This document shows, one piece after another, positions 1 to 32,509 of a stretch of 32,509 bases of DNA. The first letter of the stretch is position 1. Every line of letters starts with the position of its first letter. Location: NCBI GenBank assembly GCA_028711365.1, contig JAQTSI010000013.1:1-32509 (forward strand), read 5' to 3'. Both the position numbers and the translations under genes were made by a program. Source of the stretch: Methylococcaceae bacterium (GTDB lineage: Bacteria; Pseudomonadota; Gammaproteobacteria; Methylococcales; Methylococcaceae). The notes under the pieces were generated by a model. That model had not been told where the DNA came from. It saw nothing but the letters and a program-made list of their open reading frames with translations, and made no database searches.

Positions 1-1
1 T

Positions 2-127
2 GTCGGCTCTAAGGGCCGGATCGTCGGCCTCGACCGCTTCGGCGAATCCGCCCCGGCCGGACTGCTGTTCAAGGCATTCGGCTTCACCGTCGAAAACCTC
101 GTCAGCCAGGTTGAAGCCGTCCTTTAA
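2..127 (+). CDS. tkt: Transketolase, C-terminal end (partial)
   Basis: The frame starting at base 2 is open from the window edge and ends in TAA at 125-127. It encodes the last 41 residues of a transketolase. The stretch [20 protein letters not shown] followed by FGFTVENLV is the conserved C-terminal domain end (E. coli TktA has a closely similar FGESAPAELLFEEFGFTVDN segment). Transketolase is a cytosolic ThDP enzyme that moves two-carbon units between sugar phosphates in the pentose phosphate, ribulose monophosphate and Calvin cycles. The catalytic part lies outside the window. The gene runs toward the pil cluster and stops at the hairpin at 165-199. Family call is firm; length and start cannot be judged. 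Confidence 0.93.
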
Positions 128-164
128 TCCTGCGCGTTGACTGATACGCCTCGAAAGAGGCGCG

Positions 165-199
165 AAAAAGCCGGCTGGGGTACCCCCGCCGGCTTTTTT
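165..199. terminator. Bidirectional rho-independent terminator between tkt and pilE
   Basis: An A5 run plus GCCGGC (165-175) pairs with GCCGGC plus a T6 run (188-199). The loop itself contains the palindrome GGGGTACCCC. The symmetric A/T tracts let it work on both strands: 38 bases after the tkt stop and just past the pilE stop at 210. Confidence 0.9.
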
Positions 200-209
200 A
201 ATGTCGGTT

Positions 210-659
210 TCAGCGCTGCCAGCAATCCGCAACGGTTCCGCCGGAACCCTGGACGCCTGCCTGGGTCAGGGTATAGGTGCCGCAGGCATCACCGGTCATG
301 GAACCGGTTGGTGCGGCGGACAAAGTGAAACATTGTCCCAGGGTGCAGGCACCCGCGGCGGGATAGGTCACGGTGATATCGTATTTGGCCGTTCCGGATT
401 TGGGGGAATGGGTATAAGGCAAGACGATATCGGCTGCTGCACTGTCTTTATCGAAGCGGTTGGCGACCGTGAAGTTTCGCTCCAGGAACTGGGCGGTTTC
501 CAGCAGAATGGCCTTGGCTTCGGAACGATTGGCCCGTCGAACGTATTCCATATAGGAAGGGTAGGCGATGGTGGCGATGATGCCCACTATCGCCACCGCG
601 ACCATCAAATCGATCAGCGTGAAACCACGGGTCTTGGTTCTTGCCGCCAATGGTGCCAA
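210..659 (-). CDS. pilE: Type IV minor pilin PilE
   Basis: Minor pilin of the type IV pilus, processed at the inner membrane by PilD and incorporated in the pilus or its initiation complex. The prepilin signal is TKTRG|FTLIDLMVAVAIVGI, followed by AYPSYMEYVRRANRSEAKA as in PilE proteins. Mature length would be about 137 residues with a C-terminal Cys pair (CGTYTL...DCWQR). Position 5 of the mature protein is Asp instead of the nearly invariant Glu. No ATG lies near the leader. The in-frame TTG codons at 659 and 650 would give 12- or 9-residue leaders; I use 659. The same frame stays open without a stop back to an ATG at 1466 that has a good GAGGAAA Shine-Dalgarno, through repeat DNA, so the true start is uncertain. 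It is last in the pil operon and ends at a terminator. Confidence 0.82.
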   Translation of the reverse strand: MAPLAARTKTRGFTLIDLMVAVAIVGIIATIAYPSYMEYVRRANRSEAKAILLETAQFLERNFTVANRFDKDSAAADIVLPYTHSPKSGTAKYDITVTYPAAGACTLGQCFTLSAAPTGSMTGDACGTYTLTQAGVQGSGGTVADCWQR

Positions 660-691
660 ACCAAGATTTTCTACCCCTTCCCCCTGACAGG

Positions 692-870
692 CATGGGTAT
701 CTACACAAGTCTGAAAGTGTAATGAAATCAACTCCTTCCCCCTTGCAGGGGGAAGGGTGGGATGGGGGTAGAGATTCGCTGAACCCTGAAGCGTCGCCGT
801 CTCATCGGCGTTCAACCCCCACCCTAACCCTCCCCCTGCCAGGGGGAGGGGATTTGTGTAGATACCCATG
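692..870. repeat. Palindromic MITE-like element, copy I
   Basis: It is bounded by CATGGGTATCTACACAA (692-708) and its exact reverse complement (854-870); weaker matching extends outward to about 681 and 881. Between the ends lie a CCTTCCCCCTTGCAGGGGGAAGG palindrome region (about 734-756) and a second G/C-rich palindrome (about 828-851). Its right 62 bases (804-865) are identical to 1275-1336 in copy II. It has no coding capacity of its own, consistent with a non-autonomous miniature element. Confidence 0.8.
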
Positions 871-899
871 CCCTGACAGGGGCAAGGATGGGACACTAT

Positions 900-1056
900 T
901 GTTGAATTAGGGCTTTTGCTCGTCTTTCGGGCAAGGATTGCCGGAGCCCAGACATTCGGGATGATTTGCGGAGTAACGTCCCCTTCGGCCCGGCTCAGGA
1001 CAGGCTTGTCGACTGGATACCGGCGATCCATGCCGGTATGACGGCTTAATTCAACA
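900..1056. repeat. Inverted-repeat element with TGTTGAATTA ends, copy 1
   Basis: The ends TGTTGAATTA (900-909) and TAATTCAACA (1047-1056) are exact inverses. The inside carries the CCGGCGATCCATGCCGGTATGACGG type of hairpin common in dispersed proteobacterial repeats. It matches 7296-7428 over nearly its whole length, except for about 24 extra bases around 985-1010 (a CCTTCGGCCCGGCTCAGGAC-type insert). It lies between palindromic copies I and II. Confidence 0.8.
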
Positions 1057-1140
1057 GCATTGGAAGGGGGGAATGGGGGGAGACGCAAATTGAAACTTGG
1101 AGGCATCGCCGTGTCATCAGCGTTCAACCCTCCCCCAGCC

Positions 1141-1344
1141 AGGCAAAGGTATCTACACAAGTCTGAAAGTGCAAGAAATTCAACCCCTTCCCCCTTGCAG
1201 GGGGAAGGAGCGAAGCGAAAGGGGCCTTGGGATGGGGGTAGAAGCTTGCCGAAACCCAGAAGCGGCGCCGCATGATCGGCGTTCAACCCCCACCCTAACC
1301 CTCCCCCTGCCAGGGGGAGGGGATTTGTGTAGATACATTTGCCT
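1141..1344. repeat. Palindromic MITE-like element, copy II
   Basis: The ends are AGGCAAAGGTATCTACACAA (1141-1160) and TTGTGTAGATACATTTGCCT (1325-1344), inverse at 18 of 20 bases. The internal structure follows copy I, with an additional AGCGAAGCGAAAGGGGC segment near 1208-1225. The right half is identical to copy I over 62 bases. Confidence 0.8.
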
Positions 1345-1399
1345 TCCAGAGGGAAGGGGCTCGAAACTGCAATCGGGATGTTCACCGGGATTTTCCGGT

Positions 1400-1429
1400 G
1401 GACCATGGCGATACCGCGAGCCATGGTCC
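1400..1429. other. 10-bp perfect hairpin downstream of pilY1
   Basis: GGACCATGGC (1400-1409) and GCCATGGTCC (1420-1429) pair perfectly around a 10-nt loop. It lies 61 bases past the pilY1 stop. No T run follows on either strand, so it is not a classic terminator. An RNA-processing or stability role is possible. Confidence 0.55.
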
Positions 1430-1490
1430 GGCCTATGAACGCCGCCTTTTTGAATAAGGACCTCATCGCCTGTTTCCTCGATTCATGTCG

Positions 1491-4400
1491 TCATTTGCAA
1501 GAGTCAAAAAGCTGCCGCCATGCCCCCCTGGGTTTACCGATGCCGCCTTTTTCGGTGGTGATGAGCAAGCCCTGATTGGCGCCGCTGAGATTGGTGCCGG
1601 TTTGCACCTTGTATTCCTTTTCGCCCGCCGACACCACCGCTGGAGTCTTGGTGATGCCCACCGTGCTGGCGAGACCGGAAACCGGAGTGTTGCTGACATA
1701 ATCTTTCGAGTTGAAAAGTGCGTCCTTGTTGAGATCGAAAACCGTATAACCTAGGCGTGCTCCGCTTAAGGCATCCACTTCCATCAGCCAACTGGTGCCG
1801 CCCGCGCTGCAGGGATCGCTGGAAGGGATGATGGTATTGAAGATCACCCGCCCAAAACGCAACAAAGCAATGCTGACTACCCGCTCGCCCCGCGGTATTT
1901 TATCCGGCGAGAGCAGATCCATATACCAGCCCTGCATTTTGGTCCAATCGACCGTGTTGTTGCTGACCAGGCGGATATTCCGCCCGAATGCGGCTGTTTC
2001 GGTGGTGATGGTTTGTTGTTGCAGCTTAGTGCGATCCGAACTGGTTTTTGCGCCTTGATCCCAAATGGCATAGAAGGTTTGTACCGCCTTGTTCGCCGGA
2101 TCGGTGCTGGAAAAATAGCTACCGGTGCCGAAATATAGCATTGCGCCCTGACCCGATACGGGCGGATCGCCGATTTCCAGCGGCGCGGTGATGGGTTGCA
2201 GGTTACCCGAACCGTCCTTGGCGGTGAACAGGGGGGCGGCAGTGCTGCCGGATTTATAGGCGACTTGCCAGCCTGCTTTGTAGTTGAACCGCCATAGATT
2301 GCCCTGAAGATCGCCGGCATAGATGCCGTCGCCCAGGCTGGTTCCCGAATCGTTCTCATCGCCCAGAATGCGGGTGGAGACATCGTAGAGGGCGGTCGTG
2401 CCGACGATGCCGTTGGGGCTGGTTGCGCTACCCACGCCGGTATCGATGGGAAAGCCGGAAAGAAGTGCGCCGGTTTTCAGGTTCACGGCGAACAGTTTGG
2501 CTTTGCAGTTGCCGGTGGCGCTGCCGCCAAGTAAAGCCTCGCAGTTCTTGCTGCGGTAGCCATTGCCGAAGATCGCCGCCCAATCGCCGCTTTGCAGCTT
2601 GATCACCTGAGGCGAACCCACCAGGCTGCCTAGATCGTTGTGACTGAATTCCCAGAGGGGTTTGCCGAAATTGGCATCGGTCGGATCGGTGATGTCCAAG
2701 GCATAGATCGTTTGACCGCCCGCGCCCAGCGAGCCCAACAAGACCGTGCGCCAGGTGCAGGAGGTGCTCACCGATACGCCGGCAGTGTTGATGTACGAAC
2801 CGGGCGGCCCGATGCAAGCATCCCAGGCGATGGGGCTGCCATCCACGAAATAGCGGTGGCTATAACTAGGGTCGGTCAGCTTGCTCACGCTGGCATAGAC
2901 GCCGGCGGGCACGTAAGCGAATTGCTCCGCACCGGTGTCGGCGTCGAAACCGTGCAACATGCCGTCGTTGGCCCCCACATAGAGCATCTTCCTGCGGCTT
3001 TCCTTGGTGTTGAGGAATTCCTGATACCCTTCGCCGCCGGCGTCGGCTTCCGGATGCGTGGTATAACCGAAGTTTTCCGCCGACACGAATTCAGGGTCCG
3101 AATTGATGATGTCGCCGAGGATCTTGCCGTGGTTACGGAAAGGTCCGGCTTTTTTTTGGTCTTTGCTGCTGTCTCCCCGCAACCAGGCCACCCGGCTTTC
3201 TCCCAGGTTGTCGACCGTGCCCGAGCCGTTCTTGTTGAGTGCCGCGATCTGCGTAGCGGACAAGTTGGCCCAGCTGAAACTCACGCCGGCCGTTCCATCC
3301 CAAGTCCAAACCTTGCGTGTGCTAGGCGTGATGGAAGCCATGCTGGTGTCGGTATTCCATTTCTGTCCGCCCAAGCTGCCATCCGGGTTCAGCTTGAAAG
3401 CGATGACCTGACCGCTCCAGTCCTGGCTATTGAATCGGGCCTGGTAGACCAGGGTCTCGGTGTTGAGCCGGGTGGAGTTGGCGGCGATGGCGGAGGCTGA
3501 AGAGGACGTGGAAAGGATGCTGGTGAGCACCGATTTCATCTTGTCATTGATTTCCGCCGGCGTCGAGGCGTTCAGCATCTCTCCCCGGCCATTGACTGCG
3601 GCATGGTAAAGATCGTCGACCTGAATCCGATTGCGCTCGATGTTGGGCTCCATCCAGACGGGAGGCGTGGCGTAGGCATCCGCCACATTGTTATGGGTGA
3701 CGCCGAAAATGTTGCCGCTTACGCCAAGCCCCACCGCAAACGTATTCAGATGCAGGTTGTTGTTGCAGTCCAGCTTGGGATCGGGGGAGGGGAGCAGACA
3801 AGCGGGTGGCATTAAAACCTGACCCACGGTAAGATCGGGCCTCAGGTTATCGCTGTAGTATTTCATGGCGATGTCGCCGAGAGTATTCGAGTAGCTGTCC
3901 TGGTAAGGAACGCCTTTACCTCCATCGACATTACCAACCCCAGGATTATCCAAGGTGGCAAAGCCGTCGGTAAACACGATGGCGAAATTCTTTTGGCAGG
4001 CGGCGGTGATGGGCGCCGAAGCGCCTGTCGTCTTGCACTGCTCTCCCGCATGCTTTAACGCCAAGCGGGTGGGAGTGCCGCCGCTACCGATGAAATCCTT
4101 GAGCGTGGTATAGAAACCCGATTTATGGGTTTCGAAGTCAGACATCGTCAACGGATTCGTCCGGTTGTTGAATGTAAACAGACCCGTCCGAATGCCGGAA
4201 ATATCGTTGAAAGCCCTGAGTATTCCGCCGCGCATGGCGAGATGGCGCTTGCGGTAATAGGTGAACCAATTGGCGAAGTTTTGCATTTCATCGGTATAGG
4301 AACGGCCACTGGGATAGGATGCGGTTCCCGGTTTGATTTCGTATTTGGTGAGGCAAGTTCCGTCGGGGGCGATCGCGTCCACGCCCGTGGGTAATAGTAG

Positions 4401-5540
4401 ATCGATGAGTGCCCCATCGAGCGAACCGATGTAGAACAGGGTGTAAGCCAGTGGATTCAGGGGCTTGCTGGTATCGCAACTGAACAGGATGTTATCGAGG
4501 CTGTTCAAATTAGCCTGTACGTTATTAAGCGCTACCGTGGCTTGATGACCCGTTGTTTTATCTTGCAAAGCGACAACCGTCCTGAGCAGGTTGATAACGG
4601 GGTTTAGGAGATCACGGAACGCCCAGGTCGTCAGCTTGAAGTCCCCTGCGGTTTTGTTCACCACATAATAGGTGGCCGGGTAATAGGTGAACGTCCCCTG
4701 TTGGCTGGGCAATAATGGAGGCAATGAGATCAATGGCGCCAATACCGGCGGGCGGACATTCAGCAGATCGGTGAGATTCGGCAATATGCAGCCCAGCAAG
4801 GGGAGGCATAGAGGAGAGAGGACCGATTTCAAGCCCGACAAGGCGCCACTCAACAGGGGCGGCCCCCACATGCCGGATTGCAACTGGAAGGTCCAGTTGG
4901 CGGTGGAACTGGTGAGATCGGCGGTCAGATCGATCGCATTGCCGCCGCGCGCCGGGTCGGATGCCGCAGCCGCCGGAACCGCATTGGAGAATGTCGTCCC
5001 ATAGCTGGATGGCCAAGGCGTGTAAGTCACCAGGGGGTCGTAATAGGCCTTGTTGTAAGCGGCGGAACGTAGGTAGGCATATTCCGGCGTGGGTGGCACG
5101 GCGTAATGGTCATTGTCGGAATCCCCATAGACGCGATTTCCGGTGCCCGTGCCGTTGGGAAAGAGATAGACGTATTTTTTCCAGGCACTGCTGGAGACTC
5201 CGTTCTGGTTGTAATTAAGGGATCCATAAGGTTTTTTGGGATCGGCCGATGGATTGTCATGGGCGTCTTGCCCGGTGAAACCATAGCCCAATAGCGGCAC
5301 CAAAGGCAGCGGCAGCGGGTTGAGATCGTTCCACCACCACATCGCCCCATCGTTGGTGGGCATCAACATTTCCGAATCCATGCTGCCGGAATCGTCGATC
5401 ACCAGGATGATGTTGGGTTTGGCTTGATTGCTGATAAACAGGGGATCAGTGGCAATGTCCGGCACCGCCGCGAAGCCCGCTGCGCTGGATGCGAAAAGTC
5501 CCAGGAAGGCGATGAGGCGGAATCGAAAGCGAGCGTTCAT
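1491..5540 (-). CDS. pilY1: PilY1-like type IV pilus tip adhesin/assembly factor
   Basis: Large exported protein (1349 aa) acting at the pilus tip and controlling extension/retraction, surface sensing and adhesion in the PilY1/PilC family. The start is the ATG at 5540, preceded by GGGGGAAGATC and 10 nt after the pilX stop; it gives a clean signal peptide (about residues 1-25, ending AAGFAA). A von Willebrand A domain starts at about residue 43 with the MIDAS motif DDSGS (49-53) and continues to about 640 with a large insert. The C-terminal half (about 790-1300) is the PilY1/PilC beta-propeller, with repeats such as GDLQGNLWRFN and LYVGANDGMLHGF. DLNKDALFNSKD near residue 1280 looks like a calcium-binding loop. 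Gene order pilX-pilY1-pilE is the usual one. Confidence 0.93.
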   Translation of the reverse strand: MNARFRFRLIAFLGLFASSAAGFAAVPDIATDPLFISNQAKPNIILVIDDSGSMDSEMLMPTNDGAMWWWNDLNPLPLPLVPLLGYGFTGQDAHDNPSADPKKPYGSLNYNQNGVSSSAWKKYVYLFPNGTGTGNRVYGDSDNDHYAVPPTPEYAYLRSAAYNKAYYDPLVTYTPWPSSYGTTFSNAVPAAAASDPARGGNAIDLTADLTSSTANWTFQLQSGMWGPPLLSGALSGLKSVLSPLCLPLLGCILPNLTDLLNVRPPVLAPLISLPPLLPSQQGTFTYYPATYYVVNKTAGDFKLTTWAFRDLLNPVINLLRTVVALQDKTTGHQATVALNNVQANLNSLDNILFSCDTSKPLNPLAYTLFYIGSLDGALIDLLLPTGVDAIAPDGTCLTKYEIKPGTASYPSGRSYTDEMQNFANWFTYYRKRHLAMRGGILRAFNDISGIRTGLFTFNNRTNPLTMSDFETHKSGFYTTLKDFIGSGGTPTRLALKHAGEQCKTTGASAPITAACQKNFAIVFTDGFATLDNPGVGNVDGGKGVPYQDSYSNTLGDIAMKYYSDNLRPDLTVGQVLMPPACLLPSPDPKLDCNNNLHLNTFAVGLGVSGNIFGVTHNNVADAYATPPVWMEPNIERNRIQVDDLYHAAVNGRGEMLNASTPAEINDKMKSVLTSILSTSSSASAIAANSTRLNTETLVYQARFNSQDWSGQVIAFKLNPDGSLGGQKWNTDTSMASITPSTRKVWTWDGTAGVSFSWANLSATQIAALNKNGSGTVDNLGESRVAWLRGDSSKDQKKAGPFRNHGKILGDIINSDPEFVSAENFGYTTHPEADAGGEGYQEFLNTKESRRKMLYVGANDGMLHGFDADTGAEQFAYVPAGVYASVSKLTDPSYSHRYFVDGSPIAWDACIGPPGSYINTAGVSVSTSCTWRTVLLGSLGAGGQTIYALDITDPTDANFGKPLWEFSHNDLGSLVGSPQVIKLQSGDWAAIFGNGYRSKNCEALLGGSATGNCKAKLFAVNLKTGALLSGFPIDTGVGSATSPNGIVGTTALYDVSTRILGDENDSGTSLGDGIYAGDLQGNLWRFNYKAGWQVAYKSGSTAAPLFTAKDGSGNLQPITAPLEIGDPPVSGQGAMLYFGTGSYFSSTDPANKAVQTFYAIWDQGAKTSSDRTKLQQQTITTETAAFGRNIRLVSNNTVDWTKMQGWYMDLLSPDKIPRGERVVSIALLRFGRVIFNTIIPSSDPCSAGGTSWLMEVDALSGARLGYTVFDLNKDALFNSKDYVSNTPVSGLASTVGITKTPAVVSAGEKEYKVQTGTNLSGANQGLLITTEKGGIGKPRGAWRQLFDSCK

Positions 5541-5550
5541 GATCTTCCCC

Positions 5551-6150
5551 CTAACGATTGTAATAAGATTGCAACAACACCATGGCGTCGGGCGTGCTGC
5601 CCACACCACGAGCGGTAATGCGGAAGCGGCCGGTATCCGGTACCGTGCCGAACTTGCGGCTGCCCCCCGGCGTCGTGGCTAAAGGCACATTGGCGCAGGT
5701 ATCGGCTTTCGTGCATTTGGTGTAGGAAGACATATCCTCGATGATGTAGCGGGGGGGGGCCGCTCCGCCGGCCAAGGTGGCCGAATAGGCGAGGGAACCC
5801 GCATCGGTCCAGATATCGGTCTGACACCAACGCTCCGAACCGGGCGAAAGCGTGGGCTTGTAAAGCCCACTTTGATCGAGCGCCAGTTTGGTCGAACTCG
5901 TATCCGCGTTGAAAGGGCCGACGCTGGCGGCTTGCAGATAGGTTTCACCCGCCCTGAGAGCCGCTTCCGCCGACTGGAAGGCCAGGTGTTCATTGCGCAG
6001 GTTGCCGGCCATTTTTTCTTCCAGGGTGGTGGATTGCATCGCGGTGACGCCGATCAAAGTCAACAGCAACAGGATGATCAGCGCGGTGACCAGGACGACG
6101 CCCTTGGGGTAGGTTGAAAGCGAACTCGTGATAAAAGTATATTTGCCCAT
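5551..6150 (-). CDS. pilX: Type IV pilus minor pilin PilX
   Basis: Minor pilin of 199 aa that joins the PilVWX-FimU/PilY1 priming complex. The N-terminus KGVVLVTALIILLLLTLIGV, then MQSTTLEEKMAGNLRNEHLAFQSAE, is the PilX N-terminal signature. The prepilin-like site is KG|VVLVT, without the Glu at +5, as in many PilX/GspK-type proteins. I choose ATG 6150 because GGGTGA lies 7 nt upstream; a TTG at 6156 overlapping the pilW stop is the alternative. Four Cys occur in the C-terminal half. It sits between pilW (2-nt gap) and pilY1 (10-nt gap). Confidence 0.9.
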   Translation of the reverse strand: MGKYTFITSSLSTYPKGVVLVTALIILLLLTLIGVTAMQSTTLEEKMAGNLRNEHLAFQSAEAALRAGETYLQAASVGPFNADTSSTKLALDQSGLYKPTLSPGSERWCQTDIWTDAGSLAYSATLAGGAAPPRYIIEDMSSYTKCTKADTCANVPLATTPGGSRKFGTVPDTGRFRITARGVGSTPDAMVLLQSYYNR

Positions 6151-6152
6151 GA

Positions 6153-7559
6153 TCAATTCACCCGGTTGCGCAAGGTAAAGGTGGTTTCACTGATTTGGTA
6201 GAGCCTGTAGTCGGCGGCAGTGGTAGAGCTGACGGTCGTGTCGCGGGGGGCTTTGTACCAATTATAGGCCTGATGCGGCGTCACGATATTGTCTTCGGGC
6301 GAGCGCAACAGCAAGGAAACCCTCGCCGCCACCACGTTGTCCCATTGGCCATCGTTTTGTACCCCTTCCGCCGTTTTGTAACTATCGGCGGCGGTGTCGC
6401 CGTTGGTGTCCACGCCATAGAGGATCTGCATGTCTTGCACGCCTTCGACCATTTCCTGGGCGTCAGCGGTGCCCTCCTTGCGATAGAGCGAGGGCTGGCC
6501 CGCCGGGTTGTTGCGGATGTAGTAGGCCTTGGTGGAAATTTTCATGATTTCCCCGCCTTCGAAATTTTTGCCCAAGGTCTTGGTGGCGTTCCCAGGTATC
6601 ATGCCGCCAAGGTTGCCGGTGTTGTGCACCTCATTGTCAAACCCGCCGGCGGTATTGGAGTTGGTAATCTGGAAGATGGCCGCCGCCAGACAATCGGTCA
6701 CCATCACGATGTCGCCGGCTTCAAGGTCGCTGTTGGCCGTCACCTTGAGATCGGCCGAGCCCGGGTCGAGCCCGCCGGGTTGCTGCAGCACCCGGATTCC
6801 TGAGCCGAAGGCGCCGCGCAGTACCACGATGTCCCGCCCGCCCAAGGGGCTGACGATGCTGGCGTCCAAGGGCACGACGTTCCAGCTACTGGCGGTGGTG
6901 GCCTCGTAGCCGTAAATTGGCTGGTTGAAGTTCCAGAGGAAATCGGAGGCGCTATTCAACGTATTGACGGTATTCGTGGCGCTGCCGGCACAGCCCCGAT
7001 AACCGGCCATGCGCAGATCGCGCCCCATGATTTCGAAGGCATAGCGGGTATTTTCCTGGATGCGGGCCATGGCATCGGAACTGCGGTAAGCTTGGCGGCT
7101 GCTGAGATAAATACCCAGGGCGGCCGCGGTGAGCACAAGGCTCAAGGTGAGTGCGACCATGATTTCCACCAGCGAGAGGCCACGCTGCGAGGAAGCGATT
7201 GAAATTCGCTCTGGCAATGCCGCTGAGTTCTTGAGGGCCGCCCCCCAGGCAGGCTTGGGTATCGACACAAGTCCCCTCCCCCTGGCAGGCAATGTTGTTG
7301 AATTAGGGCTTTTGCCCGTTGTTCCGGCAGGGAACGCCGGAATCCAGACGCTCGGGATGACTGGCGGAGTAACGTCCCTGTCGACTGGATACCGGCAATC
7401 CATGCCGGTATGACGGCTTAATTCAACAGTACTGCCTGCCAAGGGGAGGGGACTTGTGTAGATAATATTGCCTGCCACAGGAAGGGGACTTCTACTCCTG
7501 CTTTGCCAGGAAGAAGGGGCGGAAAGGCTTGAGTCGGCAGAGGGGATCGAAGTTTTCAT
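6153..7559 (-). CDS. pilW: Type IV pilus minor pilin PilW with repeat-extended leader
   Basis: Minor pilin PilW. The signal is SSQRG|LSLVEIMVALTLSLVLTA with the expected Glu at mature position 5, followed by SSRQAYRSSDAMARIQENTRYAFEIMGRDLRMAGYRGC, typical of PilW. The mature part is 341 aa. The ATG at 7559 overlaps the pilV stop (TTATGA), which looks like the ancestral coupled start. However, residues about 30-100 are encoded by the palindromic element at 7259-7465 and the element nested in it, so the leader would be 127 residues. An in-frame TTG at 7217 gives a 13-residue leader and may be the working start. No frame break is present. Confidence 0.85.
   Translation of the reverse strand: MKTSIPSADSSLSAPSSWQSRSRSPLPVAGNIIYTSPLPLAGSTVELSRHTGMDCRYPVDRDVTPPVIPSVWIPAFPAGTTGKSPNSTTLPARGRGLVSIPKPAWGAALKNSAALPERISIASSQRGLSLVEIMVALTLSLVLTAAALGIYLSSRQAYRSSDAMARIQENTRYAFEIMGRDLRMAGYRGCAGSATNTVNTLNSASDFLWNFNQPIYGYEATTASSWNVVPLDASIVSPLGGRDIVVLRGAFGSGIRVLQQPGGLDPGSADLKVTANSDLEAGDIVMVTDCLAAAIFQITNSNTAGGFDNEVHNTGNLGGMIPGNATKTLGKNFEGGEIMKISTKAYYIRNNPAGQPSLYRKEGTADAQEMVEGVQDMQILYGVDTNGDTAADSYKTAEGVQNDGQWDNVVAARVSLLLRSPEDNIVTPHQAYNWYKAPRDTTVSSTTAADYRLYQISETTFTLRNRVN
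7259..7465. repeat. Palindromic MITE-like element, copy III, split by a nested element
   Basis: GTATCGACACAAGTCCCCTC on the left (from 7259) matches the inverse of GGGGACTTGTGTAGATAA on the right (to 7465). These arms of about 35 bases are interrupted by the TGTTGAATTA-ended element at 7296-7428. This shows one repeat inserted into, or carried in the loop of, the other. Confidence 0.75.
7296..7428. repeat. Inverted-repeat element with TGTTGAATTA ends, copy 2
   Basis: Same ends as the copy at 900-1056 (7296-7305 and 7419-7428). It is 133 bp, shorter by about 24 bases because the CGGCTCAGGAC-type insert is absent. The interior has GGAACGCCGGAATCCAG and CCATGCCGGTATGACGG hairpin halves. It lies in the same relation to the pilW frame as copy 1 does to pilE. 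Confidence 0.8.
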
Positions 7560-7978
7560 AATTGACTCTCGACCACGAATTGTCGTGCGGCTTCAGTTCC
7601 ACGGCTGTCGTCCCATTGCACGATGATGGTGACGCGGTCGTTGACGATATTCACCGAGCCATCGCCTCGGGGCAGCCGGTTGGTCAATTCGTTCAGCCAA
7701 TGGTTCAGGTCCTGGTCGGAACGGGTGTCGCCCGATGGCGGGCTGGCATCCATGGCAATATTGTAACTTCCGTCGCGAGCTACCTGGCGATTGGAGCGCA
7801 GCACATCGAGGATGTCATAGGCCAGCATCGTCGCCTGGGAGCGGTAATAGGCGCTCTGATCGTTCTTGAGCCCCGTGATTTGCAGCCCGGCCAAGCCCAA
7901 GAGGCCGATGGACAACACCAGGACGGTGATGAGGACTTCCAGCAGGGTGAAACCCCGTGGTTTGCGGTCATTCAACAT
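7556..7978 (-). CDS. pilV: Type IV pilus modification/minor pilin PilV
   Basis: Minor pilin of 140 aa. Start ATG 7978 is preceded by GGAGGATACGAC and overlaps the fimT stop (ATGTTGA). The leader MLNDRKPRG is followed by FTLLEVLITVLVLSIGLLGLAGLQ, a textbook PilV N-terminus, then YYRSQATMLAYDILDVLRSN. It ends overlapping pilW by four bases, so fimT, pilV and pilW are translationally coupled. Confidence 0.92.
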   Translation of the reverse strand: MLNDRKPRGFTLLEVLITVLVLSIGLLGLAGLQITGLKNDQSAYYRSQATMLAYDILDVLRSNRQVARDGSYNIAMDASPPSGDTRSDQDLNHWLNELTNRLPRGDGSVNIVNDRVTIIVQWDDSRGTEAARQFVVESQL

Positions 7979-8520
7979 GTCGTATCCTCCACGCGAACCC
8001 GGCCCGTATTGTTGATGAGGATGCTCTTGCCCTTGTTGCTCGTGCCCCCCGAGCACAATGAGAACGTGCCATTGGCCAGCCCCGTGTCTCCCCGGCTGAT
8101 GCCGCTGGGCAGATAAGCAATCCATTTGCCGAAATTACCGCCGCCACTCAAGCTTCCTTTGCCGCTCAAGGGTCCGAACGCCCGTAAATTTTGGTCCGTT
8201 CCATCGATGGTTCCGGCAACGTTTCCCGCCACTTGGGTATTGTCCACGAACACCACCCAGCCCTGTTCCCAGCCTCCCGAAGTGGTGCAGGCCGAGCCAT
8301 TGGCGCTTTTGCAGACGGTCACCTGCACTCCCCGTTTGATCGCCTCGCTGCGGGCCAGGTTGAGGGCGGTTATCAATTGATTGGACTGGGTAGCCAGGCG
8401 GTTTTTCTGGATGGACGACTCAAAGCTGGGCACCGCCAAGGTGAGCACGATGGCGGCGACGGACAGGGTGACCATCAACTCGATGAGAGTGAAACCGGAT
8501 GGGGGGGCTATCTTGTTCAT
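7972..8520 (-). CDS. fimT: Type IV minor pilin FimT/FimU (GspH family)
   Basis: Pseudopilin-type minor pilin of 182 aa. ATG 8520 gives the leader MNKIAPPSG and mature FTLIELMVTLSVAAIVLTLAVPSF, then LITALNLARSEAIKRGVQVTVCKS as in GspH/FimT. Upstream in-frame codons would give an implausible long leader. The C-terminal half contains WEQGWVVFVD and a late Cys. It is the promoter-proximal gene of the operon. FimT and FimU cannot be told apart with certainty from sequence alone. Confidence 0.88.
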   Translation of the reverse strand: MNKIAPPSGFTLIELMVTLSVAAIVLTLAVPSFESSIQKNRLATQSNQLITALNLARSEAIKRGVQVTVCKSANGSACTTSGGWEQGWVVFVDNTQVAGNVAGTIDGTDQNLRAFGPLSGKGSLSGGGNFGKWIAYLPSGISRGDTGLANGTFSLCSGGTSNKGKSILINNTGRVRVEDTTC

Positions 8521-8539
8521 GGTGGTAAGTGTAGACCTT

Positions 8540-8553
8540 TTGCAAAATTGCAA
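8540..8553. promoter_or_regulatory. Repeated TTGCAA motif in the fimT leader
   Basis: TTGCAA-AA-TTGCAA lies 20-33 bases upstream of the fimT start. Each half is self-palindromic, so a protein dimer could bind it. It is operator-like by form only. Confidence 0.25.
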
Positions 8554-8693
8554 CGCGACCGACACATGAACCATAGACCATATTTTACAAAATGGGGGCA
8601 AATTCAATCCCTGCATAGCCAACGACTCTGATATGTTTGGGACATAGCGCTATTTTGAATCAAAAATTACTGCCTGCATTGCAGATTAGGCTA

Positions 8694-8797
8694 AGAGCGG
8701 GTTTTTCAACACGCTCTGCGACGTTCAGGGCAGACAAGACGAAGGATTCAGGGAGTGAAGCCCCAGAATTCGGGAGGTGATTTTTTAACAGGCTCTA
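8694..8797. repeat. Short direct-repeat-bounded segment upstream of fimT
   Basis: TTTTTCAACACGCTCT (about 8702-8717) recurs as TTTTTTAACAGGCTCT (about 8781-8796), enclosing about 65 bases without an ORF. AGAGCG/CGCTCT (8694-8699, 8712-8717) forms a small hairpin. It resembles a dispersed-repeat or insertion remnant; I cannot name a family. Confidence 0.4.
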
Positions 8798-8847
8798 AGG
8801 TCTTTTGCGGAAATCTTGCAACAACATCAATTTCTTAAGCGAAGTCC

Positions 8848-9246
8848 AGGTCGGGAGCTGCGAAGGCCAGCTCGGGAGCTGCGAAGGGCAGCTCGGAAGC
8901 TGCAAAGGCCAGCTCGGGAGTTGCAAAGGCCAGCTCGGGAGTTGCGAAGGCCTGCTCGGGAGTTGCAAAGGCCAGCTCGGGAGCTGCGAAGGCCAGCTCG
9001 GGAGCTGCAAAGGCCAGCTCGGGAGCTGCAAAGACCAGCTCGGGAGCTGCAAAGGCCAGCTCGGGAGCTGCAAAGACCAGCTTGGAAGCTGCGAAGGCCA
9101 GTTCGGGAGTTGCAAAGGCCAGCTCGGGAGCTGCGAAGGGCAGCTCGAGAGCTGCGAAGGTAAGCTCGGGAGCTGCGAAGACCAGCTTGGAAGCTGCGAA
9201 GGCCAGTTCGGGAACTGCAAAGACCAGCTCGGGAGCTGCGAAGACC
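8848..9246. repeat. Tandem array of 19 units of 21 bp, each a potential hairpin
   Basis: Nineteen contiguous 21-base units run without a spacer. The core of each is GAGCTG, seven bases, CAGCTC, i.e. a 6-bp stem. Units differ by 0-5 substitutions, mainly GCG/GCA, GGC/GAC and GCT/GTT changes, and never by indels. Because 21 is a multiple of three and the units lack stops, long ORFs appear in all six frames. None has a convincing start with a ribosome site. In the plus frame reading SSGAAKA the two commonest changes are synonymous, but that frame has a stop at 8836-8838 and no start before TTG 9082. I therefore call it a non-coding or pseudogenic array. 9247-9483 shows nothing further. Confidence 0.9.
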
Positions 9247-9483
9247 AGGTCGAGGCCAGCGGAGAGCAGCTTGAAGGCCATGCAATAGAAAAGATGTTGC
9301 TTGATAAGGGCCTACGGTAGAAGCCTCGATGACAGGGGCATGGGAAAAAAGCGGGGGTTTCCCTCCTCGATCGGGAAAATGTTTTAACGATGAGTGAAGT
9401 TGGGGGGGCAGAAAAAGCTCATACCGGGATCGTCATCATCCGCAGCGCTTGCCCAGAAAATAAAACGAGCTACATTCCACAAT

Positions 9484-9516
9484 AAAAAAGCCCGGGTGCC
9501 TGAGCGCTCGGGCTTT
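9484..9516 (-). terminator. Rho-independent terminator after fbp
   Basis: On the minus strand AAAGCCCG (9516-9509) pairs with CGGGCTTT (9494-9487), and the U run comes from the A6 at 9484-9489. It ends the gap-pyk-fbp transcript 21 bases after the fbp stop. Confidence 0.85.
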
Positions 9517-9536
9517 CTACTCCCTAGAAAAACGGC

Positions 9537-10535
9537 TTAGCGGTGGTAGGAGAGCACGCGCTCGACTTCGTTCTTTGAACCCAGGATCACCGGCACGCGC
9601 TGGTGGATATTCTTTGGAACCAGATCCATGATGCGTTCGCGTCCGGTGGAACTGGCCCCTCCTGCCTGCTCGACGATGAAGCTCATCGGGTTGGCTTCGT
9701 ACATCAGGCGCAGCTTGCCGCCCTTGCTCGGGTCCTTGGTATCGAAGGGATACATGAAGATGCCGCCGCGGGTGAGGATGCGATAGACCTCCGCCACCAT
9801 GGAGGCGACCCAGCGCATGTTGAAGTTCTTCTCCCGCCCGCCATCCTTGCCTTTGACGCATTCCTCGACATAGCGCCGCACCGGCTCTTCCCAGAAACGC
9901 TGATTGGACATGTTGATGGCGAATTCGGCGGTATCCGCCGGAACCTTCATGTTCGGATGGGTGAGGATGAACTCGCCCACGTCGCGGTCCAGGGTGAAGC
10001 CGTTGACGCCGTTGCCGGTGGTCAACACCATGATGGTGGTGGGGCCGTATACGCAGAAGCCGGCGCATACCTGCCGGGTCCCCGGTTGCATGAAATCTTC
10101 CGTGCTCGGGTTGCCCGCTCCTTCGGGCGCGCGCAGGATGGAGAAGATGGTGCCGACGGAGATGTTGACGTCGATGTTCGAGGAACCGTCCAAAGGATCG
10201 AAGCAGATCAGGTATTTCCCGCGCGGATAACCGGAAGGAATCTGGATGATCTCGTCGTTTTCCTCCGAAGCCATGGCCGCCAGATGGCCGGTCCATTCCA
10301 GCGACTTGATGAAGATGTCGTTGGTGATGATGTCCAGCTTCTTCTGTACCTCGCCCTGGATGTTCTCGGAGCCGGCTATGCCGAGATTGCCGGCCAGCCC
10401 ACCGCGGTTGACTTCGTGGGAAATCGCCTTGCAGGCGCTGGCGATGTCGTTCAGCAACAGGGTGAACTCGCCGGTGGCGTTGGGGTTCTTGCGCTGTTCA
10501 TGAATGATGAACTGGATCAGCGATTCGCCTTTCAT
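9537..10535 (-). CDS. fbp: Fructose-1,6-bisphosphatase class I
   Basis: Hydrolyses fructose 1,6-bisphosphate to fructose 6-phosphate, in gluconeogenesis and in regeneration of ribulose phosphates in one-carbon assimilation cycles. 332 aa, the usual class I length. The metal/phosphate motif [13 protein letters not shown] spans residues 112-124, SEEN is at 90-93, and the C-terminal segment [20 protein letters not shown] is typical. ATG 10535 has GGGAGGGAGC directly upstream. It lies 35 nt after pyk in one operon and ends at the terminator at 9484-9516. Confidence 0.97.
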
Positions 10536-10570
10536 GCTCCCTCCCGGGGTTGCGGTTTTTAGGGCGTTTT

Positions 10571-12049
10571 TCAGGGAGTGCTCGGTGCGGCGGTGAGCAC
10601 GTCGGTGACGCGGGCGATCTTCAGGGCATTGGTTCCTCCGGTCAGTCCGGTCAGATCCCCCTTGGTGAGGATGACCGTGTCCTTCCGCTCCACCAGGTCG
10701 CGCTTGAGGAATTCCTCGACGATGGCGCGGTTCAGCACATGATGGTCGACGATGCCCTGCTCATCGAAGCTGATGGGATAGACCCCCCGCAGCAGGGTGA
10801 CACGTCTACAGGTTTTTTCATGGGAAGTCAAAGCGAAAATGGGAATGCCGGAACTGATGCGCGACATCCACAGGGGGGTCGAGCCGGTCTCGGTCAAAGC
10901 CCCGATGGCCCTCACCTGCAGATGATTGGCGATGTACATCGCCGACATGGCGATGGCTTCGTCGATCTTCTGGAACTGTTCGTTGATGCGATGATCCGTG
11001 GTCAGGCCGGAGCGGGGATAATTCTCCGCTTCCAGACAGACCCGGGCCATGGCGGCCACCGCTCGCTCCGGGAATTTCCCGGAAGCGGTTTCGGCGGACA
11101 GCATCACCGCGTCGGTGCCATCGAGGACGGCGTTGGCTACGTCCGAAACCTCCGCCCGCGTGGGTTGGGGGTTCTCGATCATGGACTCCATCATCTGGGT
11201 CGCGGTGATGACCACCTTGTTGCGGGCGCGGGCCAATTTGATCAGGCGTTTTTGCTGGTGCGGCAATAAGGCATCGCCGATCTCCACGCCCAGATCGCCG
11301 CGCGCCACCATGATGGCGTCGGAAGCATCGATGATCTCTTCGATCACCCCGTCGAGGATGGCTTCGGCGCGCTCGATCTTGGCGACGATGCCCATGTCGC
11401 TTCCCGCCTGGCGCAGCAATTCGCGGGCTTCGAGGATGTCTTCCTTGGAGCGGGGGAAGGAAATCGCCAGATAATCCGCGCCGATGTCCACCGCCGTGCG
11501 CAAATCTTCCTTGTCCTTGTCGGTGAGGGCCGGGGCGGACAAACCGCCACCCAGCTTATTGATGCCCTTATGGTTCGACAGGACGCCGCCGATGGTGACG
11601 ACGCATTTGATGCGGGTGCCTTCGATGGAGTTCGCCTTGAGTTCGATCAAGCCGTCGTTGAGCAGGAGCCTGTCCCCGGCTTTGACGTCCCTGGGCAGAT
11701 CCTCGTAACAGCAGCCCACCTGGGTGGCATCGCCGGCGCCGGGGTCCAGGGCAATATCCAGGTCGAAGGCTTGGCCTTCCTGCAAAGTGATGGGACCGTC
11801 CTTGAAGCGGGCGATGCGGATCTTGGGGCCTTGCAGATCCGCGAGTATGCCGACATGGCGGCCGAGACGCGCCGCGATGGAACGGACCCGTTCGGCGCGC
11901 GCCCTATGTTCCTCGGCGGTGCCGTGGGAAAAATTGAGCCGAAGCACGTCGGCCCCGGCCAGCAGGACTTTTTCGAGAATATCCGGGGATTCGGAAGCGG
12001 GCCCCAAGGTGGCGATGATTTTGGTTCGTCGGATGGTTTGATTGCTCAT
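10571..12049 (-). CDS. pyk: Pyruvate kinase
   Basis: Converts phosphoenolpyruvate and ADP to pyruvate and ATP in the cytosol. 492 aa from ATG 12049 ([19 protein letters not shown]). Conserved blocks are [18 protein letters not shown], the catalytic-lysine region [40 protein letters not shown] and [12 protein letters not shown]. An upstream ATG at 12070, overlapping the end of gap, is an alternative; neither start has a strong Shine-Dalgarno, so coupling to gap is likely. The C-terminal domain is complete. Confidence 0.96.
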
Positions 12050-12059
12050 GCTGATGGGC

Positions 12060-13070
12060 TTATTTGGCATTCATAAGGGCGACGGTGGTGTCCAACATGC
12101 GGTTGGAGAAACCCCATTCGTTGTCGTACCAGCTCAACACCTTCACCAGGTTGCCGATGACCTTGGTCTGGGGGGCGTCGAAATTGGAGGAGGTCGTGGT
12201 GTGGTTGAAGTCGCTGGAAACCAGCGGCAGGGTATTGTAGCCGAGGATGCCCTTGAGCTCGCCTTCCGCGGCTTCCTTGAGGATGCCGTTCACTTCTTCC
12301 GCCGTGGTTTCGCGCGCCGCGATGAAGGTCAGGTCGACCACCGACACATTCGCCGTGGGAACGCGAATGGCGAATCCGGACAGCTTTCCGTTCAGTTCGG
12401 GCAACACCAGGCCCACGGCCTGGGCGGCGCCGGTCTTGGTCGGGATCATGTTCAGCGCGGCGGCGCGGGCGCGGTACAGATCGGAATGGTAGACGTCGGT
12501 CAACACCTGATCGTTGGTGTAGGAGTGGACCGTGGTCATCAAACCGGAAACGATGCCCAGCTTTTCGACCAGCGGCTTGACCAACGGGGCCAGGCAGTTG
12601 GTGGTGCAGGAAGCGTTGGAGATGACGGTGTGCTCGGCTTTCAGCAATTGGTGATTGACGCCGTAGACAATGGTGGCGTCGGCTTCGTTCTTGTCGGCGG
12701 GCGCCGAGATGATCACCTTCTTGGCGCCGGCGTCCAGGTGCGGCTGGCACTTGGCCTTGGTGCGGAATATGCCGGTGCATTCATGCACCACGTCCACCCC
12801 CAACTCGCCCCAGGGCAGCTTGGAGGGATCGCGCTCGGAATAGACCTTGATGCGATCGCCGTTGATGATGAGATCGCCCCCTTCGATTTCGACCGTGCCG
12901 CGGAAGGGACCGTGCACGGTGTCGTGTTGGGTCAGGTGAGCGTTGATTTTGGCATCGCCCAGATCGTTGACGGCGACGATCTGAACATCCTTGCGTCCTG
13001 ATTCGTAAACTGAGCGTAAAACGTTACGACCAATGCGGCCATATCCATTGATTGCGATTTTAATCGTCAT
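12060..13070 (-). CDS. gap: Glyceraldehyde-3-phosphate dehydrogenase, type I
   Basis: Oxidises glyceraldehyde 3-phosphate to 1,3-bisphosphoglycerate, or the reverse. 336 aa. The NAD-binding start is [10 protein letters not shown] (7-16), the catalytic Cys is C155 in [10 protein letters not shown], and the late [10 protein letters not shown] block is present. [20 protein letters not shown] resembles NAD-type type I enzymes, but cofactor preference is inference. ATG 13070 is preceded by TTAGGAGTTTAAGGTCT. First gene of gap-pyk-fbp; pgk is not between gap and pyk. Confidence 0.97.
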
Positions 13071-13232
13071 AGACCTTAAACTCCTAAGAGAATGGAAAGT
13101 GAGTTGGAATTGCTGAATGGGGTGTGGTCTTCAGTCAGAACGAACCGGTTCGAAGAATGCGCGGGGTTCATGGATTTCTGGCATCGCCGTCATGGCATCC
13201 GGCAAAACCGATCCTAGTGGATGTGTAGACTT

Positions 13233-13297
13233 TTTAGACTTCTCAATAGAGAACGCGCCAAGTCTGAACTATAACAAACTCGCGCTTGCCGAGTCCA
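13233..13297 (-). promoter_or_regulatory. Candidate promoter(s) for gap-pyk-fbp
   Basis: On the minus strand, TGGACT (13297-13292), 18 bases, TATAGT (13273-13268) is one sigma-70-like candidate. TTGGCG (13261-13256), 17 bases, TCTAAA (13238-13233) is a second. Both would give a leader over 150 nt. The rest of the 340-bp divergent gap to the Lon-like gene shows no ORF or clear hairpin. Confidence 0.3.
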
Positions 13298-13410
13298 GCG
13301 CTTGAATTCCGGCGGGAGCTCGCGGTAGGGTATGGAAGTTCAAAGGCGAGCGCGCGACCGCTTTTATGCCTTGGTTTCCCGCCGGCTTTACCCACTACCA
13401 GGATGTGCTC

Positions 13411-15759
13411 ATGTCGCCTTTTCAGCGCTCAACCCCATTGCCCTGCGATTGGCTGACCGTGCGTGCCGACCCGGCCGAATTGCCCTTCGCCAGCACCGCG
13501 ACGCTGGAGCCTTATTCCGACACTCTAGGGCAGGAAAGGGCGCGGGAAGCCATCGCTTTCGGCGTCGACATGGTGCGTCCCGGTTACAACATCTACGTGA
13601 TGGGGGTTACGGGCACGGGCCGCCTATCTCTGGCGCGCAATTATCTGGAGCAGAAAGCCGGGCAGCAGCCAAGCCCTGCCGATTGGGTCTATCTCTACAA
13701 TTTCGCCGAACCGCGCGAACCTGTCGCTTTGGGCCTGCCCGCCGGCTTGGGTAAGACCCTGTTGGCGGATATGGAGAACCTGGTCGACGGCCTGATCGCC
13801 ACTTTTCCCGCCGCTTTCGAGAATCCCGCCTATCAGCGCGGCAAGGCCGAAGTCGAGCGCGAATTCTCGCAGCGCTACGATCAGGTCATCGATCAGGTGG
13901 AACGCCGCGCCCGGGGGCAGAACATCGCCTTGTTCCGCGAGGGCGACACCATTTCCTTTTCGCCCATGCTGGGCGACAAAACCGCCAGCGAGGAAGAGTT
14001 CGCCGCTTTCGCCGAGCAGGATAAGGAAAGCTTTCATCAATCTGCCCGAGCCCTGGAAGCTTACCTGACCGAGGCTCTGGTGGAATTGCCGCAATGGAAG
14101 CGCGAAACCGGCGAGCGCCTGCGCCGGCTCAATCGCGAAACCATAGGCCGGGCCATTACGCCGCTGCTGGCTCCGCTGCAGGATGGCTATGTCAAGCAGC
14201 CCGAGGTATTGGCGTATCTCGGGGCGCTACGCGAGGATCTGCCGCATATGGTCGCCGAGCAATTGCTGGAGGAACGCCAGCAGGATTCCTCCGACGAGGC
14301 TGCCCGGCGCGCCCTGCTGGTGGAGCGGTATGCGCCCAAACTGCTGGTTTCCCATGGGCCGGGGGGAGGCGCGCCGGTGATTTGCGAGGCCAATCCCAGC
14401 TATCAGAATCTGTTCGGCAGGATCGAATACAGCAACGAACAAGGCGTGCCGCTCACCCACCACAGGCTGATCTGCGCCGGCGCGTTGCACCGTGCCAATG
14501 GCGGTTATCTTCTCCTGGAGGCGGACAAGCTGGCCCAGGAGGCCCATGTCTGGCCGGCCTTGAAACGGGCCTTGAAAAGCCGGTCGATCCGCATCGAATC
14601 GCCTTTCCTGGACCCTTCCGCGCCGCTCACCGTGAGCCTCAACCCGCAGCCCATTCCCCTGGCGCTGAAGGTCGTGTTGGTCGGCGATCGCGAACTGTAT
14701 TACCTGATGCAGGAGTTGGACGACGAGTTCAACGAGTTGTTCAGGGTGTTGGCGGATTTTGACGATCATCTGCCTCGCGACGGCGAATCCATGCTGCTGC
14801 TGGTGCGGCGGATCAAGGCCTACGCCGCCTGCTCGGGATTCGCGGATTTGAGCGCCGAGGCCTGCGTCCGCCTGATCGAATACAGCGGGCGTCTGGCGGA
14901 ACACCGCCAGCGTCTTTCCGCCCGCATCGGAGACCTGTTCGAACTGACCGCGGAGGCGGACAGCCTGCGGCGGCAACAAGGCCTGGAGTTGATCGGCGCG
15001 GAGCAGATCGAGCAGGCGCTGAGCCGCAAGGAACAGCGCTTAGGCCGCATCAGCCGTTTGCTGTTGGAAGCGATGCTGGATGGCACCCTGCTGATCGCCA
15101 CTTCCGGGGAGGCGGTGGGCAGGATCAACGGCCTCACCGTGCTGGAAGTGGGCGACAGCCGTTTCGGCTCGCCGGCCCGCATCACCGCCACGGTCTCGCC
15201 GGGTGGACGCGGCGTCATCGACATCGAACGCGAAGTGCGGCTCGGTCAGGCCATCCATTCCAAGGGCGTGATGATCCTCGCCGGTTTCCTGGCCCGTCAA
15301 TATGCCCGCGACTTCCCCCTGGCGATTTCCGCCAACATCGCCCTGGAGCAATCCTATGGTTATGTGGACGGCGACAGCGCTTCTCTGGCCGAAGTGCTGG
15401 CCTTGATCTCGGCCCTCACCGACGTCCCCATCCGGCAAACCTTGGCGGTGACCGGCTCCATCAACCAATACGGCGATGTGCAGGCGGTGGGCGGAGTGAA
15501 CGAGAAAATCGAGGGCTTCTTCACGCTCTGCCAGGCCCGAGGCTTGAATGGCGAACAGGGGGTCGTCATCCCGCAGGCCAATGTCGCCAATCTCATGCTC
15601 GATGCGGCCGTGGTGGAGGCGGCAGGGCGGGGCGAATTCGCCATCTACCCGGTCGCTTCCGTCGACCAGGCGTTGGCTTTGCTCACCGGCAAACCGGTTC
15701 AGGCCGTCAACCGGCTGGCCTCATCCCGGCTGCGGTCGATGGCGAAGTGGGTCAAATGA
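13411..15759 (+). CDS. Lon-like ATP-dependent protease (AAA_32 / peptidase S16 family)
   Basis: Cytosolic protease of 782 aa in the group annotated as lon-related or YcbZ/LonB-like, distinct from housekeeping Lon. The C-terminal S16 domain has the Ser-Lys dyad: S656 in DGDSAS and K699 in GGVNEKIEGF, 43 residues apart as in Lon. The N-terminal ATPase part has a P-loop-like GVTGTGRLSL (about 66-75) with Arg where Lys is usual, which recurs in this family. RIEYSNEQGVPLTHHRLICAGALHRANGGYLLLEAD is the conserved centre. ATG 13411 has AGGA 7 nt upstream; an in-frame ATG at 13366 is less likely. Its stop abuts the stop of the next gene. Confidence 0.9.
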   Translation: MSPFQRSTPLPCDWLTVRADPAELPFASTATLEPYSDTLGQERAREAIAFGVDMVRPGYNIYVMGVTGTGRLSLARNYLEQKAGQQPSPADWVYLYNFAEPREPVALGLPAGLGKTLLADMENLVDGLIATFPAAFENPAYQRGKAEVEREFSQRYDQVIDQVERRARGQNIALFREGDTISFSPMLGDKTASEEEFAAFAEQDKESFHQSARALEAYLTEALVELPQWKRETGERLRRLNRETIGRAITPLLAPLQDGYVKQPEVLAYLGALREDLPHMVAEQLLEERQQDSSDEAARRALLVERYAPKLLVSHGPGGGAPVICEANPSYQNLFGRIEYSNEQGVPLTHHRLICAGALHRANGGYLLLEADKLAQEAHVWPALKRALKSRSIRIESPFLDPSAPLTVSLNPQPIPLALKVVLVGDRELYYLMQELDDEFNELFRVLADFDDHLPRDGESMLLLVRRIKAYAACSGFADLSAEACVRLIEYSGRLAEHRQRLSARIGDLFELTAEADSLRRQQGLELIGAEQIEQALSRKEQRLGRISRLLLEAMLDGTLLIATSGEAVGRINGLTVLEVGDSRFGSPARITATVSPGGRGVIDIEREVRLGQAIHSKGVMILAGFLARQYARDFPLAISANIALEQSYGYVDGDSASLAEVLALISALTDVPIRQTLAVTGSINQYGDVQAVGGVNEKIEGFFTLCQARGLNGEQGVVIPQANVANLMLDAAVVEAAGRGEFAIYPVASVDQALALLTGKPVQAVNRLASSRLRSMAKWVK

Positions 15760-17175
15760 TCAGATCGCGATGGTGGCGCCGACCGTCGGGATCTCCGCTC
15801 GCAGGTTCAGTGGCGCAAGCCGGGTTTGCAGCGACTGCATGGCCTCGTATTCCCCATGCACGAGGTAGAGCCTGGGATGGCTTCCGGCAAAGCCTTGCGC
15901 CCATTGCAACAATTGGCTTTGCCCGGCATGGGCGGAAAAACCGCCCAAAGTATGAATCTCTGCCCGCACTGCGATCTCGCTGCCCAGGATGGCCAGGTGG
16001 CGGGCGCCGTCGACCAGTTTTCGTCCCAGCGTGCCCTGCGGTTGAAAGCCGGTGATGAGGAGGTGGGTTTCGTTCTTCCACAGATGGTATTTGAGGTGAT
16101 GGCGGATGCGTCCGCCTTCGCACATGCCGCTGCCGGCGATGATGATGGCGCCTTGCACCTGGTTCAGGGCCATCGATTCTTCGGTGGATTTCGAGTAGCG
16201 CAGATTCGGTAACCAGGCCTGCCAGCCTTGTTCCATCGCCCGGTTGAATTCGGGGTCATCGCGGTTGAACAACGCGGCATAGTCGGCATAAATGCCATTG
16301 GCCTCGATCGCCATGGGGCTGTCCAGGAAAACCATCAGTTGCGGCAGATGACCGTCGCGCTGAAAGCGACCCAGCCAGTAAATGACATCCTGGGTGCGGC
16401 CGACCGCAAAGGCGGGGATGAGGACATTGCCGCCACGGTTGCCGGCCTCTTTCAGGATTTGGCGGAATTCATTCAAGGTGTCGGGCAGCGACCTATGATC
16501 ACGGTCGCCGTAGGTGGACTCCAACAGCAGCACATCGGCGCGGTTCAGAACCTCAGGATCGCGCATGAGCGGCGAGTAACGATTGCCGAGATCGCCCGAG
16601 AACACCAGGGTTCGGGTCCGGTTTCCCTGGCTTAGGGTGAGTTCTACTATGGCCGCACCGATGATGTGGCCGCCATCGTGGAACTGAAGCCGGACGCCGG
16701 GCAGTATCTCCACCTCATCGTTGTAAGGCAATGGCCGGCGCAGGGTCAGCAAGGCTTCCACATCCTCCAGGGTGTAAAGCGGCGCTACCGGCTTCTTGCC
16801 CGCCCGTTGGCGCCATTTGTTCTCCCATTGGCTGTCCTTCAGTTCCAGATAGGCGGCATCCTTCAACATCAATTCGAGCAGATCAAAGGTAGGCGCCGTC
16901 ACATAAACCGGCCCGGCATAGCCTGCCTGAGCCAACTTGGGCAACAGTCCGGAATGATCGATGTGAGCATGGGAAACCACCACCGCATCCAGGCTGGAAG
17001 CGGCGAAGGGAAATGCACGGTGATTCTGCGCCGTTGTGGAAGGATCGCCCTGGAACATCCCGCACTCCAGGAGGATTCGCCGCCCCTGGGTTTCCAGCAG
17101 ATAACAGGACCCGGTGACTTGCCGGATTGCGCCAAGAAATGTGAGTTTGGCCATTACGCCTGAGGATTTTGTCAT
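15760..17175 (-). CDS. MBL-fold beta-CASP hydrolase (RNA-processing exonuclease-like)
   Basis: 471 aa in the metallo-beta-lactamase/beta-CASP superfamily (CPSF73/Ysh1-like, YhiO-type). Metal ligands lie in SHAHIDHSG (H69, H71, D73, H74), GGHIIGAA and SGDLGNRYSPL. The beta-CASP signatures are LLESTYGDRDH, ASGSGMCEGG-like GSGMCEGGRIRHHL and GGFSAHAGQ. The predicted role is RNA endo/exonuclease; the substrate is unknown. ATG 17175 has GGGAG 8 nt upstream. ATG 17154 (MAKLTFLGA) is how many homologues begin and remains possible. Its stop (TCA at 15760) directly abuts the TGA of the Lon-like gene with no terminator between. Confidence 0.9.
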   Translation of the reverse strand: MTKSSGVMAKLTFLGAIRQVTGSCYLLETQGRRILLECGMFQGDPSTTAQNHRAFPFAASSLDAVVVSHAHIDHSGLLPKLAQAGYAGPVYVTAPTFDLLELMLKDAAYLELKDSQWENKWRQRAGKKPVAPLYTLEDVEALLTLRRPLPYNDEVEILPGVRLQFHDGGHIIGAAIVELTLSQGNRTRTLVFSGDLGNRYSPLMRDPEVLNRADVLLLESTYGDRDHRSLPDTLNEFRQILKEAGNRGGNVLIPAFAVGRTQDVIYWLGRFQRDGHLPQLMVFLDSPMAIEANGIYADYAALFNRDDPEFNRAMEQGWQAWLPNLRYSKSTEESMALNQVQGAIIIAGSGMCEGGRIRHHLKYHLWKNETHLLITGFQPQGTLGRKLVDGARHLAILGSEIAVRAEIHTLGGFSAHAGQSQLLQWAQGFAGSHPRLYLVHGEYEAMQSLQTRLAPLNLRAEIPTVGATIAI

Positions 17176-17227
17176 AGCGAGGACTCCCGGGCAGGTAGAG
17201 TATTATCGGTATCCTTAGGTTCTGCGA

Positions 17228-18235
17228 TCAGCGCACTTCGGCCAATCCCAATGACATCCGCCGATCCGCGCCGGAAGGAAGCGGGGCATTGCGATTTTCG
17301 ATCCAGGCGGCAATATCGTTCCAGGGTTTTTGCGCCTGCAAGTCCCGCAGCAACAGGTGGTAGCCGTTTTCGTAGAAAGCCGTGCGAGTTTGCGGCAGGC
17401 CCTGCATCTTCTCCAGCATCAGTTCTATGGGTTCGCGGGGCACGACTTCGTCGTGTTCGCCGTACAATACCAAGGTGGCGATTTTCAGCTTTTTGACTTG
17501 AACCTGCGCCTCGTCCATCAAATTGGCCAAGCCGTAAATCGCGTCCACTCGGGTCGCCTTGATGACCAAAGGATCGCGGGCCAACTCCCGCAGCATGTCG
17601 ATATTGTCCGACGCCATGATTCTCAGCCCTTCCCCGGTCAGCCGCAGCCAGGGCGCAACATGGGCGCCGGTCTCCAGTAACAGCCGTTGGTGCCAGGGCA
17701 TGGTGGAGCGGCTCCAGACCGCGGGAGAGGAAAGAATCAGACCGTCGGCCTCGGGTGGATCCTCGAAACCCATGGAGACGATGGCGACCGCCGCGCCCAT
17801 GCTCTCGCCCAACACATAAAGCGGAACGCCGGGATGGTGAAGCCGGACTTCGGCGGTGAACGCCCGCAAGTCATCCCGATAAGCCTTCACACCCGGCCAC
17901 AGCCCTCGTCCCGGCGCGTTGCCGAAACCGCGTTGGTCATAGGCGTAACAGGCGATGCCTCGCTGGCTCAGATATTGGCCAGGCCGGGTGAAGAATTTGC
18001 TGTAATCATTGAAACCGTGTAAGGCCACGATCACCGCTTTGACCGGTTCCTGCTTCGGTATCCAGGACCGCACCGGCAATACCGCCCCGTCTGCGGTGAC
18101 GAAATGTGCAAACTCCAGATGCGGTGTGGTGACCTGTTCACCGGGACGATTGACCAGAGGCGTGCATCCGACGCACAGCAATAGGGCGAGGATGATCAAG
18201 GAACGCAGCAGAGGGTTCGGAAAACGGTGGTGCAT
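17228..18235 (-). CDS. Lipoprotein alpha/beta hydrolase (serine aminopeptidase S33 / monoacylglycerol lipase-like)
   Basis: 335 aa. The N-terminal hydrophobic segment LLRSLIILALLLCVGC ends in a lipobox-like CVGC with C24 as probable lipidation site. The alpha/beta-hydrolase triad is visible: nucleophile S145 in GESMGAA, D262 in YGEHDEVVP and H293 in ENGYHLLLRD. HGFNDYSKFF is the oxyanion-loop region as in monoacylglycerol lipases. Probable envelope lipase/esterase; substrate unknown. It lies 52 nt upstream of the beta-CASP gene on the same strand. Confidence 0.88.
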   Translation of the reverse strand: MHHRFPNPLLRSLIILALLLCVGCTPLVNRPGEQVTTPHLEFAHFVTADGAVLPVRSWIPKQEPVKAVIVALHGFNDYSKFFTRPGQYLSQRGIACYAYDQRGFGNAPGRGLWPGVKAYRDDLRAFTAEVRLHHPGVPLYVLGESMGAAVAIVSMGFEDPPEADGLILSSPAVWSRSTMPWHQRLLLETGAHVAPWLRLTGEGLRIMASDNIDMLRELARDPLVIKATRVDAIYGLANLMDEAQVQVKKLKIATLVLYGEHDEVVPREPIELMLEKMQGLPQTRTAFYENGYHLLLRDLQAQKPWNDIAAWIENRNAPLPSGADRRMSLGLAEVR

Positions 18236-18291
18236 GGTAAAATGTCCTGGGCCGGCAGCTTTAATTTAGTGGAATTTTCGCATTATTTCTT

Positions 18292-18399
18292 AGGTGCGAA
18301 ACCTCGTTTGCCGTACGTTTCGCCGAGGAATGGATCGAGACCTGGGACAGCCACGACCTGGAGCGGATCCTCGGCCTGTGCTTCTCATGCGTTCCTTGA
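18292..18399 (+). pseudogene. Relic of a SnoaL/NTF2-like protein
   Basis: One frame reads ETSFAVRFAEEWIETWDSH and DLERILGLCF before a TGA at 18397. This matches the usual N-terminal helix of SnoaL-like (NTF2 fold) proteins (FAEEWIxAWNxHDLxxIL). No start is visible and the rest of the domain is absent. Identification is by eye from one helix. Confidence 0.4.
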
Positions 18400-18494
18400 A
18401 TATGAGTGAGGGGCGGAACGATTGCAAAACCCTATCCCTGCGTTTTTGCTATATTTGACGTTGCTGCAGTAACCATACAAATAACGAGGTAAAT

Positions 18495-18893
18495 ATGGAA
18501 TCACAGTTTTTCAAAGCGCTTTTGGCGGTCGTCGGCGTCATGGGGGTGGGATTCGTCATCGTGGCCACCACCAAGGAATCCCCCCAGGAAAAAATGCAGG
18601 GCGCTTTTCTGCAAACCTCCAGCTTGCTCAGCAGCCTGGCGTTGGAAAAATGCTCGGCTGCGGTCAAACAGGAAACCGGCGCGCATCCTTATACCCCCAG
18701 TGAGTCGGAAAGCGATCACCGGGTGTTTGTACGGCTGGTTTGGAATAACGTCGGCTCGGTCAAACGGGCCGAGTGTCGTTATGTCATGGATAATGGCATC
18801 ACCTTGCTGAAACTCGACGACCGCACGGTGATCCAGAAAGAAACCGTCCAGACGGCTCCGGCTTCCGCCCCCCCCAAAGCGCATCATCAGTAG
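18495..18893 (+). CDS. Small membrane-anchored protein of unknown function
   Basis: 132 aa, not recognised. A single N-terminal hydrophobic segment (about residues 8-24, LLAVVGVMGVGFVIVA) suggests an inner-membrane anchor or uncleaved signal, with the rest in the periplasm. C53 and C94 could form a disulfide. The tail is Ala/Pro-rich. ATG 18495 has a good ACGAGGTAAAT ribosome site. The globular part VFVRLVWNNVGSVKRAECRY looks structured. No operon partner is evident; DUF2288 follows 47 nt downstream. Confidence 0.75.
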   Translation: MESQFFKALLAVVGVMGVGFVIVATTKESPQEKMQGAFLQTSSLLSSLALEKCSAAVKQETGAHPYTPSESESDHRVFVRLVWNNVGSVKRAECRYVMDNGITLLKLDDRTVIQKETVQTAPASAPPKAHHQ

Positions 18894-18940
18894 CCTCCGA
18901 AGGTGAGAGGGAATCTTGCCGCCATGCGAGTCGCCGACAC

Positions 18941-19249
18941 ATGAATACTGCCCATACCGAACTGTTGACCCGATTGAATCTGGAATCCGGCAAGCTGGAC
19001 TGGGGGGAGACCGAACGGCATTTCGCCCGCGGCGTGGTGGTCAAAGTCGCGGCGGAGCTGGATCTGGTGGAGGTCGCCGCCGCCATGGCGGAGGATGACA
19101 AAGCGGTGGTGGCGCGCTGGCTGGAACATGGCCAAATCGCCCGGGCTTCCAGCGAGGATGCCATCCGCTGGAATGCCGCCCAGTCCGAATTCTGGGCGGT
19201 GGTCGTCGCCCCCTGGGTGTTGGTGCAGGAAATCGGGCCGAAACAATGA
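18941..19249 (+). CDS. DUF2288 family protein
   Basis: 102 aa cytosolic protein of the uncharacterised DUF2288 family. The features fit the family: an N-terminal LDWGETERHFARGVVVKV, then DLVEVAAAMAEDD, and the end FWAVVVAPWVLVQE. No function is known to me. The start has no obvious Shine-Dalgarno but matches family length. Confidence 0.88.
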   Translation: MNTAHTELLTRLNLESGKLDWGETERHFARGVVVKVAAELDLVEVAAAMAEDDKAVVARWLEHGQIARASSEDAIRWNAAQSEFWAVVVAPWVLVQEIGPKQ

Positions 19250-19307
19250 GTCAAGGCCATTTCTCTTACCCATTTAACCACCCCCTTATCAGGAGGGGTT
19301 CCCTCTT

Positions 19308-19375
19308 CTGACAGGGGTGCTGCACAAGTCTGAAAGAGCAGGGAAATCCACCGCTTCCCCCGGCCAGGAGAAGGG
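19308..19375. repeat. Degenerate half copy of the palindromic element
   Basis: CTGACAGGGG, then CACAAGTCTGAAAGAGCA and CTTCCCCCGGCCAGGAGAAGG, match the left halves of the elements at 692 and 1149 with several changes. No right-hand TTGTGTAGATAC end is present, so it is a decayed or truncated copy downstream of the DUF2288 gene. Confidence 0.6.
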
Positions 19376-19746
19376 ACTGGATGGCTTAATTTTCAAGCCC
19401 TTTGGCCTTGTGCCGATAACGCGAGGTGGATGGTCAAAGCCTTCGGTCTATATCCACGAAGCCGCACCGGTGGGAGATTCCGCGGTTCAGAGTCTGATTT
19501 CATCCAGTTATCCACCGCCGCCGGTGCCTCATACTGCCCATCGACGGATGTCGACCGTTCCTTCGTTTGTCTGACGTAGAATAGACTGAGTCTTTATTTA
19601 TCAAGTGGATGAATCTTGTCAAGATGAATCCGCCTGCCAGGTTGATAAATGGTTCATTTGATGAAAAAGAGCGAAACGGTCCCGCTCGACGGAAGAATTC
19701 ACAAACTTATCCACAGCTTTTTCCCCGATCACTCTTTGAGCCTGAC
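19376..19746. other. Intergenic region upstream of hisC with DnaA-box-like sites
   Basis: No credible gene. TTATCCACA (19707-19715) matches the DnaA consensus and TTATCCACC (19508-19516) misses one base. AGACTGAGTCT (19583-19593) is a perfect short palindrome. The hisC frame is open back to 19609, but that extension has no homology to HisC. Confidence 0.4.
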
Positions 19747-20814
19747 ATGAGTAAATATTGGAGCGCCATCGTTTCCGGCCTGACCCCTTACGTTCCCGGC
19801 GAGCAGCCCAAGCTGCCGAATCTGATCAAACTCAACACCAACGAGAACCCCTACGGACCCTCTCCGCGCGTGTTGCAGGCGCTTGCCGGCGAGCTTGGCG
19901 ATACGCTGCGGCTTTACCCGGACCCGAACGCCGACCGGCTCAAGCAGGCCATTGCCGCCTATCATGCCGAAAGCGGCATCACGGCTGGACAGGTCTTCGT
20001 CGGCAATGGCTCGGATGAGGTGCTGGCTCATGTGTTCATGGCGCTGCTGAAGCACGAGCAGCCGATCCTGTTTCCCGACATCACCTACAGTTTTTATCCG
20101 GTGTATTGCGGGCTCTATGGTGTCGAGCATGTCACCGTGCCGCTGGATGATTCCTTCGAGATCCGCGTCGACGACTATTTTCGTCCCAACGGCGGTATCC
20201 TCTTCCCCAATCCGAATGCGCCCACCGGATGTCTGTTGACGATGAAGGAGATCGAGCGTTTGCTGTTGGGCAGCGCGGACTCGGTGGTGGTGATCGACGA
20301 AGCCTATGTGGATTTCGGCGGCGAATCGGCGATCGCCCTGGTCGATCGCCATCCCAACCTGCTGGTGGTGCAGACTTTATCCAAGTCGCGCTCGCTGGCC
20401 GGGTTGCGGGTCGGTTTCGCGGTGGGCCATGTCGATCTGATCGAGGCCCTGGAGCGGGTGAAGAACAGTTTCAATTCCTACCCGTTGGACCGTCTGGCCA
20501 TCGCCGGGGCGGTGGCCGCTTACGAGGATGTGGAGTATTTCGAGAAGTTCCGTCAGGCGGTGATCGTCAGCCGCGATGCGCTGACGAGCGATTTGCAAAC
20601 TCTGGGATTTCAGGTGCTGCCATCGGCGGCGAACTTCCTGTTCGCGCGCCACCTCCGGAAGGATGCGGGACAACTGGCGGCCGATCTGCGCGCGCGTAGC
20701 ATCATCGTGCGCCACTTCCGGCTGCCTCGCATCGACCAGTTTCTGCGCATCAGCGTGGGTACGGAAGAGCAATGCCGAACATTGGTCGATGCGCTGCGGG
20801 AAATTCTCGGCTAG
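19747..20814 (+). CDS. hisC: Histidinol-phosphate aminotransferase
   Basis: PLP-dependent class I/II aminotransferase converting imidazole acetol phosphate and glutamate to histidinol phosphate and 2-oxoglutarate. 355 aa from ATG 19747 ([20 protein letters not shown]). Motifs are [44 protein letters not shown] and the PLP lysine K213 in [15 protein letters not shown]. The C-terminal [15 protein letters not shown] is typical. It stands alone rather than in a his operon, as secondary hisC copies often do. A broader aromatic aminotransferase activity is possible. Confidence 0.94.
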
Positions 20815-20824
20815 CCCGAGAATT
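20802..20824. terminator. Hairpin over the hisC stop codon, between convergent genes
   Basis: AATTCTCGG (20802-20810) pairs with CCGAGAATT (20816-20824) around CTAGC, whose TAG is the hisC stop. No T run follows, so termination is uncertain. It lies between the convergent stops of hisC and the gene ending at 20837. Confidence 0.45.
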
Positions 20825-20836
20825 CTCACCATCCGC

Positions 20837-22639
20837 TCAATGCCGGGTCGAAACGGGCACGAGTTTCTTGATGAGCCCAGTGTCGAGATATTTGCCGGAA
20901 TCATCCCGGGGCGCCGGAACGCCGAGGGTATTGCCCATCACATAAATTTCGCCATTGGCATCCTGGGCGAAACCAAAAATCGAGAAACCCAGCGGGGCGT
21001 CGTCGGCCAGCCTCAACTCGGTGATGGTGCGCAGGGATGGTGAGCGGCCCTTGAGGTTGATATGGAACACTCGTCCACTGGCGTTGGGAGTTGCGAACGC
21101 CTTGACGTAATCCCCGAAAATGTACTGTCCCCTGAGCGCGGGAATGCGGTTGCCCGCATAGGCGAAACCACCGACGATGGCGATGCCTTCATCGTGGTCG
21201 TATTCCGCGATCGGGTCGATCAGTCCCGCGGTCGGCACGTTCAGGCAATTTTGGTTGCTGACGAATCCGGTACCGGAACCATCGCTGCCATTGGGCTGGA
21301 AGAAGAACGTGCCTTCCTTGTAGCGCCAGCCGTAGTTGCCGCCCTTTTTCACCAGATCCACTTCCTCGACCCTGTTTTGACCCACGTCCGCCGCCAGCAG
21401 GTTGCCGGTTTTGTCGAAAGAAAAGCGGAACGGATTACGGAATCCATAGGCCCAGATTTCATCGCAAACGCCGTCGGCACAACCGGCATCGCCTCCCCGG
21501 CTGTTCCTGGCAGCAAAAGGATTCGAGCGGGGGATGCCATACTGGCCATTGACCGAACCGGTGCGGTTTGGATCGATGCGTAGGATCTTGCCCAATACGG
21601 TGCCGCGATCCTGGCCGTTGCCGACGAGCGGGTCATGGCCGCCGATCTTATCCTGGTCGTTGGCGTTTCCTCCATCTCCTACCGCGATATATAGCAGGCC
21701 ATCCGGGCCGAAGTTCAGTGCGCCGCCGTTATGATTCAATTCGGGATGGTCGATGCGCATCAATGCCCGACGGCTGCCCGAAATGGTGGGCGGAAAAACG
21801 CGGGGGTTATCCACCCGCCACTCGGAAATCACAGCGCGGTTATTCGGTATCGTCCCCGAAAGCAGATCATGCAGCGGAAAATCCGTCGGGACGTTCGGAT
21901 CTACCGGTTCCGAGGTGAAGGTATAGAGCAAGCCGTTACGCCGGTAGTTGGGATGAAACGCCAAGCCGAGCAATCCGCGCTCGTCATAACCGGGAAGGGC
22001 AGCAATCTCTTTGCCGAGATCAGTCACCAGCAGTTGGGAGACGTCCAATATCGGGTTTTTGGAACCATCGGCCAGATTGATCGCCCATAATTTTCCTACC
22101 GTGTCGGTCACATACAAGTGCTTCTTGTCGCCCGGGGCTGTCACTCCCCCGTTCGGTGAGACCAAGCCCTGGCCAGGCGAGATAAGATCCTGCAATGCGA
22201 CTTTGGCGACCGGATCTTTGGTGATGGCCGCGGGAATGGGGTTCACATTGACCGGGTCCGTATCCGAACAGGATGATGGAGGCGGGGGCGTTGCCTCCAC
22301 GATGACCTTGCCGGTCATGCCCAGCGTGCAATGCAGGCTGCAGAAATACGGAAAGCTCCCTGCTTCATTGAACGTGAAGGACAGGGTGGCTGGGGCGTTC
22401 CTGATACCGGAATCGAATTTCCCGTCCGGGGTGCATGAAGCCCCGGAAGTCACGGTGTGAGGGCTACCTTTCCAGGTCCAGTGGACGGTATCGCCGACCT
22501 TGATGTGGACGGTCTCCTGATCGAAGGAATTGTTTTTCACCTCGACTTCGACCGTACCCGCCATCAGATCGGTGACCATGGAGCAGGAAACGACGAGGCT
22601 GGCCAGAGCCAGCTTGTGCAAATCAATAAGTGCGGACAT
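20837..22639 (-). CDS. Secreted cupredoxin-glucose/sorbosone dehydrogenase fusion
   Basis: 600 aa, predicted periplasmic. ATG 22639 has GAGGA 8 nt upstream and gives a signal-like N-terminus (about 1-28). Residues 29-115 form a plastocyanin/pseudoazurin-like cupredoxin with a full type-1 copper set: H61 (SPHTV), C100, H103 and M108 in YFCSLHCTLGMTG. A Pro-rich linker (117-121) leads to a PQQ-type glucose/sorbosone dehydrogenase beta-propeller (about 150-595), with GLLGLAFHPNY, ELNHNGGALNFGPDGLLYIAVGDGG, WAYGFRNPFRFSFD, DVGQNRVEEVD and GGNYGW. Inference: the propeller oxidises a sugar or alcohol and passes electrons to the fused copper domain. The substrate and the presence of PQQ are not shown by sequence. 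Confidence 0.88.
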   Translation of the reverse strand: MSALIDLHKLALASLVVSCSMVTDLMAGTVEVEVKNNSFDQETVHIKVGDTVHWTWKGSPHTVTSGASCTPDGKFDSGIRNAPATLSFTFNEAGSFPYFCSLHCTLGMTGKVIVEATPPPPSSCSDTDPVNVNPIPAAITKDPVAKVALQDLISPGQGLVSPNGGVTAPGDKKHLYVTDTVGKLWAINLADGSKNPILDVSQLLVTDLGKEIAALPGYDERGLLGLAFHPNYRRNGLLYTFTSEPVDPNVPTDFPLHDLLSGTIPNNRAVISEWRVDNPRVFPPTISGSRRALMRIDHPELNHNGGALNFGPDGLLYIAVGDGGNANDQDKIGGHDPLVGNGQDRGTVLGKILRIDPNRTGSVNGQYGIPRSNPFAARNSRGGDAGCADGVCDEIWAYGFRNPFRFSFDKTGNLLAADVGQNRVEEVDLVKKGGNYGWRYKEGTFFFQPNGSDGSGTGFVSNQNCLNVPTAGLIDPIAEYDHDEGIAIVGGFAYAGNRIPALRGQYIFGDYVKAFATPNASGRVFHINLKGRSPSLRTITELRLADDAPLGFSIFGFAQDANGEIYVMGNTLGVPAPRDDSGKYLDTGLIKKLVPVSTRH

Positions 22640-22821
22640 ATGCGCTTTCCTCAGTGAGTTCGTGGGGCTTCCTCGATTGACAGGTTCCCTCAGGATCAGC
22701 AAGCCATGTGAGTACTATTTTCCATCGGCAAATGATTGGTTCCTGAAAAGCGACAAAAGGTTCATGGCTCCGTTTGCGGGAGTAGGTCGGGAAGTTTCCG
22801 AGAGGGGGCGAATGCAGGCTG

Positions 22822-24141
22822 TTAGAGATTGGGAGCGGCGAGCTTGGGCTCGGTTTTGGCATCCGCCAGACAGCCAGGCGTGCCATTCACTCGAGAGACG
22901 GCGCTACAGGCGTCAACACTCCTGAAAGGCTGGTCAGGGGTGGGGCGATGAAGGGAGGCGAGCAGGATTGCGGCCATTTGCTCGGAGCTCAGCGTCGGCC
23001 TCAGTTCGAGCAACAATGCGGCCAAGCCCGAAACATGGGCCGCCGCGAAGGAACTGCCGGACATGAAATTGTAGCTGGCATGGGGCAGGGTGGTCAGGAT
23101 TTCCTGACCCGGGGCCGAGATGACCGGTTCACGAGGGGAATCCTGGCTTTCTTCATGGGCGGATCGGACGGCAATGACCCGCTTCATGGAGGCGGGGAAA
23201 TTCTCGTTCGGCTTGGTTTTGGACGGGACGGAGGCGATAACGATGACGCCTTCGTCCAGGGCCTTGTCGATCAGCCGCTCCAGCAGGGGATCATGGGGAC
23301 CTGCGAGGCTGAGGTTGACGATCCCCGGTTTCAGCTTGATCGCGGCATTCAAGGCCAGGGCGAGGGTAAAGCTGTTGCAGGCGGCATCCGATTTTTGCGC
23401 CGCGATTTGCCAGCAGGCTTTCAGGGCCAGGAGCTTGGCGTCCGGAGCAATGCCGACGATGCCTTGGCGGTTGTTGGCGGAGGCGGCGATGATTCCGGCC
23501 ACGGCGGTGCCATGGATATCCTCGGCGGTTTCCGGGAAGTCGGCCACGAAATTTTCGGCCAGGGCTACCTGGCCGACGATATCGGGATGATGGGCATCCA
23601 CTCCCGTATCGATCACAGCCACCCGGACATTGCGTCCGGTGGCCATCCGGTGCGCCGATTCGATGTGCATGTCGCGCATATCGCTTTGGAGCCTGTAATA
23701 AGGGTCGCTATAAGTCTGGCCCATGGCGCGGAACTGCTGCATGAGCTGGACCGACTCCACCCTCGGGTCTTGCCGCAACCGGTTGATGACGAGTTCCAGC
23801 GGCTGTTCCATGGGCGCCCAGTAAACCACGCAATGGATAGCCAGGGTATCGATAGGCCACTGTGCGACGGGCGCCATGCCATAATCCCGGGCCAGGCTCT
23901 CCGCTACCTGACGGCTCCAGCTCGTGTTTCCATAACCGCCCCGTTGCCGGTAAGCATTGACCGGATCGGCAATGGGGGGCCGATTTTCGCGTTCATCCTT
24001 GAACGTGACCAATAGTTTATGGTTTCCATGGGCATCGGTCAGGGTCTGTTTGGCTGGGGCACAGGAAACCAAAGCGCAGAGCAAGCCAGCCGACAAGATT
24101 AGCCAGGCCATCGTCTTCCATCGCGAAATGGCGATTTTCAT
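22822..24141 (-). CDS. S8 subtilase-family serine peptidase, lipoprotein
   Basis: 439 aa. The N-terminus has the lipobox ALVSC with C27, so an outer-membrane lipoprotein facing the periplasm is likely. Residues about 95-140 (LAIHCVVYW, LELVINRLRQDPRVESVQLM) look like a subtilase propeptide/inhibitor fold. The catalytic domain has D178 (AVIDTGVD), H210 (DIHGTAVAGI) and S364 (MSGSSFAAAHVSG). Where subtilases have the oxyanion Asn (AAGN), this protein reads VIVIASVPSKTKPNENFPAS, with no Asn at the aligned place. It overlaps the anti-sigma gene by ATGA, so the two are co-translated. Activity is uncertain. Confidence 0.92.
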   Translation of the reverse strand: MKIAISRWKTMAWLILSAGLLCALVSCAPAKQTLTDAHGNHKLLVTFKDERENRPPIADPVNAYRQRGGYGNTSWSRQVAESLARDYGMAPVAQWPIDTLAIHCVVYWAPMEQPLELVINRLRQDPRVESVQLMQQFRAMGQTYSDPYYRLQSDMRDMHIESAHRMATGRNVRVAVIDTGVDAHHPDIVGQVALAENFVADFPETAEDIHGTAVAGIIAASANNRQGIVGIAPDAKLLALKACWQIAAQKSDAACNSFTLALALNAAIKLKPGIVNLSLAGPHDPLLERLIDKALDEGVIVIASVPSKTKPNENFPASMKRVIAVRSAHEESQDSPREPVISAPGQEILTTLPHASYNFMSGSSFAAAHVSGLAALLLELRPTLSSEQMAAILLASLHRPTPDQPFRSVDACSAVSRVNGTPGCLADAKTEPKLAAPNL

Positions 24142-24836
24142 CGATTTGTCCGGGGTAGAGCCGGTTCGGCAAACACGACGGCTTCGTGCTCTCTCAGGGT
24201 CTCCAGAGCCCGGGATAGGGCCGGCCCGAAGTCTCCAGCCTCGATTCGGACCGTGTAAACCCCTTTAGCGGAAGGCCCGTCCACGATCCGGGCATGCAGG
24301 GATTCCAGCAGCCGGGCAATCGGCTGCTTGGGCGATTCAGGGTTGAAGATCACGCGCAAATCGTTTGCGGCGAAGGTATCCAGGCTGCCGGGATTGGCAA
24401 CCGTGTGGTAGTTTTGGCCAAAGCCGGATGGCGTATCTTGACCAACCAGGACCAAGGCGATGGCCGACAATCCGCAGGCCAAGGCCAGGCGGGGCGGCGT
24501 CATCAGCTTTGGCAGCGAGGCCAGCCAGCCAGCTTCCATGATGCTGGCCGGCGCGAACCGGCGTTTGGGCTGTCTGGCCGGGGGTTTTTCGGCCTGAATC
24601 CGCGCCATCAAGCGGTCGAAGGAAGGTTTGGCCGATATTTCGAGTATGGATTCATGTTTCAGGATATTCGCCAGGGTTTCCTGGGCGGATGCCTCCTTGC
24701 GGCAGATCAGGCAAATCCGCAGATGGGCTTTGACCATGGCGAGCTTCTCGGTTTCCAGGCTGCCGTTGACGTACCAGGGCAGCAGCGGCCACACTTCGTT
24801 ATGGGTGACATAAGGTGAGGAGTCGTGAGTTTTCAT
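24138..24836 (-). CDS. Transmembrane zinc-finger anti-sigma factor with a propeptide-like periplasmic domain
   Basis: 232 aa. The cytosolic N-terminus has the anti-sigma zinc motif H38-x3-C42-x2-C45 (AHLRICLICRKE), which would hold the ECF sigma factor encoded just upstream. One membrane segment follows at about 116-132 (RLALACGLSAIALVLVG). The periplasmic part, about 158-228, has the order strand-helix-strand-helix-strand (LRVIFNP, IARLLESLHARIVDGP, VYTVRIE, ALSRALETLREHEA, VVFAEPA). Its ending resembles subtilase propeptides, which commonly close with a L-R-x-x-x-x-V-x-x-A-E-P pattern. It overlaps both neighbours by 4 nt. The anti-sigma call is strong; the propeptide likeness is by eye. Confidence 0.88.
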   Translation of the reverse strand: MKTHDSSPYVTHNEVWPLLPWYVNGSLETEKLAMVKAHLRICLICRKEASAQETLANILKHESILEISAKPSFDRLMARIQAEKPPARQPKRRFAPASIMEAGWLASLPKLMTPPRLALACGLSAIALVLVGQDTPSGFGQNYHTVANPGSLDTFAANDLRVIFNPESPKQPIARLLESLHARIVDGPSAKGVYTVRIEAGDFGPALSRALETLREHEAVVFAEPALPRTNR

Positions 24837-25459
24837 GATGGCTGGCCTAGTGGGGAGTCGCCCGATCCTTCGGCCAGGTCGGGAAACAAGGCTTGAATTT
24901 TCTTGCGGGCATGGAATATCCGCGTTTTAACGGTATTTTCCGGACAATCCATGATGGTGGCGATCTCCTTGTAATGGAGCCCATGGTAGTAGGTCAATTC
25001 CAAGACGGCCCTTTGCTCCGCCGGCAGGTGGCTGAAAGCGACCGAAATCCAGTCTTCGATTTCCAGGTTTTTCAATCCGCTATCCTGGACTCCTGGAAGC
25101 TGGATATCCGCCTCCTCGATATTCAGATGTTCTGCGCGGGGCCTTTCAGCGAGGGATTTCAGACATTTTTTATAGGCGATACCGAAAATCCAGGTTGATG
25201 GAACGGTTTCCTGCCGCCAGGTGGATGCCTTTTTCCATACGACATACAGGGCATCGTTGATGATTTCCTCGGTCTGATCGAAGCGGCGAGTGATCCGGTA
25301 GGCAAAACGGAAAAGCCGCTGATAATAGCGACGATATAACTGTTCGAAGGCACGATGGTCGGACTCACAGATCAGCGCGATCAATTCGGCGTCACTGGCG
25401 TCGCCGGCAGAGGCCTGGGGCATGGAGTTGTACACTCGCTGGGTGGGTTTATCGCGCAT
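24833..25459 (-). CDS. ECF-type RNA polymerase sigma factor
   Basis: 208 aa. Region 2 runs from about residue 25 to 90 (DAELIALICESDHRAFEQLYRRYYQRLFRFAYRI, then FDQTEEIINDALYVVWKKA). Region 4 is LPAEQRAVLELTYYHGLHYKEIATIMDCPENTVKTRIFHARKKIQ (about 150-195), with no region 3, as in ECF sigmas. ATG 25459 is chosen; a TTG at 25486 or ATG at 25423 is possible since none has a strong ribosome site. First gene of the sigma/anti-sigma/peptidase operon. Upstream on the minus strand a TATAAAT (25587-25581) could be a -10 with a poor -35. Regulon unknown. Confidence 0.92.
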   Translation of the reverse strand: MRDKPTQRVYNSMPQASAGDASDAELIALICESDHRAFEQLYRRYYQRLFRFAYRITRRFDQTEEIINDALYVVWKKASTWRQETVPSTWIFGIAYKKCLKSLAERPRAEHLNIEEADIQLPGVQDSGLKNLEIEDWISVAFSHLPAEQRAVLELTYYHGLHYKEIATIMDCPENTVKTRIFHARKKIQALFPDLAEGSGDSPLGQPS

Positions 25460-25725
25460 CGCGGCAGGTTCCGTGGCTGGAGGCAAGGCTTCATCTCGCC
25501 ATCAACATTTACAGCATGTCTTGATCGGTTAATCCTGGGATTTTGCGATTAGGTTCAAAGTGCAACAAAATTTTCAGTGAATTTATACCGGATCATTCAT
25601 CAATCGATCGGCATAGGGTGTAGGTATTCGATTTATATGCCGTTTCTTGTGAGGGGCCAGGGCGGCCAGCCGTCCCGAATAGAACGATCTTCCGTCCGTT
25701 GACGAGGGCTTCACGAAGGATCGGG

Positions 25726-26427
25726 TTAGAACCCAATCGTCAACGAAAAAACATAGCGATGCTTGAGCTCGGGGAGTCTCAGTCCGTCATAGCCGAGAGG
25801 GGAGTCGGCGGCATCGACATAGCGCAGATCCAGCGCCCCATATTTGAAAAACCAGCTCAGCCCGACATTCCAATACAGCCAATCATATTCGAGCATGGGG
25901 TTCGACTGGTTGTAACCCAGTCCTAAGGAAGCGCTCAGGTTCCTGCTCAAGGGATAGCGGCCTGAAATTTCGTAATTCGCGGTGCTTCCTCCCCGGTTGT
26001 AGGCGTCATCGGCAAGATCGACCCGGGCGCTGATGAGGTCGCCGTAATGCAGGGCGACGCTGTACTCGTTGTAATCCGATGGTTTGCCAAATAGCCTTCC
26101 ATCGTAGAGATAGCGCGCCACGGATGCCTCGATCCGCCAACGATCGGAAAGCGGATGGCAGTAGCCGAGGTAAGGGTAAAACTCGGTGTTCGACCGGTCG
26201 GAATATCCTCTGTCCTCGAAATCCACTCGCGAAATCCACATCCCACCGTAAAAACCCGAGCGGTGTTCATAATCGACGTTGACTCGAACGGTCGGGGTGT
26301 TGCCGCTTTTTGAATATCCTCGGTAAAAATAATTGCTTGACCCGATGACGAGCGCGCTGAAGTCTTCGGCCCGCAGCGATGGAGGGAGGCAGAGGACCGC
26401 CAGAAGACAGGCAGGAAAAACTCGCAT
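25726..26427 (-). CDS. TorF-like putative outer-membrane porin (Gcw_chp family)
   Basis: 233 aa with a signal peptide MRVFPACLLAVLCLPPSLRA before EDFSAL. SSNYFYRGYSKSGNTPTVRVNVDYEHRSGFYGGMWISRVDF is the hallmark of the TIGR02001/Gcw_chp (TorF) family. Alternating aromatic strands and a terminal Phe (SLTIGF) fit an outer-membrane beta-barrel. The substrate is unknown. The start has no clear Shine-Dalgarno. It is 160 nt downstream of ftsH on the same strand, behind the overlapping hairpins at 26482-26514. Confidence 0.85.
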   Translation of the reverse strand: MRVFPACLLAVLCLPPSLRAEDFSALVIGSSNYFYRGYSKSGNTPTVRVNVDYEHRSGFYGGMWISRVDFEDRGYSDRSNTEFYPYLGYCHPLSDRWRIEASVARYLYDGRLFGKPSDYNEYSVALHYGDLISARVDLADDAYNRGGSTANYEISGRYPLSRNLSASLGLGYNQSNPMLEYDWLYWNVGLSWFFKYGALDLRYVDAADSPLGYDGLRLPELKHRYVFSLTIGF

Positions 26428-26481
26428 GGGCGAAAATTGGTCGATGAACCTTTTGGCCGGGTTTGGGAATGAATGCCAGGA

Positions 26482-26514
26482 GCGCCTGCATCGTTTTCGC
26501 GGGCAGGCGCGAAA
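26482..26514. promoter_or_regulatory. Two mutually exclusive hairpins upstream of the porin gene
   Basis: GCGCCTGC (26482-26489) pairs with GCAGGCGC (26503-26510). TTTCGCG (26495-26501) pairs with CGCGAAA (26508-26514) and uses some of the same bases. The two structures cannot form together, which is attenuator-like geometry 55-85 nt upstream of the porin ATG. Confidence 0.35.
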
Positions 26515-26587
26515 TCAGGTCAAACGGGCTTCGAGACAAACGAAATCTATAGAGTCCCAACCAAAGTCCTCTGCCAGGGTGACCGAT

Positions 26588-28510
26588 CTAACCCGGATGA
26601 ATCAATTGCTTGATCTCTTCGCCGCTGATGACTTCTTTTTCCTGTAGCCTTCGGGCGATGGCATCCAGGGTGGAACGTTTTTGGTTGAGGATTTCCTCTG
26701 CCCGGCTTTGGCCTTCCTCGACCAGTTGCTTGACCTCGGCATCGATGATGCGGGCGGTGTCCTCGCTGAAATTGCGCTCTTCCGTGCCTTCCACCCCCAG
26801 GTAAGCCAGGCGTTGCCGTTTTCCATAGGCCAAAGGTCCCAGTTTCCTGCTCATGCCGAGTTGGCAGATCATGGCGCGGGCGATCTCTGAGGCCCGTTCC
26901 AGGTCGTTTTGGGCGCCGCTGGAGACCGAGCCGAGCACGATGTCCTCGGCGGTGCGTCCACCCAGCAGGATGGCGATCTGGTCCTTGAGTTCGGGTTCCG
27001 TCGACAGGAACTTCTCCTCAACCGGCAGTTGCAGGGTATAGCCCAAGGCCGCCGCGCCGCGGGGAATGATGGAGACTTTATGCACCGGCTCGCCGGTGGG
27101 TACGGTTTCGGCCACCAGAGCATGGCCGGCTTCATGATAGGCGACCCGGCGTTTCTCTTCCTCGTTCAATACCCGGCTCTTCTTTTCCGGGCCGGCCAGG
27201 ACGCGGTCGATGGCGGCTTCGAAATCCTGCATGCCGACGTTGTCCCGGTTTTCGCGCACGGCGATGATGGCCGCCTCATTGGCGACATTGGCCAGATCTG
27301 CGCCCACCAATCCCGGGGTCCGCTGGGCGATGATGCGTAGATTGATATCCGGGCCGAGCTTCATCGCTTTGGTATGCAGTTTGAGTATCTCGACGCGGTC
27401 GTCCAGGCCGGGTTTATCCACCACGATCTGACGGTCGAAGCGGCCCGAGCGCAGCAGGGCCTTGTCGAGGATTTCCGGACGGTTGGTCGCCGCCATCACC
27501 ACCACGCCCACGGAAGGATCGAAGCCGTCCATCTCGGTCAGCAATTGGTTCAGGGTCTGTTCGCGTTCATCATGCCCGCCCATGACCACCGGGCCGCCAC
27601 GGGAACGGCCGATGGCGTCGAGTTCGTCGATGAAGATGATGCAAGGCGCCTTCTGCCGGGCTTGTTCGAATAAGTCGCGAACTCGCGAAGCGCCCAGCCC
27701 GACGAACATCTCGATGAATTCCGAACCACTGATATTGAAGAAAGGCACACCGGCTTCGCCGGACACCGCCCGCGCCAGCAAGGTCTTGCCGGTGCCGGGC
27801 AGTCCGACCAGTAACACCCCCTTGGGCATGCGTCCTCCCAACCGCTGAATGCGGGTCGGGTCTTGCAGGAATTCGATGGTTTCCTTCAACTCCTGTTTGG
27901 CATCCTCGGCACCGGCGACATCGTTGAAGGTCACCTTGGGGAGCGAATCGGCATGGATGCGCACCCGATTCTTGCCTAGGCTGAGGACTCCGCCGCCGCC
28001 GGTGAAACGTCTGGCCAGCCATCCCCAAAGCAGGAACATCAGGCCCAAGGGCAACAGCCAGTTGAAGATGAAATTGCCTAGCCAGTTGCTGCCGTAACGA
28101 ACGGTGTACTTGACGCCGTTTTTTTCCAGGTTTTCCGCCAAGGGCTGGTTGCCCAAGGGAACGGTGATGAAAGGTTCGCCCTCCTTGCCGGGAGATTCCG
28201 GCTTGAGCAATCCGGAAATGGCCTGTTCGGTGATCACTGCCTGGTCGATCTTTTGTTCCCTCACCAGCTTGAGAAACTCGCTGTAAGGAATTTCATGCTG
28301 ACGCACCTCGCTGACTCCCTGCCAGAGATAAATCGTAACCAGCAGGAGCAGGAAATAAGCCAAAAACTTGCGATTGTTGCCTGTTCCGTTGCTTCTTGGC
28401 GGGTTGACCTCCAGATCGGGCTGCTCCGCAATACCCATGCTTTTGGCCAGTTTACGCCAGGCTTCAACCACAGCCCCACGTATCGAGTCGAAAACGGATG
28501 CTTTACTCAT
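26588..28510 (-). CDS. ftsH: ATP-dependent zinc metalloprotease FtsH
   Basis: Membrane AAA+ protease of 640 aa, acting on membrane and regulatory proteins. ATG 28510 has GGGAGAG 5 nt upstream. Transmembrane segments are at about 49-64 and 147-163 around a small periplasmic domain. Walker A is GLPGTGKT (236-243), with Leu instead of the usual Pro (GPPGTGKT). Walker B is [11 protein letters not shown] (291-301), the pore loop MFVG is at 268-271, and the zinc motif is H459-E-A-G-H463, with the third ligand in QNDLERA. It is not beside rlmE/folP, so it may be a second FtsH paralogue. The C-terminus is complete. Confidence 0.95.
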
Positions 28511-28587
28511 GAATTCTCTCCCGCGAAGTTGATTTTGGCTCAAGCCCTTAGCTTGAGATGGCTCGCCCGGTTTACTTGAAACTTAAG

Positions 28588-28615
28588 AATGGCAACGGAA
28601 CCCAAGCGAGTCAAG
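28588..28615 (-). promoter_or_regulatory. Candidate heat-shock or sigma-70 promoter for ftsH
   Basis: On the minus strand CTTGACT (28615 downward) is followed after about 15-17 bases by GCCATTC (around 28590). This partly fits both sigma-32 (CTTGAA, CCCCAT) and sigma-70 (TTGACT, weak -10). ftsH is under heat-shock control in other proteobacteria. Confidence 0.28.
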
Positions 28616-28976
28616 TTTCCCTCGCGAACATGACGGCCATAGCCGAATGCTTTTTTTCTCTTTCCCGCTGCATGAGAATATCGTCAAATGACTATCGCCA
28701 TTCCGTGGCCGAACGCCTCACGCCGGAATTCGAGCATGACGAACGACGAGGAAGTGAGGGCAGTTTAAACGCTCGTATCTTCTTTCCACCCAGCTTAAAA
28801 ATTGGGAAGGCGGATTCATCACCGATATTCAGCACAGCCTGCGATATCCTGCCCATGCACTATGATGAAACCCGGCAGGCAAAGGTGGCACCTGAAGCGC
28901 GAGAGCGCGGCGCAAGAACTGAAATATCCGCAACCGTGCCGGTGGCACGCCGTTATCACCATGACGAGGGAATCCC
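28616..28976. other. Divergent intergenic region between ftsH and the AttH-like gene
   Basis: No credible gene is seen; frames open here (one plus-strand frame of 200 codons from 28558, one minus-strand) have no homology I recognise. GAGGGAATCCC at its right end is the ribosome site for the ATG at 28977. Confidence 0.4.
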
Positions 28977-30100
28977 ATGTTTACCCTTATTGACCGCGCG
29001 CGCTTCCTGGCGGCCTTGCTTGGCTGCGGCAGGCAAGCAAGGCCGGGCGAAGGCGTGGTGGCGGTATTGCGCGACCCGACTACGCCAACTTCGAGCGGGC
29101 TTATGCGCCCAGGCCGTTCGCTTTTCCTGCCGACCACGGTCCGCACCCGGACTTCCGTGACGAATGGTGGTATGTCACCGGCAATCTCGACAGCCCGCAG
29201 GGCCGCCGCTTCGGCTTCCAGATCACGTTCTTTCGTTATGGGTTCAGGCGCAGCCTGTTTTCCCGCTGGGGTGGCCTGGATGCCAGCATGGCGCATTTCG
29301 CCCTCACCGACGCGACCGGCCGGCGCTACTTGTCCTTCCAGCGCCTCTCGCTCGCGGCCATGGGTTGGGCAGGCGCGCAAGCCGAGCCGTTCAAGGTGTG
29401 GCTGGGCGACTGGCGGCTGGAAGCCTCGCAGGGCGGCGGTTTCCCTTGGCGCTTGCAAGCGCGGCAAGGTGGGATCGTACTGTCCCTTGAACTCGACCCG
29501 CTCAAGCCGGCCGTGCTGAACGGCGAACAGGGCCTCAGCCGCAAGAGCCCAAAACCGGGCAATGCCTCCTACTACTACTCCATCACCCGCATGGCCGCGC
29601 AGGGGACGTTGGAGCTGTCCGGCCAGGAACTGCCGGTGCGGGGCCTGGCTTGGCTGGATCGCGAATGGAGCACCAGCATGTTGGCGGAGTATCAAATCGG
29701 CTGGGACTGGTTCGCGCTGCATCTCGACGACGGCTCGGATCTGATGTATTTACGCCTCCGCTACAAGGATGGCACGGACGATCCGGCCAATAGTTCGGGC
29801 ACTTGGGTCGATCCCTGTGGCGTGTCCAGTTGCCTGACCTGCGATGACATCGCCGTCGAGGCGCTGGATTTTTGGGAAAGTCCGACCGGCGGGCGCTATC
29901 CGGCTCGCTGGCGGTTGAAGGCAGGCCAGCGGGTGCTTGAAATTCGTCCCCTGTTGGCCGACCAGGAATTTCGCCATTACGCCCGCTACTGGGAAGGCGC
30001 AGTGGACGTCCTCGACGCCCGAACCGGCGCGCCCGCCGGGCGGGGCTATGTGGAATTGACCGGCTATGCGCCGGGGCGGGCAGCAAGGAGCGCCGGCTGA
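28977..30100 (+). pseudogene. AttH/CrtC-like (lipocalin-like, hydroxyneurosporene synthase family) lipoprotein, frameshifted
   Basis: ATG 28977, with a strong GAGGG ribosome site, starts MFTLIDRARFLAALLGC, a lipoprotein signal with C17, and continues to about LRDPT. The conserved body is in another frame, open from 28994 to the TGA at 30098: DYANFERAYAPRPFAFP, HPDFRDEWWYVTGNL, FGFQITFFRYGF, SYYYSITRMAAQGTL, WLDREWSTSMLAEYQIGWDWFALHLDDGSDLMYLRL. Joining the two needs a one-base deletion to be repaired near 29078-29081. No slippery heptamer is seen. AttH-like proteins are exported and usually encoded with a LolCDE/MacB-type ABC transporter, which here lies convergent 17 nt away. A sequencing error is an alternative to true inactivation. 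Confidence 0.82.
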
Positions 30101-30117
30101 GCGGTGGGGCCGGAATT

Positions 30118-31431
30118 TCAACGCCGCAAGGCCTCGGCGATGAATAGCCGACTGGCTTTGCGCGCCGGGAGATACGCTGCCGCCAGCGCCACGGCCAGGC
30201 AGCCGATATAAGCCAGCAGCGGAACCCGCCAATCCTGGAACACCAGGATTTCCAGTTTGATCAGGAAAGGAATCGTCGGCGGCTGATAGAGAATCTCGGC
30301 GGCATCGATCAACCACGCGCTCACTCCGCCGAGCACGATGCCGGTCCCTCCGCCGGCTAATCCCAAAATCAACCCCTCCAGCAGGAAGACCGTCGATACC
30401 CGCTTGCGCGAAGCACCCATGGCTCGCAGGGTGCCGATTTCCCGGGTGCGTTCCAGTACTCCCATCATGATCGTGTTGTAAATCATGAAAGCCAGAACCA
30501 CCGCCACGATGGCGAGGCTAAAGTAGAAAAACAGATCGATCATGCGTATTGCCTGCTGGTGAACGGGCAACAGTTCGATCCAGGTCTTCACCTCCAACTC
30601 CAGACCTTGCTGAGCGATGATCTCCTTCAACCGCGCCGCCACGGCAGGCACGTCCTCGACGCGGTTCAGCAGCATCACGATAGCGGTCACTTGGGTTCCC
30701 TGACCCGGAAACATCAGCCGCGAAGCATAGTCCAAGGGCAGGAAAATGAGCCGGTCGTCGAATGCTTTCAAGCCCCTGGGCACGGCGCGGCGAACGTAAA
30801 GCACGCCGATCCTGGGCGTCGCGCTGAGGGGCGAGGCGCAGAGCAATTCCAGCCGGGCCCTGGAACCGTCGGCTTGCCTTTGCAGATCCATGCCCAGAAT
30901 ACGCGCCAGTCCAACCCCCAGCGTTCCCGCCTTGGGTTCGGACGCATCGAGTTCCGGCTCGGTGGGAAAAAATACCCGGTTTACCGCCAGTTGCCGCATG
31001 TCGAACAATTGGTAAGGGTTCCACTCCTGTAGGCGGGCGAGGTCGGCCGGAACCCAGCCCTGAGCGATGAAAGGGGCGCTATTTTTGGACTCTGGGTTGC
31101 GGGCGATTCCGCTGAGTACCAGCATCCCCGTCACGAGGCTGGCTCGGGGTCCGATTTCAGGATCCTGGATGAGCCTCTGGCGTAGCGGCTCGTAATCCTC
31201 GATGGCGAAAGCCGCCGGATTTCCGGCTCCGGTTTCGTAAAAGCCGCGCTTGAAGATCTGCAGGTGGCCCACCATCATGGTGGCATGGGTTTCGCCCGAT
31301 AGGTGGATGAAGAGAATATAGCCGCCAAATAGCACCAGCCCGGCGCAGGCGAGTGCCATCGCCAGAAAGGTCGCCAGGGTGCGCTGCGGATGGCGGAAGA
31401 TGTTGCGGAAGGCCAGCTTCAGTTCCGTCAT
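30118..31431 (-). CDS. ABC transporter permease, FtsX/LolC/MacB type
   Basis: 437 aa. ATG 31431 overlaps the ATPase stop (ATGA), so the frame open further upstream is not used. The N-terminal cytosolic MTELKLAFRNIFRHPQRTLA is followed by TM1 (about 20-42), a large periplasmic domain (about 45-300), then three C-terminal helices (FFYFSLAIVAVVLAFMIYNTIMM; LEGLILGLAGGGTGIVLGG; VPLLAYIGCLAVALAAAYLPA). LERTREIGTLRAMGASRKRV is the FtsX-domain coupling loop. Such transporters act on envelope lipids, lipoproteins or peptides. The substrate is unknown, but pairing with AttH-like proteins is common. Confidence 0.92.
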   Translation of the reverse strand: MTELKLAFRNIFRHPQRTLATFLAMALACAGLVLFGGYILFIHLSGETHATMMVGHLQIFKRGFYETGAGNPAAFAIEDYEPLRQRLIQDPEIGPRASLVTGMLVLSGIARNPESKNSAPFIAQGWVPADLARLQEWNPYQLFDMRQLAVNRVFFPTEPELDASEPKAGTLGVGLARILGMDLQRQADGSRARLELLCASPLSATPRIGVLYVRRAVPRGLKAFDDRLIFLPLDYASRLMFPGQGTQVTAIVMLLNRVEDVPAVAARLKEIIAQQGLELEVKTWIELLPVHQQAIRMIDLFFYFSLAIVAVVLAFMIYNTIMMGVLERTREIGTLRAMGASRKRVSTVFLLEGLILGLAGGGTGIVLGGVSAWLIDAAEILYQPPTIPFLIKLEILVFQDWRVPLLAYIGCLAVALAAAYLPARKASRLFIAEALRR

Positions 31432-32129
31432 TCGAAAACCATCCGTCCATCGCGCAGCCGATAGCGATGAGTGGCATGGCAGGCGATCATGGGGTCGTGG
31501 GTCGCGATGATGAAGGTGGCGCCAAATCGTTCCACCATGCTGCGCATCAGCTCGACGATCCGCTCGCCGGTGTGAGAATCGAGGTTGGCCGTGGGCTCGT
31601 CCGCGACGATGAGATCGGGCTGGCTGACCAGGGCACGGGCGATGGCCACCCGCTGACACTGGCCTCCGGAAAGCTCGGCCGGACGCTGGTCGGCCATGTC
31701 GATCAAACCCACCGCTTCCAGGGCGGCTTCTGTTCGTCGGCGCAATTGCGCCTTCGCTTCGCCCTTGAGCCGTAGAGGATATTCCACGTTCTCATAAGCG
31801 TTGAGCATGGGGATGAGATTGAAATCTTGAAAAATGAAACCCAGCCGCTCGGCCCGGAAGCGGGATAAAGCTCGGTCGTTCATGGCGCTGGTATCCTTAC
31901 CGGCGATGATCACCCGGCCGCGGGTCGGATAATCGAGACATCCGATCAAATTGAGCAAGGTGCTTTTGCCACTGCCCGACAAGCCCTCGATGACCACGAA
32001 ACTCCCCTGCCGCACATCCAGGCTCACGCCACGCAAGGCCTGAACCCGCCGGCGACCGCAGACATAGTCCTTGTGCACCTCTTCGAGCTGGATCAGTTCT
32101 GGATCGATCGGTTTCTGGTGGGTCGACAT
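31428..32129 (-). CDS. ABC transporter ATP-binding protein, LolD/MacB type
   Basis: 233 aa cytosolic ATPase that powers the permease downstream. Walker A is GLSGSGKST (49-57), the Q-loop FIFQDFNLIPMLNAYENV, the signature LSGGQCQRVAIARAL, Walker B LIVADEPTANLD and the switch His ATHD. The pattern is that of the LolD/MacB subfamily. The ribosome site is weak. The 4-nt overlap with the permease shows an operon of two genes; no membrane-fusion protein or second permease is present. Confidence 0.94.
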   Translation of the reverse strand: MSTHQKPIDPELIQLEEVHKDYVCGRRRVQALRGVSLDVRQGSFVVIEGLSGSGKSTLLNLIGCLDYPTRGRVIIAGKDTSAMNDRALSRFRAERLGFIFQDFNLIPMLNAYENVEYPLRLKGEAKAQLRRRTEAALEAVGLIDMADQRPAELSGGQCQRVAIARALVSQPDLIVADEPTANLDSHTGERIVELMRSMVERFGATFIIATHDPMIACHATHRYRLRDGRMVFE

Positions 32130-32258
32130 GGCGGTCTGGCGGTGGCAAAAGTTTTTTGTACAGCATGCCGGGCGCTTATTGAAGCACGGATCGAACTTAA
32201 AATTCCGGCGTCCGAAGTCATTGTGAAAGCATGCTAGACTTTTTAGCCTAGCCCAATC

Positions 32259-32277
32259 CGATATACCGAGTATATCG
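32259..32277. promoter_or_regulatory. 19-bp perfect palindrome upstream of pcm
   Basis: CGATATAC-CGA-GTATATCG is an inverted repeat with 8-bp arms, 33 bases before the pcm start and 130 bases before the divergent ABC operon. It has the form of an operator for a dimeric repressor. No regulator is recognised here. Confidence 0.45.
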
Positions 32278-32310
32278 ATTTCCCGGTTTGATCGTGAAGC
32301 GAGGCATCCC

Positions 32311-32509
32311 GTGCAAAATCAGGCCCGTATGATCAGGGATATAGAAGCCAATGTGTTGATGACCCGACATCAACTCGGCAAAACCGCCCTGGACCCTCGC
32401 GTCATGGATGCGATGAGGCAAGTGCCGCGGGAGGAATTCGTGCCCCCCGAATCCAGGGGTGAGGCATTTCATGATGGGCCGGTTTACATCGGTTATGGCC
32501 AGACCATTT
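32311..32509 (+). CDS. pcm: Protein-L-isoaspartate O-methyltransferase, N-terminal part (partial)
   Basis: The frame is open to the window edge (66 codons seen). It would repair isoaspartyl residues by SAM-dependent methylation. DPRVMDAMRQVPREEFVPPE, then AFHDGPVYIGYGQTI, is the conserved N-terminal region of the Pcm family, just before the SQPY and SAM-binding motifs. A GTG start at 32311 has GAGG 6 nt upstream; ATG 32329 is an alternative. The C-terminal part lies outside the window. Confidence 0.9.
   Translation, partial: MQNQARMIRDIEANVLMTRHQLGKTALDPRVMDAMRQVPREEFVPPESRGEAFHDGPVYIGYGQTI

Follow-up and report, generated by a model that had tools for sequence, protein, structure and literature searches.

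Frame-restricted palindromic repeats in the leaders of pilus genes: a mobile element probably tolerated as a translated linker in a probable methanotroph lineage

The pil operon and its extended leaders

The window, a stretch of 32,509 nucleotides, lies on contig C212; the draft genome to which it belongs measures 4.77 Mb in 454 contigs. On its minus strand it carries a minor-pilin operon with a GspH-like gene, pilV, pilW, pilX, pilY1, and a pilE/ComP-like gene. The leaders of pilW and of the pilE-like gene contain repeats of two kinds, here called A and B. The features of the two genes are, by coordinates in the window:

210..1466, minus strand: pilE-like ORF (418 aa) whose leader, about 280 residues long, is mostly repeats
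843..864, plus strand: B repeat arm in the pilE leader (22-bp pattern match)
894..1062, minus strand: 169-bp variant of element A in the pilE leader, in the same reading phase as the pilW copy, with 4 mismatches in its duplication
1314..1335, plus strand: second B repeat arm in the pilE leader (22-bp pattern match)
6153..7559, minus strand: pilW, 468 aa, with a 127-residue leader, cleavage after Gly127, and then the minor pilin domain
7176..7181, minus strand: prepilin cleavage site Gly127 / Leu128 (G^LSLVE), from the translation, with G127 invariant in alignment A1
7248..7289, minus strand: B 3' arm, containing GGGGGAGGGG and GTG 7268 (inverted pair I1, pattern match)
7266..7268, minus strand: candidate internal start GTG, giving a 30-aa leader, MSIPKPAWGAALKNSAALPERISIASSQRG; Shine-Dalgarno dG -11.8, against a random 1% level of -9.8
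7290..7434, minus strand: element A, a probable MITE of 145 bp nested within the B arms and read as STVELSRHTGMDCRYPVDRDVTPPVIPSVWIPAFPAGTTGKSPNSTTL; its 11-bp target duplication is degraded, with 7 mismatches
7435..7476, minus strand: B 5' arm of the hairpin that encloses A (inverted pair I1; 22-bp pattern match at 7443-7464)

The pilW reading frame opens with ATG 7559, which overlaps the pilV stop as ATGA, and continues without a stop through 127 codons to Gly127 (ORF list and translation). Its product matches PF16074 (PilW; E=7.6e-26) and, at residues 123-148, PF07963 (N_methyl; E=2.1e-5). In the predicted structure, residues 1-125 are disordered (pLDDT <50), while a helix (130-183) and the beta domain are formed; we note that the overall confidence of this model is modest (mean pLDDT 56.9). 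The leaders of class III (type IV) prepilins are cut by PilD. The prepilins of the window resemble this class in having the G^XSLVE site and the N_methyl domain, but they differ in leader length, with 127 residues in pilW and about 280 in pilE compared with 12-18 in the nearest relatives. In two of these, G020 and G030 (69-70% identity), pilW has the same overlap with pilV and an 18-aa leader, as judged from ORF coordinates. The pilE gene of G020 lies directly after pilY1, and its leader is MITPIIRTETKG, compared with the roughly 280 residues in the window. Element A was absent from the pil operon of both G020 and G030, the two near relatives compared.

Within the pilW leader, the stretch from the ATG to the cleavage glycine holds two inverted arms (7248-7305 and 7419-7476; 58 nt, 83% complementary; inverted pair I1). 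The original prediction had placed nested palindromic repeats without a stop between the pilV-coupled ATG and Gly127, and the open reading frame and the mapped arms and element bear this out. Its statement that pilE and pilW are read in the same frame also held, as the 169-bp version of A in pilE has the same phase.

Both repeats are dispersed in the source genome. A 30-bp pattern for A had 36 genome matches and none for a reversed control, and the 22-bp pattern for B had 55 matches compared with none for its control. The B arm in pilW has TCG at a position where 46 of the 55 B matches keep TAG (counted by eye on the pattern listing), a change that is required for read-through and for a start at GTG 7268 alike. 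More than half of the A copies (20 out of 37) adjoin a AGGGTTAGGGT-like site, a site found beside B-type arms. Neither copy in the window is among these 20, and the pilW copy lies within a B hairpin. Just upstream of the pil operon, the window also holds a 21-bp tandem repeat array (8843-9258; CAGCTCGGGAGCTGCGAAGGC-like) in which both strands have long open frames.

Element A as a mobile element and its reading frame

The ends of element A are terminal inverted repeats (TIRs), CAATATTGTTGAATTAAG, with 89 matches at <=3 mismatches compared with 2 in a reversed control. In the stretches fetched from the source genome, we counted 37 distinct TIR-paired copies, after one double (L116 = L210) was removed from an initial 38. 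An 11-bp target duplication was exact in 16 of 36 testable copies and had <=1 mismatch in 22 of 36, compared with none in shifted controls. Together, the TIRs and the target duplications mark A as a mobile element, probably a non-autonomous one (MITE). The TIR list contained no obvious long pair that could represent an autonomous partner for an element that itself measures 145 bp.

Of the six possible reading frames, the consensus of A and its two copies in the window each leave just one free of stops. This frame (f1) was open in all 19 copies of 145 bp, and the corresponding copy-level P of 0.001 refers to copies that are not independent, since they belong to subfamilies of common descent. 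Insertion size is likewise constrained. With the duplication, the 145-bp form adds 156 bp (145+11), or 52 codons, the 163-bp form adds 58 codons, and the 169-bp form adds 60; the 145-, 163-, 169-, and 175-bp forms all give whole codons once the 11-bp duplication is included. A 179-bp form (L107, L133, L139, L140) does not give a multiple of three with the duplication; it has four TIR-paired copies, none of them seen in genes.

The phase shared by pilW and pilE follows from this restriction, because a copy within an intact ORF can be read in no other way. The original prediction had taken the shared frame of two insertions in one operon as non-random; with one frame in six open, and open in 19 out of 19 copies, the frame is forced, and the coincidence loses its weight. 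The same phase recurs across in-gene copies. Among 16 in-gene ORFs examined, 13 contained a TIR-bounded element (eleven of 145 bp, one of 163 bp, and one of 169 bp), and all 13 were in the same phase; the other three had no usable element (none at L203 and L206, a spurious one at L205). The duplication was exact or had <=2 mismatches in five of these 13 elements and had 4 to 9 mismatches in eight.

Copies within genes of the source genome and its relatives

In the source genome, 7 of the 37 copies of A lie in frame within genes, two lie in genes otherwise, and 28 were not assigned to a gene. We note that coding was scored with a simple codon model that had the fetched stretches as its training set, rather than with a gene caller, and that "intergenic" here means that no gene was assigned. 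The in-frame hosts are pilW, pilE, hypF (with A between the zinc finger, zf-HYPF, and the YrdC domain of HypF), a gene for a TPR protein, a GH30 enzyme (at its C-terminal end), a glycosyltransferase (carrying a 175-bp variant), and a signal-peptide protein with no Pfam match, in which A lies inside the signal peptide. A further 175-bp variant, with an exact 11-bp duplication, splits a CMD-family (carboxymuconolactone-decarboxylase) gene (L209:2491-3234), and one copy lies at the 3' end of a weak SnoaL-like ORF.

Seven in-frame copies among nine in genes correspond to P=9.4e-5 with one open frame in six and to P=0.0083 with two, values that are too optimistic because broken genes decay, become hard to recognize, and escape the count, which makes the excess of in-frame copies look larger than it is. 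When the same seven copies were set against 20, the values were P=0.037 (one frame open) and P=0.52 (two). Composite repeats outside genes have open frames of 150-240 aa, so openness by itself is no proof of translation. The original prediction had weighed a frame bias in genes against a mainly intergenic distribution, and the genome-wide search gave it a divided answer: most of the 37 copies lie outside recognizable genes, which counts against it, and the copies in genes are biased in frame (7 versus 2), which counts in its favor.

In the signal-peptide protein (L145:2138-3142), the signal peptide is lipoprotein-like, and A occupies its n-region and is itself enclosed by another short palindromic repeat. 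At L135:2914-3711, an ORF downstream of an A copy contains degenerate NDLAxLQNDLAxMQN repeats, perhaps another translated array.

Copies in relatives were found in two ways. A peptide search, whose design favors the open frame, detected A in long ORFs of G001, G002, G004, G005, and G006, and all ten such ORFs submitted to Pfam had domains. These hosts were cysteinyl-tRNA synthetase (CysRS), a type I restriction R subunit (HsdR), penicillin amidase, a serine beta-lactamase-like protein, a contractile-injection tape-measure protein, a glycosyltransferase, two STAND ATPases, an FGE-domain protein, and a haem-oxygenase-like protein. In a sample found by DNA, a TIR pair was present at 16 of 60 loci, a low number that reflects diverged ends in many relatives. 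Frame f1 was open in 13 of these 16, and two of the 16 pairs lay within genes, both glycosyltransferases and both in frame. The 44 loci lacking a TIR pair were left out of this count, and they include four known in-gene copies (L260, L262, L274, L277).

The strongest case is cysS of G005. This gene has a single match in its genome, on a 24-kb contig, and A lies in frame between the catalytic and DALR domains. In G000-G004, cysS is one uninterrupted ORF each, with no A insert at the G005 site; no match was found in G006 among the 150 of 221 candidates scored. Since CysRS is essential and a second copy was not found in G005, the gene arrangement implies that the cell translates the insert and tolerates it. 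The original prediction had offered tolerance as translated linkers as one possibility, and the in-frame copies in unrelated genes, including this only cysS match, speak for it. By eye, the same CysRS linker holds other hairpin-like repeats in G004, G002, G003, and G001 (L221-L224), such as GCGGGTTCCGAACCCGC or C-runs that lead into G-runs. The impression is of a site where translated repeats have landed more than once.

As to the organisms involved, PF02461 (methane/ammonia monooxygenase family) is encoded in 42 of the 61 genomes searched, which comprised the source and relatives to order level, and was not found in the source draft. On this basis we read the lineage as probable gammaproteobacterial methanotrophs.

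Interpretation and comparison with translated MITEs

We propose, with a probability of about 0.8, that A is a selfish repeat whose translated product the cell tolerates as a linker in the least harmful places, namely cleaved leaders, domain linkers, and tails. Transposition would duplicate 11 bp of target, so that the 145-bp form and its duplication would amount to 52 codons. A copy landing in a gene would then make a 52-residue in-frame addition in one case of six and a disruption otherwise, and selection on the host gene would retain the in-frame insertions. Host function may act as the filter, and PilD-cleaved leaders, interdomain linkers, and C-terminal tails would pass it. In pilW, B would have been the first to insert, landing between the ATG coupled to pilV and the cleavage site, and A would later have jumped into B. 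Ribosomes starting at ATG 7559 would translate across both repeats, and PilD would cut off the whole hydrophilic leader and leave mature PilW unaltered, presumably with no benefit from the insertion. Because the coupled ATG is conserved, read-through is the simpler main route for pilW, and internal initiation at the B-derived GTG 7268 may supplement it. Counting against this proposal are the degraded duplication of the pilW copy (7 mismatches) and the 4 to 9 mismatches in eight of the 13 in-gene elements, the open frames outside genes, the lack of any sign of selection on the A-encoded peptide, the under-counting of broken genes, and the internal starts, which could make the upstream part dispensable.

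A possible but less probable reading makes B a portable ribosome-binding site with a start codon. PilW would be made mainly from GTG 7268 and PilE from TTG 731 or 659, the upstream repeat would mostly be bypassed, and the part upstream of the internal starts could be dispensable. GTG 7268 has the strongest Shine-Dalgarno pairing among seven in-frame pilW candidates, and the codon after it is TCG, where most B copies have TAG. The pilE candidates have dG values of -10.5 (TTG 731) and -7.7 (TTG 659), and at L145 a repeat-derived GTG (dG -9.2) stands just before the hydrophobic core. However, the outer ATG at L145 is equally strong (dG -9.3), and more distant pilE TTGs, at 1286 and 815, are as good or better (dG -11.4), which suggests that energy alone is unspecific in purine-rich repeats. 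ATG 7559 is also conserved and all 127 codons are open, which internal initiation would not need, and the inserts in hypF, the TPR gene, and cysS lie mid-protein, where a start serves nothing. Element A was rejected as a source of starts, as its in-frame ATG 7403 has a Shine-Dalgarno dG of only -0.6. The original suggestion that the repeats bring their own initiation signals therefore fails for A and is plausible for B. A more elaborate scheme, which we regard as improbable, has A and B cooperating to build coding sequence in a free-living lineage: B would bring a ribosome site with GTG or TTG near gene starts, A would jump into B as a frame-neutral 52-codon cassette, and the two would jointly and repeatedly extend cleavable N-termini and linkers between domains or take their place, with the cysS linker as a recurrent landing site.

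We consider it quite unlikely that the repeats are ordinary extragenic palindromes, with the long ORFs being chance readings of repeats poor in stops and the true starts of pilW and pilE lying downstream. Most A copies do lie outside recognizable genes, and composite repeats there are open for 150-240 aa, but this would leave unexplained the in-frame copies in hypF, cysS, hsdR, and penicillin amidase, as well as the ATGA coupling conserved upstream of the pilW repeat. An adaptive leader, for example one that tunes pilus assembly or mRNA stability, seems very improbable. Two of the 37 TIR-paired copies do fall in one operon of ~8.4 kb, compared with about 0.065 expected from genome density (a post hoc comparison). 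Yet a test for purifying selection on the A-encoded peptide showed no sign of it (46 non-synonymous changes compared with 39.2 expected; 1 stop compared with 1.7 expected), which counts against an adaptive role, as do the predicted disorder of the leader, the presence of A in unrelated genes, and its absence from the pil operon of the two near relatives compared. Least probable of all is an artefact of draft assembly: several A copies do lie at contig ends, as where repeats break assemblies, but pilW and pilE sit inside one 32.5-kb contig, the G005 cysS copy sits inside a 24-kb contig, and all 13 resolved in-gene elements share one phase.

Tolerated translated linkers would extend a phenomenon known chiefly from Rickettsia, Wolbachia, Neisseria, and enterics to probable free-living methanotrophs. 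Our literature search, which covered few subscription journals, found no publication on a translated repeat of the A type in methanotrophs. With several A-bearing genes and near relatives that have empty sites, the frequency with which selfish DNA turns into protein, and the positions that tolerate it, become directly testable. The repeats also carry a warning for annotation, as the start sites of the pilW- and pilE-like genes are ambiguous here.

The closest parallel by description is the Rickettsia palindromic elements (RPE), reportedly the subject of Ogata et al. in 2000 and 2002. As described in portions of PMC10969869 and PMC2229807, RPE are translated palindromic repeats fused in frame in conserved genes and also found outside genes. 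By those descriptions they resemble A in their size of about 100-150 bp, their palindromic ends, the one frame fused in conserved genes, and copies both in and outside genes. They differ in target duplication, listed as "?" for RPE in PMC2229807 and clear at 11 bp for A. A differs further in its probable gammaproteobacterial methanotroph hosts, its length of 3n by way of the duplication, and its copies in putatively cleaved N-terminal leaders. In-frame translated MITEs are also described in Yersinia, in sections of PMC10969869, PMC2229807, and PMC2759123, and PMC2229807 mentions Wolbachia in its references. The enterobacterial RU-1/ERIC and RU-2/YPAL are, in the relevant parts of PMC2759123 and PMC2229807, likewise MITEs with ORFs fused in frame, and RU-2 contributes to the predicted signal peptide of YPO1552. 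They differ in length (127 and 168 bp), and RU-2 helps to form a signal, whereas A lies before or inside an existing one. For the Neisseria Correia/NEMIS elements, PMC2229807 describes, in the part concerned, a short form with open frames that is fused to ORFs and a long, stop-rich form that, but for one exception, lies outside genes; the 179-bp form of A, which departs from the 3n rule, is likewise unseen in genes, as compared by description. The A family joins these known translated MITEs, and its own traits are clear 11-bp duplications and insertions in leaders.

Follow-up and report, generated by a model that had tools for sequence, protein, structure and literature searches.

The periplasmic C-terminal domain (CTD) of an anti-sigma factor encoded by a Methylococcaceae bacterium is, as judged from its sequence, a homologue of subtilase prodomains, and the genes for anti-sigma factors carrying this domain nearly always lie beside a gene for an S8 (subtilase) peptidase homologue. 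The locus was found in a stretch of 32,509 nucleotides (assembly GCA_028711365.1, contig JAQTSI010000013.1, positions 1 to 32,509), which we refer to in its full length as the window. We propose that the CTD docks on the surface by which the S8 protein binds a prodomain, thereby gating the release of the sigma factor, which would make the gene cluster an envelope-sensing switch; the case for this proposal seems to us evenly balanced.

The core of the locus comprises three genes on the minus strand. The ECF sigma factor (24833..25459; 208 aa from its ATG, with a TTG start possible at 25486) matches the Pfam families Sigma70_r4_2 (9.7e-18) and r2 (9e-10), and is followed by the single-pass membrane anti-sigma factor (24138..24836; 232 aa) and the S8 protein (22822..24141; Peptidase_S8, 2.6e-36). 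A preliminary description of this DNA had the three genes coupled by two ATGA overlaps, and these are seen at both junctions, at 24833-24836 between sigma and anti-sigma and at 24138-24141 between anti-sigma and S8, where the plus strand reads TCAT and the minus strand ATGA. The S8 protein was also described as a lipoprotein. The lipobox LVSC27 agrees with this for the window's protein, although only 31 of 54 homologues are lipoprotein-like.

The anti-sigma factor carries a zf-HC2 domain (E 1.8e-4; 22.0 bits, just under the cut-off of 22.2) with the zinc motif H38-x3-C42-x2-C45, in which H38 and C42 are invariant and C45 is kept in at least 90% of 56 homologues. A transmembrane helix is predicted at residues 116-132 (24441..24491, minus strand) from a helix in the AF2 model and a hydrophobic sequence. 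On its zinc domain, this one predicted helix and the adjoining ECF sigma gene, the protein is classed as an anti-sigma factor of the class I zinc (ZAS) type. The CTD occupies residues 158-228 (24153..24365, minus strand), and the C-terminus of the protein reads VVFAEPALPRTNR.

Taken alone, the window's CTD matches a single Pfam family, PF22148 (Fervidolysin_NPro-like), and does so weakly (E 0.11; 13.3 bits, where the cut-off is 21). The same family is matched by 52 of 57 homologous CTDs at E<=1, with a best value of 8.6e-7, and any other family by at most three; at E<=1e-3 there are 22 matches to PF22148 and none to other families. In the reverse direction, a profile built from the CTD only and used in genome scans picks up the prodomains of ordinary S8 peptidases (for example ...VEFAEPNYRR) at E values of 7e-5 to 2e-3. 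The AF2 model of the domain, mostly at pLDDT >87, places strands at 159-164, 182-186, 193-198 and 220-225 and helices at 170-179 and 203-216, giving the beta-alpha-beta-beta-alpha-beta order of subtilase prodomains. A fold search with this model (VIA) is headed by the prodomain of PC1/3 at Z 8.2, next to the BPN' prosegment at Z 8.1. The prodomains as a group score Z 7-8.2 and generic ferredoxin-like folds (ribosomal protein S6-like, ACT and NikR) nearly the same at about 7, and the claim for the CTD is therefore carried by the sequence evidence. A phmmer search with the anti-sigma factor and an hmmsearch with the CTD profile, both against PDB sequences, returned zero prodomains; the link between the CTD and prodomains emerges via Pfam, the fold and the reverse profile. 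The resemblance to a subtilase propeptide noticed in the preliminary description is thus borne out by PF22148, the AF2 fold and the reverse profile, and the structure prediction and fold search that it proposed as a check give a domain that folds like a prodomain; the strand-helix-strand-helix-strand order that it read from the sequence was one strand short.

The S8 protein has a prodomain of its own. Its AF2 model finds its best matches among pro-subtilisins over residues 38-420 (Z 39.8), with an N-terminal prodomain at residues 42-139 (23725..24018, minus strand) and, from the subtilisin alignment, a catalytic domain at residues 146-420 (22882..23706, minus strand). The similar segment that had been attributed to the peptidase corresponds to this prodomain, which runs in the model from a strand at 42-48 to one at 130-133 and which hhalign relates to the CTD with a probability of 48 and an E value of 1.8e-4, a more distant relationship. 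In the S8 protein, the helix at 257-270, the first of those that bind a prodomain, is on a level with the active-site helices in its conservation (0.78, mean 0.62), and this would be compatible with binding either its own prodomain or the CTD.

The catalytic triad Asp178/His210/Ser364 is kept in all 54 near homologues. Two kinds of S8 protein are, however, paired with the CTD, and they differ at the oxyanion hole. In the window's kind the oxyanion-hole Asn (Asn155 in subtilisin) is lost, and Ser307 (23221-23223) takes its place in the window itself; the Asn is present in 1 of 54 homologues and the canonical motif in 2 of 92. The same kind has three invariant cysteines, of which one is Cys104 (23830-23832) in its own prodomain (54/54). 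In the other, distant kind the N-terminus is long, and all 19 proteins examined have the canonical G-N oxyanion motif. The convertase PC2 naturally has Asp at the oxyanion position and yet is active, so the step from loss of the Asn to loss of activity is not a strict one. In human PC1/3 the substitution N309K at this position left prodomain removal slowed but present and abolished activity on other substrates (PMC4182778). By analogy, the window's kind of S8 protein is predicted to process itself and to be poor at cutting other proteins, and the loss of its Asn speaks for a receptor-like role; the intact oxyanion site of the distant kind leaves cutting possible.

The CTD and the S8 protein are closely linked across genomes. 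Among 151 relatives searched, 53 genomes encode homologues of the anti-sigma factor, mostly full-length, and an S8 gene adjoins the anti-sigma gene in 54 of the 60 related loci read. The six others comprise three loci with broken anti-sigma genes (L058, L087 and L089), one encoding a receiver-TM-CTD chimera (L070), one with no S8 gene in its neighbourhood (L091) and a paralogue in the window's own genome (contig C352) that retains only a 48-residue remnant of S8. As a control, the zf-HC2 loci of the relatives were taken regardless of the CTD and scored for S8 within 1.5 kb. An S8 gene was found beside 12 of 13 loci with a CTD and 0 of 17 without one (Fisher 1.5e-7, a value that is only indicative because the loci are related to each other). 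The preliminary description had suggested a neighbourhood survey and had considered that such anti-sigma domains might occur mostly without an S8 neighbour; they are nearly always beside one.

Beyond the order, CTD matches occur in 26 of 369 genomes of the class and 24 of 398 of the phylum, a few of them inside S8 proteins. S8 lies nearby in 30 of 39 distant loci that combine sigma and CTD, two more of these loci reach contig ends, and gene order and strand vary among them. Loci L177-L179 of f99 (three genomes of one family) encode the sigma factor and a CTD anti-sigma factor with no neighbouring S8, and in the distant loci L194 and L209 a caspase-like gene stands in place of S8. A search with the S8 alignment gave 34 named loci with S8 linkage, among them loci of Methylococcaceae, Nitrosomonas, Duganella, Janthinobacterium, Undibacterium, Sulfitobacter, Sphingopyxis and Methylobacterium, as well as MAGs labelled Acidobacteriota and Desulfobulbaceae; the module recurs in Pseudomonadota and, outside this phylum, in a few MAGs. 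The pairing of the CTD with two different kinds of S8 protein is as expected from a shared docking mode. The distance correlation between CTD and S8 exceeds that between zinc domain and S8 by 0.047 (95% -0.063 to 0.160), which is in the expected direction and not significant.

A fourth gene is often part of the neighbourhood. In the window it encodes an outer-membrane-type protein of the Gcw_chp family (25726..26427, minus strand; PF09694, 5.4e-18), and a Gcw_chp gene is present in 40 of the 54 near loci, where it mostly lies just 5' of sigma and in the same orientation, in 24 of the 34 named loci and in 10 of the 39 distant loci, all ten with the window's kind of S8. We read the Gcw_chp proteins as probable small outer-membrane barrels; a literature search found no paper that names the family.

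In subtilase prodomains, the residues that follow a particular Glu fill the active site of the protease. This Glu, at P9, caps a helix of the protease (PMC4024747). It is kept in 51 of the 57 CTDs, and the S8 protein's own prodomain has Gln at this position in 52 of 54 cases. Past the Glu, the tails of the 57 CTDs are 3-17 residues long and have no conserved P4-P1, nor is any cleavage-site-like sequence conserved in them. An anti-sigma C-terminus that ends exactly at P1 was considered and rejected, for it suits the window, with 8 residues after the Glu, and fails over the range of lengths in the family. Since the tail is unconserved, the CTD looks like a docking domain and not a canonical tight inhibitor. 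The earlier suggestion that the anti-sigma factor binds the periplasmic peptidase through a trans-acting propeptide, or else is cut by it, is consequently only partly supported: the prodomain homology of the CTD and its near-constant S8 neighbour speak in its favour, and the tail without a conserved P4-P1 and the lost oxyanion Asn speak against it.

A conserved motif, TGAACC-N15-GGAAT, precedes the sigma gene. In the window it is represented by the promoter-like TTGAACC...AGGATT at 25531..25558 on the minus strand, which is conserved across related loci, and in the form TTGAACCTT-N13-GGAATA, at a score of at least 9 of 11, it precedes sigma in 44 of 54 loci; the promoter of the sigma operon is apparently autoregulated. 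Ten genomes of the order contain 22 motif sites against 3 for a reversed control. Ten of these are the promoters of sigma itself; others stand in front of genes for proteins with VPLP...RKR tails that resemble sorting signals (L337, L339, L341, L344 and L346), for a glycosyltransferase (L331, L334 and L342) or for a glucose/sorbosone dehydrogenase (L345). In the assembly of the window's own genome the strict motif occurs exactly twice, at 22739-22764 and, on the plus strand, at 26445-26470, both within the window, where 0.01 would be expected by chance; when this genome was scanned with a looser motif, 31 sites were counted, and 4 with the reversed control. The first of the two strict sites, an exact copy (TGAACCTTTT-N11-GGAAC, minus strand), lies 5' of the gene for a secreted protein with plastocyanin-like and glucose/sorbosone dehydrogenase domains (20837..22702, minus strand; PF07995 1.4e-26, PF00127 4.6e-9), a candidate target of the sigma factor.

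Genomes of six relatives, five from the same genus and one from the same family, showed no excess of the strict pattern, with 20 sites against 29 for the reversed control, and the regulon is therefore weakly supported there. Several of the strict sites in these six genomes lie before genes for PEP-CTERM or dehydrogenase proteins. Among the genomes of the class, 16 of 23 that have the module also have exosortase, as do 109 of 346 that lack the module (Fisher 3e-4, with kinship ignored). We treat a TGAACC-N15-GGAAT regulon that would include secreted, partly PEP/VPLP-CTERM, proteins as a lead and not as a result.

The mechanism we propose would run as follows. The zinc domain of the anti-sigma factor would keep sigma at the inner membrane while the prodomain-like CTD faces the periplasm, where it would dock on two surface helices of the S8 protein (257-270 and 285-296), the usual seat of subtilase prodomains. 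The state of the S8 protein, with its own prodomain retained or shed, or itself engaged elsewhere, for example with the Gcw_chp protein, would determine whether the docking site is free, and depending on that site the anti-sigma factor would either keep sigma or become open to regulated proteolysis. Freed sigma would then transcribe its own operon and the genes of a few secreted or surface proteins. Given its predicted weakness in cleaving other proteins, the window's S8 protein would serve as a receptor more than as a free protease. A stand-alone prodomain-like inhibitor of a subtilase encoded nearby is known in SUB1-ProM (PMC6993865). Several observations run against docking: the S8 protein's own prodomain would compete with the CTD, the active-site tail is unconserved in the CTD, and there are loci with sigma and CTD that lack S8 or have a caspase-like gene. 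Once docked, the S8 protein may cut the anti-sigma factor, may shield it or may itself be kept inactive. A fuller version of the docking proposal, which we put forward tentatively and with considerable doubt, is a four-part trans-envelope receptor, in which a self-processing, trans-inactive subtilase beside Gcw_chp would be read via a borrowed prodomain and the sigma factor would control exosortase-sorted (PEP/VPLP-CTERM) surface proteins.

Other arrangements of the same parts have to be weighed against docking. The S8 protein could be a dedicated site-1 protease, with the CTD as its docking handle and a signal leading to a periplasmic cut and then to intramembrane cleavage, as in DegS/RseA. 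The triad, which every one of the 54 near homologues keeps, and the canonical oxyanion motif, present in 19/19 of the distant kind, would suit such a role, as would the regulated proteolysis by which ECF anti-sigma factors are commonly freed (RseA/DegS, PMC8103513). We nevertheless think it unlikely, given that the oxyanion Asn survives in 1 of 54 of the window's kind, a change of the sort that abolished trans activity in PC1/3 (PMC4182778), and that the CTD tail has no conserved sequence resembling a cleavage site. Alternatively, the CTD, though derived from a prodomain, may sense a misfolded protein, an outer-membrane part or a small ligand without contact to S8, which would then be linked only by co-regulation. 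That the linkage to S8 persists across very different S8 kinds and gene orders, and that S8 is wholly absent beside zf-HC2 loci without a CTD, makes this rather unlikely, even though the ferredoxin-like fold is a common one (the S6-like, ACT and NikR matches at Z about 7) and the CTD also turns up where S8 is missing (L177-L179), in a protein with a receiver domain (L070) and beside caspase-like genes (L194 and L209).

The flow might also be reversed, with the CTD as a second chaperone or inhibitor that holds the S8 protein at the inner membrane in an inactive state until sigma is set free, so that S8 would be the output and not the sensor. Prodomains do fold and inhibit subtilases, an inhibitor encoded beside subtilase genes is known (PMC6993865), and the S8 gene lies within the sigma operon under an apparently autoregulated promoter. 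The S8 protein, however, carries a complete prodomain of its own and the inhibitory tail is unconserved in the CTD, and we rate this reading as improbable.

Should the docking prove real, gene regulation would here use a former protease prodomain as its sensor, and a transcription factor would respond directly to whether a subtilase is mature or occupied. Docking would then also explain a widespread and apparently undescribed gene cluster and suggest a function for the Gcw_chp proteins and for subtilases without the oxyanion Asn. It would further add an ECF route to the established control of PEP-CTERM surface proteins by sigma-54 with PrsK/PrsR (PMC1569441).

Comparison with known systems places the anti-sigma factor among the class I (ASDI/ZAS) proteins ChrR, RsiW and RslA, with which it shares the Hx3Cx2C zinc domain; ChrR gives a weak sequence match and RslA is matched by the model. 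We know of no prodomain homologues in the C-terminal or extracytoplasmic parts of these three proteins, unlike the CTD described here. Like RseA/DegS, the module combines an ECF sigma factor and a serine protease with an anti-sigma factor that crosses the membrane once and has its sensing domain in the periplasm. RseA/DegS, however, uses an HtrA/PDZ protease, whereas here the protease is of the S8 type, is encoded in the operon and, in the window's kind, is without the oxyanion Asn; here, moreover, the periplasmic domain of the anti-sigma factor is a prodomain homologue. In the group ECF54, an ECF sigma factor has a subtilase gene (and a CHAT or carboxypeptidase gene) in its context and was proposed to act without an anti-sigma factor (PMC8999054), whereas the present module centres on an anti-sigma factor that bears a prodomain-like domain. 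Our literature search found no described anti-sigma factor with a subtilase prodomain, and the neighbourhood, perhaps not the domain, may already be tabulated in the main ECF classification (Casas-Pastor). Prodomain-fold proteins that are separate from the protease, as here, are represented by Plasmodium SUB1-ProM, Toxoplasma MIC5 and POIA1. SUB1-ProM is likewise encoded beside subtilase genes (PMC6993865), and the helix-capping Glu is kept here; the present domain differs from all three in that it sits in a transmembrane anti-sigma factor and its inhibitory C-terminal tail is unconserved. The parts are thus of known kinds, namely an ECF sigma factor, a ZAS anti-sigma factor, an S8 peptidase and a prodomain, and their occurrence as a common cluster in many proteobacteria suggests a hitherto undescribed route for signals across the cell envelope.

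The subtilase-prodomain-like C-terminal domain (CTD) of the anti-sigma factor also occurs at loci where no intact S8 peptidase gene accompanies it, one of them in the window's own genome, where a second sigma/anti-sigma(CTD) pair (G000 contig C352, L086:3600-5340) retains its S8 gene only as a 48-residue N-terminal remnant. At three loci of family f99 (L177, L178 and L179) the sigma and CTD anti-sigma pair is flanked by housekeeping genes and has no peptidase gene in its vicinity, and at two others sigma and anti-sigma genes are followed by a caspase-like Peptidase_C14 gene in place of S8 (L194:4219-5616, +; L209:3150-4007, -), the CTD match of the anti-sigma factor being weak in both.

Elsewhere, the same CTD is carried by a different type of regulator, a single protein comprising a response-regulator receiver domain, a membrane helix and the prodomain-like CTD (L070:4063-4923, -). 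A separate prodomain-like ORF of 151 residues (L208:3142-3597, +) immediately precedes an S8 gene whose product has a prodomain of its own.

The second exact copy genome-wide of the strict sigma motif, the promoter-like motif found upstream of sigma genes, lies between the Gcw_chp gene and ftsH (window 26445-26470, +), with no obvious gene in its direction.

In the window's S8 protein, Cys104, located in the protein's own prodomain (window 23830-23832), is invariant across 54 homologues, as are Cys243 and Cys255, and one of the three may be unpaired; Plasmodium SUB1 has been described as a redox-switch subtilisin (PMC4024747).
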